From positions 310,001 through 374,000 of the forward strand of contig NZ_JACSPU010000003.1 of NCBI RefSeq assembly GCF_014836985.1: 64,000 nucleotides of DNA. The letters are read 5' to 3'. Below the pieces are notes generated by a model. That model was not told where the DNA came from. It ran no database searches and worked only from the letters and a program-made list of their open reading frames with translations. The stretch comes from Planococcus wigleyi. GTDB taxonomy: Bacteria > Bacillota > Bacilli > Bacillales_A > Planococcaceae. Position numbers and translations under genes: made by a program. This document shows positions 1-64,000 of this stretch, in pieces (within the stretch, counting starts at the first letter, position 1; every line of letters begins with the position of its first letter).

Positions 1-580
1 TGAGCGGGTAGGTTTGGCCATTTACTTCAAAATCCTCGAAGTTCATGTCGACCATTTTAGTGGTGTTGTAAAGGCCATAAGGCGCGCTGAAAGTAGAGGA
101 ATAGGCGGCAAGGCTTTTTTCCACTTCCGGATGCAGCTGGTGGGGTTTTCGGCGCAGCAATTTCTCCAAAAACACGTGGAATTCTTCAGATTCCTGCATC
201 GCCTGTTCCAACGTTTCTTTCGGCAGCTCGAGAAGTTCGCTGTTGATGAAAGACAGCTTGCTGCTGATTTTGGCAGCGGCTGCGCCGAATTTGCTGGACT
301 GTAGTTGAACCTCGTTATTGGTTTGGTCTGTGCTGATCGTTAAACTGGCATAAGTGCTCAGCGGCACTAACTTTTCCAAGAAGGCCACGTAATCCGTTAA
401 AGCCTGAATGGCAGAAGAAGCATCTACAATAGTGCCTTGTGCTTTTTTACTGAGAGCATCTGCATCTTGCTCTAAGCTTTCCAAAGCCTGATCAAATTCT
501 TCAGAACTTGAAAATAAACTCGACAAATCCCAAGTCTCTTCAACCGGGACAGCTGAACGTGCAGGTAAACTTTTAACCAT
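1..580 (-). CDS. pepF: Oligoendopeptidase F, N-terminal part (gene runs off the left edge)
   Basis: About 193 codons are visible on the minus strand, from an ATG at 580 with AGAGGAGAG about 6 bases upstream; the 3' end lies outside the window. The translation begins MVKSLPARSAVPVEETWDLS and continues with an alpha-helical segment typical of the M3 oligopeptidase F N-terminus (PVEETWDLSSLF, later SAPYGLYNTTKMVD). The family are cytoplasmic zinc metallopeptidases that hydrolyse short peptides. The HEXXH zinc site lies in the C-terminal part and is not in this window, so catalytic competence cannot be judged. The gene diverges from a 640-base region without a convincing gene. Confidence 0.85.
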   Translation of the reverse strand, partial: MVKSLPARSAVPVEETWDLSSLFSSSEEFDQALESLEQDADALSKKAQGTIVDASSAIQALTDYVAFLEKLVPLSTYASLTISTDQTNNEVQLQSSKFGAAAAKISSKLSFINSELLELPKETLEQAMQESEEFHVFLEKLLRRKPHQLHPEVEKSLAAYSSTFSAPYGLYNTTKMVDMNFEDFEVNGQTYPL

Positions 581-1222
581 ATGATCTCTCCTCTATGTAT
601 TACGGAATTCGAACTAATTATCAGTATAGAGGCTGGATAAGAAAAAGTAAAAATATTCTTCAGAATTTAATAAAAATTTTAGAAAAAAAGGTTTATATTT
701 ATGGAGAAGGTGGGTACTATAACAATACAAGGCGGAATCACCGTCGGAAGAATACGACTGGATTCGATCCAGAATCGCCTTCAGACGAGAAACTGCACAG
801 CCTTGGCGGGAAATTTGCTTTACTGACGATATTCACTCTTGTCAGGGACCATTGTTATTCGGGTTTCTATCCGGAAAGTGTTTCAAACAGTAAGCCGTAA
901 GTTTTTTGTGGAAGTGCAATTGAAAGCCTGACTGCAGAACCAAAAAATTCACTGAGATGTATATGTGAACCTTATTGCCCTATCGGCAAGTGACAGTCAG
1001 CGCAACTAAACTGCAATGACGAGAGTTTCGTATTCGTCAGAGATGTACAGTTTGTAGGAAGAATTTAATAAAATTTTCCGCGTGCAAAAAATCCCTCAGG
1101 ATTTTCGAGGGATGGAAAAAGGAAAAGCATGATCTGATGAAAAGGATCATGCTTTTTCCTTTGTCTGATGAAAAGCGTTAATGTCTCTGGATTACATACT
1201 TCAATGAAATGAGGAAAAAAAC
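581..1222. other. Long intergenic region, no convincing gene
   Basis: This 640-base stretch lies between divergent pepF and the hotdog gene. Open frames here (595-900, and a 41-codon frame from 702) lack a good ribosome binding site and family resemblance. The first half is AT-rich; near its end are two hairpins (about 1091-1112 and 1117-1162). Because no gene on the plus strand precedes the second hairpin, it may end a small RNA, or simply end readthrough. Nothing else is recognised. Confidence 0.5.
1117..1162 (+). terminator. Orphan terminator-like hairpin
   Basis: Near-perfect inverted repeat (AAAGGAAAAGCATGATC with GATCATGCTTTTTCCTTT) with a T-rich 3' arm, just upstream of the hotdog gene. 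A smaller ATCCCTC/GAGGGAT hairpin precedes it at about 1091-1112. No plus-strand gene lies upstream within the window, so what it terminates is unknown. Confidence 0.5.
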
Positions 1223-1702
1223 ATGGAAAAACAGTTAGTAAATGCGATACAGGATGAATATGCAGAAGAATTTGCCTGGTGTTACGGCTGCGGCCGCCTC
1301 AATAAAGAAGGGCACCAGTTCCGCACCGCATGGGACGGCGAAGAAACAGTCACTTTGTATGAACCAAAGCAAGCGCATACAGCGATTCCCGGTTTCGTAT
1401 ACGGTGGATTGATCGCTTCGCTGGTGGATTGCCACGGGACAGGTTCGGCTTCATTGGCACTTCACCGGAAAAATGGTTTTGAGCCGGGGAGCGGGGAAGA
1501 ACCCCCGCGTTTTGTTACAGCTAGTTTGCATGTGGATTACTTGAAGCCGACGCCTCATGGAGTTGTCTTGAAGGCAGTGGGCACTGTGGAAGAGATTCAT
1601 CCCAAAAAGTTTAAAGTGGCAGTGAAAGTATATGCAGATGAAGCGCTATGTGCGACAGGAGAAGTCGCAGCAGTTGTCATGCCTGCTTCTTTCGCTAAAT
1701 GA
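1223..1702 (+). CDS. PaaI-family hotdog-fold thioesterase
   Basis: 159 residues, ATG preceded by ATGAGGAAA. The protein reads as a single hotdog domain of the PaaI/YbgC superfamily: an N-terminal WCYGCGRLNKEGH segment, then GFVYGGLIASLVDCHGTGSA (the hotdog helix with the acidic residue expected at the active site), and a C-terminal sheet with TASLHVDYLKPTP. Such proteins hydrolyse acyl-CoA thioesters in the cytoplasm; the substrate cannot be told from sequence. The paired cysteines near residue 20 (CYGC) are typical of a subgroup of uncharacterised members. It is monocistronic, with the next gene 156 bases downstream. Confidence 0.8.
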   Translation: MEKQLVNAIQDEYAEEFAWCYGCGRLNKEGHQFRTAWDGEETVTLYEPKQAHTAIPGFVYGGLIASLVDCHGTGSASLALHRKNGFEPGSGEEPPRFVTASLHVDYLKPTPHGVVLKAVGTVEEIHPKKFKVAVKVYADEALCATGEVAAVVMPASFAK

Positions 1703-1857
1703 TGGAAGGGTCCTTTCCAGGGAAGAAGATAAAGTCTAGTTTACTGGTAAGAATATCTTGGATTATTGTATACTGATTTTATTCTAGAAGATTGAATTTT
1801 GTGAGCAGCACCATAAGGAAAAGCGTTTAAAGCGCTTCACATCTGGGAGGATACGGC

Positions 1858-2808
1858 ATGTCTGAGAAAATTTACGTTATACATGAAAACGAAGAATGGA
1901 CTAACCATCTTTTTAAACGGCTCGATGAATTGGGGCTCCCTTATGAAGATTGGTTTATTAACGAAACCTTGGTTGATTTGAATGAAACACCGCCGGAAGG
2001 CGTATTTTACAGTCGTATGAGCGCTTCTTCGCACACTAGAGGGCATCGTTTTGCGCCTGAAATGACTGAATCTGTGCTGGCTTGGCTGGAACATCATGGC
2101 CGTACGGTTTTTAACGGCAGCCGTGCCCTGCGACTTGAAGTCAGCAAAGTCAACCAATACATGGCATTGAATGCAGCGGGAATCCGGACGCCGAAAACGA
2201 TTGCGGCAAACGGCAAAGAGCAGATTTTGAAAGCTGCTGAAAAAATGGCTGTCCCGTCATTCATCACCAAACATAATCGGGCGGGCAAAGGATTGGGTGT
2301 GCGTTTGTTCCATTCACTTGAAGCGTTGAAGGAATATGTTGATGGCCCTGAATTTGAACCGTCCATTGATGGAATTACCTTGATCCAGGAGTATATTCAG
2401 GCACCACAACCTTTTATCACGCGCTGTGAATTTGTCGGCGGAAAATTTGTCTACGCAGTTCAAGTGGATACTTCAGAAGGATTTGAACTATGCCCAGCAG
2501 ATGCCTGCCGCATCGACGACTTGTTCTGTCCGGTAGGAGAAGAAGCTGAAGAAAAACCGAAGTTCCAAGTGATTAATGGGTTTGATGATCCGATCTTGAA
2601 AAAATACGAAGCGTTCCTGAGCAGCAACGGAATTGATGTGGCCGGTATTGAATTTATCCGCAACGCTGAAGGGGAAATCTTTACGTATGATGTCAACACC
2701 AATACGAATTACAATGCCGATGCAGAAGCAGTGGCTGGAAAATTTGGCATGCTCGAGCTTGCTGAATTTCTTGGGCGAGCATTAAAAGACATGAAACTGC
2801 CTGTCTAA
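1858..2808 (+). CDS. RimK-like ATP-grasp ligase
   Basis: 316 residues, ATG with TGGGAGG upstream. Residues about 85-300 form an ATP-grasp fold: the ATP-binding lysine segment FITKHNRAGKGLGVRLF, the IQEYIQ hinge, and the metal-binding end VNTNTNYNADAEA. This resembles RimK-type alpha-L-glutamate ligases, which join amino acids to proteins or small molecules using ATP. The N-terminal 80 residues are a pre-ATP-grasp domain. The acceptor substrate is not recognisable and no modification target lies nearby. The gene ends in its own terminator at 2817-2856, so it is a single-gene unit. Confidence 0.75.
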   Translation: MSEKIYVIHENEEWTNHLFKRLDELGLPYEDWFINETLVDLNETPPEGVFYSRMSASSHTRGHRFAPEMTESVLAWLEHHGRTVFNGSRALRLEVSKVNQYMALNAAGIRTPKTIAANGKEQILKAAEKMAVPSFITKHNRAGKGLGVRLFHSLEALKEYVDGPEFEPSIDGITLIQEYIQAPQPFITRCEFVGGKFVYAVQVDTSEGFELCPADACRIDDLFCPVGEEAEEKPKFQVINGFDDPILKKYEAFLSSNGIDVAGIEFIRNAEGEIFTYDVNTNTNYNADAEAVAGKFGMLELAEFLGRALKDMKLPV

Positions 2809-2816
2809 CAAAGAAT

Positions 2817-2856
2817 GGCGGCTGTCGATTCATTAGAGAAAGCCGCCTCTTTTGTT
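2817..2856 (+). terminator. Terminator of the ATP-grasp gene
   Basis: GGCGGCT pairs with AGCCGCC across an 17-base loop and is followed by TCTTTTGTTT. It begins 8 bases after the upstream stop codon. An open frame starting inside this hairpin (ATG at 2815) is therefore unlikely to be the real start of the next gene. Confidence 0.85.
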
Positions 2857-2913
2857 TACAAAGGGCTGAGCAAGGGGAAAATTCAGTTAAGGAAAATCAC
2901 AAAGGGGTGTTTG

Positions 2914-3117
2914 ATGGTGGTGGAAGAGAGAAAAGAAGAAGAATTGGCAGAACGTCCAGAGCCTGTAGAAGCCGAAGAAGCGGAAGGCGCTGAACCGGTC
3001 GAAGATGATTCGAAGTTCGATAAAATCTACAGCAATGTAGCATCCAACCGGTATGAGAACTTGCGCACGAGCTATATTGAAAACAAAGCCAAAGAACTGC
3101 GGAAACGCAAAAAATAA
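2914..3117 (+). CDS. Small acidic/charged hypothetical protein
   Basis: 67 residues from ATG 2914; AAAGGGGTG lies 5-7 bases upstream. The frame is open back to 2815, but that upstream part lies in the preceding terminator, so the internal start is preferred. The N-terminal half is very acidic (runs of Glu with Pro and Ala), and the C-terminal half is basic with a TSYIENKAKELRKRKK tail, predicted helical. No cysteine, signal peptide or membrane segment is present. I do not recognise the family; the length and composition suit a cytoplasmic small protein. It ends at a convergent bidirectional terminator. Confidence 0.6.
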   Translation: MVVEERKEEELAERPEPVEAEEAEGAEPVEDDSKFDKIYSNVASNRYENLRTSYIENKAKELRKRKK

Positions 3118-3155
3118 AAGATCGAAGTGCGCAAGCACTCGATCTTTTATTTTTT
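3116..3155. terminator. Bidirectional terminator between convergent genes
   Basis: AAAAGATCGAAGTGC pairs with GCACTCGATCTTTT (one mismatch), flanked by an A-run and a T-run, so it can end transcription from both sides: the 67-residue gene and the minus-strand gene ending at 3147. Confidence 0.85.
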
Positions 3156-3443
3156 AGGGAACTTGTCAATTTCTTCAGAAACGACAAAAGCCAGATCATC
3201 ATTTCCAAACATCTGCAGGACATCGAGCAACGTTTCGTGGTCGATTTCCAGTTCTTCTGTACCTGCTTGCTCGATGGCAGCAGACAGAACGGGGCTTTGC
3301 AATTGTCCGGGATAGGCACGCTGGTATAGTTCAGCGGCGTCCAATTGATGGTTCATGCACCATTGAACAAAAAGTTGGACCATCACTTCTTCATCCTGCT
3401 GGTATTTTTTTATGATGTATTCGTCTCTATTTTCGTTGTCCAT
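3147..3443 (-). CDS. Hypothetical protein, 98 residues
   Basis: Acidic, soluble and mostly helical protein (MDNENRDEYIIKKYQQDEE at the start). The minus-strand start at 3443 is preceded by GGAGGTTCC. No membrane segment, signal or metal motif is visible, and I do not recognise the family. It is a single gene that ends in the shared terminator with its convergent neighbour; the divergent upstream neighbour is the 225-residue gene at 3573. Confidence 0.65.
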   Translation of the reverse strand: MDNENRDEYIIKKYQQDEEVMVQLFVQWCMNHQLDAAELYQRAYPGQLQSPVLSAAIEQAGTEELEIDHETLLDVLQMFGNDDLAFVVSEEIDKFPKK

Positions 3444-3572
3444 GTATAGGAACCTCCATCACTAATCGTTTTGTGATAGTAGCATACCAAACAATTCAAG
3501 TGCTTGCATGGACTTCTACCCATTTTTCCTCTAGAATGAAGCCATGGCAATGACAGTATCGGAGGGCAAATT

Positions 3573-4250
3573 ATGAAATTACTTCAAGTAAGAAAAGGAC
3601 AATTCGTCTATTACCAAAATGAATTGCACAAAGTGTATTCTGTAAAACCGTTGGCTAAAAAGTCGGTGCTGATGTTCCGCATCAAGGATATGGAGCAAGT
3701 CGCCAGCAAGGCTGAAGAAGTCACGTTCTACAAACCGAAACATATGGATTCTTTCCTATTTTTTGGTGCTAGGTACACGTTGCATGAAGACCGTCCGGCA
3801 GAAGAAGGCGGCTATATCTTAATCACTAAACCGGATCCTGATTATATGGATCATTATTCATTGAATGAATTCGAAAAAGTGGAATCTGTTGAAGGCAAGA
3901 ATGTCATCACCACTCGCCAAAACACAGTGAAATCGAGAGAATTTCTCGTTATGGTGTCTGGAGAAGAACAGGGCAGCAACGATATCGTCTACTTGGATAA
4001 GTCAAAAGTTTCAGCTGAACAGCTGGAGCAGGACTCTCAGCTAGAAGAAGTGTTGCGTGAAAAGAATGCGGTCCGTCCGTCTATCGGGGATGTTTATTTG
4101 AACCTCGATAACACTGGGACAGCAATGGTAGTAGCAATTGCCGGAGAAGAAGTGACACTTGGAACCGGGGAACGCATTACGTTCCATGAATTGTATAAAG
4201 CAGATAACTGGAGTTATCTATACAATATCAACGATGGCGAATTCAGATAA
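3573..4250 (+). CDS. Hypothetical protein with EF-P/KOW-like N-terminus
   Basis: 225 residues, ATG with CGGAGGGC upstream. The first 60 residues (KGQFVYYQNELHKVYSVKPL) resemble the small beta-barrel at the start of EF-P/KOW proteins, and a similar barrel-like stretch appears near residues 165-215 (IGDVYLNLDNTGTAMVVA). The middle is beta-rich and charged. No catalytic motif, signal peptide or membrane helix is seen. I do not recognise a named family; the EF-P comparison is only a fold impression. The gene ends in a strong terminator at 4261-4290. Confidence 0.6.
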   Translation: MKLLQVRKGQFVYYQNELHKVYSVKPLAKKSVLMFRIKDMEQVASKAEEVTFYKPKHMDSFLFFGARYTLHEDRPAEEGGYILITKPDPDYMDHYSLNEFEKVESVEGKNVITTRQNTVKSREFLVMVSGEEQGSNDIVYLDKSKVSAEQLEQDSQLEEVLREKNAVRPSIGDVYLNLDNTGTAMVVAIAGEEVTLGTGERITFHELYKADNWSYLYNINDGEFR

Positions 4251-4260
4251 AAATCAACAA

Positions 4261-4290
4261 AAGGCGATCCTCCAAGGATCGCCTTTTTTT
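4261..4290. terminator. Bidirectional terminator
   Basis: AAGGCGATCC and GGATCGCCTT form a perfect stem with a 5-base loop followed by a run of T. It separates the gene ending at 4250 from the convergent aldo/keto reductase ending at 4295. Confidence 0.9.
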
Positions 4291-4294
4291 TGGA

Positions 4295-5230
4295 TTAATC
4301 TTTAAAAATAGAACCGATTTCCAAAATTTCTTCTGTGCTCAATTGGACGTCGAGTGCACTTAAGTTCGACAATACCTGATCGGCACGTTTAGCACCGGGA
4401 ATCACGCCATCAATTTCGGGGCGTGCCAAATACCAGGCCAAGACGATGTGTGCTGTTTCCGTACCTTTGGCTTCTGCAATGTTCTTTAGTTTTCGTACCT
4501 TCTCCAAGTTGCGCTCAAATTCTTCTCCTTGAAGATGGGGCATGTTTGTCCGCAAATCATCAAAAGTTTTATTTTTATCGTATTTCCCCGCCAACAAGCC
4601 GGCCGCAAAAGGGAAGTAAGGAACGTAGGAAATTCCATGTTCTTTTACATAAGGGAAATAATCTTCTTCAGCCTGACGCTTCAAGAGATTGTACTCGCCT
4701 TGAAAAACATCTACGTAACCGTCTTTATTGGCATCCTTTAATTGATCCATGGAGAAATTGGAAACGCCGATCGAACGGATTTTTCCTTCTTCCTTCAAGC
4801 GCTGCAATGCACCGACTGCTTCAGCTTTCGGTGTTTGCTTATCGGGAAAATGGATATAGAACAAGTCAATATAATCAGTCTGAAGGCGCTTCAGGCTGTC
4901 TTCTACCGTCTGCTTCAAAAAAGCGGGTGAGTTATCGGTGACATGCTTATCGCCTTGGCGTCGCTGCGCTCCTTTGGTGGCAACCACCAGTTCCTGGCGA
5001 GCTCCGGATTCCTGCAGTACTTCACCTAACAATTCCTCTGAGCGGCCATAGCCGTAGGAATAAGCAGTATCAATAAAGTTCAACCCATTATCGATGCCGG
5101 CGTGAACCAGCTCTTTGCCGGTGTCTTCGTTTAAATCCGGATAAAGATTATGTCCGCCCACAGCATTGATGCCGAGGCCGATCGGATTGATGTATAAGCC
5201 TGTTTTTCCAAGTTGTGTCTTTTCAGTCAT
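4295..5230 (-). CDS. Aldo/keto reductase
   Basis: 311 residues from ATG 5230, which has AAGGAGC about 10 bases upstream; an in-frame start 13 codons earlier lacks such a site. The protein is an NADPH-dependent (beta/alpha)8 barrel oxidoreductase. The catalytic tetrad is visible: Asp and Tyr in [18 protein letters not shown], Lys in VVATKG, and His in FYIHFPD. The C-terminal [13 protein letters not shown] holds the nucleotide-phosphate-binding segment. It resembles the YajO/IolS type that reduces aldehydes or sugars; the substrate is not known. It is monocistronic. Confidence 0.9.
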
Positions 5231-5320
5231 GAATAGTCCAGCTCCTTTGAATAAGTCTGTTTTTATCATAACATTCTAAAATTTGCGGGCGAAAGATAAC
5301 GCTCAGAAAAGACGATCCAG

Positions 5321-6592
5321 TTAAAGAGGGCGGAGTGCCTGGGTGGAATCAATAAAGACGAAGGCGTCATAGCGCTGCGACATTTTTGAAGGGACGTAAT
5401 TGCCGTAGGCTTCATGTTCCGGGTTATAGACGACGCCGATTGCACGGTGGCCGACCCAACGATCAAAAAGAGCGAAATTCTCCGAATGGAACAATAGGAA
5501 TTTATTGAAAGCGCCGGTTCGGTGCAGAACATCTTCCCACGTATTGGGGGTGGCAGGCGGGATTGTCATTTTTTCGGCCGGATCTCCCCAGGAAGGAGCG
5601 GCAATGACCGTTCCGGAATGAGTCCCGAAGCCTACTGCATAAACATCTTCTAAGCGGTTTTGTTCACGCAGAATCTGCCCGACATTGGTCATCCCTTCCT
5701 TTCTCATATCCGTGGCACTGGCATCGCCGATGTGGGTGTTATGCTCCCAAATGATGATTTTTGCCTCTCTGCCATGATAATCCCGAATTTCGTTGATCGC
5801 TTCCACCATATGTTCATCGCGAATATTCCAGGACATTTCACCGCTTTGCATCATGGCCCGGTAATAGTCTTCCGCGTTTTTCAGGACTAAGGCATTGATC
5901 TTCAAATTCAAATCACTTTCATATTCATTCTTGTACAGGTCTTCGTTCGATCGTATAGAGGCCAGCAATTTTGTCACTTCCTCCACACATGTCTTGGAAA
6001 AGTCTGCGGCAGCCACCGCATAATTTTCGGGTTCCCGGTTAAAGGGCTCAAAGCAGGCGAATGCTTCTTTTGCCAATTCACTATCCCCGCCGGACGGATT
6101 GGTTTTTGAAAGATAATGGACCACTTCTTCCATGGATTCCCACAGGCTATATACGTCAATGCCGTAAAAACCGACTTTTTGGGAAGCTGCTTGATTGTGC
6201 TTTTTCAGCCAGCTGACAAAGTCAGCGATTTCTTCATTGGCCCACATCCAAGTCGGCCATCTGGTAAAAGCCTCAAGCGTTTCAGCCGACTTTTTTTCAT
6301 TCCGCTCAAATCCTTTGATATAGCGGTTCACCTGCTGGCAGGAAGGCCAATCGCCCTCAACGGCAATCAGCGAAAAGCCTTTTTCCAAAATTAATCTTTT
6401 GGTCAAAGCTGCCCGCCATGTATAAAATTCGGATGTTCCATGTGTCGCTTCTCCCAGAAGAACAAACTTCGCGTCGCCGATCGCTTCTAAAAGAGGCGTC
6501 AACTCTTCAACTGAATGGAAGGGCTGTGCATGCATTTTGACGGCTTCCTCAAGCGATATCTTCACCTGTTCCAACCCCTTTTTACTGTTCAT
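5321..6592 (-). CDS. Erythromycin-esterase-family protein
   Basis: 423 residues from ATG 6592; the ribosome binding site is weak (CACGGGG). An in-frame start 15 codons upstream exists but falls close to the neighbour's terminator. The erythromycin esterase family fold is indicated by FVLLGEATHGTSEFYTWRA near residue 45, AVEGDWPSC, FYGIDVYSLW, and IIWEHNTHIGDA with the conserved His. Members include Ere macrolide esterases and many with succinoglycan-like or unknown roles, so macrolide resistance should not be assumed. The gene lies downstream of a GNAT gene but is separated from it by a terminator. Confidence 0.85.
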   Translation of the reverse strand: MNSKKGLEQVKISLEEAVKMHAQPFHSVEELTPLLEAIGDAKFVLLGEATHGTSEFYTWRAALTKRLILEKGFSLIAVEGDWPSCQQVNRYIKGFERNEKKSAETLEAFTRWPTWMWANEEIADFVSWLKKHNQAASQKVGFYGIDVYSLWESMEEVVHYLSKTNPSGGDSELAKEAFACFEPFNREPENYAVAAADFSKTCVEEVTKLLASIRSNEDLYKNEYESDLNLKINALVLKNAEDYYRAMMQSGEMSWNIRDEHMVEAINEIRDYHGREAKIIIWEHNTHIGDASATDMRKEGMTNVGQILREQNRLEDVYAVGFGTHSGTVIAAPSWGDPAEKMTIPPATPNTWEDVLHRTGAFNKFLLFHSENFALFDRWVGHRAIGVVYNPEHEAYGNYVPSKMSQRYDAFVFIDSTQALRPL

Positions 6593-6624
6593 GTTCCCCG
6601 TGGTGAAACTCTCAAACAAAGACA

Positions 6625-6656
6625 AAAGAAAAAGCATCCGCTTTATGCGGATGCTC
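6625..6656 (-). terminator. Terminator of the GNAT gene
   Basis: AGCATCCGC and GCGGATGCT form the stem; on the minus strand it is followed by TTTTTCTTTTG. It lies directly after the GNAT stop codon at 6659 and before the esterase-like gene. Confidence 0.85.
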
Positions 6657-6658
6657 TC

Positions 6659-6928
6659 TTATTTAGCCAGGACGTCTTGGAATTCAGGTGTTTTTTCAAT
6701 AACGCCGTTTGCAAATGGGCATTGAGGATCGATTGTTTTGTTTTCGCTGCGTGCGAACTCAACGACCTGTGAGACTAATTTTTTGCCGATTCCTTGGCCC
6801 TCCAATTTAGGGGATACCTCGGTATGGTCGACGGTCAATACGTCCCCATTTTCTACATAACTCAGGTAAGCCAGTTCTTCGGAATTCTCCACAGCCGAGA
6901 ATTTATTGTTTTCATGTTTGAAATCCAC
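6659..6928 (-). CDS. Small GNAT acetyltransferase, YjdJ type
   Basis: 89 residues with a GGAGGCAAC site upstream. It matches the minimal GNAT domain of the YjdJ/COG2388 group: LAYLSYVENGDVLTVDHTEV, followed by the acetyl-CoA-binding loop EGQGIGKKLVSQVVEFAR and the C-terminal DPQCPFANGVIEKTPEF with its conserved Cys. These proteins are about half the size of normal GNATs and their substrate is unknown. It is a one-gene unit, transcribed divergently from the catalase-like gene. Confidence 0.88.
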   Translation of the reverse strand: MDFKHENNKFSAVENSEELAYLSYVENGDVLTVDHTEVSPKLEGQGIGKKLVSQVVEFARSENKTIDPQCPFANGVIEKTPEFQDVLAK

Positions 6929-7092
6929 TGATGTTGCCTCCTTTAGTTTGTATGATGCGTTCTTTTTTTGTATTCCCTTTCTAATATAGAATATTCAATC
7001 CCAATGAAGAAATTATATTGCGGGAAAAATAGATATACAGATTTACTCCTTGTGTAAACAGGGTATGGATTCTCATGAAGAGGTGATAAGGA

Positions 7093-8007
7093 ATGAAAAA
7101 GTCGCAGTTAGCAGAAACAGCCATTGACCGAATTGAAAAGGTATTTGGCACACATCAAGGGCACCGAAGAGCCCATGCCAGAGGGAAAAGTTACCGAGCC
7201 CGTTTTACAGCGACAGGTTCCGCCAGTGAGTTGACAACAGCATCGCATCTGCAAAAAGGGGAAAGCAGAGCTTTTGTTCGTTTTTCGCATTTCTCTCCAG
7301 ACCCGACATGGGCAGATGCAATGTCTCCAGTCAAAGGAATGGCCGTCCAATTCGAATTGGCGAACGGAGAGGCGACCAATATCGTGGGTGTCACGTCTCC
7401 CATTTTCTTTGCAAAAACACCCGAAATTTTCACAGAAATGCTGGGTGTCGCAAAATCGTTCAAGAAAGGCAAGCCCAGCATAACGGAACTGGCAGGCTTG
7501 CTGAAAGATTATCCGGAAAGTGGAGCGATGCTCAACAACATCCGCAAAATGCAGGCACCGGCCAGTTTTGCGACCGGCCAGTATAACTCGGTCCATGCTT
7601 TTTATTTTATTGATCTAAAAGGCCAGCGCCGACCTGTTAAATACTTGTGGGAACCAGAAGAAGCAGTGGAAACCCTGTCGCCGCTCGATGCCGTTAAATT
7701 GCCAGTCGGTTCTTTTGAAGCGGATATTGAGGACCGGATTGCAAAAGGCCCAGTGAATTTCCGTCTGGATGTCATTTTGGGGCAACCGGAAGATCCTACA
7801 GACGATCCGACAAAAGAATGGCCGGACGACCGGGAAAAGCTGACGATCGGTTATTTGGCGATCGTGGAAGAGGCGCCGGAAGCGGACGAGATTGTTTTTG
7901 ATCCGACGCTTGTTACGGAAGGCATTGCATGTTCAGAAGACCGTATTCTAAACTTCCGCCACGACGCGTACAGAATTTCCCACCAACGAAGAATGTCCGA
8001 GCAGTAA
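7093..8007 (+). CDS. Catalase-family heme peroxidase (mini-catalase)
   Basis: 304 residues, ATG with AAGAGGTGATAAGG upstream. This is the short SrpA-like catalase form, lacking the C-terminal domain of standard catalases. The distal heme His is in HRRAHARG (His28), the Asn in EATNIVGVTSPIFF, and the proximal Tyr ligand in NFRHDAYRISHQRR at the C-terminus (RxxxY-type). Such enzymes mainly act as heme peroxidases consuming hydrogen peroxide or organic peroxides in the cytoplasm. A GGGTAT hexamer at 7061-7066 could be part of a stress promoter, but no good partner hexamer is seen. The gene ends with its own terminator. Confidence 0.88.
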   Translation: MKKSQLAETAIDRIEKVFGTHQGHRRAHARGKSYRARFTATGSASELTTASHLQKGESRAFVRFSHFSPDPTWADAMSPVKGMAVQFELANGEATNIVGVTSPIFFAKTPEIFTEMLGVAKSFKKGKPSITELAGLLKDYPESGAMLNNIRKMQAPASFATGQYNSVHAFYFIDLKGQRRPVKYLWEPEEAVETLSPLDAVKLPVGSFEADIEDRIAKGPVNFRLDVILGQPEDPTDDPTKEWPDDREKLTIGYLAIVEEAPEADEIVFDPTLVTEGIACSEDRILNFRHDAYRISHQRRMSEQ

Positions 8008-8010
8008 AAA

Positions 8011-8044
8011 ACGCACAGCCCAATTTTAAGGGCTGTGCGTTTTA
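8011..8044 (+). terminator. Terminator of the mini-catalase gene
   Basis: Perfect stem ACGCACAGCCC/GGGCTGTGCGT with an 8-base loop, followed by TTTT, directly after the stop codon. Confidence 0.9.
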
Positions 8045-8065
8045 AGTCATTTTCTACTTTTAGGT

Positions 8066-8204
8066 GCTTGCGCTTTTCTTATTGTCCAGACTCCAGCAGC
8101 CAGCCTCTCGAGTCGCTTCAGCCTTACCAGCAATGGCAAAGACCGCCATTACCGATAAGGCTTCCAGCGCTTGTCGAGGCTAAACGGCTGCTTGCGCTTT
8201 TCTT
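8066..8204. repeat. Structured intergenic repeat, copy A (type 1)
   Basis: An element of about 140 bp bounded at each end by the box GCTTGCGCTTTTCTT. The inside is an imperfect inverted repeat: GCCTC..CGA and AGCCTTA on the left pair with TAAGGCT and TCGAGGC on the right. Related copies are at 34745-34886, 34871-35010 and 62580-62716. It ends inside the stop codon region of the minus-strand glutamate dehydrogenase, so it would sit in that gene's 3' untranslated region. Confidence 0.8.
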
Positions 8205-9576
8205 AATAAAGCTTTCCTTGCCGGTAAATCACAGTGGATAGCCTCATAACAGCATGGATGAAACAATTTTGGCGGAGGTTAAATGGATCGCCATAGTATT
8301 GCGGCAGTATCATGTCCATTGTTTCCTGCATTTTTTCGATCAATAACCGGTAAACTTCTTTTTCTGTATAGAACTGCGTTTCACGGCCTTGCAGCCATTC
8401 GAAATAAGAAACGATAACCCCGCCGGCATTTGCCAGAATGTCAGGGATGACAACAACGCCTTGCTCATTCAGGTATTCGTCGGCTTCAGCTGTCGTAGGT
8501 GCGTTTGCACCTTCTATGATAATCCGTGCCTGTACGTCTCTTACATTGTCTTCGCGGATTTGGTTTTCGAGTGCCGCCAATAGCAAGACATCTACTGGCA
8601 AGGTGACCAGGATCTCGCGTTCTTTTATTTCCGCTTTGATGCTGGCACTTTGCAACTGCTCTTCTGTTGCTGGCAAATCTCCACGGTTGGTTTTGGTAAA
8701 TTCGATCAAAGCGGGAATATCCAGTCCGTCTTCGTTATACAAGGTTACGTTGCGGTCACTGACAGCAACGATTTTGTGGTCGATCAACTCACATTTATAA
8801 GCCTCTAGAGCAGCTACGGAACCAACATTCCCAAAGCCTTGGACAGCCATCTTCAATGGGCGGTCGTAGAGCTCCAAAGTCGTCTTGGCAAAAGGGTTAT
8901 CACTGGTGGACAGCAGCTGTTCGTTGGCTTTCACGTAATCGTGAAGAAGGTAGCGGAATGTGAAATAAACGCCTTTTCCGGTTGCTTCCCGTCTTCCAAG
9001 CGACCCGCCGTTTACAACGCTTTTACCGGTGAAACTTCCAAGGTACGGGGTACCGTGATGGACTTTTTTGTATTCTGCCATCATCCAGTCCATTTCCCTC
9101 TCGCCAGAACCCATGTCAGGCGCGGGGATGTCTTTATCCGGACCAATAACATCTGAGAAATAGCGGACGTATTTTCTGGAAATGAGATTCAGTTCTTTTT
9201 CCGAGTATTCGCGGGGGTTAAGGACAATGCCGCCCTTGCCGCCGCCGAACGGCACTTTGTGGAGTGCGTTTTTCAAAGTCATCAGAAATGCCAGGTTGAT
9301 GACTTCTTCTTCATTGACGCTTTCGTGAAAACGGATGCCGCCTTTATAAGGGCCCATTGCATCGTTGTGCTGTGCACGGAAAGCGGGAATCCGAACGACA
9401 CTCCCGTCATCCAAAGGGACCCTCAGGAAGGCTTTATGTATTTTGTCAGGTGTAGAAAGAATGGCGCTCAGTGAAGCGAAAGCCTGCTTGCGGTCCGCCA
9501 AATCAGGCAGGAATGAATCGTTTTCAAGCAAAGCATCCAATGATTCCTGAATAATTTTTTTGGTTTCTGTCTGCAT
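8203..9576 (-). CDS. Glutamate dehydrogenase (Glu/Leu/Phe/Val dehydrogenase family)
   Basis: 457 residues, start preceded by TTGGAGGTG. It interconverts glutamate with 2-oxoglutarate and ammonia using NAD(P). Visible elements are the substrate site GPYKGGIRFH and the catalytic lysine stretch KNALHKVPFGGGKGGI, then PAPDMGSGEREMDWM, and the Rossmann motif VQGFGNVGSVAA. It is about 30 residues longer than typical RocG/GudB (about 424), with an insertion around residues 205-225 (YVKANEQLLSTSDNPFAKT). A family member with another amino acid substrate is possible. The upstream gene ends in a terminator, so this gene has its own promoter. Confidence 0.9.
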   Translation of the reverse strand: MQTETKKIIQESLDALLENDSFLPDLADRKQAFASLSAILSTPDKIHKAFLRVPLDDGSVVRIPAFRAQHNDAMGPYKGGIRFHESVNEEEVINLAFLMTLKNALHKVPFGGGKGGIVLNPREYSEKELNLISRKYVRYFSDVIGPDKDIPAPDMGSGEREMDWMMAEYKKVHHGTPYLGSFTGKSVVNGGSLGRREATGKGVYFTFRYLLHDYVKANEQLLSTSDNPFAKTTLELYDRPLKMAVQGFGNVGSVAALEAYKCELIDHKIVAVSDRNVTLYNEDGLDIPALIEFTKTNRGDLPATEEQLQSASIKAEIKEREILVTLPVDVLLLAALENQIREDNVRDVQARIIIEGANAPTTAEADEYLNEQGVVVIPDILANAGGVIVSYFEWLQGRETQFYTEKEVYRLLIEKMQETMDMILPQYYGDPFNLRQNCFIHAVMRLSTVIYRQGKLY

Positions 9577-9613
9577 ATCCGGAACACCTCCAAGTGTAAT
9601 GTCTACTTAATCT

Positions 9614-9638
9614 ATACCCAGTCCTTCTCTATTTAATC
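9614..9638 (-). promoter_or_regulatory. Candidate sigma-B-like promoter of the glutamate dehydrogenase gene
   Basis: On the minus strand GATTAA, 13 bases, GGGTAT matches the sigma-B pattern (GTTTAA, 12-15 bases, GGGTAT) with one mismatch. A sigma-A reading overlaps it (TTGATT, 18 bases, TATAGA). It lies about 40 bases upstream of the start codon. Confidence 0.4.
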
Positions 9639-9648
9639 AATAAGAAAA

Positions 9649-9678
9649 GCCGTCTTCGGAAATATCCCGAAGACGGCA
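9649..9678 (-). terminator. Terminator of the first BCCT transporter
   Basis: GCCGTCTTCGG and CCGAAGACGGC pair perfectly with a short loop; on the minus strand TTTTCTTATT follows. It lies just after the transporter stop codon. Confidence 0.9.
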
Positions 9679-9683
9679 GTTGT

Positions 9684-11174
9684 TTACTTTTTGTTTTTAA
9701 TCAATTGCAATTCCAGATTCAGTGCTTTAAACAGCGCAAAGACCATGAGGATCATCACGAATGAGAAAGGCAATGCCGCGATAATAATGGTGTTCTGCAC
9801 AGCCGTCAAGCCTCCCACGGACAGCAGGATGGCTGCCACCATTGACTGGGCAATTCCCCAGAGGATCTTGATTTGGTTGCTTGGCACCAAAGAGCCGTGT
9901 GTTGACTGCATCCCCAATACGAAAGTAGCGGAGTCAGCAGATGTAATGAAGAATGTTGTAACGAGCAGAATGGCAATGAGCGACATGATAAAGCCGAGCG
10001 GCATCTCGTTAAACATCGCAAACAATGTCTGTTCTGTAGGGAAAGCTGTTAAATCGATCCCGCTTTTTTGAAAATTGATTGCTGTCGATCCGAAAGTAGC
10101 GTACCAGATTCCCGCAAAGGCGCTTGGTGCAAGTACTACGCCAACCAGGAATTCACGGATGGTGCGGCCTTTGGAAATGCGGGCGATAAACATACTGACA
10201 AATGGTGCCCATGAAATCCACCATGCCCAGTAGAAGATGGTCCATCCATCCAGCCAGCTGCGATTTTCTGCATCAAGTGGAGCGGATTGGAAACTCAGGC
10301 TGATTAAATTTTGGAGATACTCTCCGAAAGTTTCAGTGAACATATTCAAAATTAGTAGAGTAGGGCCTAATATTAGGACCAGTATCAACAAAATAACTGC
10401 TAAAACCATATTGGTATTAGACAGGTATTTGATTCCTTTGTTCAGTCCCGACCATGCAGAAGCGATGAACAAAATAGTCACGGCACCAATAATCAGCATT
10501 TGTACCCAATATTCTTGAGGTGCGCCGAACAGATAAGCAATGCCGCCATTAATTTGAGCAGCGCCAAAGCCGAGTGAAGTTGCTACGCCAAAGACTGTAG
10601 CAAAAACAGCGAGTACGTCAACGAGTGTTCCCAAGGGACCATTCATCTTATCGCCAAAAATCGGCTTCAATGTTGATGAAATTAATGCAGGTTCGCCTTT
10701 TCTGAATTGGAAAAAGGCTAAAGAAAGAGCGACCATTCCATACATCGTCCAGATATGGATGCCCCAGTGGTAATAAGATCGCTGCAAAGCTTCCTTAAAT
10801 GCAGCGTCAGATCCGATTTCTGCCGTTGCAGGTTGAATGGCAAAATGGGATAGCGGCTCTGAAGCGCCATAGAAGACGAGGCCGATGCCCATCCCCGCAG
10901 AGAATAACATGGAGATCCAACTGAAAGTCGAAAACTCAGGGCGATCAGAATCTTTGCCAAGCCGGATTTTTCCATAGGGGCTGACGATAATGATGGCAAC
11001 GAGGATTAGCAGAATGGCCATAATCATTAAATAATACCAGCCAAATGCTGTATTGATATAGTTACGGATGTTTCCCGTGGCAGTTTCAAAGATTTCAGGC
11101 GCAATAACGCCGAAAGCGACAGTTAAGATAACCAACGCAAATGTGATGTAAAAGACTTTCGAAGCTTTCTTCAT
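9684..11174 (-). CDS. BCCT-family betaine/choline/carnitine transporter 1
   Basis: 496 residues from ATG 11174 with AGGAGG five bases upstream; the open frame extends 34 codons further without a site. The protein has about 12 membrane helices and the BCCT signature region GWTIFYWAWWISWAPFVSMFIARISKGRTIREF, which holds the aromatic box for the quaternary ammonium. The glycine-rich SAGMGIGLVFYGASEPLSHF segment is sodium-coupled OpuD/BetP-like (Met-Gly-Ile-Gly type rather than the proton-coupled variant). It imports compatible solutes such as glycine betaine. A perfect inverted repeat lies between its likely promoter and its ribosome binding site. A second BCCT gene is at 46483-47982. Confidence 0.92.
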   Translation of the reverse strand: MKKASKVFYITFALVILTVAFGVIAPEIFETATGNIRNYINTAFGWYYLMIMAILLILVAIIIVSPYGKIRLGKDSDRPEFSTFSWISMLFSAGMGIGLVFYGASEPLSHFAIQPATAEIGSDAAFKEALQRSYYHWGIHIWTMYGMVALSLAFFQFRKGEPALISSTLKPIFGDKMNGPLGTLVDVLAVFATVFGVATSLGFGAAQINGGIAYLFGAPQEYWVQMLIIGAVTILFIASAWSGLNKGIKYLSNTNMVLAVILLILVLILGPTLLILNMFTETFGEYLQNLISLSFQSAPLDAENRSWLDGWTIFYWAWWISWAPFVSMFIARISKGRTIREFLVGVVLAPSAFAGIWYATFGSTAINFQKSGIDLTAFPTEQTLFAMFNEMPLGFIMSLIAILLVTTFFITSADSATFVLGMQSTHGSLVPSNQIKILWGIAQSMVAAILLSVGGLTAVQNTIIIAALPFSFVMILMVFALFKALNLELQLIKNKK

Positions 11175-11196
11175 AGTTCCTCCTGAAGTAATTTTT

Positions 11197-11212
11197 TTAA
11201 CATAGTTGTTAA
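11197..11212. promoter_or_regulatory. Inverted repeat, candidate operator of BCCT gene 1
   Basis: TTAACATAGTTGTTAA is a perfect 6-4-6 inverted repeat located 23 bases upstream of the transporter start codon. A possible TTGACT -35 on the minus strand lies further upstream. No regulator gene is adjacent. Confidence 0.4.
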
Positions 11213-11263
11213 GGTTACATAAAAGCTTACTTATAGTCAACCTAATAAAAGAAAGGAGGGATA

Positions 11264-11824
11264 TTAATTGTCCCATTCCTTCATTTGTTCTTCTTCTGCC
11301 ACAACTCGCAGGTCATCACCGGAAATCGTCAAAACTTGATAATCAGTTGTTTCCGCATAACGCTCCGCTTCTTTCTTGATGAATTTGGGGGAACCATCAG
11401 TTTCTTCATCATAGACTATGAGGATGCCATCGGAATTGCGCAGGAAGAACTTGTTCTTTTCGATGAATTGCCAAGGTGCTTCATAAGGTTTACTGGTCAG
11501 GCTGCGGTGAAAATCAGCCTGTTCGATAATCATGCGATAATTTTCCTGCTTGGTTTCATTCCATCTTCCTTCCTGGTCGAGAAAAGGTGTAAGCACAGCG
11601 TATTTCAATTCCGGAAATTCTTCCTTCATCTCTAGCACAACTTCAGCGGCCCAGGTTTCAACACCCAGCTGTCCGCTCAAAATTATCCATTCCAATCCTT
11701 CATCTAGCAAAGCCCGAAAACGATTTTCCAATGCTTTTTTAATGAAAAAGACACCTGGATTTTTTTCGTCAAATATGCCCAGTTCATGTTGCTTATAGCC
11801 GGTGACCACCAATCGTTTCAACAA
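11264..11824 (-). CDS. ypsA: YpsA-like SLOG-family protein (DUF1273)
   Basis: 186 residues from TTG 11824, which lies 8 bases after AAGAGGAG. A GTG at 11833 overlaps the ribosome binding site, and the next codon, TTG 11821, aligns best with the start of Bacillus subtilis YpsA as I remember it. The sequence matches YpsA along its length: TGYKQHELGIF, LDEGLEWIILSGQLGVETWAAE, and NSDGILIVYDEETDGSPKF. SLOG proteins bind nucleotide-like ligands; B. subtilis YpsA affects cell division and oxidative-stress protection. It lies upstream of and on the same strand as the BCCT gene, with a 90-base gap. Confidence 0.9.
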   Translation of the reverse strand: MLKRLVVTGYKQHELGIFDEKNPGVFFIKKALENRFRALLDEGLEWIILSGQLGVETWAAEVVLEMKEEFPELKYAVLTPFLDQEGRWNETKQENYRMIIEQADFHRSLTSKPYEAPWQFIEKNKFFLRNSDGILIVYDEETDGSPKFIKKEAERYAETTDYQVLTISGDDLRVVAEEEQMKEWDN

Positions 11825-12011
11825 TTTGTCCACTCCTCTTGAGGTTTTGCCATCTTACTCTATAGTATAGGCGGCAGAGCGTCCACTCGCATTAATTTCT
11901 CCGCATGACGGATGGATTTTTAAATCTGATTATTCAATTTAAAAAGAACGTTTATGATAAGATACAGGAAAAATAGAACGGATTTATTAGTGAACCAAAG
12001 GAGTGGATTAA

Positions 12012-12962
12012 ATGGTAAGCCTTGCAGATGTGAAGAAAGCACAGAAAGAAATCCAAGAGACAATCCATCAAACACCGATCTTGACGTCTTCGCTTCTGGA
12101 TGAACGCTGCGGAATGGAAGTCTTTTTAAAAGCGGAACATCTGCAGAAGACGGGCTCCTTTAAAATAAGGGGAGCCACGAATGCGGTAAAACAAGCAGCA
12201 GCAGCTGGAGCACGTTTCATCACAGCAGCGTCTTCCGGCAATCATGGCCAGGCTATTGCTTATATCGCCGGTCGAATGGGCATCCCTGCGATCATTATTG
12301 TGCCTGAAGATGCCAATCGCGCCAAAGTGGAAGCGATTAAAGCATACGGGGCCAAGGTTGAGTATTGCGGATTGACTTCCGCTGAACGAATACCGAGAGC
12401 CGAGCAATTGGCAGAAAGAAATAATGGGGTCTATATCCCACCTTATGATCATCCCGCGGTCATTGCCGGCCAGGGAACCGTTGCCTTGGAGATTCTTGAA
12501 CAGGTGCCGGAAGCGGACACCATCGTTGTGCCGGTTGGAGGGGGCGGCTTGATCAGCGGAATTTTATCGGCAGTAAAAAATAGTAAGCCCAGCATCCGTA
12601 TTATCGGAGTCGAACCTGAGACAGCCAATGATACGTTTCTCTCTCTTCAAAAAGGGGAAATCACAGCCATTTCCGGAACTTCAACCATCGCGGACGGATT
12701 GCGCACTTCACAGCCTGGTGATTTGACCTTTCCTGTTTTGAAAGAGCATCTCGACGACTTGGTCTTGGTTTCTGAAACTGAAATTAAAGAGGCATTCCGT
12801 TTCTTGTTGGAACGCACCAAACAACTAGTAGAACCTTCAGGCGCGACGGCTTTGGCTGCAGTCATGGCAGGTAAGAATGAAATGGAAATTAAAAAGGCCG
12901 TTGTCGTTTTAACAGGAGGGAACATCGACCTTCTTAAGATTTCTCATATACTAGAAAACTGA
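12012..12962 (+). CDS. Threonine/serine dehydratase (catabolic type, no ACT domain)
   Basis: 316 residues, ATG with AAAGGAGTGG upstream. It is a fold-type II PLP enzyme that deaminates threonine or serine to the keto acid. The PLP lysine is in KTGSFKIRGA (about residue 53), the substrate loop is SSGNHGQA, the PLP-phosphate glycine loop is VPVGGGGLISG, and the C-terminal loop is TGGNID. The length, with no C-terminal ACT regulatory domain, fits the TdcB/serine racemase type rather than the feedback-inhibited biosynthetic IlvA. Serine racemase activity is the main alternative. Confidence 0.88.
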   Translation: MVSLADVKKAQKEIQETIHQTPILTSSLLDERCGMEVFLKAEHLQKTGSFKIRGATNAVKQAAAAGARFITAASSGNHGQAIAYIAGRMGIPAIIIVPEDANRAKVEAIKAYGAKVEYCGLTSAERIPRAEQLAERNNGVYIPPYDHPAVIAGQGTVALEILEQVPEADTIVVPVGGGGLISGILSAVKNSKPSIRIIGVEPETANDTFLSLQKGEITAISGTSTIADGLRTSQPGDLTFPVLKEHLDDLVLVSETEIKEAFRFLLERTKQLVEPSGATALAAVMAGKNEMEIKKAVVVLTGGNIDLLKISHILEN

Positions 12963-13035
12963 GGTTTAGATGAACGTCACGCGGGAAAAGTGCCAACAAC
13001 AGGATGAAAACCAATTGATGAAAGGAGTGGGAGTC

Positions 13036-13200
13036 ATGAGCAAAGAAAAAGAGCCACATGAAAAATTGGCGGATAAAGAACTGGATTTGAAGGCCGCTCA
13101 GGAAGTGCATTACAATGACGATTTTAAGAAAGCAGACAATGCTGCCAAGGCGGAAAATCAACAAAACGAAAGCAAGTCCGAAAAATCTGATGACAAGTGA
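13036..13200 (+). CDS. Small hydrophilic protein, 54 residues
   Basis: The frame is open from 12970, but the ATG at 13036 has AAAGGAGTGG at the right distance and is preferred. The protein is extremely charged (Lys, Glu, Asp, Asn, Gln, Ser) with no hydrophobic core and no Cys, Trp or Pro-rich motif. The C-terminus ends NESKSEKSDDK. It looks intrinsically disordered, like small stress or spore-associated proteins in Bacillales, but no family is recognised. It has its own terminator immediately downstream. Confidence 0.65.
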   Translation: MSKEKEPHEKLADKELDLKAAQEVHYNDDFKKADNAAKAENQQNESKSEKSDDK

Positions 13201-13205
13201 TTGAA

Positions 13206-13242
13206 AAGCTGATTATTACTTAAAGTAATAATCGGCTTTTTT
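13206..13242 (+). terminator. Terminator of the 54-residue protein gene
   Basis: AAGCTGATTATTAC pairs with GTAATAATCGGCTT (one G-T pair) and is followed by TTTT, six bases after the stop. Confidence 0.88.
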
Positions 13243-13270
13243 GTATTGAATCGTTTCTTGCAAAAAGAAG

Positions 13271-13285
13271 TTGAAAGCGGTAACA
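13271..13285 (+). promoter_or_regulatory. cre-like site (CcpA) before the acyl-CoA operon
   Basis: TTGAAAGCGGTAACA fits every position of the degenerate Bacillus cre consensus WTGNAANCGNWNNCW. It is 20 bases upstream of the palindrome and about 70 bases upstream of the first gene of the operon, a position suitable for carbon catabolite repression. Confidence 0.5.
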
Positions 13286-13303
13286 TTAATTTAAGAATTC
13301 TGA

Positions 13304-13325
13304 ACATACTAACTAGTTAGTATGT
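13304..13325. promoter_or_regulatory. 22-bp perfect palindrome, candidate TetR operator
   Basis: The 22 bases form a perfect palindrome with core CTAACTAGTTAG flanked by ACATA/TATGT. It is 30 bases upstream of the SDR start codon and the operon's second gene encodes a TetR-family repressor, so autoregulation through this site is the simple reading. Confidence 0.7.
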
Positions 13326-13355
13326 ATGTTTTATCAATAGACAGGGGGATGGAAG

Positions 13356-14129
13356 ATGAACGTAATGGATTTATTCAAATTGGAAGGCAAAACGGCAATT
13401 GTAACAGGAGGTGGCCGTGGCCTTGGTGCCATGATGGCTGAAGCGTTTGCAGAAGCGGGAGCGAATGTCGTCGTGTGTTCACGAAAAGTGGAGGCCTGCC
13501 AGGAAACGGCGGAAAAATTGGATAAAATGGGCGCCGGAACGCTTGCGCTGGCATGTGATGTCACGAATGAAGACGATGTGAAGAATGTTGTTCAGCAAAC
13601 GCTTGAAAAGTTCGGCTCTATTGATATTCTGGTCAATAATTCCGGAGCTACGTGGGGAGCGCCGGTTGTCGATATGCCGCTGGATGCCTGGCAAAAAGTG
13701 ATGGATGTCAATGTAACAGGAACATTCCTCATGAGCCGTGAAGCAGGAAAGGCGATGATTGAACAAAAGAGCGGAAAGATCATCAATATTTCATCAGTTG
13801 CCGGATTAGGGGGAATCAATCCGACGCTGATGGATACGATAGGCTATAACACCAGCAAAGGTGCGGTCATCACTTTTACGAAAGATTTGGCTGCCAAATG
13901 GGGGCAGCATAACATTAACGTCAATGCGATCGCTCCTGGTTTCTTTCCGACCAAAATGTCGAAAGTGGTGATGGAAAAAGGACAGGAGGGCTTGCTTGCC
14001 CAAACGCCATTGAATCGTTTCGGCACGGAAGAGGATTTGAAAGGAGCCGCTTTATTCCTGGCATCCAAAGCTTCTGATTATATAACTGGTGATGTCGTTA
14101 TCGTCGATGGCGGCATGCACGCACTGTAA
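13356..14129 (+). CDS. SDR-family oxidoreductase (first gene of acyl-CoA operon)
   Basis: 257 residues, ATG with GGGGGATGGAAG upstream. A classical short-chain dehydrogenase: the NAD(P) motif TGGGRGLG near residue 18, NNSGA, and the catalytic Ser-Tyr-Lys in ISSVAG and GYNTSKG. It most resembles gluconate 5-dehydrogenase and 3-oxoacyl-ACP reductase-like members. In this operon a 3-hydroxyacyl-CoA or alcohol substrate is plausible, but that is inference from context. It is followed after 31 bases by the TetR gene, with a candidate cre site and palindrome upstream. Confidence 0.88.
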   Translation: MNVMDLFKLEGKTAIVTGGGRGLGAMMAEAFAEAGANVVVCSRKVEACQETAEKLDKMGAGTLALACDVTNEDDVKNVVQQTLEKFGSIDILVNNSGATWGAPVVDMPLDAWQKVMDVNVTGTFLMSREAGKAMIEQKSGKIINISSVAGLGGINPTLMDTIGYNTSKGAVITFTKDLAAKWGQHNINVNAIAPGFFPTKMSKVVMEKGQEGLLAQTPLNRFGTEEDLKGAALFLASKASDYITGDVVIVDGGMHAL

Positions 14130-14160
14130 ATTATGGGAAAACGAATGGCGGGGTATGATC

Positions 14161-14718
14161 ATGAAAGCGGAAATCAAACAGAAAAGCATTCTCCTGTTTG
14201 AGGAAAAGGGTTTCAGTGAAACTTCCATACAGGATATCGTCGAGGCGTTAGGTGTCACGAAAGGGACTTTCTATTATTACTTCTCAAGCAAAGAACAACT
14301 GTTGATGGATATTCATTTAGGCTATATCGACGATCTGCTGAACCGCCAGGAGAAAATCCAGCAAAAGCAAATCAGCAATCGTGAAAAACTGACGCAGCTC
14401 ATCGCTTTATTGATTACCGACATCGCGAAACATGGACCAAGCGGGAAAGTGTTTTTTAGGGAAATGCGCCATCTGGGCGAAGAGAATGCCTTCCAAGTGA
14501 AGGGCAAACGTGAAAAATTTCGTAAAAACCTGGAAAAAATCATAATGGACGGTATCGTTCAAAAAGAATTCCGGCAGGGACTTGATCCTGATATCATCGC
14601 ATTTGCCATTTTAGGTGTCGCTAATTGGAGCTACCAATGGTTCAATCCCTCAGGTGGGATTACAGCGGATCGGTTGGCGGACATATACAGTGATCTGATT
14701 CTTAACGGCATCGTTTGA
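14161..14718 (+). CDS. TetR/AcrR-family regulator of the acyl-CoA operon
   Basis: 185 residues from ATG 14161, with GCGGGG seven bases upstream; an ATG two codons earlier is too close to it. The N-terminal helix-turn-helix is clear: FEEKGFSETSIQDIVEALGVTKGTFYYYFSSKEQL, residues about 14-48. The C-terminal ligand domain contains PSGKVFFREMRHLGEENA. TetR regulators of this type often sense acyl-CoA and repress fatty or branched acid catabolism, as FadR/YsiA does in Bacillus subtilis. Its position inside the operon, with a perfect palindrome upstream of the first gene, supports autoregulation. Confidence 0.9.
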   Translation: MKAEIKQKSILLFEEKGFSETSIQDIVEALGVTKGTFYYYFSSKEQLLMDIHLGYIDDLLNRQEKIQQKQISNREKLTQLIALLITDIAKHGPSGKVFFREMRHLGEENAFQVKGKREKFRKNLEKIIMDGIVQKEFRQGLDPDIIAFAILGVANWSYQWFNPSGGITADRLADIYSDLILNGIV

Positions 14719-14737
14719 AGATAAAGGAGGAAATGCA

Positions 14738-15160
14738 ATGGCACATGAAATTCCGGTAAAAGTGCGGTTTAGTGAAACTGACGCCTTAGGGCATATCAGC
14801 AATATCAGCTATTTTATCTACCTGGAAGAAGCGCGGACTGAATTTTTCGCTGAACTGGGTTTTGGGCGCGACATCAAGAATTGGAAGATCATTCTTGCTT
14901 CAGCTTCCTGTGACTTTGTCAGTCAGGGCTATTACAACCAAAAGTTGGTCGTCCGGACAGAAGTCAGCAAAATCGGCAACTCAAGTTTTCAGGTGGTACA
15001 CGAAATCAATGATGCAGAAAGTGGGGAACTGATTGCAAGAGGACAGGCAAGCGGTGTCCATTTCAATTTCGAAACACAAAAAAGCGAGCCTTTACCCGAA
15101 GCAAACCGCCAACAACTGGAAAAGCATTTAATCAAGGAGGCAAGCCATCATGGAAACTAA
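14738..15160 (+). CDS. Acyl-CoA thioesterase, 4HBT/YbgC hotdog type
   Basis: 140 residues, ATG with AAAGGAGGAAATG upstream. The signature VRFSETDALGHISNISYFIYLEEAR contains the catalytic Asp of 4-hydroxybenzoyl-CoA/YbgC thioesterases (Asp about residue 15). It hydrolyses acyl-CoA to free acid plus CoA; in this operon it may relieve CoA trapping or release the pathway product. Its last 11 bases overlap the start of the acyl-CoA dehydrogenase gene, which indicates translational coupling. Confidence 0.88.
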   Translation: MAHEIPVKVRFSETDALGHISNISYFIYLEEARTEFFAELGFGRDIKNWKIILASASCDFVSQGYYNQKLVVRTEVSKIGNSSFQVVHEINDAESGELIARGQASGVHFNFETQKSEPLPEANRQQLEKHLIKEASHHGN

Positions 15161-16916
15161 GACCACAGGATATAAAGGGGCAGCCTTCCTTTACAAACCG
15201 TCGCAAGATTTTTTCACACCGGAAGATTTCACGGATGAGCATCAATTGATTGCCAAAACAGCAAGGCTTTTTCTTGAAAAGGAAGTACGGCCAAACAATG
15301 AAGCCATCGAAAACCAGGATTTCGATTTGGTTAAGGAGCTGTTTGCTAAAGCGGGAGAGCTTGGGCTGCTTGGCCATAGCATTCCGGAAGCATACGGTGG
15401 CCTTGGACTGGATAAAATCAGCAAAGGGCTGGTCGGCGAGTCGCTGGGCTCAGCTGGAGGATACGGCGTAGCGCATTCCAATCATACATGCATTGCGACG
15501 TTGCCAATCACTTATTTTGGCACGCGAGAGCAAAAAGAGAAATATTTGCCGAAGCTGGCTTCGGGGGAATTTATCGGTGCTTATTGCCTGACGGAGCCGG
15601 GAGCAGGGTCCGACGCGCTTTCTGCCAAAACTACTGCCAAGCTCAATGAAGCCGGAACCCATTACCTATTGAACGGAACAAAGATGTTCATCACCAATGC
15701 CGCTTTTTCCGATACATTCATTGTTTACGCAAAAGTTGATGGGACAGCCTTTACGGCGTTCATCGTTGAAAAAGACCACCCAGGCCTATCGCTTGGGCAG
15801 GAAGAACAGAAGATGGGCATTAAAGGTTCTTCCACGCGATCCGTCATTTTTGAAGATTGCGAAGTGCCGGTGGAGAATTTGCTTGGGGAAATAGGCAAAG
15901 GCCATATCATTGCCTTAAATGTCTTGAATTTGGGACGCTACAACCTGGGATCTGCCTGCATGGGTGCAGCAAAATATGGATTGGAGCTAGCATTGAAATA
16001 TACCAGCGAACGCCGTCAATTCGGCAAAGCGATTGCGGAATTTACGGCTACTCAAGAAAAATTGGCCAATATGGCTCTTCGCATCTACGCCTCTGAATCT
16101 CTTCAATACCGGACTGCGGGGTATTTGGAAGATGCGCTGGGTGGGCTTTATGAATCGGACGATTACGACTTTATTGCTAAACAGCTGATGGAGTATGCAG
16201 TTGAATGTGCGGTCTGCAAAGTGCATGGCTCGGAAACGCTCGACTTTGTAGCTGATGAGGCACTGCAGCTACATGGCGGTTACGGTTTTATTAAAGAATA
16301 TAAAGTGGAGCAAATGTACCGTGATTCACGGATCAACCGGATCTTTGAAGGCACAAATGAAGTCAATCGGTTGCTGATTCCAGGGAATTTGTTGAAGCAG
16401 GCGGCTAAAGGTAAGCTGCCATTGCCGCAATTGACAGCATCTGCTATTGAAGAAATGAAATCTCCACAAGCCGTAACAAACTCGCCTATTTCCCGGGAAA
16501 TAGAAGCCGTCCAGGCAATCCGCCGCATCTTTCTGTTTTGTACTGGCATGGCCTATGAAACATACGGAAACAGTCTCGGTGAAGAGCAGGAAGTGCTGAT
16601 GGCATTGGCGGATATCGCTATTGCTTTATACGCTCTCGAATCTGCGGTGATGAGAACGGAGAAAGCAATGGCAACAGAAAGCGAACAGCAGCATGCGCTG
16701 AAAATGTTGATGATCCAGGCTTTGGCGAGCGATACACTTATGGAAGTGGAAATGGCGGCCCGTAAAATGATCCAGGCAGTTTCTGATGAAAATCAATTGG
16801 CGCGCAATACAGCCGCAGTGATAAACGAACTGAACCGTCTGCAGCACGGGGGCATGGATAAAGTGAAGCGGCAGATTGCTAAGGATTTATTAGAAGCGGA
16901 ACACTATATTTGCTAG
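15150..16916 (+). CDS. Acyl-CoA dehydrogenase (FadE-like, long form)
   Basis: 588 residues; ATG with AAGGAGGCAAGC upstream inside the preceding gene. A flavoprotein that oxidises acyl-CoA to enoyl-CoA. Visible are the signature AYCLTEPGAGSDALSAKT, the FAD-binding FITNAAFSDTF region, the second signature ALQLHGGYGFIKEYKVEQMYRDSRI, and the catalytic Glu in RIFEGTNEVNRLL. An extra C-terminal helical domain of about 190 residues makes it longer than the usual 380 and similar to Bacillus FadE and human VLCAD-type enzymes. It is the central enzyme of the operon. Confidence 0.93.
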   Translation: METKTTGYKGAAFLYKPSQDFFTPEDFTDEHQLIAKTARLFLEKEVRPNNEAIENQDFDLVKELFAKAGELGLLGHSIPEAYGGLGLDKISKGLVGESLGSAGGYGVAHSNHTCIATLPITYFGTREQKEKYLPKLASGEFIGAYCLTEPGAGSDALSAKTTAKLNEAGTHYLLNGTKMFITNAAFSDTFIVYAKVDGTAFTAFIVEKDHPGLSLGQEEQKMGIKGSSTRSVIFEDCEVPVENLLGEIGKGHIIALNVLNLGRYNLGSACMGAAKYGLELALKYTSERRQFGKAIAEFTATQEKLANMALRIYASESLQYRTAGYLEDALGGLYESDDYDFIAKQLMEYAVECAVCKVHGSETLDFVADEALQLHGGYGFIKEYKVEQMYRDSRINRIFEGTNEVNRLLIPGNLLKQAAKGKLPLPQLTASAIEEMKSPQAVTNSPISREIEAVQAIRRIFLFCTGMAYETYGNSLGEEQEVLMALADIAIALYALESAVMRTEKAMATESEQQHALKMLMIQALASDTLMEVEMAARKMIQAVSDENQLARNTAAVINELNRLQHGGMDKVKRQIAKDLLEAEHYIC

Positions 16917-16928
16917 GGGGAATTATTG

Positions 16929-17903
16929 ATGAAGGTTATTAAATTTGAAGAATACGGTGGACCTGATGTCTTGCAGTTCGTGGAAGCTGAAAAGCCGGAT
17001 CCATCTGCTACAGAAGTCATTATTGAAGTGAAAGCAATCGGCGTCAATTATGCAGATACAGCGAGGCGTGAAGGGAAATATGTCGTCCCGACGGAACTGC
17101 CGTATATTCCAGGGTCGGAAGTGGCTGGCGTAATCGTCGAAGTGGGGGGAAACGTCGAAAAGTTTAAAACGGGCGATCGTGTTGTTGCGCTCATCGGTTC
17201 TGCAGGCTACGCCGAATATGCAGCTGTCGACCAAAGTGTGCTGACAGAAGTGCCGGAAGGCGTCGACTTTGATCAGGCTGTGGCGCTGCCGCTGCAGGGA
17301 TTAAGTGCTTATCATATTTTAAAAACCATGGGCCGTCTGGAACCAGGGGAGACAGTATTGATTCACGCTGCTGCAGGTGGTGTCGGCGCCATCGCCGTCC
17401 AATTAGCCAAGATTTTTGGGGCTGGAAAAATTATCGCAACAGCGAGTACGGAAGAAAAACTATTTCATGCGCAGAAAATGGGTGCTACCCACCTGGTCAA
17501 CTACACGGAAGAAGGATGGGTAGAAAAAGTGAAGAGCCTTACTGACGGTAAAGGCGTAGACTTGGCGCTGGAAATGGTCGGCGGTGAAGTCTTCAATAAA
17601 ACGGTGAAATGCTTAGCTCCATTCGGCAGGCTTGTCATATTCGGTGCAGCCAGCGGAGAACAGGCGTCATTCAACCCTGGTCAATTGATGCGCAAAAACC
17701 AGTCAGTCATCGGCTTTTTTCTGCCACAGATTATGCGTTACCCGGAATTATTCCAGCGAAGCTTCAGTGAATTATTGACTTATATGAAGAGTGGAGAGTT
17801 GATTTTGACGATCGGCGGTACGTATCCATTGGAAGAAGCAGCGAAGGCTCATCATTCGTTGCAGGGGCGAAAAACCATCGGGAAGCTGGTTTTGAAGCCG
17901 TGA
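16929..17903 (+). CDS. Zinc-independent quinone oxidoreductase (MDR family)
   Basis: 324 residues from ATG 16929, with GGGGGAA six bases upstream; a TTG one codon earlier is less likely. A medium-chain reductase with an N-terminal GroES-like domain (YIPGSEVAGVIVEVG) and the NADPH motif AAAGGVGAIAVQLAKIFGA. It lacks the GHE zinc ligands of alcohol dehydrogenases, fitting the QOR/enoyl reductase type. In this operon it could reduce an enoyl or quinone species. Its end overlaps the start of the next gene by four bases. Confidence 0.9.
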   Translation: MKVIKFEEYGGPDVLQFVEAEKPDPSATEVIIEVKAIGVNYADTARREGKYVVPTELPYIPGSEVAGVIVEVGGNVEKFKTGDRVVALIGSAGYAEYAAVDQSVLTEVPEGVDFDQAVALPLQGLSAYHILKTMGRLEPGETVLIHAAAGGVGAIAVQLAKIFGAGKIIATASTEEKLFHAQKMGATHLVNYTEEGWVEKVKSLTDGKGVDLALEMVGGEVFNKTVKCLAPFGRLVIFGAASGEQASFNPGQLMRKNQSVIGFFLPQIMRYPELFQRSFSELLTYMKSGELILTIGGTYPLEEAAKAHHSLQGRKTIGKLVLKP

Positions 17904-18883
17904 CGCAGCATGTATCAAATAATGGCTTTGAAACTGCGGCGATGCTGGAAAAATTGGGAGTTGAAGCGATCCGGATTGATTTGCCTTTTCGTTTAAATCA
18001 CGTCAACTGCTTCTTGGCCGAAACTGGGCAGGGGTGGACAGTCATTGATGCTGGATTAAACAATGACTATACGAGAGCTTTATGGGAACGCAAGCTGCAA
18101 GGCAAACAGGTCACTGATATATTGGTGACCCATTATCATCCGGACCATTTCGGCTATGCAGGTGGATTGCAGGAAAAGACGGGAGCAAAAGTTCGAATGA
18201 CCCAGACGGATGCGGCAGCAGGAATGGCGTCGTGGGCAGATCCTTTTTTGGAAACCATTCCTGAAAACTACAGAGCGTCGGGAATTCCTGAAAGCCAGGC
18301 AGTGCAGATGGCAAAGAATACGGAAGAATTCAAGCCTTTGGTATCGCCTTTGCCGAAAATCGAACAGTATTTAGCAGAAGGGGACCTTGTGCAGATCGGC
18401 CACTATGAATACCGGGTGATCTCTACGCCAGGCCATTCCGACGGCATGATTTGCTTCTATAATGAAGAGCACCGGACATTGTTTTCAGCAGACCACATTC
18501 TGCCTAAAATAACACCCAATATTTCGTATTGGTTTCATGGAGAAAAGGATCCTCTAGCGTCATACTTAGCGTCTTTGAAAAAAGTTAGGAAATTGGATGC
18601 GGGATTCGTCATTCCGTCTCATGGAAGCCCATTTTATGATGCCAATCAGCGAATCGATGAACTGTTGAGGCACCATGACGAGCGGCTTGAAGAAACGCTG
18701 GAGGCAATCACTGCGCCGCAAACCATCTTCAAAGCATGTGAAACATTGTTCCGGCGGCCTTTGAACGTTCATGAAATGCGTTTTGCTGTGGGAGAAACAC
18801 TGGCACATCTGGAACACTTGAGGCACAAAAAAGAATGTAGACGCGAAATGACAAATGGCATTTGGCTATATGAAAAAGTATAG
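17900..18883 (+). CDS. Metallo-beta-lactamase-fold hydrolase
   Basis: 327 residues, GTG start overlapping the previous stop (GTGA). The dizinc motif HxHxDH is present as THYHPDHFG (about residue 75), with the downstream metal His in STPGHSDGM, the bridging Asp in LFSADHI, and the last His in IPSHGSP. This is a glyoxalase II-like hydrolase that could cleave a thioester such as an acyl-CoA or glutathione/bacillithiol adduct; its role in the operon is inferred only from position. The C-terminal 90 residues are helical. Confidence 0.88.
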   Translation: MTQHVSNNGFETAAMLEKLGVEAIRIDLPFRLNHVNCFLAETGQGWTVIDAGLNNDYTRALWERKLQGKQVTDILVTHYHPDHFGYAGGLQEKTGAKVRMTQTDAAAGMASWADPFLETIPENYRASGIPESQAVQMAKNTEEFKPLVSPLPKIEQYLAEGDLVQIGHYEYRVISTPGHSDGMICFYNEEHRTLFSADHILPKITPNISYWFHGEKDPLASYLASLKKVRKLDAGFVIPSHGSPFYDANQRIDELLRHHDERLEETLEAITAPQTIFKACETLFRRPLNVHEMRFAVGETLAHLEHLRHKKECRREMTNGIWLYEKV

Positions 18884-18898
18884 AAGAGGGGTGCAGTC

Positions 18899-19825
18899 AT
18901 GAAAATTCTGATTGTAGGTGCAGGAGCGATTGGTGGATACTTTGGCGGACGATTGCTCGAAAAAGGGGAAGACGTCACTTTTCTGGTGAGGGAAGGAAGA
19001 AAAGAGAAGCTGCAGCAAACTGGCTTGAATATCCAAAGCAAACACGGGGATCTGCAGCTTTCTCCTAAACTGATCACAAAAAAAGAACAAAGTGCGCCTT
19101 TTGATGTGGTGTTGCTGTCCACCAAATCCTATCAGCTGAAAAACGCGATAGAAGATGTAAAGGCGTTTGTCGACAGCAATACCATGATTCTGCCTTTGTT
19201 GAATGGGATCGCTCATTTGACTCCGTTGGTCGAAGCTTTTGGAGAAGAACGCGTCATCGGAGGCTTATGCTTTGTCGAAACGACATTAGCGGAAGATGGC
19301 ACCATTGTCCAGACAAGTCCCACTCATCAATTGATCTACGGTGAACGGACAGGCGACGATACGCAACGTATACAAAGATTGGAACAGGCTTTTAGTGGAA
19401 CCAAGGCGGATTTCATCAGGAGCGATAACATCGAACAGGAAATGTGGCATAAGTATTTGTTTATCACAGCCATGTCGGGCATCACTTCCATGATGGAATC
19501 GCCTATTGGGCCGATACGGGAACTTGAATCGGGACAGCGTACAATCCAGACATTGCTGGAAGAGCTTGCAGCTATTATGGAAAAGATGGAAGCTCCTATC
19601 CAACGGGAAATTGCGGATATGCAATTAAAGCGGATCAACAGCATGTCGGCAGAAATGAAATCTTCCATGCAGCGGGATATCGAAAAAATGCAGGCTACGG
19701 AAGCTGAACATCTGCAGGGCTACTTGCTCGCGCGGGCTAAAGAATTAGAAATGCAGGTTCCTGTTCTTGAAATCATCTATACGAAATTAAAGTTATATGA
19801 GCAAAAATTGACTAAAGATGCTTAA
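18899..19825 (+). CDS. Ketopantoate reductase-like protein (PanE/ApbA family)
   Basis: 308 residues, ATG with AGAGGGGTG upstream. It has the N-terminal Rossmann motif GAGAIGGYFGGRLLEKG, an NADPH-binding STKSYQLKNAI segment, and the C-terminal helical domain with MWHKYLFITAMSGITSMMESPIG, including the catalytic Lys. It reduces 2-dehydropantoate in the pantothenate/CoA route or a related 2-keto acid. As the last gene of an acyl-CoA operon it may support CoA supply, or act on another keto acid. A dedicated biosynthetic PanE may exist elsewhere. Confidence 0.85.
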   Translation: MKILIVGAGAIGGYFGGRLLEKGEDVTFLVREGRKEKLQQTGLNIQSKHGDLQLSPKLITKKEQSAPFDVVLLSTKSYQLKNAIEDVKAFVDSNTMILPLLNGIAHLTPLVEAFGEERVIGGLCFVETTLAEDGTIVQTSPTHQLIYGERTGDDTQRIQRLEQAFSGTKADFIRSDNIEQEMWHKYLFITAMSGITSMMESPIGPIRELESGQRTIQTLLEELAAIMEKMEAPIQREIADMQLKRINSMSAEMKSSMQRDIEKMQATEAEHLQGYLLARAKELEMQVPVLEIIYTKLKLYEQKLTKDA

Positions 19826-19996
19826 GCTCCTTGTCTATTAAAGGCAAGAAGCGTTGTATAAAATGACTTTGCCACTCAAGTTGGTTTAAGCGAAATAATT
19901 ATTGTCAGAACATTTACAATATTATCGCACTCCTCTATGATTGGTGTACAAGCAATTTGGAAAGCTTGCAAAAAAATAGGAAAAGGGGTTGGAAAT

Positions 19997-21733
19997 GTGA
20001 ATGCCATTGCGTTGGCCGCTATTGGAATTTTCATATTTATTCTGGGGTACCGCTTTTATTCTAAATTTGTAGCAGAAAAGATTTTCAGGCTTGATCCGAA
20101 TTATGTAACACCGGCCCATCGCTTTAAAGATGGAGTCGATTTCGTACCTACCAATAAATTTGTATTATGGGGACATCATTTTACTTCCGTTGCGGGAGCT
20201 GCTCCAATTTTAGGGCCAGCTATAGCTGTCTATTGGGGCTGGTTGCCGGCAGTATTATGGGTAGTTCTCGGAACGGTTTTTGCTGCCGGTGTCCATGATT
20301 TCGGCACACTGGTTTTGTCGGTCCGGAACAAAGGGCAATCAGTCGGGACGCTCGCGCATCGTTTGATCGGCCAGCGCGGAAAGGTTTTGTTTCTGTTCAT
20401 CATTCTGATTCTGGTTTTGATGGTCAATGCTGTATTTGCCTGGGTAATCGCTAACTTGTTTATTTCTTACCCCGCCAGTGTTATACCGGTTTTCATCCAG
20501 ATTCCATTAGCAATTTGGATCGGTCATGCTGTTTATAAAAAGAACAAGAAAATGCTAGTCCCATCACTTATCGCTTTGGCAGTCATGTACATAACTGCTG
20601 TAGTTGCCAGCCAAGTGAGCTTTTTGCAAATCGACCTGGTGCAATATATGGGTGGAGAAGATGGAGCAGGATTATTTGGGTTAGGTTCAATTTCAACAGC
20701 CTTCTTTATCTGGATCATCATCTTGATGGTCTACGTCTACATCGCTTCCACTTTGCCCGTCTGGAAATTGCTGCAGCCGCGTGACTTTATCAACTCGCAT
20801 CAATTGATTGTCGGACTAGGCATCCTGTATTTGGGGTTACTGTTCACCAACCCGGACATAACTGCACCAATTACCAATCCGGATGCTGATATTTCCTGGT
20901 TCCCATTGTTGTTCATTACGATTGCCTGTGGTGCGATATCCGGTTTCCATGGACTTGTGTCTTCCGGTACTTCATCTAAACAGCTCGATAAAGAAACCGA
21001 TGCCCGTTTTGTCGGTTATTTAGGCGCTGTGGGTGAAGGGGTCTTAGCGCTGATTTCCATCATTGCCGTTATTACCTTGTTCCCGGACAAAGAGACGTTC
21101 TTTGCGACTTACAGCAGCTTCCAGGCTTCTAACGGAGCCGGGTTAGGTGCTTTTATCGAAGGGGCCACCAATTTAGCTCAAGGCCTGCTGATTCCTGCGG
21201 AAGTGGCGTCAACCATTGTTTCCATCATCGTGGTGTCATTTGCAGCTACAACGTTGGACACGTCAGTCCGCTTAATGCGCTACATCATTTCAGAGCTGGG
21301 TGTCGAATACAAAATTCCATCTCTTGAGAAAAAGCATGTCGCGACTACTATCGCAGTTGGAGCAAGTGCTGCACTGGTCCTGCTTCCGGAAGGCCCGAAT
21401 GGTTTCGGTTCAGGCGGCTACTTGTTATGGCCGTTATTCGGTACCGCCAACCAGCTGCTTGCCGGCATCAGTTTGCTGCTGATTTCCATCTGGCTCCGAA
21501 AACTTGGTCGAAATTACATGGTGACGATCATTCCGATGATCTTCCTGATGTTTATGACGCTATGGGCCATGTTCCAGCAGGTCTTCCTGCAATGGGCGTG
21601 GTATGCGGACCAGCCAAGTACGCTGCTGTTCGTATTTGGTGCGATCATCTTCGTCTTTACACTTTGGATTATCTTGACGGCAATTCAAGCGTTGCTTAAG
21701 AAAGCAGACCCTGACTTTTCAGGTGACGAATAA
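19997..21733 (+). CDS. cstA: CstA-family transporter (carbon starvation, pyruvate/peptide uptake)
   Basis: 578 residues from GTG 19997, which has AAAAGGGGTTGG upstream; an in-frame ATG at 19937 has no ribosome binding site. It has about 15-16 membrane helices. CstA signatures include HRFKDGVDFVPTNKFVLWGHHF, GPAIAVYWGWLPAVLWVVLG, and GFHGLVSSGTSSKQ, with GPNGFGSGGYLLWPLFGTANQL at the end. Enterobacterial CstA and BtsT import pyruvate or peptides during starvation. The next gene encodes a small protein ending in Cys-Cys, as the E. coli cstA-ybdD pair does. Confidence 0.93.
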   Translation: MNAIALAAIGIFIFILGYRFYSKFVAEKIFRLDPNYVTPAHRFKDGVDFVPTNKFVLWGHHFTSVAGAAPILGPAIAVYWGWLPAVLWVVLGTVFAAGVHDFGTLVLSVRNKGQSVGTLAHRLIGQRGKVLFLFIILILVLMVNAVFAWVIANLFISYPASVIPVFIQIPLAIWIGHAVYKKNKKMLVPSLIALAVMYITAVVASQVSFLQIDLVQYMGGEDGAGLFGLGSISTAFFIWIIILMVYVYIASTLPVWKLLQPRDFINSHQLIVGLGILYLGLLFTNPDITAPITNPDADISWFPLLFITIACGAISGFHGLVSSGTSSKQLDKETDARFVGYLGAVGEGVLALISIIAVITLFPDKETFFATYSSFQASNGAGLGAFIEGATNLAQGLLIPAEVASTIVSIIVVSFAATTLDTSVRLMRYIISELGVEYKIPSLEKKHVATTIAVGASAALVLLPEGPNGFGSGGYLLWPLFGTANQLLAGISLLLISIWLRKLGRNYMVTIIPMIFLMFMTLWAMFQQVFLQWAWYADQPSTLLFVFGAIIFVFTLWIILTAIQALLKKADPDFSGDE

Positions 21734-21848
21734 AGAGCGGTTTCAGTTAATGGAGAGTCTGCCTCAATGACTGGACAAAATAGGACGATGGCCAAGGGAT
21801 CATGCAATTTGTGGTCCCTTCCATTTATATTAAGGAAGAGGTGCTGTT

Positions 21849-22112
21849 ATGTTGGTGTTCGATAAACTGAAGCAGTTGATTGCTTATTATGAAGCCGTCC
21901 TTGAATTGCCGCATCGTACTGAAATTGCACGTGAACTTCGGGATGAGGACGACTTGTTTCTGTTGATGCTCTACTCGGAGATGCTTGGAATTCCCAACCC
22001 TGTTTATTACTACACATTGGAGTTGTATCCTTACATGATTGAAGAGTTTCATGACTGGCATCTGCGGATGGGGATGGATAAATCACCGTTAACCGGTATT
22101 CGTTGCTGTTAG
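21849..22112 (+). CDS. Small protein with C-terminal Cys-Cys (cory-CC-star-like), likely CstA partner
   Basis: 87 residues, ATG with GGAAGAGGTG upstream. The sequence is mostly helical and acidic (YYEAVLELPHRTEIARELRDEDDLFLLMLYSEMLGIP), then YPYMIEEFHDWHLRMGMD, ending GIRCC immediately before the stop. I recall an NCBI family named cory-CC-star for small proteins ending this way; membership is not verified. E. coli YbdD, encoded after cstA, also ends in ARCC, although the rest of the sequence differs. The position between cstA and an ArsA-like ATPase suggests an accessory role for the transporter. Confidence 0.7.
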   Translation: MLVFDKLKQLIAYYEAVLELPHRTEIARELRDEDDLFLLMLYSEMLGIPNPVYYYTLELYPYMIEEFHDWHLRMGMDKSPLTGIRCC

Positions 22113-22136
22113 TTTCATTAGGAATGAGGGAATGGA

Positions 22137-23069
22137 ATGGATGTACTGTCAAAAAGCATCATTTTTGTAGGAGGAAAAGGCGGCGTTGGAAAATCGACAT
22201 CAGCTGCGGCCATAGCCTGGAAGTCAGCGGAAGATGGCAATAAAACCTTATTGATTTCGACAGACCCAGCACATAATGTGGGAGATATTTTCAACCAGAA
22301 AATCGGCGGCAAAACGAAAGCGATCGCCGATAACCTGTATGCTCTTGAAATCGATCCGGAAATTGAAACGGATAATTATATCAAAACGGTGAAAGCCAAT
22401 ATCAAAGGTACGGTCCATTCCAGTATGATGGAAGAAGTGAACCGCCAATTGGATACCGCCAAAGCGTCCCCGGGTGCAGACGAAGCAGCCCTGTTCGATA
22501 AGTTGATCCACATCATCTTGGAAGAACGCCAAAACTTCGATAAACTGGTATTTGATACAGCTCCGACTGGCCATACGATCCGGCTGTTGACGCTGCCTGA
22601 ACTGATGGGGGTCTGGATTGAAGGGCTATTGGAAAAACGGCGAAAAACCAATGAAAATTACACACAGCTATTGAATGACGGCGAACCGAGAGAAGATCCC
22701 ATCTACGATGTGCTGAGAGAACGGCAGGAACGGTTTTCAAAAGCACGGGATCTTCTGCTGGATGAACAAGTAACAGGGTTTATCTTTGTATTGAATCCGG
22801 AACGGCTCCCGATATTGGAAACTAAAAAAGCGCTGGATCTTCTGCATAACTATCACCTGCATGTCAAAACACTCATCATCAATAAAATATTGCCGGAAGA
22901 AGCAGATGGTGAATTTTTATTGGAACGGAAAAAGCACGAGAAGAAATACTTGCAGTTGATCGCAGAGACATTTCCGAAACAAAAGCTGGTCCGTGTCCCG
23001 TTATTTTCGCAGGACATTGTCAACAAGACGCAGCTGGAGCTATTCAGTGAATATTTTAAGGAAGGGTGA
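22137..23069 (+). CDS. ArsA/Get3-family ATPase without cysteines
   Basis: 310 residues, 24 bases after the CC-tail gene. The deviant Walker A motif GGKGGVGKST is at residues 12-21, the switch I Asp follows in STDPAHNVGD, and the family signature DTAPTGHTIRLL is at about residue 143. The protein has a single ATPase domain and contains no cysteine at all, so it lacks the metal-binding cysteines of the ArsA arsenite pump and the CxxC of eukaryotic Get3. No arsenic genes lie nearby. ATP-driven targeting or assembly of a membrane protein, perhaps CstA, is possible but unproven. Confidence 0.88.
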   Translation: MDVLSKSIIFVGGKGGVGKSTSAAAIAWKSAEDGNKTLLISTDPAHNVGDIFNQKIGGKTKAIADNLYALEIDPEIETDNYIKTVKANIKGTVHSSMMEEVNRQLDTAKASPGADEAALFDKLIHIILEERQNFDKLVFDTAPTGHTIRLLTLPELMGVWIEGLLEKRRKTNENYTQLLNDGEPREDPIYDVLRERQERFSKARDLLLDEQVTGFIFVLNPERLPILETKKALDLLHNYHLHVKTLIINKILPEEADGEFLLERKKHEKKYLQLIAETFPKQKLVRVPLFSQDIVNKTQLELFSEYFKEG

Positions 23070-23074
23070 CTGGA

Positions 23075-24058
23075 GTGAGAGCATTCGTAATCGAATCCGG
23101 TGAACTGAAAGTGAAAGATATGGAAGAACCTAAAGCGAAACCCGGTGAAGTCGTGGTGTCTTTAAGAGCTGCCGGCATTAACCGTAGAGATTTGGGCTTG
23201 CCCAAGCGATACGGGGATAAGCCTGATGCCCTCATCATCGGCTCAGATGGAGCAGGCATAATCGAATCTGTAGGTGAAGGTGTAACCGACTTTGCTTACG
23301 GGGATGAGGTGATTATCAATCCTGCTTTGCGTTGGCATGCCAATAGCGATGCACCGCCTCCGGAATTTGATATTTTGGGCATGCCGGACCATGGAACATT
23401 TGCCGAGAAAATTGCCATATCTGCTGGGCAGGTGGAAAAGAAACCCCGTTACATGAGTTGGGAAGAAGCAAGCAGTCTGGCTTTGCCGGCCTTGACGGGC
23501 TACCGTGCCTTGTTTACAAAAGGACGATTGAAAAAAGGGGATACCTTGTTTATTCCGGGCGCCGGCAGTGGAGTCGCAACATTTTTGATTCAATTCGCCA
23601 AAAGTGTGGGGGCGCGAGTAATTGTTACGTCACGAAGCGAAGAAAAATGCCGGCATGCCAAAGACATTGGTGCTGATTTGGCCATTGCGACAGACAGCGA
23701 CTGGCCGGAAGAATTAGCGGGTGAAACTGTGGATCTCGTTATCGACAGTGTAGGAGCAGCCACTTTCAACCGTTCACTCGATGTTTTGAAAAAAGGTGGC
23801 CGAATCGTCATATTCGGTGCGACGACTGAAGACAATGTCGATTTCAATTTGCGGAAATTCTTCTATGGGCAATACCAGCTGTTCGGTTCAACGATGGGAA
23901 GCCGTGAAGAACTGCGGGCCATGCTGTCGCACATGGAGTCGAATCAGCTCCGGCCTGTCATCGATAAAGTATTTCCTTTGGAACAGGCACAGGAAGCGTT
24001 TGATCATTTAGCTTCCGGCAGCCAGTTTGGAAAAGTCGTTTTGCGCATTCGTGAATAA
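23075..24058 (+). CDS. Zinc-independent MDR oxidoreductase
   Basis: 327 residues from GTG 23075, nine bases after GGAAGG; the earlier in-frame GTG at 23066 overlaps that site. It has the GroES-like N-domain (IIGSDGAGIIESVGEGV) and the nucleotide motif PGAGSGVATFLIQFAKSVGA; a C-terminal FGKVVLRI ends the fold. No structural-zinc cysteine cluster is visible, so it fits quinone oxidoreductase or enoyl reductase-like members. Immediately downstream of the ArsA-like ATPase gene and probably co-transcribed with it. Substrate unknown. Confidence 0.85.
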   Translation: MRAFVIESGELKVKDMEEPKAKPGEVVVSLRAAGINRRDLGLPKRYGDKPDALIIGSDGAGIIESVGEGVTDFAYGDEVIINPALRWHANSDAPPPEFDILGMPDHGTFAEKIAISAGQVEKKPRYMSWEEASSLALPALTGYRALFTKGRLKKGDTLFIPGAGSGVATFLIQFAKSVGARVIVTSRSEEKCRHAKDIGADLAIATDSDWPEELAGETVDLVIDSVGAATFNRSLDVLKKGGRIVIFGATTEDNVDFNLRKFFYGQYQLFGSTMGSREELRAMLSHMESNQLRPVIDKVFPLEQAQEAFDHLASGSQFGKVVLRIRE

Positions 24059-24127
24059 AAATTTGAAACTTTTCAGTCAGCCAGCCGTATAGTAAGTATA
24101 AGAAAGATTTGACTGGAGGTTTATGTG

Positions 24128-24436
24128 ATGGAAAACACAGGTTTGAAAATACTCGTCCACGCCAGTGCGTTTTTTGCTCCGTTTCTTGTCCCGGTAATTG
24201 TTTTTCTGATTTCTGCTGACAAAGAAGTGAAGAAGCTGTCTATTCAGGCATTGCTTTTTCAATTAGTCTTGGGTGTACTGATTTTTATTTCTAGCTTGTT
24301 GATCGTTTTCCTTGTCGGCATCCCGATGTTGATTGTCTTCGGGCTGATGGGCATCATCATTCCGATAATGGGGATTATCAGAGCTCTGAACAATGAACAG
24401 TTCGACTATCCGATTGTCGGAAGCTGGTACCAATAA
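24128..24436 (+). CDS. DUF4870-type small membrane protein
   Basis: 102 residues from ATG 24128 with GGAGG eight bases upstream; a GTG one codon earlier is an alternative. It has three hydrophobic helices: ILVHASAFFAPFLVPVIVFLI, the long central helix pair, and MGIIIPIMGIIRALNNEQFDYPI with the typical DUF4870 ending. Members are small integral membrane proteins related to Tic20; their function is not known. It is a single gene with its own terminator. Confidence 0.82.
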   Translation: MENTGLKILVHASAFFAPFLVPVIVFLISADKEVKKLSIQALLFQLVLGVLIFISSLLIVFLVGIPMLIVFGLMGIIIPIMGIIRALNNEQFDYPIVGSWYQ

Positions 24437-24464
24437 AAAAAGCCCTTTGGGGCTTTTTTTATTG
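24431..24464. terminator. Terminator of the DUF4870 gene
   Basis: CAATAAAAAAAGCCC and GGGCTTTTTTTATTG form an almost perfect long palindrome with a 4-base loop, beginning at the stop codon. Confidence 0.92.
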
Positions 24465-24473
24465 GTCTATTCA

Positions 24474-24526
24474 GCTTAACAATCAGTGGAGGATGAAGAA
24501 TCCCCGCTGATCGAAATTTCTTCTTA
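24474..24526 (+). repeat. Small hairpin repeat, unit 1
   Basis: The unit starts GCTTAACAATCAGTGGAGGA, has a stem made by CAGTGGAGGAT and AATCCCCGCTG, and ends CGAAATTTCTTCTTAC. It aligns with unit 2 at 24588-24641 and, in reverse orientation, with unit 3 at 51750-51825. Stem bases differ between copies but still pair. Confidence 0.7.
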
Positions 24527-24533
24527 CATACAA

Positions 24534-24583
24534 AAAACAGCCACTGCTCCCTTGGATTTTTAGGGAGAAAGTGGCTGTTTTTA
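24534..24583. terminator. Strong terminator between two repeat units
   Basis: AAAACAGCCACT pairs with AGTGGCTGTTTT, and inside it CTCCCT pairs with AGGGAG. It probably ends the minus-strand ytoQ transcript, whose stop codon is at 24637; the flanking A and T runs make it bidirectional. Confidence 0.85.
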
Positions 24584-24587
24584 TGCT

Positions 24588-24641
24588 GCTTTAACGGTCA
24601 GTGGGGGATTAAGTCCCTACTGATTAAAGTTTCTTTTTATT
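24588..24641 (+). repeat. Small hairpin repeat, unit 2
   Basis: GCTTTAACGGTCAGTGGGGG, a stem of GGGGA with TCCCT enclosed by CAGT/ACTG, then TTAAAGTTTCTTTTTA. It overlaps the stop codon of ytoQ on the other strand. It aligns with unit 1 over its full length, with changes on both sides of the stem. Confidence 0.7.
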
Positions 24642-25077
24642 CGAGGATATAGGCTAGAGCTTTAATCGCCTGGTCGCAGGTTTCGACTGTGGCGTTTGCT
24701 TTTCGTGACAATTCTTTTAATGGATGATGCAGCTTCTCTGGACGGATAATGATGACCGGCTTGCCTGAAGCAAGTGCTGTGCTGGCATCCATCGCCGTAT
24801 TCCATTGCTTGTACTGCTCGCCGAAAAGAGCGATGACCAAATCTGCTTTGTGCATCAGCACGCCTGTGCGCAAATTGTTGAAGCTTGAAGCGGCATGGTC
24901 TTTAGCGACGGCATCATGCTGTGGACCAAGAATGTCTTCCCCGATGTCATCTGAGCGGCCATGATTTTCCATAGGTCCGACAAAGTCGATCGGCAAATCT
25001 AAAGCGGCTGATTTTTTCTTGATTTCTTCACGCCAGGTGCTGTGGATTTCTCCGGCAAGATAAACAGTTAATCTCAT
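24637..25077 (-). CDS. ytoQ: YtoQ-family protein
   Basis: 146 residues from the second of two adjacent ATG codons (25077 or 25080), after GGAGGGTGAA. The N-terminus MRLTVYLAGEIHSTWREEI and the core DFVGPMENHGRSDDIGEDILG match Bacillus YtoQ (about 148 residues) closely as remembered. The fold resembles nucleoside 2-deoxyribosyltransferases (LVIALFGEQYKQWNTAMD near residue 90), but YtoQ's function is not established. A single gene downstream of a small WYL-like gene on the same strand. Confidence 0.88.
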   Translation of the reverse strand: MRLTVYLAGEIHSTWREEIKKKSAALDLPIDFVGPMENHGRSDDIGEDILGPQHDAVAKDHAASSFNNLRTGVLMHKADLVIALFGEQYKQWNTAMDASTALASGKPVIIIRPEKLHHPLKELSRKANATVETCDQAIKALAYILE

Positions 25078-25131
25078 CATTTCACCCTCCAAAAGCCATT
25101 TCCTCCAGTGTATCATAGTAAGATAGAAGGG

Positions 25132-25353
25132 TTAAATGATCTGGCGCTCTTTCTGCGTAACGGGCATCAGTGAAAGCACATTATCCATTTTAAATGTGCG
25201 TTTCTTGTGGCGAAGAAAGCAGTAGGCCTGGAATGAGTTTCCACTGACTTTTAAAATTTTGACGCGGCGTTTGCTGATGCTGCCATCATTGGCCATATAC
25301 ATCATATCGACAAGCTGCTGGTATTTAAATGCTTTTAGGATTTGTGCTTTCAT
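25132..25353 (-). CDS. Small WYL/YolD-like protein, possibly SOS-controlled
   Basis: 73 residues with GGGAGGGTGAA upstream. The sequence is a small beta-rich domain: YMANDGSISKRRVKILKVSG, then SFQAYCFLRHKKRTFKMDNV and LSLMPV, like the WYL/Sm-like fold that binds nucleic acid or nucleotides; YolD-type partners of Y-family polymerases in Bacillus have a related C-terminal part. Its promoter contains a LexA-like inverted repeat (25366-25395) just downstream of a TATAAT. It is divergent from sbcDC. The family call is tentative. Confidence 0.6.
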   Translation of the reverse strand: MKAQILKAFKYQQLVDMMYMANDGSISKRRVKILKVSGNSFQAYCFLRHKKRTFKMDNVLSLMPVTQKERQII

Positions 25354-25365
25354 GATTCACCCTCC

Positions 25366-25395
25366 CTATAATAAGAACGTTTGTTCTTATTATAG
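25366..25395. promoter_or_regulatory. LexA-like box in a 30-bp perfect inverted repeat
   Basis: GAAC-GTTT-GTTC core with 13-bp perfect arms (CTATAATAAGAAC and its complement). The core matches the Bacillus LexA box CGAAC-N4-GTTCG in all but the outer bases. It lies just downstream of a minus-strand TATAAT (25389-25394) with TTGTTT 17 bases before it, where repressor binding would block the WYL-like gene. Confidence 0.65.
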
Positions 25396-25432
25396 AACAT
25401 GCATTCGATAAAAACAAGTAGACCGTATCGTG

Positions 25433-25456
25433 TATAATGGAACGAACATATATTCT
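25433..25456 (+). promoter_or_regulatory. sbcD promoter -10 and LexA-like box 2
   Basis: A TATAAT hexamer is at 25433-25438. CGAACATATATTCT at 25443-25456 matches the consensus CGAACATATGTTCG at 12 of 14 positions and overlaps the expected transcription start. Together with box 1 this suggests SOS control of sbcDC. The -35 region is poor. Confidence 0.6.
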
Positions 25457-25482
25457 TTTAACGTGAAGAAAGGAGCAATACG

Positions 25483-26649
25483 ATGAAGTTTTTTCATACT
25501 GCCGACTGGCATTTAGGCAAGCTTGTGCAGGGAATCTATATGACAGAAGAACAGCGGTTTGTGCTGGCGCAATTTATAGATGCAATAAAAGAGGAACAGC
25601 CCGACGCGGTCATTATTGCAGGAGACTTGTATGACCGTGCAGTACCGCCGACCGATGCGGTCAATTTATTGGACGAAGTGCTGGCGAAAATCGTCTTGGA
25701 GTTGAAGACACCGGTATTGGCGGTAGCCGGAAACCACGATAGCCCAGGGAGATTGAATTTCGGCAGCCGGGTGATGAAGATGAACGGAATCCATATCGCT
25801 GGCCATGTCCATAAAGAACATCAGGCTGTTATTTTGAACGATGAGTTCGGGGAAGTCCATTTTCATTTGGTGCCCTATACGGATCCATCGATGGTTCGCT
25901 ATGCATTTGAAGATGATGCGATCCGCAGCCACAACGATGCGATGAAAGCCATTACTGAGAACATAAAATCCTCATACGATCCGCAGGCCCGCCATGTTTT
26001 TGTCGGCCACGCTTTTGTGACGCCGCATGGAGAGCAGGAAGAGAACACCAGTGACTCCGAACGTCCGCTGTCGATTGGAGGGGCGGAACACATTGATGCC
26101 CATCACTTTGAAGGATTTCATTACACAGCGCTTGGCCATTTGCATAAAGCCCATTATGTGTTGAATGAGACCATCCGGTACTCGGGATCTCCTTTAAAAT
26201 ATTCGATTTCAGAAGAACACCATCAAAAGGGTTTTCATATTATTGAATTGGATGGGACAGGAGAAGTGTCTGTAAGTAAGCGGCTGTTTTCGCCGAGGCG
26301 CAATATGCGTACCGTCGAAGGAACGATAGAGGAAATTCTGCGCCATGAAATCAGTGATGATTTTGTTTTCGTGACTTTATTGGATGAGGCCCCTGTGCTG
26401 TTTCCAATGGAAAAAGTCCGCTCTGTTTATCCGAATGCCATGCATGTGGAGCGGAAAAAGTTTTCAGGAAGCGTGCTGCAAAGTGAAGCTGTTTCGCGCA
26501 GGAAAATGGATTCATTGTCTTTATTCCATGCTTTTTATGAAGAAGTGAAAGGCGAAAAAGCGGATGTTGAAACCACGGCCATTTTTAAGGATGTACTTCA
26601 GGAATTCCTGCATGAAGAACCGGCCGGCAAAGAAGAGGTGAAGTCATGA
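25483..26649 (+). CDS. sbcD: Exonuclease SbcCD subunit D
   Basis: 388 residues, ATG with GAAAGGAGC upstream. The calcineurin-like phosphoesterase motifs of the Mre11/SbcD nuclease are present: FFHTADWHLGK (motif I), IIAGDLYDRAVPP (II), AVAGNHDSPGRL (III), then VGHAFV and the late ALGHLHKAH histidines. With SbcC it cuts hairpins and processes double-strand ends in DNA repair. It overlaps sbcC by four bases (ATGA). Two LexA-like boxes lie in the 130-base region upstream shared with the divergent small gene. Confidence 0.95.
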   Translation: MKFFHTADWHLGKLVQGIYMTEEQRFVLAQFIDAIKEEQPDAVIIAGDLYDRAVPPTDAVNLLDEVLAKIVLELKTPVLAVAGNHDSPGRLNFGSRVMKMNGIHIAGHVHKEHQAVILNDEFGEVHFHLVPYTDPSMVRYAFEDDAIRSHNDAMKAITENIKSSYDPQARHVFVGHAFVTPHGEQEENTSDSERPLSIGGAEHIDAHHFEGFHYTALGHLHKAHYVLNETIRYSGSPLKYSISEEHHQKGFHIIELDGTGEVSVSKRLFSPRRNMRTVEGTIEEILRHEISDDFVFVTLLDEAPVLFPMEKVRSVYPNAMHVERKKFSGSVLQSEAVSRRKMDSLSLFHAFYEEVKGEKADVETTAIFKDVLQEFLHEEPAGKEEVKS

Positions 26650-29600
26650 AACCCTTAAAACTGAAAATGACCGCATTCGGTCCTTATAAAAATACTGAAG
26701 AAATTGATTTTGCCGATTTGCAGGGAAACCAGCTGTTCGTCATTTCAGGTAGCACCGGTTCAGGAAAGACGACCATCTTTGATGGTATCTGCTTTGCCCT
26801 GTACGGTTCGGCAAGCGGATCCGACCGCAGTGAGTCGCGCATACTGAGAAGTGATTTTGCGGATGATGCCAGCCATACCTGTGTTGAAATGGAATTCGAA
26901 ATACACGGCAAAGTCTACCGCATTTTGCGCCAGATGGGCCATGTGAAAAAAGGGAATAAAAGCGCAACCGGGGAACGCTATGAGTTTTTTGAGCGCATGG
27001 AAGACGGTGAAAAACCTTGTGTCGAACGGCAGATCGTTTCGGAAATCAACCGCCGCGTTGAAGAGATTATTGGCTTGACACAAAATCAATTCAGCCAAAT
27101 CGTCATGCTTCCACAAGGTGAATTCCGCAAATTGCTGACGTCGGAGACCGATAATAAAGAAGAAATTCTGCGCAAAATCTTTAAGACGGAACCGTATAAG
27201 CTCATCAGCGAACGCCTCAAGCAAAAGAAAGATGCAGCAGCAAAAACGTTTGAACGTGAACAGCAGGAGTTGAATATTTACATCCAGCGAATCGCTACGT
27301 CATTGCCGCATCGCGATTCGGAGCTTTTCGAAGTGCTGGGACGTGAGCATATGAACATCAATCAAGTGCTTGCCGGTTTGGAAAAAGAGGCGGCTTATTA
27401 CAGACAGAAGATCAGCCTGGACGAACAGAAGTATCAGGCCGTCTATCAACTGCATGCCGATAAAATGAGCGCTTATCATGAGTCGAAAAAGTGGAACGAT
27501 CGTTTTGGTGAGCTGAAAGTGAAAAAAGATCAGCTTGACCGTCTTGAACAGCGGCAAGCGAATTATACAGAAAAAGAAAAAGACCTTCAATTGGCGGAAC
27601 GCGCCAGTTATATTACGGGCATTGAGAATCTGTTCCATGATTTGCGCGCGAATGAACAAGAGAAGAAGGAATTGCTGAACAATGCAATCCGGAAACAAGT
27701 GCAGGCAGAACAGGCAAAGCTCTCCGCTGAACAGGCATTTGATGAACAACAGGAACTTCAGGGCGAGCGGGACGACCTACGCGAACAGATCCTTTATTTC
27801 GAAAAACTGTTGCCAGCTATTGAAGAGCTAAACCATAAAAAAGACAATCTGGCTCGTGTAGCGAAAGAAGCACAGCAATCGGAAATTCGCCTTAAACAGG
27901 CAGAAGAAGAATTCAACGTACTAAAAGAAGAAAAGCAGAAATTGGATGGACAAATTGCTGAACTGGAAATTTTTTTGGAAGCAGCTGATGAAACGCAGCA
28001 GGAGCTGGCCAGCGTCGCAGAAAAGCACAGAGTGGCTGCAGAATACGTTTTATTGAAACAGCAACGCCGAAAACAGGAAGCTGTCCAGGAAGCGAAGAAG
28101 AGGGATTTTGAACAGGCAAATACGGCTTATCGTGAACTGGAAGCCCAGTGGTTTGCCAATCAAGCCCATATTCTTGCAGACCAATTGCATGATGGGGAGG
28201 CCTGTCCAGTCTGTGGGAGTCTGGACCATCCAGGAACCGAATTAGAGGCAGGACAGGTGGTCTCAAAAGAACAAGTCGAATCGGCAAAATCCACTTTTGA
28301 TCAAGTGGATAGGGATTACCGGAATGCGGCTGCCAAACTTTTTGCTTTGGATGAACAGCTGAAAAACAAGAGCAAGCAATTAGCGAGCTTAGAAGTGGAT
28401 GCGGAACAGGCAGAAGTGCATCTGCGCCACCTTGAACAGGAAAAAGAGCGGTTAACAGAGCTGATCACAAAACAGCAGGCAAGAAAACAGGAGTTGCGGA
28501 AATGCAAAGAACAGGCGGCTGTCTGCAACCGGAAAATAGAGCAATTGGAGCAGCACAGACGTGGACTGGGAGAAGAAGTGCAGAAGCAGTCGTCTTCCTT
28601 CCACGCAGCAAAAGCGGTGTTTGAAAATGAATTAGCAGCAGTCCCTGAACATCTGCGGGAGTTGCTTGTTTTGAAACAGCAGCTGGAGCAAACTATTACA
28701 AAAAAACAGCAGCTGGAGCAGAACTGGATCCATGTCCAGGAGCAATTCCAAACGTCGAAGGAGCAATTGGCAAGCGCCCTGGTTTCCGTGAAGCATGCCA
28801 AAGCAACGGCAGAAGAAATAGTAGAAAAAAGAGAGAAAGCCCAACAGCAGTTTACGGATGCTTTGGTGAAATCTGCCTTTGACTCTGAAGAAGCTTACCA
28901 GCAGGCGAAGTTGACAGATGAAGCATTTGCCGCTTTGAAAAAAGAAATTGTGGAATTTAACCAGGCTCGCCATACACTAATCCAGCAGGTCAGTGAACTG
29001 GAAGAATTGTTAGCAGGCCAAAGCCTGAAAGACTTGAGCCAAGCTGAAGCAGAGCTGTCGGAATTGAAAGGGGCTTATGAACAGGCGCTTGTAGAACGCA
29101 ACCGTTCACAGGATTTCGAAAGAGCCGGATTGGGGCTGATTGCCGACATCCATGGTGTAATTGAAAAAGCCGTAGAAGCCGAGCAGGCTTTAAACCGGAT
29201 TGCGGACCTTCATGACATGATCCGGGGCCAGAATGGTTTGAAGATTTCATTTGAACGCTACTTGCAGATTGAGTATTTGGAGCAGATCATCCTGTCAGCC
29301 AATGAGCGGCTTAGAAATCTCTCCAATGGCCAGTTCCATTTGATCCGCAGCGACCGGCAGGAAGCGCGCGGCAAACAAAGCGGGTTAGGGTTGGATGTCT
29401 ATGACGCTTATACGGGACAGACGCGTGATGTAAAAACCATGTCGGGTGGGGAAAAATTCAATGCTTCGCTATGTCTGGCCCTCGGGATGGCAGATGTCAT
29501 TCAAAGTTTCCAAGGCAACGTCTCGATTGATACGATGTTCATTGATGAAGGATTCGGGTCACTGGATGAAGAATCACTGAATAAATCAATCGAAACCTTA

Positions 29601-29735
29601 ATTGATCTGCAAAAATCAGGACGGATGATTGGTGTCATTTCACATGTGCAGGAATTGAAAGCGGCGATTCCGGCCATATTGGAAGTCGAAAAATCAAAAG
29701 AAGGTTACAGCCGGACGAAGTTTCTACTTAAATAA
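26646..29735 (+). CDS. sbcC: Exonuclease SbcCD subunit C (Rad50-like ATPase)
   Basis: 1029 residues. Walker A GSTGSGKTT lies near residue 36, followed by the Q-loop FSQIVMLPQGEFRKLL. Long coiled coils occupy residues about 190-860, split by the zinc hook CPVCGSLDHPG at about residue 519. The ABC signature TMSGGEKFNASLCLALGMAD and Walker B TMFIDEGFGSLDEESL come last. It is the SMC-like ATPase partner of SbcD; the hook pairs two complexes. Size and order match the family. Many antisense open frames over the coiled coil are shadows of the Glu/Gln/Lys-rich sequence. Confidence 0.96.
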   Translation: MKPLKLKMTAFGPYKNTEEIDFADLQGNQLFVISGSTGSGKTTIFDGICFALYGSASGSDRSESRILRSDFADDASHTCVEMEFEIHGKVYRILRQMGHVKKGNKSATGERYEFFERMEDGEKPCVERQIVSEINRRVEEIIGLTQNQFSQIVMLPQGEFRKLLTSETDNKEEILRKIFKTEPYKLISERLKQKKDAAAKTFEREQQELNIYIQRIATSLPHRDSELFEVLGREHMNINQVLAGLEKEAAYYRQKISLDEQKYQAVYQLHADKMSAYHESKKWNDRFGELKVKKDQLDRLEQRQANYTEKEKDLQLAERASYITGIENLFHDLRANEQEKKELLNNAIRKQVQAEQAKLSAEQAFDEQQELQGERDDLREQILYFEKLLPAIEELNHKKDNLARVAKEAQQSEIRLKQAEEEFNVLKEEKQKLDGQIAELEIFLEAADETQQELASVAEKHRVAAEYVLLKQQRRKQEAVQEAKKRDFEQANTAYRELEAQWFANQAHILADQLHDGEACPVCGSLDHPGTELEAGQVVSKEQVESAKSTFDQVDRDYRNAAAKLFALDEQLKNKSKQLASLEVDAEQAEVHLRHLEQEKERLTELITKQQARKQELRKCKEQAAVCNRKIEQLEQHRRGLGEEVQKQSSSFHAAKAVFENELAAVPEHLRELLVLKQQLEQTITKKQQLEQNWIHVQEQFQTSKEQLASALVSVKHAKATAEEIVEKREKAQQQFTDALVKSAFDSEEAYQQAKLTDEAFAALKKEIVEFNQARHTLIQQVSELEELLAGQSLKDLSQAEAELSELKGAYEQALVERNRSQDFERAGLGLIADIHGVIEKAVEAEQALNRIADLHDMIRGQNGLKISFERYLQIEYLEQIILSANERLRNLSNGQFHLIRSDRQEARGKQSGLGLDVYDAYTGQTRDVKTMSGGEKFNASLCLALGMADVIQSFQGNVSIDTMFIDEGFGSLDEESLNKSIETLIDLQKSGRMIGVISHVQELKAAIPAILEVEKSKEGYSRTKFLLK

Positions 29736-29818
29736 ATCCAAGTTCCGGACTCTGACGTTTAGAGCCTCAATGAAAAGTGAATGATAAGAGTAATCGGCAA
29801 ATTACGGATGGTGATACT

Positions 29819-30505
29819 GTGGACACGGTACTTTATTTCTTTTTCACTGCCGCTTATATCCTTTTGGTGATATGGGGATTCAAACAGCAGCGGACTTGGA
29901 ACTTTACAGCATTTTTAACCTTAGTGCTGTTCGGTTTGATTTATGACAATGGCATTATTGCAATCGGCAAGTTCATCGGAGAAGGAACACTTCTGGAAAA
30001 CTTGAGCCTGCTACGTTTTTGGAGCCATGCTTTCCTTACGCCATTATTGGTTTTGTTCTGTTGGGGGGCCATGAATCAGGCCGGTATCCAGTGGGCAAAG
30101 AAAAAAATTATCTTTTATGGATTTCTGCTGTATACAGCGGTGTTGATCGTCATTGAACTGGCTCTGGAAACCTGGGGCCTCGAAATTATTCCAGAGCAGC
30201 AGTATGGCGTATTGCGCTATGTATCCGCAGAGACTTCATCCGGACCGCCGATAATGGTTCTCCTGGTGACAGTTGTCCTGGTTCTTACAGGAATTGTGCT
30301 TTGGAAAGAAAACGGCTGGAAATGGATGTTGATAGGTGCAGCAACTATGGGGATCGGCAGTGCTGTGCCGATTGAAGTTGAAAGTTCAGCAGCCACCAAC
30401 GCTTTTGAGCTGTTCTTATTATTTACGCTAGTTTGGACAAAAAACCGTGTAGAAAAAACCAATGAAAACCAAAGGGGTTCAGAAAATGAAGCATTTCAGT
30501 TTTAA
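29819..30505 (+). CDS. Hypothetical multi-pass membrane protein
   Basis: 228 residues from GTG 29819, which has GGATGGTG five bases upstream; the frame is open to GTG 29777, which lacks a site. About six to seven hydrophobic helices are seen, starting VDTVLYFFFTAAYILLVIWGF. Conserved-looking charged positions lie at LIYDNGIIAIGKFIGEG and SLLRFWSHAFLTPLL. The C-terminal tail is hydrophilic. I do not recognise the family. Its end overlaps the start of the next small membrane gene by 20 bases, suggesting coupling. Confidence 0.65.
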   Translation: MDTVLYFFFTAAYILLVIWGFKQQRTWNFTAFLTLVLFGLIYDNGIIAIGKFIGEGTLLENLSLLRFWSHAFLTPLLVLFCWGAMNQAGIQWAKKKIIFYGFLLYTAVLIVIELALETWGLEIIPEQQYGVLRYVSAETSSGPPIMVLLVTVVLVLTGIVLWKENGWKWMLIGAATMGIGSAVPIEVESSAATNAFELFLLFTLVWTKNRVEKTNENQRGSENEAFQF

Positions 30506-30698
30506 AGCACGGCTTATTTACTTTGGTGCAATCGCTCTGATCAGTTTGGCTTTTTTTACTTTGCAGCTGATAGCGGTAATGGAAGGCGGCGATGGCATAG
30601 GGTCCATTATTTTGATGGTCCTGTGGGCGCTTATGGCTTTATTTGGCTTGGCAGGCATCGTTTTTGCCGTGAAAAATCGGAACCGTCAGAAAAGCTGA
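30486..30698 (+). CDS. Small two-helix membrane protein
   Basis: 70 residues from ATG 30486 with AAAGGGG upstream, the frame being open eight codons further. Two hydrophobic helices (YFGAIALISLAFFTLQLIAV and ILMVLWALMALFGLAGIVFAV) are joined by a short acidic loop, with basic ends KARL and KNRNRQKS. It overlaps the preceding membrane gene by 20 bases and ends in a terminator, so the two probably form one operon. No function is recognised. Confidence 0.65.
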   Translation: MKHFSFKARLIYFGAIALISLAFFTLQLIAVMEGGDGIGSIILMVLWALMALFGLAGIVFAVKNRNRQKS

Positions 30699-30707
30699 CG
30701 GTTTTTC
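30682..30707 (+). terminator. Terminator of the membrane protein pair
   Basis: ACCGTCAG and CTGACGGT with a 5-base loop, followed by TTTTTC; the 5' arm overlaps the end of the coding sequence. Confidence 0.88.
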
Positions 30708-30811
30708 TTTGTCCAAAAAAGACGGAATTGCACAGGAATTCAGCAAATATTATGGGCTCTGTGATATATGGTAAAGTTGTAGAATAACGAAGCAATACGG
30801 GAGGTAACAGA

Positions 30812-32080
30812 ATGACGAAGAAGTTGAGTCCACAGCAAGTCATCGAGTTGATTGATTCGAAAGCAGACCTGATCGTTCCGATCGCCAATGGGGAACCGAT
30901 TCGGTTATTGGATATATTGGAAGAAAATGCAGCGCAATTGGATGGAGTGAAAATTCACCAGATGCTGGCTTTGCGGTCACGTTCATACATTCAAGGTGAA
31001 ATAGAGCAATTGCGGCATGTGTCTTATTTCTTGAGCGGTGCTACACGGAAAGTCTATCAGCAGGCGAAGATGGAACTGGTGCCAAACAATTTCCATGAAG
31101 TGCCGCGTATGCTTCAAAAAGTTACCAAGATGTCGATGGTGCTGACAGTGGCTTCGCCGATGGATAAACATGGGTATTTCACGCTGGGAACGCAGGCTGA
31201 TTACATCGCCGAATTTATTGGAAAAGTGCCATTCATTTTAGAAGTGAACGATCACATGCCCCGGACATATGGCCGCAACCAAATTCATATCAGCCAGATA
31301 GCGGGATATGTCGAGCATCATGCGCCTCTGTCAGAGGAGAAAGTTCCGGAAGTCAGCGATAAGGACCTGCTGATTGCTTCGACGATCATTCAGGACATTC
31401 AAGATGGGGATACTTTGCAGATTGGCATCGGCGCTGTTCCAAACGCTGTCATCAGCATGCTGAAAGACCATCGCCATTTAGGCATTCATACGGAAATGCT
31501 GCCGGACGGCGTAGCGAAGCTCGTAGCTGCAGGCGCTGTGGATGGTTCACGGAAATACACCAACCCTGGTAAGATTGTCGCCACTTTCGCTTTTGGTTCC
31601 AAAAATCTGTATGACTTTATCGATGACAATCCGGCTGTTGAATTCCTGCCGGTCAGCGTGGTCAATGATCCGCGCGAGATTGCTAAAGAAAAGAACATCG
31701 TCTCTATCAATGCGACAACCGAAGTGGATCTGTTCGGCCAATGTGCATCCGAGACAGTCGGCGGCAAGTACTATTCCTCCAGCGGCGGCCAAATTGACTT
31801 TGCCCGCGGTGTGCGCTTTGCTGAAAATGGCAAAGGTTATATCTGTATGGCATCAACGGCAAAAAATGATACCATATCACGGATTAATCTGCAGCTGACG
31901 CCGGGTTCTGTAGTGACTACAGGGAAAAACGACGTGGACAATATCGTTACCGAATATGGAGTAGCCCGTCTGCATGGAGTTTCCATTTCAGAACGCGTCA
32001 AGCGTCTGGCAGCCATCGCACATCCGAAATTCCGTGAAGAATTATTGTTCGACGCAAAGAAACACGGCATTTTGATTTGA
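30812..32080 (+). CDS. Acetyl-CoA hydrolase/CoA-transferase family protein
   Basis: 422 residues, ATG with CGGGAGGTAAC upstream. It belongs to the Cat1/4-hydroxybutyrate CoA-transferase family: the CoA-binding GIGAVPNAVISMLKDH, and the catalytic Glu in GIHTEMLPDGV (about residue 229), which forms the glutamyl-CoA thioester. Later motifs include NPRE-like NDPREIAKEKNIVSINA and SGGQIDFARG. It moves CoA between acetate (or butyrate) and another acyl group, or hydrolyses acetyl-CoA. It stands alone with its own terminator. Confidence 0.9.
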   Translation: MTKKLSPQQVIELIDSKADLIVPIANGEPIRLLDILEENAAQLDGVKIHQMLALRSRSYIQGEIEQLRHVSYFLSGATRKVYQQAKMELVPNNFHEVPRMLQKVTKMSMVLTVASPMDKHGYFTLGTQADYIAEFIGKVPFILEVNDHMPRTYGRNQIHISQIAGYVEHHAPLSEEKVPEVSDKDLLIASTIIQDIQDGDTLQIGIGAVPNAVISMLKDHRHLGIHTEMLPDGVAKLVAAGAVDGSRKYTNPGKIVATFAFGSKNLYDFIDDNPAVEFLPVSVVNDPREIAKEKNIVSINATTEVDLFGQCASETVGGKYYSSSGGQIDFARGVRFAENGKGYICMASTAKNDTISRINLQLTPGSVVTTGKNDVDNIVTEYGVARLHGVSISERVKRLAAIAHPKFREELLFDAKKHGILI

Positions 32081-32090
32081 CTGCACTGAG

Positions 32091-32126
32091 AACCATTTCC
32101 TCTACAACAGGAAATGGTTTTTCTTT
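32091..32126 (+). terminator. Terminator of the CoA-transferase gene
   Basis: AACCATTTCC and GGAAATGGTT pair around a 9-base loop, followed by TTTTCTTTT. Confidence 0.88.
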
Positions 32127-32146
32127 TGGAAACCTAAATACTTTTC

Positions 32147-32186
32147 TTTACAGAAAAAGAAAAGGAGTATAAACTTACCTAGGTAA
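32147..32186 (+). promoter_or_regulatory. Promoter and palindromic operator of the MarR-MFS operon
   Basis: TTTACA at 32147-32152 and TATAAA at 32168-32173 (15-base spacing) are followed at once by the 12-bp palindrome TTACCTAGGTAA (32175-32186), located where transcription would start. It lies upstream of a MarR gene, which suggests autorepression. Confidence 0.55.
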
Positions 32187-32207
32187 CTAAATGCGAGGGT
32201 GAGATTA

Positions 32208-32642
32208 TTGAATAAATTATTATTCCACGAAATTCATCAAAAATCACGGCTATCGATCAAAGAAGTGAATGATGCTCTAAAGGAGTTCGGTCTTTACAGC
32301 TCACAATGGTCGATTCTGTTCTGTCTGAAGCAATTCGGTTCAATGACTCAAAAAGAAATCTGGAAATATTTGAATGTGGAAGCTCCTACTGTGACAAGAA
32401 CGATTGTCCGTCTGGAAGAAAGCGGCTGGATAAATCGAAGAGAAGGAACTGATAAACGCGAGAAGATTGTTCAACTTTCTTCTTCTGCTGAACAAAAGGT
32501 ACCGGAAATAGAAAAACGGATTCGGCGTGTGGAAGAAAATTTATTGTCAAAGCTTTCCGATGAAGAACAGGATCAGTTGATTCATCTATTGAAAAAAATA
32601 GGGTTAGAGAGTACTGAAGAAAAGGATGTAAAGAATGGCTGA
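32208..32642 (+). CDS. MarR-family transcriptional regulator
   Basis: 144 residues from TTG 32208, with GAGGGTGAG upstream; GTG 32199 overlaps that site and is less likely. The winged helix-turn-helix is visible: YSSQWSILFCLKQFGSMTQKEIWKYLNVEAPTVTRTIVRLEESGWINRRE. The recognition helix is APTVTRTIVRL and the wing is around GTDKREKIVQL. MarR repressors of this type release DNA when they bind phenolic or drug-like ligands. The gene overlaps the MFS gene by eight bases, and a perfect palindrome lies in its promoter. Confidence 0.92.
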   Translation: MNKLLFHEIHQKSRLSIKEVNDALKEFGLYSSQWSILFCLKQFGSMTQKEIWKYLNVEAPTVTRTIVRLEESGWINRREGTDKREKIVQLSSSAEQKVPEIEKRIRRVEENLLSKLSDEEQDQLIHLLKKIGLESTEEKDVKNG

Positions 32643-33810
32643 AAAAAGACCAATTTGGACAAAAAGTTTTATCAATATATCAGTTAGTACCTTTTTTATT
32701 TTTGTGGTATTTTATGCATTGCTGACATTTACCCCCTTATATGTGCTGAATGATTTGGGAGGTACAGCTACAGAAGGGGGATTAGCTGTTTCCGTCTTCT
32801 TGCTGTCTGCCATTATCATGCGGTTTTTTGCCGGCATGATTCTGGAGAAATTCGGAAAGAAGAACATACTGATTTTTTCTCTATTTTTCTTTACCGTCAG
32901 TACGGTATTGTATGTATTTATCGGAAGTTTTACGGTGCTGTTGCTGCTGCGCTTTTTCCAGGGCATCTGGTTCAGTTTGCTGACAACGGTAGCCGGTGCT
33001 ATTGCTGCTGATATTATTCCCCCGGAGCGGCGCGGCGAAGGTTTGGGCTATTATGGAATCGCCATGAATCTAGCGGTCGTAGCTGGCCCATTCCTCGCAT
33101 TGTCTTTACAGCCGTATGTATCGTCACAGGCCATTTTCGTCATTCTTTCCGTTATTATGATCATCGGCTTCTTTTGTGCTTTAGCGGTCCAAGTGGACGA
33201 AGGTTCTTTTGTCAAAGAACAAAAACACAAATTGACAATCAGCGATTTTCTGGAGAAAAAATCGATGCCGATTGCGACCGTCGGCTTTTTCATCTCGTTC
33301 GCGTATGCCAGTATCCTGACGTTCATTTCGGTTTATGCGGAATCGCTTGGACTGATCAAGGCAGCCAGTTTTTTCTTTGTCGTTTATGCCATTGCTATGC
33401 TGCTTGTCCGGCCTTTCAGCGGAAGGATATTTGACACCATGGGCCCAGGCGTTGTTATTATCCCATCCATCATCGTCTTTGGAATAGGGCTTATCTCGTT
33501 GAGCTTTACTGCGTCTTCGTGGATGCTGTTGTTGTCAGGTGCGTTAGTGGGCCTTGGCTACGGAACCTTGCTGCCAAGCTTTCAAACTCTGGCCATACAG
33601 GCTGCAGATAAACATCGCAGCGGTTACGCTACCGGAACTTTTTTCGCTTTTTATGACAGTGGAATTGCCATTGGATCGGTTTCGCTTGGCTTGCTTGCAG
33701 GATTTGCGGGCTATTCCAATCTGTACTTGATGCTGGGGGTTTTTGTGATCCTCGTTGTTTTTTATTACAGTTGGATCATGTCTAAAGACCGCAGCTCAGC
33801 CCAGCAATAA
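32635..33810 (+). CDS. MFS efflux transporter
   Basis: 391 residues, 12 predicted membrane helices, with an eight-base overlap with the MarR gene. The loop 2-3 motif AGMILEKFGKKNILI and the motif C-like GYYGIAMNLAVVAGPFLAL in helix 5 are typical drug/proton antiporter features, as is the later FSGRIFDTMGP. Best described as a YwoG/YttB-type multidrug or metabolite exporter; the substrate is not predictable. Pairing with a MarR regulator fits an inducible efflux pump. Confidence 0.9.
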   Translation: MAEKRPIWTKSFINISVSTFFIFVVFYALLTFTPLYVLNDLGGTATEGGLAVSVFLLSAIIMRFFAGMILEKFGKKNILIFSLFFFTVSTVLYVFIGSFTVLLLLRFFQGIWFSLLTTVAGAIAADIIPPERRGEGLGYYGIAMNLAVVAGPFLALSLQPYVSSQAIFVILSVIMIIGFFCALAVQVDEGSFVKEQKHKLTISDFLEKKSMPIATVGFFISFAYASILTFISVYAESLGLIKAASFFFVVYAIAMLLVRPFSGRIFDTMGPGVVIIPSIIVFGIGLISLSFTASSWMLLLSGALVGLGYGTLLPSFQTLAIQAADKHRSGYATGTFFAFYDSGIAIGSVSLGLLAGFAGYSNLYLMLGVFVILVVFYYSWIMSKDRSSAQQ

Positions 33811-33820
33811 AAAACAATCT

Positions 33821-33858
33821 AAAAAGGATCCGCAAAAATTTTGCGGACCCTTTTTTTA
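33821..33858. terminator. Bidirectional terminator between MFS and hydratase genes
   Basis: AAAAAGGATCCGC and GCGGACCCTTTTTTT pair with one mismatch, and the AAAA/TTTT next to the loop can extend the stem. It lies between the convergent genes ending at 33810 and 33862. Confidence 0.88.
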
Positions 33859-33861
33859 TCG

Positions 33862-34641
33862 TCATTTAACAGTTAAAGTGACTGAGCCGAGCTCGCCGTA
33901 GCTGGCTTCGTAAAGCCCTCTCTCCAGCGTCTTCGGCAAAATGAAAGTGCCTGATGAAATGGCCATTCCTTTTTTTACTGTCAACCCGTGGCCATCCAAT
34001 TCCTTGACCAGCCATTGCAGTGCATTTACGGGATGACCCAGGACTTCAGCAGAAGTGTCTCCCGCAATTTCCTTTCCATTTAAGCTTAGTTTGCCAGGCA
34101 GCCGCTCAAGCTGGCTGTAGCTGATGCTATCCAGTGGCTGGCCGACGATGATTTTCCCGGCAACTGCACTGTCTGCGACTACTTGCCCAAGGCTGATTTT
34201 TGGGAACCAGTCATCGTATCGGGAATCGGGGACTTCGATGCCAGGTGCCACTTGGGTTTTCTCCAGAAGCGCCTGAACATCGTCCGTTGCCGATAAGTCT
34301 TCCTTCGCAATAAAAATCAATTCGATCTCAATTAAAGGAGAAGACATCGAATCCAATTCAATGATGCCATCCGATAAAGCGGAAGTAGTCAGCGCACCAT
34401 ACAAAGGAGTTTCCGATTGGAATAGGTCCTGTGTTTCTTTGCTGGTCAGGCTGATTTTATAGCCTCTTAATTCCTCTTGCCCATTCCGGGTTTTAGTATC
34501 CGTAACCGCATGCTGGATTGCATAAGCCTGGTTCTTTTCCAAAGAGGCTGGAATTTGCTCTTTCGGAATTGTTTGCCTGTTGATGTAGGCTTCATATAAA
34601 ACGGTTGCCATATCAGTTTGCTGTGAATCCAGATTTTTCAT
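33862..34641 (-). CDS. 2-keto-4-pentenoate hydratase-like protein (FAH family)
   Basis: 259 residues from ATG 34641, with AGAGGGGC upstream; a start 12 codons earlier lacks a site. It belongs to the MhpD/fumarylacetoacetase-like family: RGYKISLTSKETQDLF, the metal-binding IEIELIFIAKEDL (Glu-x-Glu), and NALQWLVKELDGHG with the GHP-like VLGHPV. In meta-cleavage pathways this enzyme hydrates 2-hydroxypentadienoate; related members are decarboxylases. It is alone here, 24 kb from the CatE-like dioxygenase at 59180. Confidence 0.87.
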   Translation of the reverse strand: MKNLDSQQTDMATVLYEAYINRQTIPKEQIPASLEKNQAYAIQHAVTDTKTRNGQEELRGYKISLTSKETQDLFQSETPLYGALTTSALSDGIIELDSMSSPLIEIELIFIAKEDLSATDDVQALLEKTQVAPGIEVPDSRYDDWFPKISLGQVVADSAVAGKIIVGQPLDSISYSQLERLPGKLSLNGKEIAGDTSAEVLGHPVNALQWLVKELDGHGLTVKKGMAISSGTFILPKTLERGLYEASYGELGSVTLTVK

Positions 34642-34744
34642 AAGAAAGCCCCTCTCAGATGGTATACCTCTTATCATATCATTCTGACAGTTTATTTTGA
34701 ATGTTTCGTGTTGCTGATTTTTATTGGGCTTCTGCTCTTGGACA

Positions 34745-34886
34745 GCTTCCGCTTTTCTTTATTGTCCAGACTCCAGCGCCCAGCTCTTCGGGATGTAAGC
34801 CACTCTGGCTGTGCGGCTGTAAACACGCCGCTTTGCCAGACCGTCTTACCCCTGTCAGAGCTGCACGGCCGCTTCCGCTTTTCTCT
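34745..34886. repeat. Structured intergenic repeat, copy B (type 2)
   Basis: Bounded by GCTTCCGCTTTTCTT and a slightly changed second box that also starts copy C. The inside (GGGATGTAAGCCACTCTGGC, then CGCCGCTTTGCCAG and CCGTCTTACCCC) is an imperfect inverted repeat of the same type as copy D at 62580-62716. Several overlapping open frames over it are artefacts. Confidence 0.8.
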
Positions 34887-35010
34887 ATTGTCCAGACTCC
34901 AGCGTCCAGTCCCTCGAGTCGCTTCAGCTTTACCAAGACTGGCAAAGAACGCCATTCCCGGTAAAGCTTCCAGCGCTTGTCAGGACTACACGGCCGCTTC
35001 CGCTTTTCTT
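34871..35010. repeat. Structured intergenic repeat, copy C (type 1)
   Basis: Shares its first boundary box with copy B and ends in GCTTCCGCTTTTCTT one base before the hemolysin III stop codon. The inside (CCCTCGAGTCGCTTCAGC, TTTACC, CGCCATTCCCGGTAAAGCTT, CCAGCGCTTGTC) closely matches copy A at 8066-8204. Confidence 0.8.
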
Positions 35011-35011
35011 T

Positions 35012-35659
35012 TTACAATACATAAAAATAAACAGCCAAGAAGTGGCAAAGGCTTCCCAAAAGAATGAAGAGGTGGAAGATCTCATGAAATCCAAGGTGCT
35101 TGGAAGACAGAAAATTAGGTTTTATTCCATATATGATACCGCCTACTGTGTAGGAAACACCGCCAGCGACAAGCAGCAGCAGACCTGTCAGCGACAAGCT
35201 GTCAGCCAATGGCACTACTGCGAAAATGATGATCCAGCCCATGGCGATATAGATTGCGGTCGACAGCCATCTTGGCGAATGGAACCAGACCATTTTAAAG
35301 AGAATGCCGCTTATTCCCAATACGGCGACAAGGGAGAATAAGGTCCAGCCGAGCGTTCCGCCTAAAGCGATCAGACAAAATGGGGCATAAGAGCCTGCAA
35401 TCAACGCGAAGATCATGGAATGATCAAGTTTTCGCAAAAAAGCGATGATGTGCGGATCTGAAATGGCTGAATGATAAATGGTGGAAGCCGTATACAATAA
35501 AATCAAACTGATGCCGAAAATAGCGACAGCTGTTACATGCAAAGCGGGTGCATTGGCATAAGCGGTTTTGATGACCATCGCTAAAAGTGCAGCGAGGGAT
35601 AAAACAGCTCCAGCTAAATGGGACAATGCATTAAAAGGTTCTCGGATATAAGCAGTCAT
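35012..35659 (-). CDS. Hemolysin III/YqfA-family membrane protein
   Basis: 215 residues from ATG 35659 with ACGAGGAGC upstream, in a frame open 19 codons further. Seven membrane helices of the HlyIII/PAQR family are visible. The signature includes REPFNALSHLAGA at the start, YTASTIYHS, RKLDHSMIFALIAGSYAPFCL, and near the end HLGFHEIFHLFILLGSLCHF. The His/Asp positions form the likely metal site. Despite the name, members are probably membrane hydrolases or receptors rather than toxins. A structured repeat abuts its stop codon. Confidence 0.92.
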   Translation of the reverse strand: MTAYIREPFNALSHLAGAVLSLAALLAMVIKTAYANAPALHVTAVAIFGISLILLYTASTIYHSAISDPHIIAFLRKLDHSMIFALIAGSYAPFCLIALGGTLGWTLFSLVAVLGISGILFKMVWFHSPRWLSTAIYIAMGWIIIFAVVPLADSLSLTGLLLLVAGGVSYTVGGIIYGIKPNFLSSKHLGFHEIFHLFILLGSLCHFLAVYFYVL

Positions 35660-35800
35660 GTAAAGCAGCTCCTCGTTATATGTAGTTATTGAAACTATGT
35701 ATAACGATACTCGCATTGATAAACGGAGTCAAGTTTGGAGAAAATTTGATAATGGGGTAAAATAACTAGTATGAAACACCGCAAGGGAGCGTGGAAGTAC

Positions 35801-36379
35801 ATGGGAAAAGCTGATGAAATCATCAAATCGATGGCTTTCCATAATCAGGTTCTGCCGGAAGACATTCCGAAGATCGATCTGTATATCGATCAGGTCATTC
35901 AATTATTCGAAACCAGTTTTGCCGAGTCGAAACGGTATCCAGATGAAAAAATCCTGACGAAGACCATGATTAATAATTATGCCAAAGGGAAGTTGTTCTA
36001 TCCGGTCCAAAACAAAAAATACAGCCGCAACCACATTATGCTGATCAGTTTGATTTATCAGATGAAAAGCGCATTATCGATCAATGACGTCAAGCAGGTG
36101 CTGCATGGCATCAATGAAAAGGCGGCACAAAAAGAGTTGGATCTGGAGCAGTTTTACAGCAGTTACTTAAATCTTCAGCAAGGCAATGCAGAGATTTTCG
36201 AAGCAGGCTTAAAGCGCCAATCGGAAGAAGCTGCTGAACAGGTGGCGGGTGCTGATGAATCGGAGGAACTGGAGCGCGTCCTGCTCATCGCATCATTGGT
36301 TCATACCAGCAATCTTTACAGGAGAGCGGCGGAGAAACTGGTGGATGAGATGGCGAAAGGAGCGGACACGAATGGTTAA
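35801..36379 (+). CDS. DUF1836-family protein
   Basis: 192 residues from ATG 35801; ATG 35771 is an alternative, and neither has an ideal ribosome binding site. The N-terminal half looks like a MerR-like helix-turn-helix region: IDLYIDQVIQLFETSFAESKRYPDEKILTKTMINNYAKGKLFYP, then NKKYSRNHIMLISLIYQMKSALSINDVKQVL. The C-terminal half is helical and acidic. Such proteins occur widely in Firmicutes with no known role; DNA binding is an inference. It overlaps the YaiI gene by eight bases. Confidence 0.82.
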   Translation: MGKADEIIKSMAFHNQVLPEDIPKIDLYIDQVIQLFETSFAESKRYPDEKILTKTMINNYAKGKLFYPVQNKKYSRNHIMLISLIYQMKSALSINDVKQVLHGINEKAAQKELDLEQFYSSYLNLQQGNAEIFEAGLKRQSEEAAEQVAGADESEELERVLLIASLVHTSNLYRRAAEKLVDEMAKGADTNG

Positions 36380-36836
36380 AGTTCTCATTGATGCAGATGG
36401 CTGTCCGGTGGTCACCCAAACCATCGATTTGGCTAGAGGCTACCGGCTTCCAGTCATCTTGATTTGCGACACTTCCCATGAAATGCACAGAGAAGGGGCA
36501 GAAACCATCACGGTATCAAAAGGCGCGGATGCAGTCGACTTTGTGCTGGTCAACCGGGTCAAAAAAGGCGATATTGTCGTCACCCAGGATTACGGCCTTG
36601 CCGCTATGGTGCTTGCAAAAAGAGGCATTCCAATCGATCAGAATGGCCGCGTCTATTCAGATGAAAACATCGAGCAACTGCTCCATGGCCGACATGTCGC
36701 CAAAAAAATCCGGCAAGGCGGCGGCCGGATGAAAGGGCCGAAAAAACGGCGTCCCGAAGACAATGAAAAATTCGCAGCGGCTTTAACGGTCCTGTTGAAA
36801 CAAAGTAGGGAAAATGAAAAAGGACCCGGCAGTTGA
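36372..36836 (+). CDS. YaiI/YqxD-family protein (DUF188)
   Basis: 154 residues from ATG 36372, after AAAGGAGCGGAC and overlapping the DUF1836 gene. It matches UPF0178: VLIDADGCPVVTQTIDLA at the start, ICDTSHEMH, AVDFVLVNRVKKGDIVVTQDYGLAAMVL, and GGGRMKGPKKRRPEDNEKF. The DADxCP and TQDYGLA segments suggest a PIN-like nuclease fold with acidic metal ligands; the biochemical role is unproven. The upstream open frame (36249) is not the real start. It is the second gene of a two-gene operon. Confidence 0.9.
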   Translation: MVKVLIDADGCPVVTQTIDLARGYRLPVILICDTSHEMHREGAETITVSKGADAVDFVLVNRVKKGDIVVTQDYGLAAMVLAKRGIPIDQNGRVYSDENIEQLLHGRHVAKKIRQGGGRMKGPKKRRPEDNEKFAAALTVLLKQSRENEKGPGS

Positions 36837-36854
36837 ATGCCGGGTCTTTCTTTG
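36822..36854 (+). terminator. Terminator of the DUF1836-yaiI operon
   Basis: ACCCGGCA and TGCCGGGT pair, followed by CTTTCTTTG; the yaiI stop codon lies in the loop region. Confidence 0.85.
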
Positions 36855-36865
36855 TCTATTTTGGG

Positions 36866-37969
36866 TTAAATGGTCCAGCGGTCATTAATGATCGCCACCA
36901 ATACCCAGTCACCGTTGCTGTTCTTCTCGAATACCATGTTCAAGCTCTGCCAGTCCATTTGGTCATATTGATCAGTTCCAGGGAAGTAGTACTCGACAAT
37001 GGTTGCTTCAGGGTACACTCGGTGAATAAATTCATGTGTAGTTGGCTGGATGGTGCGTCCGTAGCGTTCTTTAGCGGTATATTCCGCATCCATCAAGTAT
37101 TCATCGTAATACTCAGCAGGCGTCAAATTAATCTCAAAACCGCTGCCGTCCTGATAACCCCATAAATAATCATTGGCATCATTCATGAAGTTGGGAAGTT
37201 GGGCTTTGGTGAAAGTCACTCCGCCATTGTCGATGCAACCACCACTGTAAGGGCAGAACGCCAATCCCTCTGTAGAGCTGACATAAGCTGCGACATCACC
37301 GAAATCCTCCGCTTGCAGTTCAGCCAGAATATCATTGGCTGTCATCAATAATTCCTGTTTTTCAGGAATGAAAGAAGGTTCGATGGCACGGGCGAGAAAT
37401 GCAGAAAATTGAGCACGTGTTACCGGAGTGTCAGGGCGGAAAGTATTGTCCGGATAGCCGCGTGCGACTCCTTGATAAGCAAGTCTTGATACGGCATCAA
37501 AAGCAAAATGGTTTTCCCTCATGTCCCGAAAAGTATTATCCGGCGCTTCAGGGAAATAAAAAGCTCTGTCCAGCATAGTCACAGTCTGAGCTCGGGTGAC
37601 AGTCCAATTTGGACGGAAATAATTATTCGGAAAACCGACAATGATCTCCTCTTCAACAGCGGAAGCGATGTAACCGGAAAACGGATGGTTTGCGGGAACA
37701 TCTCTAAACCCCGTTGAACGGGATGTGTCGTCCAGATTCAAGGCACGTCCGATCATGGCGACAGCATGGGCACGGGTAACAGGATTATTCGGTCTGAAGG
37801 TTCCATCCGGATAGCCATTGATGATTCCTTCTTCGTACAAATAAGCGATTTCAAAAGCGAACGGGTGAGTGGCAAAGACGTCATCAAACAAAACAATCGC
37901 TTTGGCGGGAGATAAAAACGAACTGAACATCAGGATGGCAGCTGCAATTAAAGACAATAAAGTCTTCAT
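36866..37969 (-). CDS. Secreted S-layer homology (SLH) protein
   Basis: 367 residues. A signal peptide (MKTLLSLIAAAILMFSSFLS, cleavage after PAKA) is followed by three SLH domains at about 27-85, 86-148 and 149-205. Each contains the EGIINGYPDGTFRPN-like motif and TRA repeats that anchor proteins to secondary wall polymer. Residues 205-367 form a separate domain with two cysteines (AFCPYSGGC), possibly disulfide-bonded, containing WGYQDGSGFEINLTPAEYYDEY. That domain is not named with confidence. It is probably a surface-anchored protein of unknown function. Confidence 0.9.
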   Translation of the reverse strand: MKTLLSLIAAAILMFSSFLSPAKAIVLFDDVFATHPFAFEIAYLYEEGIINGYPDGTFRPNNPVTRAHAVAMIGRALNLDDTSRSTGFRDVPANHPFSGYIASAVEEEIIVGFPNNYFRPNWTVTRAQTVTMLDRAFYFPEAPDNTFRDMRENHFAFDAVSRLAYQGVARGYPDNTFRPDTPVTRAQFSAFLARAIEPSFIPEKQELLMTANDILAELQAEDFGDVAAYVSSTEGLAFCPYSGGCIDNGGVTFTKAQLPNFMNDANDYLWGYQDGSGFEINLTPAEYYDEYLMDAEYTAKERYGRTIQPTTHEFIHRVYPEATIVEYYFPGTDQYDQMDWQSLNMVFEKNSNGDWVLVAIINDRWTI

Positions 37970-38138
37970 ATTTATCCCTCCCTATTTGATCTTATTTTAC
38001 CACGAATAAAAGTATAAAGTAACAATAAAATGTTATAAAAATAAAATAATGAGTATAAAAGAGCTCTAAGAGTAGTTTTCTACCAGAAGGGGAATAAAAG
38101 ATAAAATACTTGAAACTGATTTGGGAAAGGAGACGAAC

Positions 38139-38834
38139 ATGAAAAAAATCCTCATTGTTGTGACGAATGAAGCCAATGTTGGGATCAAGGGGAAAAAAAC
38201 GGGGCTGTGGCTTCGGGAAATGACTGATTTTTACCATGAAATAAAAGATTATTTTGACGTGGATATCATTAGCACCGCTTCCAACCGCGTGCCGATTGAC
38301 CCGCTCAGTTTGATGGAAGCGGTCGTCCATAAGCAGACGCGCCACTATTATTTAGACGATGAGCTGATGGGCAAATTGAAGAAACCGCTGACGCCAGAGC
38401 AGGTAAAGGCACATGATTATTCGGCTATTTATTTTACCGGCGGCCATGGTACGATGGTCGATTTTCCGAATAACCCAAGCTTGCAGAAACTGACTGCCTC
38501 GATCTACGAAGCAGGTGGGGTAGTGGCTGCTGTATGCCATGGACCGAGTGCTTTGTTGAACATTCCCTTATCTGATGGCCGTAATTTACTGGCGGGGCAT
38601 GTCGTGACCGGCTTCTCGGATTTTGAAGAAAAAATTATGGGAATGTATCGCGATATTCCTTTTTCCCTGGAGCAAAACTTGAAAGAACAAGGAACTTTAT
38701 TTCAAATCTCTCAAGTGCCGTTCACATCCTGTGTGATTGAATCAGGGCGGTTGGTGACGGGGCAAAATCCGGCTTCCGCAAGCCAGGTGGGCGAAAAAGT
38801 AAAAGAACTCCTGACAGAAGTGAACCCGGCTTAA
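38139..38834 (+). CDS. DJ-1/PfpI-family protein (Hsp31-like)
   Basis: 231 residues from ATG 38139, with AAAGGAGAC upstream. The class I glutamine amidotransferase-like fold is shown by AIYFTGGHGTMVDF and the nucleophile elbow VAAVCHGPSALLN, with Cys followed by His. The N-terminal TGLWLREMTDFYHEIKDY is typical of the Hsp31/YhbO-like glyoxalase III branch. These proteins deglycate or detoxify methylglyoxal, or act as holding chaperones. The gene ends at a terminator shared with the convergent phosphodiesterase gene. Confidence 0.9.
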   Translation: MKKILIVVTNEANVGIKGKKTGLWLREMTDFYHEIKDYFDVDIISTASNRVPIDPLSLMEAVVHKQTRHYYLDDELMGKLKKPLTPEQVKAHDYSAIYFTGGHGTMVDFPNNPSLQKLTASIYEAGGVVAAVCHGPSALLNIPLSDGRNLLAGHVVTGFSDFEEKIMGMYRDIPFSLEQNLKEQGTLFQISQVPFTSCVIESGRLVTGQNPASASQVGEKVKELLTEVNPA

Positions 38835-38857
38835 AACACAGCCGGGTTCATTTATTT
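38822..38857. terminator. Convergent terminator
   Basis: GAACCCGGCT and AGCCGGGTTC pair perfectly across 8 bases, followed by ATTTATTTG. It overlaps the ends of both convergent genes. Confidence 0.87.
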
Positions 38858-39717
38858 GATTTTTTTTCCGCGTAGTCCATGAACTGCAGCGGATAATTGG
38901 TCTGAATCAGGGTAAAGCCGCGGTCGATGAACCATCCCCAGCCTTTATCAGGGTCTAATAGCGAAAGAGCATCCGAGCGCCGGGCGTTTTCGGCAAAATC
39001 AAGGGCGTTGCCCCATAAATTTGTTTGGTTTTTAAGTTTGCTGACGACAGCTTCAGAAATCACCTCATCCTCCTCTGTATAAAAAATCAATTCGATTGCG
39101 ATTGGCGAAATCTCATTGAGCAACAGGTCGAGTTGATGAAGATTTTGGTCATTCAGTTTATGCATGTAGCACATGTTTTGTGGTTTCGATTCAAAAAAGT
39201 CCTTCAATTGCTCAACCGGTTTGTCGCTTTTCAGCATGAAGTGATCTAAGAGGTCGTGCTTCTCTGCCAGTTCATAAAGTTCGTGCCGTAAATCCCAAGC
39301 TTTGTCGGCGTTGATCATGGCTTTTCCTTTAATCACTGGCAGAACTTCGAGAAGAGTAGGCACTTTTTCAGTTGAAATTTTCGCATTGGGGCCGCCGTTC
39401 AATTCTTTTAACGACAATTTTTTTATTTCTTTTAATGTCAGCTGATCTATTTCTCCGGTACCGTTCGTCGTCCGGTCTACAGTAGCGTCGTGCATGAGAA
39501 TAATGTGTCCGTCCTTGGTCAATCGCATGTCCAATTCAATCAAATAGACTTTGCGGTCGATGCAATGTTGAATGGAAGAGAGCGAATTCTCTGGCGCGGT
39601 ATTCCACAGACCACGATGGGCGACGGGAGTCAAGGGGTGCTGTTTTTCCTGTAAAGCTTGATAAAAACTCTTATAGTTGCTTAATCGCCATCCAAGTAGC
39701 TGCTGATTAACTGCCAT
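38848..39717 (-). CDS. Glycerophosphodiester phosphodiesterase-like protein
   Basis: 289 residues, ATG with AAGGAGGACGC upstream. The GDPD TIM-barrel signature is intact: VAHRGLWNTAPENSLSS, IELDMRLTKDGHIILMHDATVDRTTNGTG (Glu-x-Asp metal ligands and the second His), and near the end GWGWFIDRGFTLIQTNYP. No signal peptide or membrane anchor is seen, so it is probably cytoplasmic. It would hydrolyse glycerophosphodiesters to glycerol 3-phosphate plus alcohol. The middle section is divergent, so substrate preference is uncertain. Confidence 0.87.
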   Translation of the reverse strand: MAVNQQLLGWRLSNYKSFYQALQEKQHPLTPVAHRGLWNTAPENSLSSIQHCIDRKVYLIELDMRLTKDGHIILMHDATVDRTTNGTGEIDQLTLKEIKKLSLKELNGGPNAKISTEKVPTLLEVLPVIKGKAMINADKAWDLRHELYELAEKHDLLDHFMLKSDKPVEQLKDFFESKPQNMCYMHKLNDQNLHQLDLLLNEISPIAIELIFYTEEDEVISEAVVSKLKNQTNLWGNALDFAENARRSDALSLLDPDKGWGWFIDRGFTLIQTNYPLQFMDYAEKKSNK

Positions 39718-39926
39718 AAGCGTCCTCCTTATCTATTCCTCTTCAGTATACAAGGTTCCGTTCCATAAGTTTATTGCAAAGCTCAATAAGGTGATTTTGG
39801 AATACTTAAGGCTACTGATTGAAATTAGGAAGAAATAAAAAAATTATAAGTACCTAGTTAAAAAATCGTATATAGGGTATACAAGAAGAAGTGAGAAAAA
39901 AACCACGTATTTTTGGAGGGATTTTG

Positions 39927-40208
39927 ATGAAAAAGTCGACAATGAATACACTGATTGGCAGCGCGCTTGCAGCGGCCTCTGGAATTTTTGTTTATAAAGC
40001 ATACCAGGAGAAAAACTCAGTGCAGGTAAGAGAAGATACAGATATGCGCAACAGCAATAAAGTGGATCAACGTGAAAGTGTTGAAGCTCTGGAAGATTCT
40101 GCTGAACAGGGCTTGTCCCAGTTAGATTCTGCCTACCGTGATGAATGGCAGGCCAATGCATTTCCGCAAACCCATAAAGAAATGCGGGAACTTGAAGAAG
40201 ATAAATAA
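39927..40208 (+). CDS. Small membrane-anchored hydrophilic protein
   Basis: 93 residues from ATG 39927 with TTGGAGGG upstream. The N-terminus (MKKSTMNTLIGSALAAASGIFVYKAY) is one hydrophobic segment, probably a membrane anchor because no clear cleavage site follows. The rest is charged and likely disordered outside, ending EMRELEEDK. I do not recognise the family. It is a single gene with its own terminator. Confidence 0.65.
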   Translation: MKKSTMNTLIGSALAAASGIFVYKAYQEKNSVQVREDTDMRNSNKVDQRESVEALEDSAEQGLSQLDSAYRDEWQANAFPQTHKEMRELEEDK

Positions 40209-40220
40209 GGGCGTTACATC

Positions 40221-40257
40221 AAGCGAAGGCAAAGTTTCTTTTTGCTTTCGCTTTTTT
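40221..40257 (+). terminator. Terminator of the small anchored protein gene
   Basis: AAGCGAAGGCAAA pairs with TTTGCTTTCGCTT (one bulge), followed by a T-run. Confidence 0.85.
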
Positions 40258-40300
40258 GTGTGCAGAAAATACTATACCCATTGGAAAAGGAGAAGCAAGT

Positions 40301-41389
40301 ATGTGGATTAGAAAACCATTTTTTGAATACACGACAGCGATTTTATTGGTTTCAGTGACCTTGTTTTTTCTTGGCAAGATTGATTATATTTTTGAGCCGC
40401 TTCAGATCGTCATCGCTACCATTTTTGCGCCGGTCCTGATCGGGGGCCTGCTTTATTATTTGCTGCGGCCTTTTGTAAAATGGTTGATGCGCTATGTACC
40501 TAAAATTGCTGGAATCGGAATCGTTTTTACCGTCATTATTTTAACTTTATCTATTCTGATTTACTTTTTGGGTCCATTGGTTACCAACCAGGTCGAGAGT
40601 CTCGCAGACCTGGCGCCGGGAACCGTTGAAGAAGTGACGGAGGAATCAAACAACATCCTGTCCGGTTTTCAGCTGGGCGGAGTTTCAGGTCCGGAGATAA
40701 AAGCATGGGCTTTGGATTACTTGGAGAACCTTTCAGAAGGACTGCTGAATAATGTGATGAACATTTTGACGATGTTGATGAATATTGCAATTGTCCTCAT
40801 TGTTGTCCCGTTTGTGCTGTTCTTTCTATTGAAGGATGATGAAAAATTCATTCCACATTTAATAAAGTATTTACCGGAAGAACACAAGCTTGAAGGTGAA
40901 AAAGTATTGAAGGATGTCGATCAGACATTGTCTGCGTTTATAGTGGGCCAGGCGATTGTCGCTGCTGTAGTGGGAACCTTGATGTACATCGGTTATTTGA
41001 TTATCGGATTGGATTACGCTTTGAGTCTGTCGATCTTCGCAATGTTCTTGATTATTGTGCCTTTCCTCGGACCGCTCATCGGCATCATTCCTGCTTTATT
41101 TGTCGCTTTGATGAGTGGAGATGCGTGGACGGCAATAAAAGTCATCCTTGTTCTGCTCGTTGTCCAGCAGCTTGAAGGCAATCTTGTAACCCCGAATATC
41201 ATGGGCAATCGCCTCAACATCCATCCACTGACGATTATTTTACTGCTGATGATTGCCGGTGCATTGTATGGATTTATCGGTATTCTGATTGCGATTCCCA
41301 CTTATGCTGTTTTAAAAACCTTGGTTCATAATATCCGTTTATTCAACAGGCTGCGCAAAAAGAGAGCAGTCCAACAGCCAGACGGTTAA
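40301..41389 (+). CDS. AI-2E-family transporter (PerM/YdiK/YueF type)
   Basis: 362 residues from ATG 40301, with AAAAGGAGAAGC upstream. It has about eight membrane helices with a large hydrophilic segment after the third (residues about 105-165). The family pattern includes LIGGLLYYLLRPFVKWL, VVPFVLFFLLKDDEKF, GQAIVAAVVGTLMYIGY, and VQQLEGNLVTPNIMGNRLNIHPLTIILLLMIAG. Members export small molecules (AI-2, organic acids) or ions such as Na+. The substrate is not predictable here. Confidence 0.9.
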   Translation: MWIRKPFFEYTTAILLVSVTLFFLGKIDYIFEPLQIVIATIFAPVLIGGLLYYLLRPFVKWLMRYVPKIAGIGIVFTVIILTLSILIYFLGPLVTNQVESLADLAPGTVEEVTEESNNILSGFQLGGVSGPEIKAWALDYLENLSEGLLNNVMNILTMLMNIAIVLIVVPFVLFFLLKDDEKFIPHLIKYLPEEHKLEGEKVLKDVDQTLSAFIVGQAIVAAVVGTLMYIGYLIIGLDYALSLSIFAMFLIIVPFLGPLIGIIPALFVALMSGDAWTAIKVILVLLVVQQLEGNLVTPNIMGNRLNIHPLTIILLLMIAGALYGFIGILIAIPTYAVLKTLVHNIRLFNRLRKKRAVQQPDG

Positions 41390-41508
41390 TTAGTACTGCA
41401 TAACTTTATTGAATAATGGTTATTTTCTCTCAAAGGTACTAGAATTGAGAAAATTATGATATATTATTCTTTAGAATGACTGATATGCAAAAACAAGGGG
41501 GAACTAAG

Positions 41509-42297
41509 ATGAAGAAATGGAGTCTTTTAGCACTACTATTAGCAATGCTGCTCGTACTTGCTGCCTGCGGATCCGATGAAAGTGAAGAAGGTTCAACAGG
41601 CGGGGAAGGCGGCACTGAAGGGGAAACTTATACAGTGGGGATCGATACAACTTATCCGCCTTTCGAATTTGAAGTGGATGGCGAATATACAGGAATCGAT
41701 ATTGATTTGATCAAAGCGATTGCTGAAAATCAGGAATTCGAAATTGAATTCAGTCCGATGGATTTCGGCGGCATTATTCCTGCCCTGCAAGCCGGCCAAT
41801 TGGATGTAGCAATTGCCGGTATGAGTATTACCGATGAACGCAAAGAAGTGGTCGATTTTTCTGATCCATACTTTGATGCTGGGATTTCTCTTGTAGTGGC
41901 TGAAAGCAATACCGACATCACTGCGTTGGAAGATCTTGAAGGCAAAACAGTAGCAGTTAAGAGCGGAACGACCGGCGCTCAGTTTGCCCGCGATAACGAA
42001 GCGAAATATGGCTACACAATTGCACAATTCGAAGATAGCCCATCCATGTTCCAGGAAGTTTCAAACGGCAATGCCGATGTGCTGCTGGAAGATTATCCGG
42101 TTATCGCTTATGCAATTGCTGAAAGTGGACTTGAACTGAAAACAGTTGGGGATCGTTTAACAGGAGACCAGTATGGAATCGCTGTATTAAAAGGGGAAAA
42201 TGCAGAGCTTCTTGAGAAAATCAATGCAGGTCTTCAGGAATTGCGCGACAGCGGAGAATACGATGAAATTCTAGCGAAGTATATCGCAGCAGAATAA
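41509..42297 (+). CDS. Polar amino acid ABC transporter, substrate-binding lipoprotein
   Basis: 262 residues from ATG 41509, with AAGGGGGAAC upstream. A lipoprotein signal with lipobox LVLAAC (Cys at residue 20) anchors it outside the membrane. The SBP-type 3 fold is shown by YTVGIDTTYPPFEFEVDGEYTGIDIDLI, GMSITDERKEVVDFSDPYF, and KSGTTGAQFARDN, close to glutamine-binding GlnH. An inverted repeat (ATTTTCTC with GAGAAAAT) lies at 41422-41454 upstream. A hairpin between this gene and the permease may keep the binding protein in excess. Confidence 0.92.
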   Translation: MKKWSLLALLLAMLLVLAACGSDESEEGSTGGEGGTEGETYTVGIDTTYPPFEFEVDGEYTGIDIDLIKAIAENQEFEIEFSPMDFGGIIPALQAGQLDVAIAGMSITDERKEVVDFSDPYFDAGISLVVAESNTDITALEDLEGKTVAVKSGTTGAQFARDNEAKYGYTIAQFEDSPSMFQEVSNGNADVLLEDYPVIAYAIAESGLELKTVGDRLTGDQYGIAVLKGENAELLEKINAGLQELRDSGEYDEILAKYIAAE

Positions 42298-42304
42298 AAA
42301 TAGG

Positions 42305-42334
42305 TGCAGCGCGCAGAAGCGCGCTGCATTTTTT
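42305..42334 (+). terminator. Intra-operon hairpin between binding protein and permease genes
   Basis: TGCAGCGCGC and GCGCGCTGCA form a perfect 10-bp stem with a 4-base loop, followed by six T. Its place inside an ABC operon suggests partial termination, or a block to RNA decay that favours the binding-protein mRNA. Confidence 0.85.
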
Positions 42335-42354
42335 GATGCAAAGGGGATGTCTGT

Positions 42355-42999
42355 ATGGATACAATTATGAATGCTTTTCCATATTTAATGGAAGGGCTGC
42401 AAGTTACGCTTTACATTTTTGCCATTGCCATCGTGATCGGTTTCCTGATCGGTTTAGTCGTTGCGCTATTCAGGTTGGCACCATTGAAAATCCTGAATTG
42501 GATTGCGAAAATCTTTGTCGATGCCATTCGGGGCACGCCGTTTATCGTCCAGTTGTTCTTCATCTATTTCGGTCTGAATTCCTTGGACTTTATCTCGTTG
42601 GACAATACGACGGCTGGAATAGTAACAGTAGCCATCAACGCAGGCGCTTACTTTTCTGAAATTATCCGTGCGGGTATTCAGTCGATTGACAAAGGACAAA
42701 CAGAAGCGGCCCGTTCACTGGGGCTGAATTCAACGCAAAATATGCGTTATATCATTTTGCCGCAGGCCTTCAGACGAATGCTGCCGACCATCACCAACCA
42801 GGCGATTATTTCGTTGAAGGATACGTCCCTGTTATCGGTTATTGGAGTGGCCGATTTGACACAGGAAGGCCGCATCCAGGCCAGTGCCACATTTGATGCT
42901 TTTAATGTGTACTTGATCTTAGGGATTATTTACTTTGTGGTCATATATCTGCTCTCCATGCTGGCGAGCTTTGTAGAAAGGAAGTTTGTTTTGCGATGA
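42355..42999 (+). CDS. Polar amino acid ABC transporter permease
   Basis: 214 residues, ATG with AAAGGGGATG upstream. Five membrane helices of the HisM/GlnP type. The EAA loop is [33 protein letters not shown], which contacts the ATPase, and the [15 protein letters not shown] segment is typical of polar amino acid permeases. It overlaps the ATPase gene by four bases. Works with the lipoprotein before it and the ATPase after it as an importer, probably for glutamine or another polar amino acid. Confidence 0.93.
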
Positions 43000-43724
43000 C
43001 AATGATCAGAGTGGAAAATTTGAAAAAATCATTCGGCAACCTGGAAGTCATAAAAGACATGAGCACTGTGGTAGAAGAAAAAGAAGTCATCTGTGTAATC
43101 GGCCCATCCGGTTCAGGGAAAAGTACATTTCTGCGCTGCTTGAACCGGTTGGAAGAAATTACGGGCGGACATGTCTATATAGAAGGTGTTGACATCACGG
43201 ATCCTAAAATAGACATCAATAAAATTCGCCAGGACGTCGGAATGGTGTTTCAACAATTCAATTTGTTCCCTCATAAGTCGGTATTGGAAAATGTCATTCT
43301 GGCACCGATGAAAGTGAAGAAAAGCGACAGAAAAGCGAGTGAAGCGAAAGCCTATGAGCTGCTTGATAAAGTTGGTTTGCGGGAAAAAGCAAAAGCTTAT
43401 CCGGGGGAACTGTCAGGCGGCCAAAAACAGCGCGTGGCAATCGCCCGGGCATTGGCGATGGATCCAAAGATCATGCTTTTTGATGAACCGACGTCTGCAC
43501 TTGACCCGGAAATGGTGGGGGACGTACTCGATGTCATGAAACAGTTGGCGCGTGAAGGCATGACCATGGTCGTTGTGACGCATGAGATGGGATTTGCAGC
43601 TGAAATGGGTGACCGTGTATTGTTTATCGATGGCGGATATATCGTGGAAGAAAATGTGCCGAAAGAATTGTTTGGCAACCCGCAGCATGAGCGGACAAAA
43701 GCGTTCTTAAGCAAAGTATTGTAG
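42996..43724 (+). CDS. Polar amino acid ABC transporter ATPase (GlnQ-like)
   Basis: 242 residues. Walker [20 protein letters not shown]-loop [17 protein letters not shown], signature [17 protein letters not shown] and Walker [20 protein letters not shown] are followed by the His switch VVTHEM. Sequence type and length are those of GlnQ/HisP ATPases. Start ATGA overlaps the permease stop codon. It powers uptake by the preceding permease. Two hairpins downstream (43726-43753 and 43813-43859) end the operon. Confidence 0.95.
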
Positions 43725-43725
43725 A

Positions 43726-43753
43726 AAAATGCGCCTGCGGGCGTATTTTTTTC
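43726..43753 (+). terminator. Terminator of the amino acid ABC operon
   Basis: ATGCGCC and GGGCGTAT pair around a 3-base loop, followed by TTTTTTTC, directly after the stop codon. Confidence 0.75.
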
Positions 43754-43812
43754 TGCTTTTTTGTTGGAAGAATCTTATTTTGGCGCATCGGCGCGTATTT
43801 CTGGAAAATTCC

Positions 43813-43859
43813 AAACACCAACCGTTCTGGCGATAGATTCAGAACGGTTGGTGTTTTTC
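43813..43859. terminator. Second strong terminator hairpin
   Basis: AAACACCAACCGTTCTG and CAGAACGGTTGGTGTTT form a perfect 17-bp stem followed by TTTC. No gene lies between it and the preceding terminator, so it is a back-up terminator or the end of a small transcript. Confidence 0.8.
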
Positions 43860-43928
43860 AATTTTCTAACAGTTAACTAGTTTATCGTGCTATTTTTTTC
43901 GCTTGATCAGGATACAAATCAAAGAAAA

Positions 43929-43958
43929 AACCGGCCAGGATGAAATCCTGGCCGGTTA
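43929..43958 (-). terminator. Terminator of the cyclophilin gene
   Basis: AACCGGCCAGGAT and ATCCTGGCCGGTT form a perfect 13-bp stem with a short loop; on the minus strand TTTTTTC follows. Confidence 0.9.
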
Positions 43959-43969
43959 AGCTTATTGGC

Positions 43970-44410
43970 TTATTCTTCGTCAAAGACGTGAACTTTTGTC
44001 ATTTTGTCGCCATTGCTCATTGCTTTAGCCGTTTCCAATCCTGAAGTCACTTGTCCGAAAACAGTGTGGACTCCGTCAAGGTGTGGCTGTGGTGCGTGAA
44101 CGATAAAGAATTGGCTTGAGCCAGTGTCTTTACCGGCATGCGCCATTGATAAGCTTCCTGCTTGGTGCTTATGCGGGTTGCCTTCAGTTTCGCATTTGAT
44201 TGTTTTGCCGCTGCCGCCAGCACCAGTACCGGTCGGGTCGCCGCCTTGGCTTACGAAGCCAGGAATTACGCGGTGGAATGTTACGTCGTTATAGAAGCCA
44301 GAGTTTGCAAGCTCTTCAAAGTTTGCAACTGTGTTAGGTGCTTCGTTCGGGAAAAGTTCGAATTCGATGATTTCGCCGTTTTCCATGTGGATGTGTCCTT
44401 TTTTAGCCAT
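43970..44410 (-). CDS. ppiB: Peptidyl-prolyl cis-trans isomerase, cyclophilin type
   Basis: 146 residues with AAAGGAGATG upstream. A compact bacterial cyclophilin: [25 protein letters not shown] carries the catalytic Arg and Phe, and [37 protein letters not shown] is the substrate groove with the conserved Met, Gln and Phe. It catalyses proline isomerisation in the cytoplasm; no signal peptide is present. Length is normal for Bacillus PpiB. Monocistronic, ended by a strong hairpin. Confidence 0.95.
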
Positions 44411-44487
44411 TCTAAAACATCTCCTTTATAATTGGTTCATTTTCCAGTATATCGATTTTTGGGTTGGCTGTATAATCATTTGACACA

Positions 44488-45288
44488 TTATAGAGCTTTT
44501 AATGAACCGCCTTCTACTACAAGCGATTGGCCAGTCATGTAAGAGTTGGCTGCTGAGGCAAGAAAAACAATGATTTTCGCAAATTCTTCCGGTTCGCCAT
44601 AGCGGCCAGCAGGAATGGATGATTTACTTTTCTTAGAGATTTCTTCTGCGGAAACTCCTTGCTTGTCTGCTGCGATCTGATCCAATTCCGCCACACGGTC
44701 TGTTGCGAAGCGGCCAGGCCCAACTGTGTTGACGAGGATGTTGTCGCCTGCGACTTCGCGCGCAAGGGTTTTTGCAAACCCGATCATTCCTGCACGAAGC
44801 GTATTGGACAAAATCAAGCCATCAATCACTTCTTTTGTTGAAGAAGAAGAGATATTGATGATGCGTCCAAACTGCTGTTCCTTCATATAAGGAAGAACGG
44901 CGCGAGAGGTGCGGATATAGCTCAATAAATTCTGGTCGAATGCCTTATACCAATCAGCATCTTCCACTGCGTCGAATCCGCCGGCTTTTGGCCCGCCTGT
45001 ATTATTGATCAACACATCAATCCGGCCGAATTGATCAGCTGCGAATTGGACCAGTTTCTGGATGTCTTCTTCTTTGGAGATATCGCAAACGTGCGGAAAT
45101 ACTTGCTGGTTTCCAGAAGCCTCTTTAATTTCAGCGGCTGTTTCGTCTAGGGACTGCTGATTGCGGCTTGAGATGATCACTGTCGCGCCTTCTTTTGCAA
45201 ATTCCAGCGCTGTTGCTTTGCCGAGCCCTTTGCTTGAAGCCATCACGATTACAATTTTTTCTTTGATTCCTAAATCCACTGCACTCAT
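44488..45288 (-). CDS. SDR-family protein lacking the catalytic Tyr and Lys
   Basis: 266 residues. The Rossmann part is nearly normal: IVMASSKGLGKATALEFAKEG, SRNQ, and NNTGGP. The active-site region instead reads NISSSSTKEVIDGLILSNTLRAGMIGF, so the YxxxK motif is replaced by Ser and Arg (aligning Y-N-T-S-K with S-N-T-L-R). A known SDR subgroup resembling beta-ketoacyl-ACP reductase lacks the standard tetrad, and this looks like one of them. It may bind NAD(P) without normal dehydrogenase chemistry or use other residues. Divergent from yumC. Confidence 0.85.
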   Translation of the reverse strand: MSAVDLGIKEKIVIVMASSKGLGKATALEFAKEGATVIISSRNQQSLDETAAEIKEASGNQQVFPHVCDISKEEDIQKLVQFAADQFGRIDVLINNTGGPKAGGFDAVEDADWYKAFDQNLLSYIRTSRAVLPYMKEQQFGRIINISSSSTKEVIDGLILSNTLRAGMIGFAKTLAREVAGDNILVNTVGPGRFATDRVAELDQIAADKQGVSAEEISKKSKSSIPAGRYGEPEEFAKIIVFLASAANSYMTGQSLVVEGGSLKAL

Positions 45289-45437
45289 CCTTTCTTATGT
45301 ATCCATCCTTCAGTTTACGAATAAAATACAGATAATTCAAACTTTTATTTTTTTGAATTTCCGCCATAAGTCCAATGGCGTGAATCTGGGGTAAATATGA
45401 TAGGATATAGTTATTGAGTAGATTAGGAGTGTTATAA

Positions 45438-46424
45438 ATGGAAGAACGCGAAGTTTTTGATATAACGATTATCGGCGGCGGGCCAACTGGCTTGTTTGCT
45501 TCCTTTTACGGCGGTATGCGCAAAATGAAAGTAAAGATCTTGGATAGTTTGCCGCAGCTTGGCGGACAGCTTACTGAATTGTACCCGGATAAATTCATTT
45601 ACGATGTAGGTGGATTTTCAAAAGTGTTGGCAAAAGATTTGGTGGACAATCTAGTCCAGCAAGCAAAATACGGCGATCCGGAAATTTGTCTGGAAGAAAC
45701 CGTAACAGCCGCAGAACGCCACGGAGATCATTTTGTCATTCAGACGGACAAAGGTCTGCATTACACAAAAGCTATTTTGTTGACTGCGGGAGTTGGGGCA
45801 TTCCAGCCGCGTAAATTGGCAGTCGAAGGCTGTGAAGCTTTTGAAGGCAAAACGCTTCATTATGGAGTTAAGGACCTGACTGTTTTCAGCGATAAAAAAG
45901 TGGTCGTTTTAGGCGGCGGCGATTCAGCTGTCGACTGGTCGATGATGCTTGAAAATGTAGCATCCCATGTAACGTTGAGCCATCGCCGAGACAAAATGAC
46001 AGCGCATGAGGCAAACATCGATGTCTTGATGGCATCGACAGTGGAAGTGAAAAAACCTTACGGCGTGAAAGAATTGGTTGGAGAAAATGGCCAAATCAGC
46101 GAGCTTGTGCTGGTCGATAAAGAAGGCAATGAAGAACGTCTTGACGTAGACCACGTTATTGTCAACTACGGCAACATCACCTCATTAGGTGCCATCAAGG
46201 AATGGGGACTCGAGATGGATAAAAACTCGGTCATCGTCAACTCTAAGATGGAAACCAGTATCCCAGGCATCTATGCTGCAGGCGACATTGCCACATACGA
46301 AGGCAAAGTCAAACTGATCGCTGTAGGTTTCGGCGAAGCACCGACAGCCATCAACAACGCGAAGTCTTATCTGGATCCAAAATCGAAAGTTCAACCATTA
46401 CACAGTACAAGCGTTTTTAAATAA
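45438..46424 (+). CDS. Ferredoxin-NADP+ reductase, YumC type
   Basis: 328 residues, ATG with TTAGGAGTG upstream. A thioredoxin-reductase-like flavoprotein: FAD motif [18 protein letters not shown] at the start, NADPH motif [16 protein letters not shown] in the middle, and the C-terminal [31 protein letters not shown]. The CxxC active site of thioredoxin reductase is absent, which separates it from TrxB and matches the YumC/TrxB-like ferredoxin reductases. It supplies reduced ferredoxin or flavodoxin. A very long perfect hairpin follows. Confidence 0.92.
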
Positions 46425-46428
46425 AACC

Positions 46429-46480
46429 AAACCCCAAAAAGATCCGGCGCATTAGAATGCGCCGGATCTTTTTGGGGTTT
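46429..46480. terminator. Very long perfect terminator hairpin
   Basis: Two 25-base arms (46429-46453 and 46456-46480) are perfectly complementary around two bases, with core GATCCGGCGCATT. It lies between convergent yumC and the second BCCT gene and can end both transcripts. Confidence 0.92.
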
Positions 46481-46482
46481 TA

Positions 46483-47982
46483 TTAATGTCTTCTATTCTT
46501 TTTCGCCAATGGATCCAATGAAGCGGCTCTAAGGAAAGAAACTCCCATTAAAATGATGACCACCGAGAAGGGCAGAGCTGCAATGATCAATGAGTTTTGC
46601 AGGCCTTGTGTGCCGCCTGTATAAATAACGATGGCTGCTACGGCTGATTGAATAAGGCCCCATGTGATTTTCACTAAATTCGGGGGGTTCAACATACCGC
46701 CCGTTGTTTGCATGCCGAGCACGAATGTCGCTGAATCGGCAGAGGTGATGAAAAAGATGGCAATGACGAATAAGGTGATGATCGATAGCAACGTGCCAAG
46801 TGGATAATATTGCAAAACACCAAATGTGGCCGTCTCAAGACTGTAATCGGAAATTTTTGCAATGTTGTTCTGCTCCAGGTTCAATGCGGAAACGCCGAAC
46901 ACCGCGAAAAAGATGAAGCATACCAACGAAGGCACGAGGAGTACCCCGAGCATAAACTCTTTGACTGTGCGTCCCCGGGAAATACGGGCAATGAAAATAC
47001 CGACGAATGGTGCCCAGGAAATCCACCATGCCCAGTAAAATACCGTCCAGCCGTCAACCCAAGCGCGGCGTTCTTCATTGATCGGCTCAAGATTAAAGCT
47101 CATGGAGAAGAAATTGGTTAAGTAGCCGCCAATCGCATCTGCAAACGAATTGAAGATATAGAGCGTCGGTCCGACAATCAATAAGAGCAAAAGAAGGACA
47201 AATGCCAAAACCATGTTTATGTTACTTAAATACTTGATGCCGCGGCCGATGCCGGACGAGGCAGAAGCAATGAAAAGAACTGTGGCAACTCCAAGGATCA
47301 GCATCTGAAAAGCGAAGTTATTCGGTGTTCCAAACAGGAAGGAAATCCCTTCATTCATTTGGGCAGATCCGAATCCAAGTGTGGATGCGACGCCGATGAC
47401 TGTAGCGAAGACAGCCAGCGTATCGATCAATTTCCCCAGTGGCCCAGCCATCAGCTTTTTCCCGAATAACGGAATAAGAGTAGCGCTGATCAATCCTGGG
47501 GCATCGTTATGAAATTTAAAGTACGCCAGAACCAATGCAACGATTCCGTAAACGGCCCAAGCATGCAGACCCCAATGGAAAAAAGAAAATTGCATCGCTT
47601 CCTGGATTGCTTGATTGGACCCCAATTCAGAGCGTGGAGCGCTTATAAATGCGTGGGAGATCGGTTCAGCTGTTGTCCAGAAAACCAAGCCCATTCCCAT
47701 GCCGGCACTGAACAGCATTGCAAACCAGGATGGCAGGGAGAATTCCGGTTTATCATCAGGCTTTCCCAACTTTAAATTGGAAAACCTGGAGAAAATCAAA
47801 TACACACAGAAAATGAGTATCAGGAAAACGGTCAGAAGATAGTACCAACCGAATGTGCTGGAAATTGCAGCTGTCAATTCCCCTGTTTGTGATTTGAATC
47901 CTTCAGGCGAGGACAATCCCCAAACAACCAAGCCCATACATACTGATAATGCAATCCAAAAAACCGATGTTACATTCTTCAA
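46483..47982 (-). CDS. BCCT-family betaine/choline/carnitine transporter 2
   Basis: 499 residues from TTG 47982 with AGAGGGGGAA upstream; ATG 48018 would add 12 codons but lacks a site. About 12 membrane helices. The family signature GWTVFYWAWWISWAPFVGIFIARISRGRTVKEFMLG is intact. The glycine stretch SAGMGMGLVFWTTAEPISH suits a sodium-coupled betaine carrier. It is similar to but clearly distinct from the BCCT gene at 9684-11174, so the two are likely paralogues with different substrates or regulation. Its stop is three bases from the long convergent hairpin. Confidence 0.92.
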   Translation of the reverse strand: MKNVTSVFWIALSVCMGLVVWGLSSPEGFKSQTGELTAAISSTFGWYYLLTVFLILIFCVYLIFSRFSNLKLGKPDDKPEFSLPSWFAMLFSAGMGMGLVFWTTAEPISHAFISAPRSELGSNQAIQEAMQFSFFHWGLHAWAVYGIVALVLAYFKFHNDAPGLISATLIPLFGKKLMAGPLGKLIDTLAVFATVIGVASTLGFGSAQMNEGISFLFGTPNNFAFQMLILGVATVLFIASASSGIGRGIKYLSNINMVLAFVLLLLLLIVGPTLYIFNSFADAIGGYLTNFFSMSFNLEPINEERRAWVDGWTVFYWAWWISWAPFVGIFIARISRGRTVKEFMLGVLLVPSLVCFIFFAVFGVSALNLEQNNIAKISDYSLETATFGVLQYYPLGTLLSIITLFVIAIFFITSADSATFVLGMQTTGGMLNPPNLVKITWGLIQSAVAAIVIYTGGTQGLQNSLIIAALPFSVVIILMGVSFLRAASLDPLAKKNRRH

Positions 47983-48134
47983 ACGAATTCCCCCTCTAAA
48001 CTGTTCTTTAATTAACATTTACATATTCCCTGATTTTCATATGCTAAACTGCTTTTTCGTGCTTGAACCCTGTATGCAGGATACGGCATTGGAATTATTA
48101 GTTTTATTACAAAATGTAACAAAGCGCAATTCCC

Positions 48135-48151
48135 TGTCATGAAATTGTTAT
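48135..48151 (+). promoter_or_regulatory. Candidate WalR box upstream of the LysM-3D gene
   Basis: TGTCAT-N5-TGTTAT matches the WalR direct repeat (TGTWAH, 5 bases, TGTWAH) with one mismatch. A TATGAT -10-like hexamer is at 48195-48200 without a good -35, as expected for an activated promoter. WalKR controls YocH-type wall hydrolases in Bacillus. Confidence 0.45.
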
Positions 48152-48234
48152 GTTCCATCTGCCGTTCTGTCATGTTCCTGCAATGTGGAGGTGTTATGAT
48201 CGTTCAAGTTAGTGAAAAGGAGGAATTTCAATTT

Positions 48235-49029
48235 ATGAAAAAGCAAATCGTTACACTAACTGCTATCGCAGCTTTAAGTGTGGGAGCAGCAACGTCAGCA
48301 AGTGCATCATCTTATACAGTACAATCAGGTGACACTCTGTGGGGAATTTCACAAGACAAGAATGTATCAATAGAAAGCTTAAAAGGGTGGAATAACCTTT
48401 CATCTGATTTGATCTTGCCAAGCCAGGAACTAAAAGTCGATGGACAAGCAACATCAGAAAAGAAAGCCGACAGCTCAACATATACAGTTAAATCAGGAGA
48501 TACTTTGGCGGAAATCGCCAGCGCTCATGGAATTCCATTGGACAGCTTAATGAGCTGGAATGGCATTTCTGGATACATGATCTATCCAGGCGAAACTTTG
48601 ACAGTTAAAGGCGGCACAGCAGCAGCAGAAAAAGCACCTGCTAAAACTGCAGCAGCGCCAGCTAAAGAAAAAGCACCAGCACCAAAAACAGCAAGCGCTC
48701 CTGCACAAAAAGCACCAGCAGCAGCTTCAGCTCAATCCGGTAAAACGATGACTGTTTCTGCGACAGCTTATACAGCTTATTGCGCAGGATGTTCAGGTAC
48801 GACAGCAACTGGAATTGATTTACGTTCAAATCCAAACCAAAAAGTAATCGCAGTAGATCCTTCAGTAATTCCGCTTGGCTCTAAAGTCTGGGTCGAAGGT
48901 TACGGAGAAGCAATCGCTGGAGACACTGGCGGAGCAATCAAAGGCAATAAAATCGATGTATTCATTCCAACACAAGGCGCAGCTTTAGAATTTGGCCGCA
49001 AAAACGTAACAATTAAAGTTCTTAACTAA
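48235..49029 (+). CDS. LysM and 3D-domain cell wall protein (YocH-like)
   Basis: 264 residues from ATG 48235, with AAGGAGGAA upstream; the longer frame from 48139 is unlikely. A signal peptide (cleavage near SASA) is followed by two LysM domains (YTVQSGDTLWGISQDKN; YTVKSGDTLAEIASAHG) that bind peptidoglycan. An Ala/Pro/Lys linker leads to a C-terminal 3D domain (SATAYTAYCAGCSGTTATG, VIAVDPSVIPLGSKVWV, AGDTGGAIKGNKIDVF) with the three Asp residues of the muralytic fold. It is probably an autolysin like Bacillus YocH. The CAGC cysteine pair is notable. Confidence 0.92.
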   Translation: MKKQIVTLTAIAALSVGAATSASASSYTVQSGDTLWGISQDKNVSIESLKGWNNLSSDLILPSQELKVDGQATSEKKADSSTYTVKSGDTLAEIASAHGIPLDSLMSWNGISGYMIYPGETLTVKGGTAAAEKAPAKTAAAPAKEKAPAPKTASAPAQKAPAAASAQSGKTMTVSATAYTAYCAGCSGTTATGIDLRSNPNQKVIAVDPSVIPLGSKVWVEGYGEAIAGDTGGAIKGNKIDVFIPTQGAALEFGRKNVTIKVLN

Positions 49030-49090
49030 TAGGATTTAAGCTACACAGCCGAGGTGACCATTCCCTTGGCTTTTTATGTTCAAAATCCTA

Positions 49091-49133
49091 AAAGAAACGA
49101 TTCCTGAAATTACCCGGGAATCGTTTCTTTTTT
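49091..49133 (+). terminator. Terminator downstream of the LysM-3D gene
   Basis: AAAGAAACGATTCC pairs with GGAATCGTTTCTTT around a 13-base loop, followed by a T-run. A weaker AGCCGAGG/CCTTGGCT hairpin precedes it at about 49048-49076. Confidence 0.87.
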
Positions 49134-49262
49134 TGAAGTCCAATGCAACTGCTTCCTTATATTTGAAATAAATTTATTTTAAATTAATGAATAAGAAATT
49201 TTTGATGGGGTATAGTATTTAATATTCCGAATATTCTTTAAAAAATAAAGGGGGACAGAAAA

Positions 49263-50015
49263 ATGGCGAAAAGAGACAAGAATTTTTCACGGCGTGATTT
49301 TTTGAAGACCTCAGGAATCGCGACAGGAGCTTTAATCGGCGGCGGCATTATTGGAGGTCTGATAGGGGCCAACACCAACCAGCAGGACTCAGCATCCACT
49401 GCACCCGGAACTCCGCAAGGATCAACAGGATCCCCAGGTGGGGTCAGGGGGCTGACATTCTTCAAAAACAATGCGGAGTTTGAAATATTGAACCAAGCTA
49501 CTGAACGAATTTTCCCAGAGGACGATTTAGGTCCCGGCGCAATTGGTTTAGGCGTAGCTTACTTTATTGACCAGCAGTTAGCGGGCAGCTATGGTGAAAA
49601 TTCGAAGGAATACATGCAAGGTCCGTTTTATGAAGGGGAAACAACGCAAGGCTACCAAAGCCGGTTAAAGCGGAATGAAATGTTCCGCCAAGGAATCCAA
49701 ATTATGCAACAGGAAGCCCAGAGCCGATTTAATGCCAACTTTGTTGATTTGGAAGGTGGGCAGATGGATGAAATTCTAACGGCTTTCCAGGAGGATGAAA
49801 TTCAAATGAGAGGTACGACTTCGTTGTTCTTTTTCCGTCTGTTGAGGCAGGCTACTTTGGAAGGAGCCTATGCAGATCCGATATACGGCGGCAATCATAA
49901 TATGGAAGGTTGGAAGATGAAAGGATTCCCGGGTCACCAAGCGGCTTATATTAATGAAATTGACAGTGAAGATTTTGTAGAAATCGAACCTCGATCACTG
50001 GGGATGGAGCATTAA
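49263..50015 (+). CDS. Gluconate 2-dehydrogenase subunit 3-family protein with Tat signal
   Basis: 250 residues. The N-terminus carries a Tat signal: SRRDFLKTSG at residues 9-18, then the hydrophobic glycine-rich stretch GALIGGGIIGGLIGA. The rest matches the small subunit of membrane-associated flavin dehydrogenases: FEILNQATERIFPEDDLGPGAIGLGVAYFIDQQL, LFFFRLLRQATLEGAYADPIYGGNHNMEGWKMKGFPG. It would escort the flavoprotein encoded next, which has no signal of its own, through the Tat pore. The two genes are followed by tatA and tatC. Confidence 0.92.
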   Translation: MAKRDKNFSRRDFLKTSGIATGALIGGGIIGGLIGANTNQQDSASTAPGTPQGSTGSPGGVRGLTFFKNNAEFEILNQATERIFPEDDLGPGAIGLGVAYFIDQQLAGSYGENSKEYMQGPFYEGETTQGYQSRLKRNEMFRQGIQIMQQEAQSRFNANFVDLEGGQMDEILTAFQEDEIQMRGTTSLFFFRLLRQATLEGAYADPIYGGNHNMEGWKMKGFPGHQAAYINEIDSEDFVEIEPRSLGMEH

Positions 50016-50034
50016 TTAAAAAGGGGGAACTTGC

Positions 50035-51747
50035 ATGGTAACGACTCTAGATAGCGTAGATGTAGTGACGGTAGGTGTTGGTTGGACAGGTGGGATCATT
50101 GCGGCAGAATGTGCGAAGGAAGGCCTTAAAGTAGTTGGGTTGGAACGTGGGCGCGAACGCGGTACAGAGGATTTCAGCATTGTCCATGATGAATACCGTT
50201 ATGCTGTCCGCTATGAGCTGATGCAGGATTTATCGAGGGAAACCATTACATTCCGTAATAATCGCCAGCAACGCGCTTTACCGATGCGTCAGATGGGCTC
50301 TTTTTTATTGGGAGAAGGGTTAGGGGGATCAGGCACTCACTGGAACGGGCAAAATTGGCGCTTTCTTCCCTATGATTTTCAAATCAAAACAATGACTGAT
50401 GAAAAATATGGTGCCAATAAACTTCCGGCTGAATACACCCTGCAGGATTGGGGAATCACTTACGATGAACTAGAACCATATTTTGACCGTTTTGAAAAGA
50501 CGGCAGGCATCTCTGGTGAGGATAATAATCCATTTTGGGGCAAACGTTCAAGTCCTTATCCGACACCGCCAATGAAGAAAACGCCGATTCTGCAGCGTTT
50601 TGAAACAGCCGCCACCAACTTGGGACTGTCGCCTTTCATGATGCCATCAGCCAATCTGTCAGAAGCTTACGAGAACCCGGACGGCCAGCAGATCAACGCA
50701 TGCCAATACTGTGGGTTCTGTGAACGCTTCGGTTGTGAGTATGGAGCTAAAACTTCTCCGGAAATTACCGTTGTGCCTACTGCCAGAGAAACAGGAAATT
50801 ATGAAATTAAATTTAACGCCAACGTCGTTGAAATTATGAAAGAAGGCGACCGGGTGACAGGCGTACGCTATTACGATACAGAAACTTTTGAGGAATTTAT
50901 TCAGCCGGCAAATGTCGTTGTCTTAACTAGCTATATTTTAAATAACGCCAAACTATTGATGGTTTCTCAAATTGGCGAGCAATACGATCCGGAAACAGGG
51001 CAAGGAACCCTGGGCAAAAACTATGCGTATCAGATTTTGCCGGGAGCATCCGGATTCTTTGATGAACAAATGAATACCTTTATGGGAGCCGGGGCTCTTG
51101 GAATGACAGTAGATGATTTTAATGGAGATTCTTTTGATCATTCTGACCTTGACTTCATACATGGTGCCAGCTTGTCGATCACGCAAACCGGTTCCCGTCC
51201 GATTCTGCATAATCCAATTCCACCGGATACGCCTTCTTGGGGCGCAGATTTCAAACGTGCATCGATTGAAAATTATACAAGATCGTTGAGTATCGGCGGC
51301 CAGGGTGCTTCCATGCCGCACAGAGAAAACTATATGGCACTGGACGGAACTTATAAAGACATCTACGGCGTGCCATTGTTGCAGCTTACCTATAATTTCA
51401 CGGATCAGGACCGGGCGCTCCATAGTTATTTGACGGAAAGAGCGGGCGAAATCATGCAGGAAATGGGGGCGAAAACTGTAGTCGGCGGCAATCCAATATC
51501 AGATTATGACATTGTTCCTTATCAGACTACCCATAATACTGGAGGAACCATCATGGGTGCCGACCCGGGCACTAGTGTCGTCAATAATTTCCTTCAGCAT
51601 TGGGATGCAGAAAATTTATTTGTCGTAGGAGCTGGGAATTTTGCGCACAATGGAGGCTACAACCCGACCGGAACCGTTGGGGCATTGGCTTACCGCTGCG
51701 CAGAAGGTGTTATCCGCTATAGCCGCGAAGGCGGATCGCTTGTTTAG
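50035..51747 (+). CDS. GMC-family FAD oxidoreductase (gluconate dehydrogenase-like large subunit)
   Basis: 570 residues, ATG with AAAGGGGGAAC upstream. FAD motif VGVGWTGGIIAAECAKEG at the start, then GEGLGGSGTHWNGQNW. The GMC C-terminal region has YQTTHNTGGTIMGADP (catalytic His) and NFAHNGGYNPTGTVGALAYRCA. A cysteine cluster CQYCGFCERFGC (Cys 223, 226, 229, 234) could hold an iron-sulfur centre, as in bacterial FAD-glucose dehydrogenases. It oxidises a polyol or sugar acid outside the membrane; the usual cytochrome c subunit is missing here. It lacks a signal peptide and likely rides with its Tat-tagged partner. Confidence 0.9.
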   Translation: MVTTLDSVDVVTVGVGWTGGIIAAECAKEGLKVVGLERGRERGTEDFSIVHDEYRYAVRYELMQDLSRETITFRNNRQQRALPMRQMGSFLLGEGLGGSGTHWNGQNWRFLPYDFQIKTMTDEKYGANKLPAEYTLQDWGITYDELEPYFDRFEKTAGISGEDNNPFWGKRSSPYPTPPMKKTPILQRFETAATNLGLSPFMMPSANLSEAYENPDGQQINACQYCGFCERFGCEYGAKTSPEITVVPTARETGNYEIKFNANVVEIMKEGDRVTGVRYYDTETFEEFIQPANVVVLTSYILNNAKLLMVSQIGEQYDPETGQGTLGKNYAYQILPGASGFFDEQMNTFMGAGALGMTVDDFNGDSFDHSDLDFIHGASLSITQTGSRPILHNPIPPDTPSWGADFKRASIENYTRSLSIGGQGASMPHRENYMALDGTYKDIYGVPLLQLTYNFTDQDRALHSYLTERAGEIMQEMGAKTVVGGNPISDYDIVPYQTTHNTGGTIMGADPGTSVVNNFLQHWDAENLFVVGAGNFAHNGGYNPTGTVGALAYRCAEGVIRYSREGGSLV

Positions 51748-51749
51748 TA

Positions 51750-51825
51750 GTAGAAAAGAATTTCGCTCAGAGGAGAGTTATTCTCCTCCACTGAGTGTTA
51801 GTTGAACCATACTGACCGTTAAAGC
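51750..51825 (-). repeat. Small hairpin repeat, unit 3 (reverse orientation)
   Basis: Read on the minus strand it begins GCTTTAACGGTCAGT like unit 2. An insert of about 20 bases is followed by CAGTGGAGGA, a stem with TCCTCTGAG, and GCGAAATTCTTTTCTAC, which aligns with the tail of unit 1. It lies between the GMC dehydrogenase and tatA. Confidence 0.6.
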
Positions 51826-51846
51826 GGGATAGAGGAGGAAAACAAT

Positions 51847-52071
51847 ATGGGTGGATTAGCTTCAATTGGTGTACCAGGACTGATCATCATTTTGGTCATC
51901 GTGTTAATTATATTCGGACCTAAAAAGTTACCCGAAATCGGTGGAGCAGTCGGCAAAACTTTTTCTGAGTTCAAACGCTCGACCAAAGGGCTCATGGATG
52001 ACGATGATGAAGAAGTTGTAAGAAAAGAAACGGTCGAAGACAAGGATTTAAAAAAATCTGACAAGCTATGA
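51847..52071 (+). CDS. tatA: Tat translocase subunit TatA
   Basis: 74 residues, ATG with AGAGGAGGAAAAC upstream. A single short membrane helix ([16 protein letters not shown]) is followed by the conserved [27 protein letters not shown] amphipathic helix and a charged tail. TatA forms the variable-size pore of the twin-arginine system. It is 11 bases upstream of tatC. The genes follow a Tat-signal-bearing dehydrogenase pair, like Bacillus tatAd-tatCd next to phoD. Confidence 0.95.
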
Positions 52072-52081
52072 AGGTGGTTAA

Positions 52082-52936
52082 ATGGATCCGTATGGAGACA
52101 GAAACTTAACGAGTCCGTTGCGTAAAAAAAAGGTGCAGCCGGAAAAGCCTGCAGAAAAGAATGAGAAAAAAATGCCGGAGCCTCCCATCAAAAAGCCGGA
52201 ACCTCCAGTGGAAGAGCCGGAAATGCAAGTGGAAACCTTAGTCGACCATCTGGGAGAACTGAGGAAACAATTGATTAAAAGCGCGATTGTGTTCCTGTTT
52301 TTTTTACTGGTCGTTTTCTCCACGTTAAACTTCTGGTTTCCTTACATTGTTAAAGGTTATGATTTGGTCATTTTAGGGCCGCTGGAAGTTATTAAATTCT
52401 ATACTTCTATTTCTGCAACATTGGCTCTCGGGCTGTCCTTGCCATTTCTGATTCATTTCATTTGGCAATTTGTAAAACCTGGCCTTGAAGAAAAAGAGGC
52501 GCGCTTTCTTGGCCTGTATTCTCCGGTCATGCTGTTGCTTTTTGTGCTAGGAATTGCATTTGGCTATTTCATCGTCAACCCATTGAGTTTTCAATTTTTG
52601 ATCGGTATGGGTATGGCCAATTTCGATGTCATGATTTCTGCAAACGAGTATATCCATTTTTTGATTATGACGACCGTTCCTTTAGGGCTGCTTTTTGAAA
52701 TGCCGATTATTGCCTTGTTTCTATCTTCTATCGGCGTACTGACTTCGGGTTCAATGAAAAATGTCAGAAAATGGTCCTATCTTGTTCTAGCGATTGTTTC
52801 AGCATTGATTACACCACCGGATTTTTTAAGTCAGTTGTTGGTCTTGATTCCGATGGCCGGTTTATATGAAGCAAGTATCTTTATCATCAAGAAAACAGAA
52901 GACAAAAAAGCTGCAATTGAAGATACGGTTCTCTAA
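52082..52936 (+). CDS. tatC: Tat translocase subunit TatC with long proline-rich N-terminal extension
   Basis: 284 residues, ATG with GAAGGTGG upstream. Residues about 1-48 are an extra charged, proline-rich cytoplasmic segment with repeats of EPP and KKPEPP. The normal TatC then starts with VDHLGELRKQLIKS and has six membrane helices, including FVKPGLEEKEARFLG and ITPPDFLSQLLVLIPMAGLYE. TatC is the receptor that recognises the RR motif. The extension is unusual compared with the usual start near MTEHLxELR and could bind a partner. A terminator follows. Confidence 0.94.
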   Translation: MDPYGDRNLTSPLRKKKVQPEKPAEKNEKKMPEPPIKKPEPPVEEPEMQVETLVDHLGELRKQLIKSAIVFLFFLLVVFSTLNFWFPYIVKGYDLVILGPLEVIKFYTSISATLALGLSLPFLIHFIWQFVKPGLEEKEARFLGLYSPVMLLLFVLGIAFGYFIVNPLSFQFLIGMGMANFDVMISANEYIHFLIMTTVPLGLLFEMPIIALFLSSIGVLTSGSMKNVRKWSYLVLAIVSALITPPDFLSQLLVLIPMAGLYEASIFIIKKTEDKKAAIEDTVL

Positions 52937-52970
52937 ACAAAAAAGGCTGCAGCTATGTAGCCTTTTTTGT
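52937..52970 (+). terminator. Terminator of the dehydrogenase-tatAC operon
   Basis: ACAAAAAAGGCT and AGCCTTTTTTGT pair, beginning at the tatC stop codon. Confidence 0.9.
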
Positions 52971-53096
52971 TATAATTAAAAGAAAATTCTGATATTTATT
53001 GGTAATCCTTTCTTAACTGCTATACACTGAAAGAGCAAGTGAATGTCAGAAAATCCGTAAGTGGAAAGTAGTTATCCATAATGAGGAGGATGAGAC

Positions 53097-53570
53097 ATGG
53101 CAGTGAAAATTACAGAAATTGAAGACTTAAAAAAAGTGGATGTTTCAAAGCTGGTAGAAGAAAGCGAAGCAGAAGGCTACCGTTTTCTGAGACGGCTTGT
53201 GGATCAGTATGAAGATGGCAGCAATACTTTCAATAAAACAGGCGAAGTGTTGTATGGGGTGTGGGACCATCATGACCAATTGGTCGCAATCGGAGGCTTG
53301 AACCGTGATCCTTACTCCGATAAAGAAGGGGTTGGCAGGCTTCGGAGGTTCTACATTTCCGCAAATGCCCGCCGACAAGGCATCGGGACAAAGTTACTGC
53401 AACAGATTTTAAAAGATGCGCAAGGCCATTTTAGTGAATTGGTTGTCCGCACAGATTCTTCTGCAGCGGATGCCTTCTACCGGGCAAACGGGTTTTCAGG
53501 AGATCTGGGATTGCCGGAAGCCACCCACGGCATTGTTTTAGAACGGGAACATCGGAAAAAGGCAGAGTAA
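53097..53570 (+). CDS. GNAT-family acetyltransferase
   Basis: 157 residues, ATG with ATGAGGAGGATG upstream. The acetyl-CoA loop is RRFYISANARRQGIGTKLLQQIL, with the preceding strand LVAIGGLNRDPY and the C-terminal DAFYRANGF (Tyr for general acid chemistry). The N-terminal GEVLYGVWDHHDQ is typical. It transfers acetyl from acetyl-CoA to an amine; the acceptor is unknown. A single gene with a clear terminator. Confidence 0.9.
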   Translation: MAVKITEIEDLKKVDVSKLVEESEAEGYRFLRRLVDQYEDGSNTFNKTGEVLYGVWDHHDQLVAIGGLNRDPYSDKEGVGRLRRFYISANARRQGIGTKLLQQILKDAQGHFSELVVRTDSSAADAFYRANGFSGDLGLPEATHGIVLEREHRKKAE

Positions 53571-53580
53571 CACCCCAAGT

Positions 53581-53610
53581 AAACGGCTTGCCTGCGCAAG
53601 CCGTTTTGTC
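53581..53610 (+). terminator. Terminator of the GNAT gene
   Basis: AAACGGCTTGC and GCAAGCCGTTT around a 4-base loop, then TGTCTTG. Confidence 0.87.
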
Positions 53611-53739
53611 TTGTCCTGAATTCTTGTGGAAAACGCCCAGCGCAGCACGATATATGGTAACGTAAATAGAAACGGCAGCCTATCTTTTGGGAGAATGCAA
53701 AAGGGCTGCCACAAACGAAAACAGGCTAGGAGAGATTGG

Positions 53740-54153
53740 ATGGAAATGTCGAACTGGAAAGGCGCAGCAGGCGTCTGTGTCAATGAGAAGAACGAAGTCT
53801 TGCTGGTATTGCAAGGTGTGCCGGGAGAAGAAAAGAAATGGACGGTGCCGGCGGGAGGAGTGGAAGGGAATGAAACGCTGGAGCAATGCTGTGTGCGTGA
53901 ATTTTTCGAAGAAACCGGTTTGACTGTTCAGGTTATCGAAAAGCTGAACGTGAGAGCAGGAGAATATGAAGATTCGGCTGTGTCTTTTGAAGTCACTTAC
54001 TTCAAAGTGGAAGTGACAGGGGGCAAAATCATTTTACAAGAAGGCGACGAATGGATTGCCGATGTAGCTTGGAAACCGATTTCTGAATTGGAAGAGCTGG
54101 AATTGGCATACCCCGACGATGCCACGCTGATTGGGTCATTGGCGATTCAGTAA
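53740..54153 (+). CDS. NUDIX hydrolase
   Basis: 137 residues from ATG 53740, with AGGAGAGA four bases upstream; ATG 53746 is possible, and the open frame extends to 53626 without a site. The Nudix box is complete: GGVEGNETLEQCCVREFFEETGL, with Gly, Arg-Glu and Glu-Glu positions intact, about residues 39-61. It hydrolyses nucleoside diphosphates linked to another group, possibly house-cleaning; the substrate is not clear. A loose inverted repeat (GGCAGCC/GGCTGCC, 53674-53710) lies upstream. Confidence 0.92.
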   Translation: MEMSNWKGAAGVCVNEKNEVLLVLQGVPGEEKKWTVPAGGVEGNETLEQCCVREFFEETGLTVQVIEKLNVRAGEYEDSAVSFEVTYFKVEVTGGKIILQEGDEWIADVAWKPISELEELELAYPDDATLIGSLAIQ

Positions 54154-54234
54154 GCGGTTAGGTGTTTATTTGGATTATAAAAAAAGTAAAACGGGTAATT
54201 ACGGTAATAACAACAATCCAAGGAGGGATTCTGG

Positions 54235-54402
54235 ATGAAGAAAGACCGTGAAAACAAGGAAGGCGAAGAACTGCTTCCGGAAGTCGAACCGCGCCGCAAT
54301 ATGCCACCTGAAAAAGAGATGGATCCCATGCCGGATCGGGACTTGGAGTATGAAGAAAATTCGAATGAAAAGTACAGGGACAACACTCACCAAAAAGAGT
54401 AA
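54235..54402 (+). CDS. Small highly charged protein, 55 residues
   Basis: ATG 54235 with AAGGAGGG nine bases upstream. It reads MKKDRENKEGEELLPEVEPR and continues with Met/Pro/Glu/Asp-rich sequence (NMPPEKEMDPMPDRDLEYEE), ending YRDNTHQKE. There is no hydrophobic segment and no cysteine, so it is probably disordered. The strong ribosome binding site and terminator straight after the stop (54401-54430) support a real gene; I know no family. Confidence 0.7.
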   Translation: MKKDRENKEGEELLPEVEPRRNMPPEKEMDPMPDRDLEYEENSNEKYRDNTHQKE

Positions 54403-54430
54403 GCAAGCCAGTCCTGGCTTGCTTTTTATA
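54401..54430 (+). terminator. Terminator of the 55-residue protein gene
   Basis: AAGCAAGCCAG and CTGGCTTGCTT form a perfect stem with a two-base loop, followed by TTTAT. Confidence 0.88.
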
Positions 54431-54459
54431 TAGCAGAGCGGTCGAAAGGGGTCATGATA

Positions 54460-55401
54460 ATGCCGCACCATACATTCAAACATGCGGTTTGGCATGAAGA
54501 GGAAAGTGCTGAAGAATACAACTTCCGTAAATTCCTTCCGAAAAATGAAAAGATGCAGAATTGGATTGATAAATCAAAAAATCCATCCGTTAATATTCTT
54601 CATACCCATACGGTTGAGCGGGGTAAAGAGTCTATATGGGGTTCGTTGATTTACAGGCAAAGTGCGAAATCTGAAGATTCCCGTGAAGTCTTCCATTTTT
54701 ACTTGTCCCGGGATGTCTTTGTAACCAGCGCAATTGACTTTGAAAAAGATGCGGATTTGGAGAAAGAAGAAATTCTACGCCAAATGGAAGAGGCCAATTC
54801 TTCGGTAGAAGTGATGATGATCATTCTCGGTGAAATGGTAGCTTCCATCCTACATAAAATCGACAGTTTTGAAGAGCGTCTCCATGATCTTCTGTGGGCA
54901 ATCAAAGAAAAGAACAATAAGAAGACTTTGGAAAAGATTGAGAACGTCCGCCATGAAATTCTTTTATGGAAGCATTTGATTATGGGCTTTCAGGAAATTG
55001 AAATGGCCATTGAAGAGACATTTGGAAAAAATGTCACAGAAGAAGTGGAATACCAGAGGACTGCCGTTCGTATCGGCCGCTGTGTCATGCTCGTCAATTC
55101 ATACGAAGACGAAGTCAATAATATGGTCGATATTGAAAATGTAGTGGCCAATTACCGAGGGAATGAAATAATGAAAACCTTAACGGTCCTAACGACTTTG
55201 TTTACACCGATTATGGCGTGGGGAGCTCTTTGGGGCATGAATTTCGAAAACATGCCAGAACTGAAATGGCAGTTTGGTTATGTCGGCGCTTTGCTGGTAA
55301 TTTTGGCGTCCACCTTCTTCCTCTACCTCTATTTAAAGCGAAAAGGATGGATGGGGGACATCTTGCAGTCCATAGGCAAAAATGTTTCTAGAAAAGACTA
55401 G
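54460..55401 (+). CDS. CorA-family divalent metal transporter
   Basis: 313 residues from ATG 54460, eight bases after AAAGGGG; ATG 54454 is too close. The long cytoplasmic alpha/beta domain with helices SVEVMMIILGEMVASILHKIDSFEERLHDLL leads to two C-terminal membrane helices. The conserved pore motif is WGMNFENMPEL (Gly-Met-Asn). It carries Mg2+, and some members carry Co2+, Ni2+ or Zn2+ or export metal. The N-terminal part is more divergent than the membrane part. The operon ends in a convergent terminator. Confidence 0.9.
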   Translation: MPHHTFKHAVWHEEESAEEYNFRKFLPKNEKMQNWIDKSKNPSVNILHTHTVERGKESIWGSLIYRQSAKSEDSREVFHFYLSRDVFVTSAIDFEKDADLEKEEILRQMEEANSSVEVMMIILGEMVASILHKIDSFEERLHDLLWAIKEKNNKKTLEKIENVRHEILLWKHLIMGFQEIEMAIEETFGKNVTEEVEYQRTAVRIGRCVMLVNSYEDEVNNMVDIENVVANYRGNEIMKTLTVLTTLFTPIMAWGALWGMNFENMPELKWQFGYVGALLVILASTFFLYLYLKRKGWMGDILQSIGKNVSRKD

Positions 55402-55402
55402 A

Positions 55403-55436
55403 AAAAGCAGGAGCCTCATCTAAGGCTCCTGCTTTT
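55403..55436. terminator. Convergent terminator
   Basis: AAAAGCAGGAGCCT and AGGCTCCTGCTTTT are perfectly complementary around a 6-base loop; they lie between corA and the minus-strand gene ending at 55438. Confidence 0.92.
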
Positions 55437-55437
55437 G

Positions 55438-55749
55438 TTATTTCGCTTTGTCGCTTTCAAGTTCCTGTAGGAGTTCGGTGTAACGATGGAGGTCCTGGTC
55501 TCCGTACTTTTCAACATAATTAGTGATCATTTCTTGTAAATCCTTCCGCTGTCGCTCTACAGTAACCAGCTTTTCCTTCATCGACTGGCGTCTCCACAGT
55601 TCCGCATCCTGGACATCCTCCATTTTTTCGAGCATATCGATTTCAGCAAGCAAACGCAAAGCTTCGTTTTTCTTGGCCTCGTATTTTTTCAAGGCCTTCT
55701 CTATCTTTCGGGTATCGTTATCAAAAGCCAACTTGGAATACATGGACAT
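55438..55749 (-). CDS. Coiled-coil hypothetical protein
   Basis: 103 residues, with AAAGGGGAATC upstream. After MSMYSKLAFDN the protein is nearly all helical and charged, with heptad-like patterns over residues about 15-95 (KIEKALKKYEAKKNEALRLLAEIDMLEKM; MKEKLVTVERQRKDLQEMI). No membrane segment, cysteine or signal is present. I do not recognise the family. A single gene divergent from the ABC-F leader. Confidence 0.68.
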   Translation of the reverse strand: MSMYSKLAFDNDTRKIEKALKKYEAKKNEALRLLAEIDMLEKMEDVQDAELWRRQSMKEKLVTVERQRKDLQEMITNYVEKYGDQDLHRYTELLQELESDKAK

Positions 55750-55863
55750 TTTCTGATTCCCCTTTCTGCTAGAGTGCTGTTATTGTATTGTTTCCCCGAT
55801 TTTAAGGAATTTATACCTACATTTTAATTCGTTGTAATACAAAAAGAATATTCTAACAATATA

Positions 55864-55892
55864 TTGACGGAAACTGCGGGCGATTGTATGAT
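55864..55892 (+). promoter_or_regulatory. Strong sigma-A promoter of the ABC-F leader
   Basis: TTGACG at 55864-55869 and TATGAT at 55887-55892 with exactly 17 bases between them, each one base from consensus. Transcription would start near 55899, leaving a leader of about 260 bases before the ABC-F start codon. Confidence 0.8.
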
Positions 55893-55921
55893 GTAAGAGA
55901 TAAAACAAGGAGGTGGGTAAG

Positions 55922-56059
55922 ATGAATCAAACTGGTAAGCGCATGACGGAGTGTCAGGAATATCTATACATTCTTCATGGCGTTACTTTCACTGGGGTAG
56001 CTGGACGGGAGAAGTCTGTCCTTTTTCAGCTAACTGAATGGAGTGGAATTTACCAGTAA
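55922..56059 (+). CDS. Leader ORF of 45 codons (probable attenuator peptide)
   Basis: ATG 55922 follows the very strong site AAGGAGGTGGG. The peptide reads MNQTGKRMTECQEYLYILHG and ends EWSGIYQ; it shows no domain. It sits between a strong promoter and a terminator hairpin (56087-56121) that lies ahead of the ABC-F gene. Ribosome-protection ABC-F genes such as vmlR are known to use leader ORFs whose stalled translation prevents termination. The peptide itself may not matter. An independent small gene with its own terminator is the alternative. Confidence 0.65.
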   Translation: MNQTGKRMTECQEYLYILHGVTFTGVAGREKSVLFQLTEWSGIYQ

Positions 56060-56086
56060 GAGACATCTGCCTGCAAACGGATTTTA

Positions 56087-56121
56087 AGCAAAGGCATGCC
56101 TCTTGGCGTGCCTTTTTTGCT
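56087..56121 (+). terminator. Terminator in the leader, upstream of the ABC-F gene
   Basis: AGCAAAGGCATGCC pairs with GGCGTGCCTTTTTTGCT around TCTT. The self-complementary hexamer GCATGC in the 5' arm recurs at about 56123-56130, offering an alternative pairing. It lies 36 bases before the ABC-F start codon, where a regulated terminator is expected. Confidence 0.8.
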
Positions 56122-56156
56122 GTGCATGCGTCTCTTCATCAGAAAGGAAGAGAACG

Positions 56157-57788
56157 ATGATTATTAGCCAATTTCAACAAATACTGTGCCACTTTGCGAC
56201 ACAGAAATTATTCAACCATATAAAAGGAGAAGTGATGGAAGGCCAACGGATTGGCCTTGTCGGCAGAAACGGGGAAGGTAAATCAACATTATTGAATATA
56301 TTGGCGGGGACTTTGCAGCCGACAGAAGGAAGTGTCACGTGGAAAAAAGGCAGCCGGATTGGGTTGCTGGAGCAATCACCCGACGAACCGGATGAATTGA
56401 CAGTGGAGCAGCTGATGCTGGCTGTTTCCTCAGAGCTGACCGCGATGCAAGAGCACTTGGCGAAAATGGAGAAGTTGATGGAGGATGCTTCTCCGGAAGA
56501 AATGGACCGTTTATTGGCGCGCTATGGCACGTTGCAGGATGAATTTATTCAGCGCGGCGGGTATGAGCTGGACATGAAAATCGATCAAGTCTTGAATGGA
56601 TTGAAGATCAAACAGCTGAAATATGAACGCTGGGGCCATTTAAGCGGCGGTGAAAAAACCAAAATCGGCTTAGCGAAACTTTTGCTGCAACAACCAGACC
56701 TCTTGCTTTTGGATGAGCCGACGAATCATTTAGATTTGGATGCCATTGAATGGTTGGGTGCATTCATCAGCCATTATAAAGGCACGATTGTCCTCGTATC
56801 CCATGACCGTTATTTTCTGGATGAAACGGTGACGCATATATGGGAATTGGATCAAGGCGACTTGATTCAATACAGTGGGAATTATTCAAGCTATATCAAA
56901 GAGCGGGAAGCCCGGCTGTTAGTTGAGTTTCAGCAGTATCAGGATCAGCAAAAGAAAATTCAAAAGATGAAGGAAACCATCAAGCGTTTGAAAGAATGGG
57001 CGAACCGGGCCAATCCGCCGAACGCTGGCATGCACAGACAGGCTAAAAGCATGGAGAAAGCTTTAGCGCGCATTGAAATCCTATATCGGCCTGTACTGGA
57101 GAAAAAACAGATGGCGCTGGACTTCCGTATGGACAAACGAAGCGGAAAAGATGTTGTCTTGTTGGAGGAAGTTTGGAAGGGATTTGGGGAACGGATTTTA
57201 TTTCATGAAATTTCCATGCATGTGCGTTATGGAGAACGTGCGGCAATTGTTGGGGCTAATGGCAGTGGGAAAACGACCTTGCTTAACATGATTATGGGGA
57301 AAGAACCAGTCGATGCCGGGGAGGTCAAGCTGGGCAGCGGTTTGTCTATTGGCTATCTGTCACAGCATACGTTGGAAATGGACAATAACAGAACCATTAT
57401 CGAAGAATTTCGCGATGCTGTTGCAGTTTCCGAATATGAAGCGCGTCCCCTACTGGCTAAGTTCCTGTTTTTCGGCAATATGGTGTTCCAACCGGTTCGG
57501 CAGCTCAGCGGCGGCGAACGGATGCGGCTACGTTTGGCCCAGTTGATGCATCAGCACCACAATCTGCTGATTTTAGATGAACCTACGAATCATTTGGATC
57601 TGGAAGCTAAAGAAGTGATGGAAGAAGCCTTAAGTGAATTTCCTGGGACACTCATTGCGGTATCTCATGACCGTTACTTTTTGGATAAAATGTTTCCAGT
57701 GACTTATTGGCTGAGAAATAACGCACTTGAGCGCTTTGATGGCAACTATTCAGCTGCCCGTGAAAAAGTCATGGTGCCGACAAAATAA
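56157..57788 (+). CDS. ABC-F ribosomal protection protein
   Basis: 543 residues from ATG 56157, with GAAAGGAAGAG upstream; the frame is open 18 codons earlier into the terminator. Two ABC domains have no membrane segment: Walker A GRNGEGKST and GANGSGKTT, signatures LSGGEKTKIGLAKLL and LSGGERMRLRLAQLM, each followed by LLDEPTNHLDL / LILDEPTNHLDLEAKE. The long inter-domain linker at about 235-320 is rich in Gln/Lys/Glu and would reach the ribosomal P-site/peptidyl-transferase centre. Length (543) resembles VmlR or SalA, which protect ribosomes from lincosamides, streptogramins or pleuromutilins. Confidence 0.92.
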   Translation: MIISQFQQILCHFATQKLFNHIKGEVMEGQRIGLVGRNGEGKSTLLNILAGTLQPTEGSVTWKKGSRIGLLEQSPDEPDELTVEQLMLAVSSELTAMQEHLAKMEKLMEDASPEEMDRLLARYGTLQDEFIQRGGYELDMKIDQVLNGLKIKQLKYERWGHLSGGEKTKIGLAKLLLQQPDLLLLDEPTNHLDLDAIEWLGAFISHYKGTIVLVSHDRYFLDETVTHIWELDQGDLIQYSGNYSSYIKEREARLLVEFQQYQDQQKKIQKMKETIKRLKEWANRANPPNAGMHRQAKSMEKALARIEILYRPVLEKKQMALDFRMDKRSGKDVVLLEEVWKGFGERILFHEISMHVRYGERAAIVGANGSGKTTLLNMIMGKEPVDAGEVKLGSGLSIGYLSQHTLEMDNNRTIIEEFRDAVAVSEYEARPLLAKFLFFGNMVFQPVRQLSGGERMRLRLAQLMHQHHNLLILDEPTNHLDLEAKEVMEEALSEFPGTLIAVSHDRYFLDKMFPVTYWLRNNALERFDGNYSAAREKVMVPTK

Positions 57789-57875
57789 TTTTTTGAAGGA
57801 CGGTCATTCTTTATGTTGCTGTGGCATACTAGGTAAATACGAATTAGTGGAAAACAGAGGATAAGGTGGAACCGC

Positions 57876-58637
57876 ATGCCAGCCATAGGAAAGATTCCGG
57901 AAAATATATTTTTGCTGAGTGCCTTGGACGTCATTGGGGAAACGATAATGATTGCGGACAGTTCCTATACCATCAGGTGGATGAATACTGAAGCCTGCCG
58001 GTTGATGAGTGAAGTTGCTCCTTAATATGGCATGTCAGACTGTGAAGAAATGATCGGCATGAGTATGGATTCTTTCCATACACATCCACAGCATCAGAAA
58101 CAGGTGATGCAGGAACTGACATGCACCCACAGAACACGCATAACCATTCGAAATCAGGTGATGGCCGATATTGTCATCACACCGATCATGAATTCCGGAA
58201 ACCAGCCGGAAGGATATGTAGTCATGCTGATGGATGTTACCATGCAGGCTGAAGAACAGAAGCGCAGTGCACAATTGATCAAGGAACTGTCGATTCCCAT
58301 CTTGAATATTTGGGATAGCACGATTGCCTTGCCGTTGATCGGAGAATTCGACAGAGCCCGGACGGATCAATTGGTTGCGACGGTTTTAACGGAATGTACC
58401 GACAAAAAAATTGACTATGTCTTGATTGATTTAAGTGGCATCAAGGAATTTGAACACCAGATTCGGTATCAGATCCTAATGATGACGGAGACCTTGAACC
58501 TCATTGGAACTAAGTGCATTCTTGTAGGCATCAGCCCGAAGTTGGCCATGTCGATTGTCGAATTGGACCGCAAGACGCCGATATTCAGTTCCGCCCATGA
58601 AGGTTTGAAACATATCATTTATTTGCAGACAAAATAA
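57876..58637 (+). pseudogene. PAS-STAS protein broken by an in-frame TAA
   Basis: From ATG 57876 (with AAGGTGG upstream) the frame reads a PAS-like start for 49 codons (DVIGETIMIADSSYTIRWMN), then a TAA at 58023-58025. It continues in the same frame to 58637 with the rest of PAS (EEMIGMSMDSFHTHPQHQ) and a STAS domain (IPILNIWDSTIALPLIGEFD, DYVLIDLSGIKEFE with the phosphorylatable Ser). The downstream part alone would start at ATG 58032 with no ribosome binding site. The intact protein would have been an RsbR-like stressosome or signalling protein. Sequencing error or readthrough are alternatives. Confidence 0.75.
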
Positions 58638-58680
58638 AATAAGAGCTTATCCAATTAAAATGGATAAGCTCTTATTTTGT
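58637..58680. terminator. Terminator after the PAS-STAS gene
   Basis: AAATAAGAGCTTATCCA pairs perfectly with TGGATAAGCTCTTATTT, with T-rich flanks. It can serve both strands, as the HxlR gene ends at 58720 from the other side. Confidence 0.9.
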
Positions 58681-58719
58681 TGAATTAAGATGAAGTCATG
58701 CCGTATGGTTGCAGAGCAC

Positions 58720-59049
58720 TTATACTTTTGTTGTTTCTGCTGGATCTATCCAGACTTGTGACCAATTCTGAATCTCATCCATAACCGGCTTTAAGGAAAA
58801 TCCTTTTTCGGTCAATGCATATTCTATGCGTACAGGTGTTTCCGGATAAACGGTTCGTGAAACGAGTCCTTGGGCTTCCAGGTTTTTCAATCGTTCAGAT
58901 AATAGCCGGCCACTGATGCCGATTACTTCTGTTAAATGGCTGAAGCGTTGAGGTCCTGATAGCAATTGATAAATAATTAATCCGGTCCAGCGTTGGCTGA
59001 GAAGGGAAATGGCAGTCTCGAAACGAGGGCAAATGACGGATGTATCCAT
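58720..59049 (-). CDS. HxlR/DUF24-family transcriptional regulator (CatR/YodB-like)
   Basis: 109 residues from ATG 59049, with AAAGGAG eight bases upstream; GTG 59058 is closer to that site. The winged helix is SQRWTGLIIYQLLSGPQRFSHLTEVIGISGRLLSERLKNLEAQGLVSR, typical of the DUF24 family. Cys in DTSVICPRFE near the N-terminus is at the position of the redox-sensing cysteine of YodB/CatR/HypR regulators. It is divergent from a CatE-like dioxygenase gene, the same arrangement of partners that quinone-sensing CatR and CatE have in Bacillus. Confidence 0.9.
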   Translation of the reverse strand: MDTSVICPRFETAISLLSQRWTGLIIYQLLSGPQRFSHLTEVIGISGRLLSERLKNLEAQGLVSRTVYPETPVRIEYALTEKGFSLKPVMDEIQNWSQVWIDPAETTKV

Positions 59050-59112
59050 ACTTCTCACTCCTTTTCTTTTATAATAGCATAGATACTAGATACTTTAAAG
59101 GAATTAAGTTAC

Positions 59113-59158
59113 TTGACATACAATGGTTTTATAAATATAATTGGTTACATAAAGTAAC
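59113..59158 (+). promoter_or_regulatory. Consensus sigma-A promoter with inverted repeat operator
   Basis: TTGACA (59113-59118), 17 bases, TATAAT (59136-59141) is an exact consensus promoter. GTTAC-N5-GTAAC (59144-59158) lies directly downstream over the expected start site. It drives the CatE-like gene and would be blocked by the divergent HxlR regulator. A related GTTAC half-site overlaps the -35 region. Confidence 0.85.
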
Positions 59159-59179
59159 TAAGAGAAAAGAGGAATATAA

Positions 59180-60028
59180 ATGAATTTTCATCAGAAGCCT
59201 GTCACTTATGTCGGTGAAGTAGGGTTAAAAGTAATGGATATTGAAAAGATGAAACGTTTCTATAAGGAAGTAATCGGTTTAGATGTTATTTCAGAAGATG
59301 GACAGAAAGTCGAGCTGGGAGCGGGCGGAAATATCTTGCTTAAGCTTGAAAAAATGGAAGGCGCAACACCGAAACAAGGCCGTTATGCAGGCCTTTACCA
59401 TTTTGCAATTTTATTGCCGACAAGAGAAGATTTGGGGAAAATACTGATTCACCTTCATCAGCAGGGGATTCAGTTAGGGTCTTCAGATCACCTCGTCAGT
59501 GAAGCGTTGTATTTGTCAGATCCAGAGGGCAATGGCATTGAAATTTACCGTGATCGTGGACCGGAACAATGGAACTGGAGCAACGATGAAGTTTCTATGA
59601 CAGTAGATCCAATTGATTCTCAAGGTCTGGTAGAAGAAGCTCAAAAAACACCGGAGCCCTGGAAAGGAATGCCGGATGCAACAGTGATGGGCCATATCCA
59701 TCTGCATGTCTCCAACTTAATCGAAGCCAAAAACTTCTATGTCGAAGGGCTTGGTTTTGAAGTGGTGTCTCGACTGGGAGGACAGGCTTTATTCCTGGCA
59801 GATCAGAAATACCATCACCATATCGGCATGAATGTCTGGAATGGCGTGGGCATTCCGGCGTTACCAGAGAAAGAAGCTGGGTTGCATTACTATACATTGA
59901 TCATGGAAGAGGAAAAGCGCAGCCAAGTGGTTGATAACCTTCGGACGATGGGAATTGAAGTTGTGGACCACAAGGACTATTGGGAAGTCAAAGACCCATC
60001 AGGCAATGCTGTCCGTTTGTGTGTTTAA
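59180..60028 (+). CDS. CatE-like extradiol dioxygenase (VOC family)
   Basis: 282 residues, ATG with AGAGGAATA upstream. Two vicinal-oxygen-chelate modules: residues about 1-125 (GEVGLKVMDIEKMKRFYKEVIG ... YLSDPEGNGIEIYRD) and about 165-282 (MGHIHLHVSNLIEAKNFYVEG ... VKDPSGNAVRLCV). The metal ligands are visible as His of IHLHV, His of GLHYYT and Glu in GNGIEIY. The pattern matches Bacillus CatE, which cleaves catechol to detoxify it. Control by the divergent HxlR regulator through the intergenic operator is expected. Confidence 0.88.
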   Translation: MNFHQKPVTYVGEVGLKVMDIEKMKRFYKEVIGLDVISEDGQKVELGAGGNILLKLEKMEGATPKQGRYAGLYHFAILLPTREDLGKILIHLHQQGIQLGSSDHLVSEALYLSDPEGNGIEIYRDRGPEQWNWSNDEVSMTVDPIDSQGLVEEAQKTPEPWKGMPDATVMGHIHLHVSNLIEAKNFYVEGLGFEVVSRLGGQALFLADQKYHHHIGMNVWNGVGIPALPEKEAGLHYYTLIMEEEKRSQVVDNLRTMGIEVVDHKDYWEVKDPSGNAVRLCV

Positions 60029-60037
60029 TCATAAAGA

Positions 60038-60068
60038 AAAATCCGACTCGAGCTTCGAGTCGGATTTT
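60038..60068. terminator. Convergent terminator
   Basis: AAAATCCGACTCGA and TCGAGTCGGATTTT are perfectly complementary around GCT, between the dioxygenase gene and the convergent small gene. Confidence 0.92.
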
Positions 60069-60069
60069 G

Positions 60070-60330
60070 TCATTCCAGGGACGCTCTTTCGCAACTGTTG
60101 TCCATCGCCATAAACGCGGTAGTCGTAAAAGCTGCTTGAGCAGGAATTTCTGCAGTTACTTGATTTCTTTCCGGTACTTCCGGAAAGTCGTTTTGTCTCG
60201 TTTCAATATATGCGTACATTCTTTCTTGGCTGATCGCTTTTTCCAAAGGGTTGCCATAGAAAGATAAGAGGATTAATCCAAATGCCCCAACAATTAAAGT
60301 GATGCCTAAAAGTGAAAGGAATCCCTTCAT
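60070..60330 (-). CDS. Small protein with N-terminal membrane anchor
   Basis: 86 residues with AAGGCGGGA upstream. The N-terminus MKGFLSLLGITLIVGAFGLI and LLSF form one membrane helix; residues 30-86 are hydrophilic and extracytoplasmic or cytoplasmic, ending SCERASLE. No cleavage site is convincing. The family is not recognised. A single gene that shares its terminator with the dioxygenase. Confidence 0.6.
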   Translation of the reverse strand: MKGFLSLLGITLIVGAFGLILLSFYGNPLEKAISQERMYAYIETRQNDFPEVPERNQVTAEIPAQAAFTTTAFMAMDNSCERASLE

Positions 60331-60472
60331 AGTAAATCCCGCCTTCTCATGTTTACTTACTATACAGAACGAAGCATTCTGCAGAAAAGTTCCCTATTGC
60401 TGTATATTACCGTTTGCGGGATACTGAAGGCAATAGAAAAAGTCAGAGAGATCAAGGACAGGAGGACTATCC

Positions 60473-61543
60473 ATGATTAACTTAGAAACAGAAATCTGCC
60501 GCTTACTGAATATCGATTATCCCATTATCCAGGCTGGAATGGCCGGAGGGCCAACGACGGTCGAGCTGGTTGTTGAAGTCAGCAATGCAGGCGGCCTTGG
60601 AACGTTGGGGGCTGCCTACATGGCGCCGGACGCATTGCGGCAAGCGATAGATGAAATCCAATCGAAAACCCAAAAGCCGTTTGGGGTCAATATTTTTGCC
60701 GCGGCGGTCAACGATGATTTCAGCCGTTTGGCAGAGGTGCAAAAGGCGTTAAGCCCTTTTCGTTCGGAGCTGGAGATCAAGGAAATGCAGTCTTCTTATC
60801 AATCGCCGGATTGGAGCGAGGAGCAGTTCGCGATCTGTTTGGAAAAAGGAGTGCCGATCATCAGTACAGCTTTCGGCTGTTTGTCTGCTGTTCAGATGGA
60901 AATGGCCAAAGAACAGCAAATTAAAATCATAGTCATGGTTACAACAGTAGAGGAAGCTTTGCAGGCAGAAGTTTCAGGAGCAGATGCTGTCGTAGCACAA
61001 GGAAGTGAAGCAGGAGGGCATCGCAGCACTTTTTCACTTGAAAATCATCCAGCAGGCGCGCAAATCGGCACTATGGCATTGGTTCCGCAGATAGTAGATG
61101 CGATTAAAATTCCAGTCATTGCCGCAGGAGGCATCACCGATGGTCGGGGCCTGGTCGCTTCGTTGGTTCTCGGGGCACATGCAGTGCAAATCGGTACCCG
61201 TTTTGTCGGTTCCAAAGAATCTGGAGCACATGTTGCCTACAAGCAGGCTATATTTAATAGCAATGAGGAAAGCACCGTGGTGACCAAAAGTTTTTCCGGA
61301 CGTCCAGCACGAGGCATTAAAAATCGATTTATTAAAGAATTCGAACAGAGCGAAATTGATCCACTGCCGTTCCCTTCACAAAATACCATCACCAAAGATA
61401 TTCGGACGGCTGCCGCAAAAGCGCATAATCCTGAATTTATGTCTTTATGGGCAGGGCAATCGACGCGCAGTCTGATTGAAGAAATCGGTGCAGCCGAGAT
61501 CGTAGAAGCAATTATAGAAGAAGCAAAAGCCATCGTAAGTTAA
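60473..61543 (+). CDS. Nitronate monooxygenase (2-nitropropane dioxygenase family)
   Basis: 356 residues, ATG with ACAGGAGG upstream. A flavin-dependent TIM-barrel enzyme that oxidises toxic propionate 3-nitronate and related nitronates. Motifs: DYPIIQAGMAGGPTTVELVVEVSNAGGLGTLGAA at the start, GVNIF, VVAQGSEAGGHRSTF with the catalytic His, and PVIAAGGITDGRGLVASLVLGAHAVQIGTRF. Length and motif order fit the class I family. Some relatives are enoyl-ACP reductases (FabK), which share the fold. Single gene. Confidence 0.9.
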   Translation: MINLETEICRLLNIDYPIIQAGMAGGPTTVELVVEVSNAGGLGTLGAAYMAPDALRQAIDEIQSKTQKPFGVNIFAAAVNDDFSRLAEVQKALSPFRSELEIKEMQSSYQSPDWSEEQFAICLEKGVPIISTAFGCLSAVQMEMAKEQQIKIIVMVTTVEEALQAEVSGADAVVAQGSEAGGHRSTFSLENHPAGAQIGTMALVPQIVDAIKIPVIAAGGITDGRGLVASLVLGAHAVQIGTRFVGSKESGAHVAYKQAIFNSNEESTVVTKSFSGRPARGIKNRFIKEFEQSEIDPLPFPSQNTITKDIRTAAAKAHNPEFMSLWAGQSTRSLIEEIGAAEIVEAIIEEAKAIVS

Positions 61544-61639
61544 TTTTGTCTTTTAAAAAATGATTTAAGTGAAGCTCGAGTTTCCATTTCCCTCATGATA
61601 TACTGATAAAAGTGATTTTAAGATGAGGAGATTAGACGA

Positions 61640-62473
61640 ATGGAATGGAAGAATATATACCGTGGTATTCTAATGGGAATCAGTGATTTGATTCCGGGAG
61701 TAAGCGGAGGAACGATTGCGTTTATTTTAGGGATTTATGATCGCCTATTGGAATCCATCAGTGGCTTTTTCAGCCGTGACTGGAAAAAGTATCTTGGGTT
61801 TTTAGTGCCTCTTGGCACAGGAATCGCCATCACCTTGCTTTTGTTCAGCCGTGTCATTGAATACTTGCTCGAGCAGCATTATGAAGCGACACAGTTTTTC
61901 TTCATGGGACTGATCATCGGCGTTATTCCTTATATCATGAAACAAGCGGAAGTCAAAAAGAACTTTACTGCACGCCACTTGGTTATTCTGGTAGTGATTG
62001 GAGCAGCATTGGCTGTTACTGCTTTTATTCCGACTGAGGAAAATTTAGCGCCAATTACATCCCTGACCTTGCCGGTTTTCTTTTTGCTGTTTTTCTCCGG
62101 CTGGTTGGCCAGTATGGCAATGTTGTTGCCGGGCATCAGCGGTTCGTTTATCCTGTTGCTGTTGGGTGTTTACTCGACAGCCATTAATGCACTATCCTCT
62201 TTGAACATCCCGATTGCCATGGCGATCGGAGCAGGCGTCATCGTTGGCTTTATCGTCAGCAGTAAGGCGATCCAGTATTTATTGGAACACTTTACTTACG
62301 TTACCTACGCAGCCATTATCGGATTGATCCTAGGTTCTCTGTTTGTGGTATTCCCTGGATTCTCGGCAGATTCAACTACGCTTATCACCAGCCTGATTAC
62401 ATTTGCGCTGGGCTTGGTATTCACTTTGCTTTTTAGTTCACCTAAAAAGACCGCCATTACAGAAGAAGTATAA
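61640..62473 (+). CDS. DUF368 (PopT-like) polyprenyl-phosphate translocase
   Basis: 277 residues. About nine membrane helices. The family signature is complete: RGILMGISDLIPGVSGGTIAFILGIYDRLLESI at the start and the second copy MAMLLPGISGSFILLLLGVYSTAINAL, the two GVSGGT/GISGS half-sites of the inverted repeat fold. DUF368 proteins (PopT) flip undecaprenyl phosphate back across the membrane so it can be reused for wall polymers. The assignment to that role is from published family members; the substrate here is inferred. Ends with a strong terminator. Confidence 0.9.
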   Translation: MEWKNIYRGILMGISDLIPGVSGGTIAFILGIYDRLLESISGFFSRDWKKYLGFLVPLGTGIAITLLLFSRVIEYLLEQHYEATQFFFMGLIIGVIPYIMKQAEVKKNFTARHLVILVVIGAALAVTAFIPTEENLAPITSLTLPVFFLLFFSGWLASMAMLLPGISGSFILLLLGVYSTAINALSSLNIPIAMAIGAGVIVGFIVSSKAIQYLLEHFTYVTYAAIIGLILGSLFVVFPGFSADSTTLITSLITFALGLVFTLLFSSPKKTAITEEV

Positions 62474-62487
62474 ATGGATGATTTGAA

Positions 62488-62522
62488 AAAGAGCGGCCAT
62501 CATTTTGATGGCCGCTCTTTAG
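62488..62522 (+). terminator. Terminator of the DUF368 gene
   Basis: AAAGAGCGGCCATCA pairs perfectly with TGATGGCCGCTCTTT around TTT. Confidence 0.9.
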
Positions 62523-62579
62523 TATAGATGAAAATGGAGCGTGGAAGTCGCGCACTTAGGTTAGCTTCAGCAATCGGCT

Positions 62580-62716
62580 GCCTCTGCTTTTCTTGTTGTC
62601 CAGCTCGAGCGCCCAGATTCTAGGGTCATAAGCCAATCTGGCTATGCGGCAAAGAACGCCGCTTCGCCAGCCTGTCTTATGCCCGTCAAATCTACACGGG
62701 CGCTCTCGCTTTTCTT
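62580..62716. repeat. Structured intergenic repeat, copy D (type 2)
   Basis: Bounded by GCCTCTGCTTTTCTT and GCTCTCGCTTTTCTT. The inside (CATAAGCCAATCTGGCTATG, CGCCGCTTCGCCAG, TGTCTTATGCCCG) matches copy B and folds as an imperfect inverted repeat. It sits between the DUF368 terminator and the CAP-domain gene. Open frames across it are artefacts. Confidence 0.78.
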
Positions 62717-62783
62717 GCACAAAGGCTTTTTGCTTTATGGATGGTGTGTTTGCGATTAAACTGTAGGATAAGAGGTGATGTGT

Positions 62784-63911
62784 GTGCGGAAGCTGTTTTG
62801 GTTGATGATTCTGTTGCTGGCCGTGTTTTTTGCGCGCCCGATTTGGGAGGAACCGGTGGGTGAATATGTCGATTTAAGTTTCTTGGATTCTGTTGATCGG
62901 ACAATTGAGAACATCACCGAAGATCCGAAAGTTTCTGAAGCTCTTGATGAAGCCGGAAATTTCACTTCGCGCATCGGCGCCCAATTACAGTCTTTGATTG
63001 CTTCCAACTCACTTGAATTGCCGGAAGCTGTAGCGAAGCCTGAACTGGTGGAAACGGATTCTTTGATTGCCATTCACAATGTAACGCTCGGCATGGATAA
63101 GGAGGAAGCCCAGGGAAAGGTCGGCCTTCCGCTTCGGTTGATGCAGAATGAGTATGGCACTGACTGGCATAGCTATCACCAAAATTATCAAAACTATGTG
63201 CTGCTGTCCTATGACCAAGAAGGCAAAGTGAATGGGATGTTCACCAATCAGGATTTGATTTCTTCGACGGAAGGCATTTCGATGGATTCCACAAAAACGG
63301 AAGTCCGTTCTTTGCTTGGTGCCCCACTGAAGAGCCTTCAAAAAGGAAATGTTCAATATATACTCGATACACGTGAAGAATACGATGTTTTTAAAACTGA
63401 TAATACGTATACTACGGTTTTTTATGATATCCACGAAGGCGATACGGTGACAGCGGTGCAGGTGATCCGTGAAGATTTGGAGAAGGCACGCTCTGAGATA
63501 TACGCTGAGCCGAATGAAGAGTTAAGGGAAGGTTATGAATTCCTGCTTTTCGAGTTAACCAACTCGGCACGGATTCAGCGTGATTTGCCCCTGTTGCAAT
63601 GGGATGAACAAACAAAGGTGACGGCCCGAAAACACAGTGAGGACATGGCAGAGAACCAATACTTCAGTCACACCAACCTGAAGGGGCAGTCGCCGTTTGA
63701 CCGGATGAATGAAGATGGAATTGCCTTTTATGTAGCGGGTGAGAATCTGGCATATGGCCAATACAGCAGCATCTTTGCTCATGAAGGACTCATGAATTCC
63801 ATGGGCCATCGTGAAAATATTGTCAAACCGGAGTTCGGGTATTTAGGCATCGGAACTGCCTTCAATTCAGAGAACCAACCTTACTACACGGCAAATTTCT
63901 TTAACCGATAG
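62784..63911 (+). CDS. CAP-domain protein with CAP-associated N-terminal domain
   Basis: 375 residues from GTG 62784, eight bases after AAGAGG; ATG 62778 and GTG 62775 overlap that site. A membrane anchor or signal (LFWLMILLLAVFFARPIW) is followed by a linker, then the CAP-associated domain at about 95-235 (IAIHNVTLGMDKEEAQGKVGLP). The C-terminal SCP/CAP domain (about 250-375) has LLQWDEQTKVTARKHSEDMAENQYFSH, GENLAYGQYSSIFAHEGLMNSMGHRENIVKPEFGYLGIG, with the usual His and Glu positions. It matches the YlbC/YkwD-type secreted proteins of unknown function. Confidence 0.9.
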   Translation: MRKLFWLMILLLAVFFARPIWEEPVGEYVDLSFLDSVDRTIENITEDPKVSEALDEAGNFTSRIGAQLQSLIASNSLELPEAVAKPELVETDSLIAIHNVTLGMDKEEAQGKVGLPLRLMQNEYGTDWHSYHQNYQNYVLLSYDQEGKVNGMFTNQDLISSTEGISMDSTKTEVRSLLGAPLKSLQKGNVQYILDTREEYDVFKTDNTYTTVFYDIHEGDTVTAVQVIREDLEKARSEIYAEPNEELREGYEFLLFELTNSARIQRDLPLLQWDEQTKVTARKHSEDMAENQYFSHTNLKGQSPFDRMNEDGIAFYVAGENLAYGQYSSIFAHEGLMNSMGHRENIVKPEFGYLGIGTAFNSENQPYYTANFFNR

Positions 63912-63950
63912 AAAAACAGGCTGCCAATGGAAATTGGCAGCCTGTTTTTT
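63912..63950. terminator. Terminator of the CAP-domain gene
   Basis: AAAAACAGGCTGCCAAT pairs with ATTGGCAGCCTGTTTTT around a 4-base loop; T-runs on both sides suit the convergent gene entering from the right. Confidence 0.92.
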
Positions 63951-63953
63951 AGC

Positions 63954-64000
63954 TTACATACGTACAGTTTTCAGTTTTTCTGCTTTTTTTAATTCAATAC
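63954..64000 (-). CDS. 3' end of a minus-strand gene (partial)
   Basis: The frame on the minus strand reads IELKKAEKLKTVRM followed by TAA at 63954-63956, directly next to the bidirectional terminator. Only about 14 codons are in the window. The position right after a convergent terminator is the only support; the family cannot be told. Confidence 0.4.
   Translation of the reverse strand, partial: IELKKAEKLKTVRM

Follow-up and report, generated by a model that had tools for sequence, protein, structure and literature searches.

In the window (the whole 64,000-nt stretch of Planococcus wigleyi DNA that was analyzed), a gene predicted to encode an ABC-F protein lies behind a leader that, on balance, we take to sense ribosomes and to control the gene at both transcription and translation, with a short element in the leader acting as a programmed RNA polymerase (RNAP) pause signal shared across leaders of Bacilli. 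The leader ORF, the element, an intrinsic terminator, and two alternative pairings (A:B and B:C) were identified, together with their conservation, by comparing the sequence with those of relatives.

Organization and conservation of the ABC-F leader

The original prediction had described a promoter, a 45-codon ORF with a strong ribosome binding site, a terminator, and an ABC-F gene; all are present, and the leader parts are conserved in orthologues. On the + strand, a sigma-A type promoter (TTGACG-17-TATGAT, 55864..55892) precedes the Shine-Dalgarno (SD) sequence of the leader ORF (AAGGAGGTG, 55907..55915), which lies 6 nt 5′ of the ATG. The leader ORF (55922..56059) encodes 45 aa (MNQTGKRMTECQEYLYILHGVTFTGVAGREKSVLFQLTEWSGIYQ) and is followed by a conserved block (ATCTGCCTGCAAACGGAT, 56065..56082) with a possible 5-bp hairpin and by an intrinsic terminator hairpin with a T tract (56090..56118); the stem (56090-56115) together with the T tract has a folding energy of −18.3 kcal/mol. 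The ABC-F gene (56157..57788, +) encodes a 543-aa protein that matches the ribosomal protection-like ABC-F model NF000355.4 with 472 bits (cut-off 380), and its ATG is 41 nt after the stem, not the 36 bases given originally. Downstream of this gene, a STAS-domain gene (57876-58637) appears to be split by a stop codon at ~58023 into ORFs at 57876-58025 and 58032-58637.

Leader conservation in related genomes had been proposed as a check, and a DNA search of relatives showed that, of 35 other genomes in the genus, 22 have the orthologous leader and gene; the leader ORF, the terminator, and a switch that sequesters the SD of the ABC-F gene are kept across these 22 genomes and also in related genera. 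When 23 orthologous leaders are aligned, the conserved parts are the −35 box (TTGAC is invariant), the leader SD, codons 1-24, the element, the block ACCAGTAAGAGACATCTGCC, the terminator, and GTCTCTT, and the −10 box is well kept. The terminator retains 98.4% of its pairs, with compensatory changes. The promoter scan alone was not above chance (6 sites found vs 5.9 expected). A second promoter between 56060 and 56157 had been named as a finding that would count against the prediction; the scan of the + strand in this interval found no promoter-like site.

Within leader codons 1-24, codon positions 1, 2, and 3 are variable among orthologues at 5, 4, and 14 columns, respectively, and nine codons vary only synonymously, which together suggest that the leader ORF is translated. 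The second half of the ORF is variable and contains frame changes in three orthologues (L013, L019, and L022). Based on these patterns, selection appears to act on the protein in the first half of the leader ORF and on the nucleotide sequence in the second. A candidate hairpin in the ORF, TGACAGAATGTCA, was rejected, as it is broken in L015, L020, and L023, and conservation at this site is therefore attributed to coding. Near the start of the leader ORF, ACTGGT (55931-55936) is complementary to ACCAGT near the stop (56051-56056); both are conserved, and a long-range stem is possible. The block at 56065-56082 is near-invariant even in another family (L094 and L174), despite a different terminator 3′ of it. 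We found no Rfam family at gathering score within the window, and across 28 related loci the sole leader family, introns aside, was the FMN riboswitch in ribD loci.

A shared element as a candidate pause signal

The first clue to the element came from a genome without this locus, where a 26-nt stretch matched; it belongs to the leader of another ABC-F gene and is read in a different frame. The element is ~24 nt long (consensus ACGGGANNRGTCTGTCCWTTTTTA) and occurs here within the leader ORF as ACGGGAGAAGTCTGTCCTTTTTCAG (56005..56029, +). We collected 137 non-duplicate loci with the element, 23 of which are this leader and its orthologues. Based on weighted frequencies, G4, G5, G10, T11, T13, G14, and two T's are at ~100%, although the search pattern itself accounts for part of this conservation; under the same search, positions 12, 15, and 18 vary. 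The flanks carry almost no shared information.

Among leaders whose ORF covers the element, it is read in frames 0, 1, and 2; in others it lies after the stop codon, and in RLR-type leaders such as MTHSMRLRFPTLNQ the ORF ends ~40 nt 5′ of it. Two orthologues are frame-shifted through the element yet kept it. A coding motif was rejected on these grounds, and because the element is read in all three frames or after a stop, we consider it to act as nucleic acid; it is almost certainly a functional, shared nucleic-acid signal. In all classes with an assigned leader start, 63 to 99 nt separate the leader AUG from the element. Pairing of the element with an upstream GACAGA was also rejected, as this is absent in a second leader type.

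Folding identified a weak hairpin in the element (3-6 bp, −3 to −6 kcal/mol) that ends just 5′ of the T-tract. Most copies have TTTTTT; ATTTTT, AATTTT, ATTTAC, and TTTTTC also occur, the last of these in the window. Studies of pausing in E. coli define a consensus elemental pause by its −10, −1, and +1 positions, and G4, T13, and G14 of the element, all near invariant, fall at these three positions. The element probably acts as an RNAP pause signal, given this register and its likeness to two kinds of known site.

The first is the E. coli ops sequence GGCGGTAGCGTG, which aligns with a 12-mer of the element in the register GG(N)8TG, and the two have AG at matching inner positions; pausing at ops is induced by its TG at positions 11 and 12 (PMC5995543). 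Whereas ops recruits RfaH to long operons (PMC5995543), the gene contexts of the element are unrelated to this. A search of this genome with an RfaH model matched only NusG, below the cut-off; lacking an RfaH above the cut-off in this genome, we did not file the element as ops.

The second kind is the NusG-dependent pause of Bacillus subtilis, at which positions −11 to −6 of the non-template strand read TTNTTT and an RNA hairpin ends 11-12 nt from the 3′ end of the transcript, with the T motif read by an N-T residue pair of NusG (PMC12288461). The NusG of this genome contains VRNTPGVTGF, including the N-T pair. NusG-dependent pauses with a regulatory effect are proven for the ribD, tlrB, and vmlR leaders of B. 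subtilis (PMC12288461, PMC6851288, PMC9226507). The element resembles these pauses in having a small predicted hairpin followed by a T-rich motif and in occurring in the context of a ribD riboswitch; however, TTNTTT is all that the known sites have in common (PMC12288461), whereas copies of the element share a near-invariant loop sequence GTNTG and GGGA and have a looser T-tract. Because the T-tract is degenerate in several genera, the element is not a plain TTNTTT site.

With its short hairpin followed by T's, the element could instead be a weak intrinsic terminator that comes first, or a structural RNA component of each attenuator, and not a pause signal; positions 2 and 18 do associate in a pair-like manner (25 A-T, 0 A-A; Fisher p 1e-4). 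We consider this unlikely, as the hairpin energy is only −3 to −6 kcal/mol compared with −18 kcal/mol for the real terminator, the loop GTNTG is conserved as strongly as the stem, and the element lies inside ORFs and 5′ of a separate terminator at nearly every locus.

Codons 19-23 of the leader ORF (HGVTF, 55976..55990, +) form a candidate arrest motif that ends 14 nt before the element; its equivalents in other ABC-F leaders are RAIFH, CAITH, and RVITF, and AGIVH is another form. In 64 of 68 non-identical ABC-F leaders, 12-14 nt separate the end of the motif from the element (mean 13.25, SD 0.5), and in the same leaders the AUG-to-element distance ranges from 67 to 91 (SD 4.8). Shuffled peptides show the motif at such spacing in 0.9% of cases, a figure that understates the chance rate because the motif pattern was drawn from the same data and many leaders are related. 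This spacing, fixed across reading frames, suggests that ribosome position and the element are linked; from the sequences, we would give an even chance that drugs stall the ribosome at this motif.

The same spacing would place the element near the leading edge of a ribosome stalled at the motif. It could thus act on the ribosome or mRNA, as a stalling structure or sequence at the mRNA entry or as a site of RNase processing or stability. This is quite improbable given the RLR-type ORFs that end well short of the element and the FMN riboswitch loci that carry it with no evident leader ORF.

Alternative pairing at the ABC-F Shine-Dalgarno sequence

Three segments of the + strand could form the switch. 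Segment A (AAGAGAC, 56058..56064) overlaps the leader stop codon and pairs with B; segment B (GTCTCTTC, core GTCTCTT, 56130..56137) lies 3′ of the terminator and pairs with A or C; and segment C (GGAAGAGA, 56146..56153) is the SD of the ABC-F gene, which B sequesters. A:B is paired in 26 of 26 sequences and B:C in 95.6% of cells. In L011, L013, and L021, the stop changes from TAA to TGA, TT in B to TC, and AA in C to GA, and both helices are retained; as these three form one clade, this three-way covariation amounts to about one evolutionary event. The locus L094, from another family, retains all three segments, and the terminator that they flank is a different one. Unrelated ABC-F leaders have A:B pairs of their own at the same places (GCGCAGCTGA:TCAGCTGCG in L043 and CACAGCTG:CAGCTGTG in L058). 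Across 56 ABC-F leaders, the real A:B complementarity exceeded that of swapped pairs in all 2000 permutations. In free folding, A:B forms if the fragment starts at A, and B:C forms if A is absent or used upstream; A:B spans the terminator without disrupting it. Folding of fragments identified no antiterminator incompatible with the terminator, and the candidate TGCCT:AGGCA was rejected, as it is lost in L094.

The leader is very probably a real attenuator, and antibiotic-responsive attenuation, as originally proposed, is the best reading of the sequence before the ABC-F gene. That proposal is supported by the conserved ORF, terminator, and SD switch and by a layout like those of vmlR, cplR, and tlrB, but the segments involved differ. 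The GCATGC repeat suggested as an alternative stem does recur 3′ of the terminator arm, at 56124-56129; however, it is lost in relatives and is therefore not a functional alternative stem. The conserved switch is A:B versus B:C, and the shared element in the ORF had been missed. Constitutive expression of the ABC-F gene, with the leader ORF as just a small protein gene, is highly improbable given the conserved terminator, the lack of a second promoter, the conserved SD-sequestering switch, and the variable, frame-shifting second half of the ORF.

In the mechanism that we propose, pausing, the stall site, the identity of the drug, and induction are inferred. RNAP would pause at the element, giving time for a ribosome to load ~83 nt upstream, and the arriving ribosome would release it. 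Without drug, a ribosome at the stop codon would cover A, the terminator would form, and the SD of any read-through transcript would be held in B:C. With drug, the ribosome would stall upstream, probably near codons 19-23, leaving A free to capture B; the SD of the ABC-F gene would then be freed, and termination would be lowered by a putative antiterminating fold.

The published layouts of vmlR, cplR, and tlrB are matched by this leader (PMC9226507, PMC10201436, PMC6851288). As in vmlR of B. subtilis and cplR of Clostridioides difficile, a translated uORF, an intrinsic terminator, and a structure that sequesters the SD precede the ABC-F gene, and a NusG-dependent pause is also present in vmlR (PMC9226507, PMC10201436). 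Whereas the uORFs of vmlR and cplR have 3 codons (MIN and MR[I/M]), the ORF here has 45 codons with a conserved 24-residue start. The shared element is absent from the accounts of these leaders in the portions of the two papers that were consulted (PMC9226507, PMC10201436). As in B. subtilis tlrB, there is a leader peptide, a terminator, and an SD-sequestering hairpin, and an RNAP pause is required for tlrB induction (PMC6851288). In tlrB, the uORF has 9 codons with RYR, and the apex of the terminator hairpin serves as the pause hairpin (PMC6851288); in contrast, the element here is separate from the terminator, inside the ORF, and widely shared. In Bacillales, the uORFC-6-1 motif is a structured uORF motif reported before hflX only (PMC8632094), and the leader class that carries the element in L105 resembles it in having an RLR uORF with conserved RNA. 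In a search of open-access papers, we found no prior description of the element.

Distribution of the element across Bacilli

Within the family, a relaxed search detected the element in 169 of 261 genomes, spanning 14 of 19 genera. Within the class Bacilli, it occurs in 134 of 399 genomes and 49 of 145 sampled genera, compared with 2 for a reversed-pattern control; these searches reject restriction to this genus or to ABC-F leaders. Outside Bacilli, only ~5 of 335 other Bacillota genomes have it, so it is essentially a Bacilli feature.

At ~130 of the 137 loci, the element precedes resistance-type genes or ribD. The downstream genes are ABC-F (~90), Cfr (12), MFS efflux (11), Erm (5), RlmA (3), RibD (3), and, for the remainder, Mph, RidA, HflX, APH-like, and GNAT; gene families were confirmed for representatives. 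An exact scan of the GTDB contig collection identified at least 119 loci, ~106 of them before such genes among the matches listed. Those matches include at least 60 ABC-F, 15 RlmA, 18 MFS, 8 Erm, 3 Mph, 1 APH-like, and 1 chloramphenicol/streptogramin acetyltransferase genes, along with at least 10 truncated or leader-like and at least 3 chance-like cases. Several RlmA-II (tlrB-type) genes of other species are preceded by the element, and it is also carried by a Planococcus contig (L252). In the ribD loci L099, L101, and L102, from two Bacilli families, the element (~1501) lies ~20 nt 3′ of the FMN riboswitch aptamer (RF00050) and before the terminator, with no leader ORF evident.

Plasmid leaders with the element precede cfr of Staphylococcus arlettae, cfr(B) of Enterococcus faecium, mef(F) of Macrococcoides canis, and mph of Planococcus maritimus, whose plasmid is near-identical to a locus of the same genus. 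The cfr and cfr(B) leaders (L304 1513-1692; L305 1295) hold exact or near-exact copies, and the S. arlettae plasmid has a 59-aa leader ORF annotated as a hypothetical protein. DNA similar to cfr-type leaders occurs in 93 plasmid records, mostly from Staphylococcus and Enterococcus. Since several ABC-F leaders are alike and the cfr, mph, and mef leaders are plasmid-borne, the element might have been inherited from one ancestral leader and spread by duplication and horizontal transfer with no common function; this is very doubtful, as the flanks share almost nothing, reading frames differ between leaders, two orthologues kept the element through a frame shift, and it is also found behind an FMN riboswitch.

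Returning to the element as a pause signal, we suggest, tentatively, that one dedicated element in the ops register might be a common module of inducible resistance to ribosome-targeting antibiotics across Bacilli, and that in ABC-F leaders the arrested ribosome might sit directly behind the paused polymerase, the two sensing the drug as a coupled unit. If this is correct, one short control module is common to many of the inducible resistance genes in Bacilli (ABC-F, Erm, Cfr, RlmA-II, Mef, Mph, and HflX), including the plasmid-borne clinical gene cfr of Staphylococcus and Enterococcus. Pausing, shown singly for tlrB, vmlR, and ribD, would become a recognizable, conserved signal, which would offer a simple sequence-based test for drug-responsive control of a gene, a lead to unrecognized resistance genes, and a defined substrate on which to examine the coupling between polymerase pausing and ribosome stalling.

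In L033, L065, and L127, a short ORF like MKKRSIRFLSMGIGFSTAVFF and then the element precede a RidA-family or GNAT acetyltransferase gene, with no separate terminator seen; these downstream genes are possible unrecognized resistance genes. In L103 (2021-2577), a group II intron lies directly 3′ of an element-bearing MYFIRLRFPALNQ-type leader and has apparently displaced the gene.
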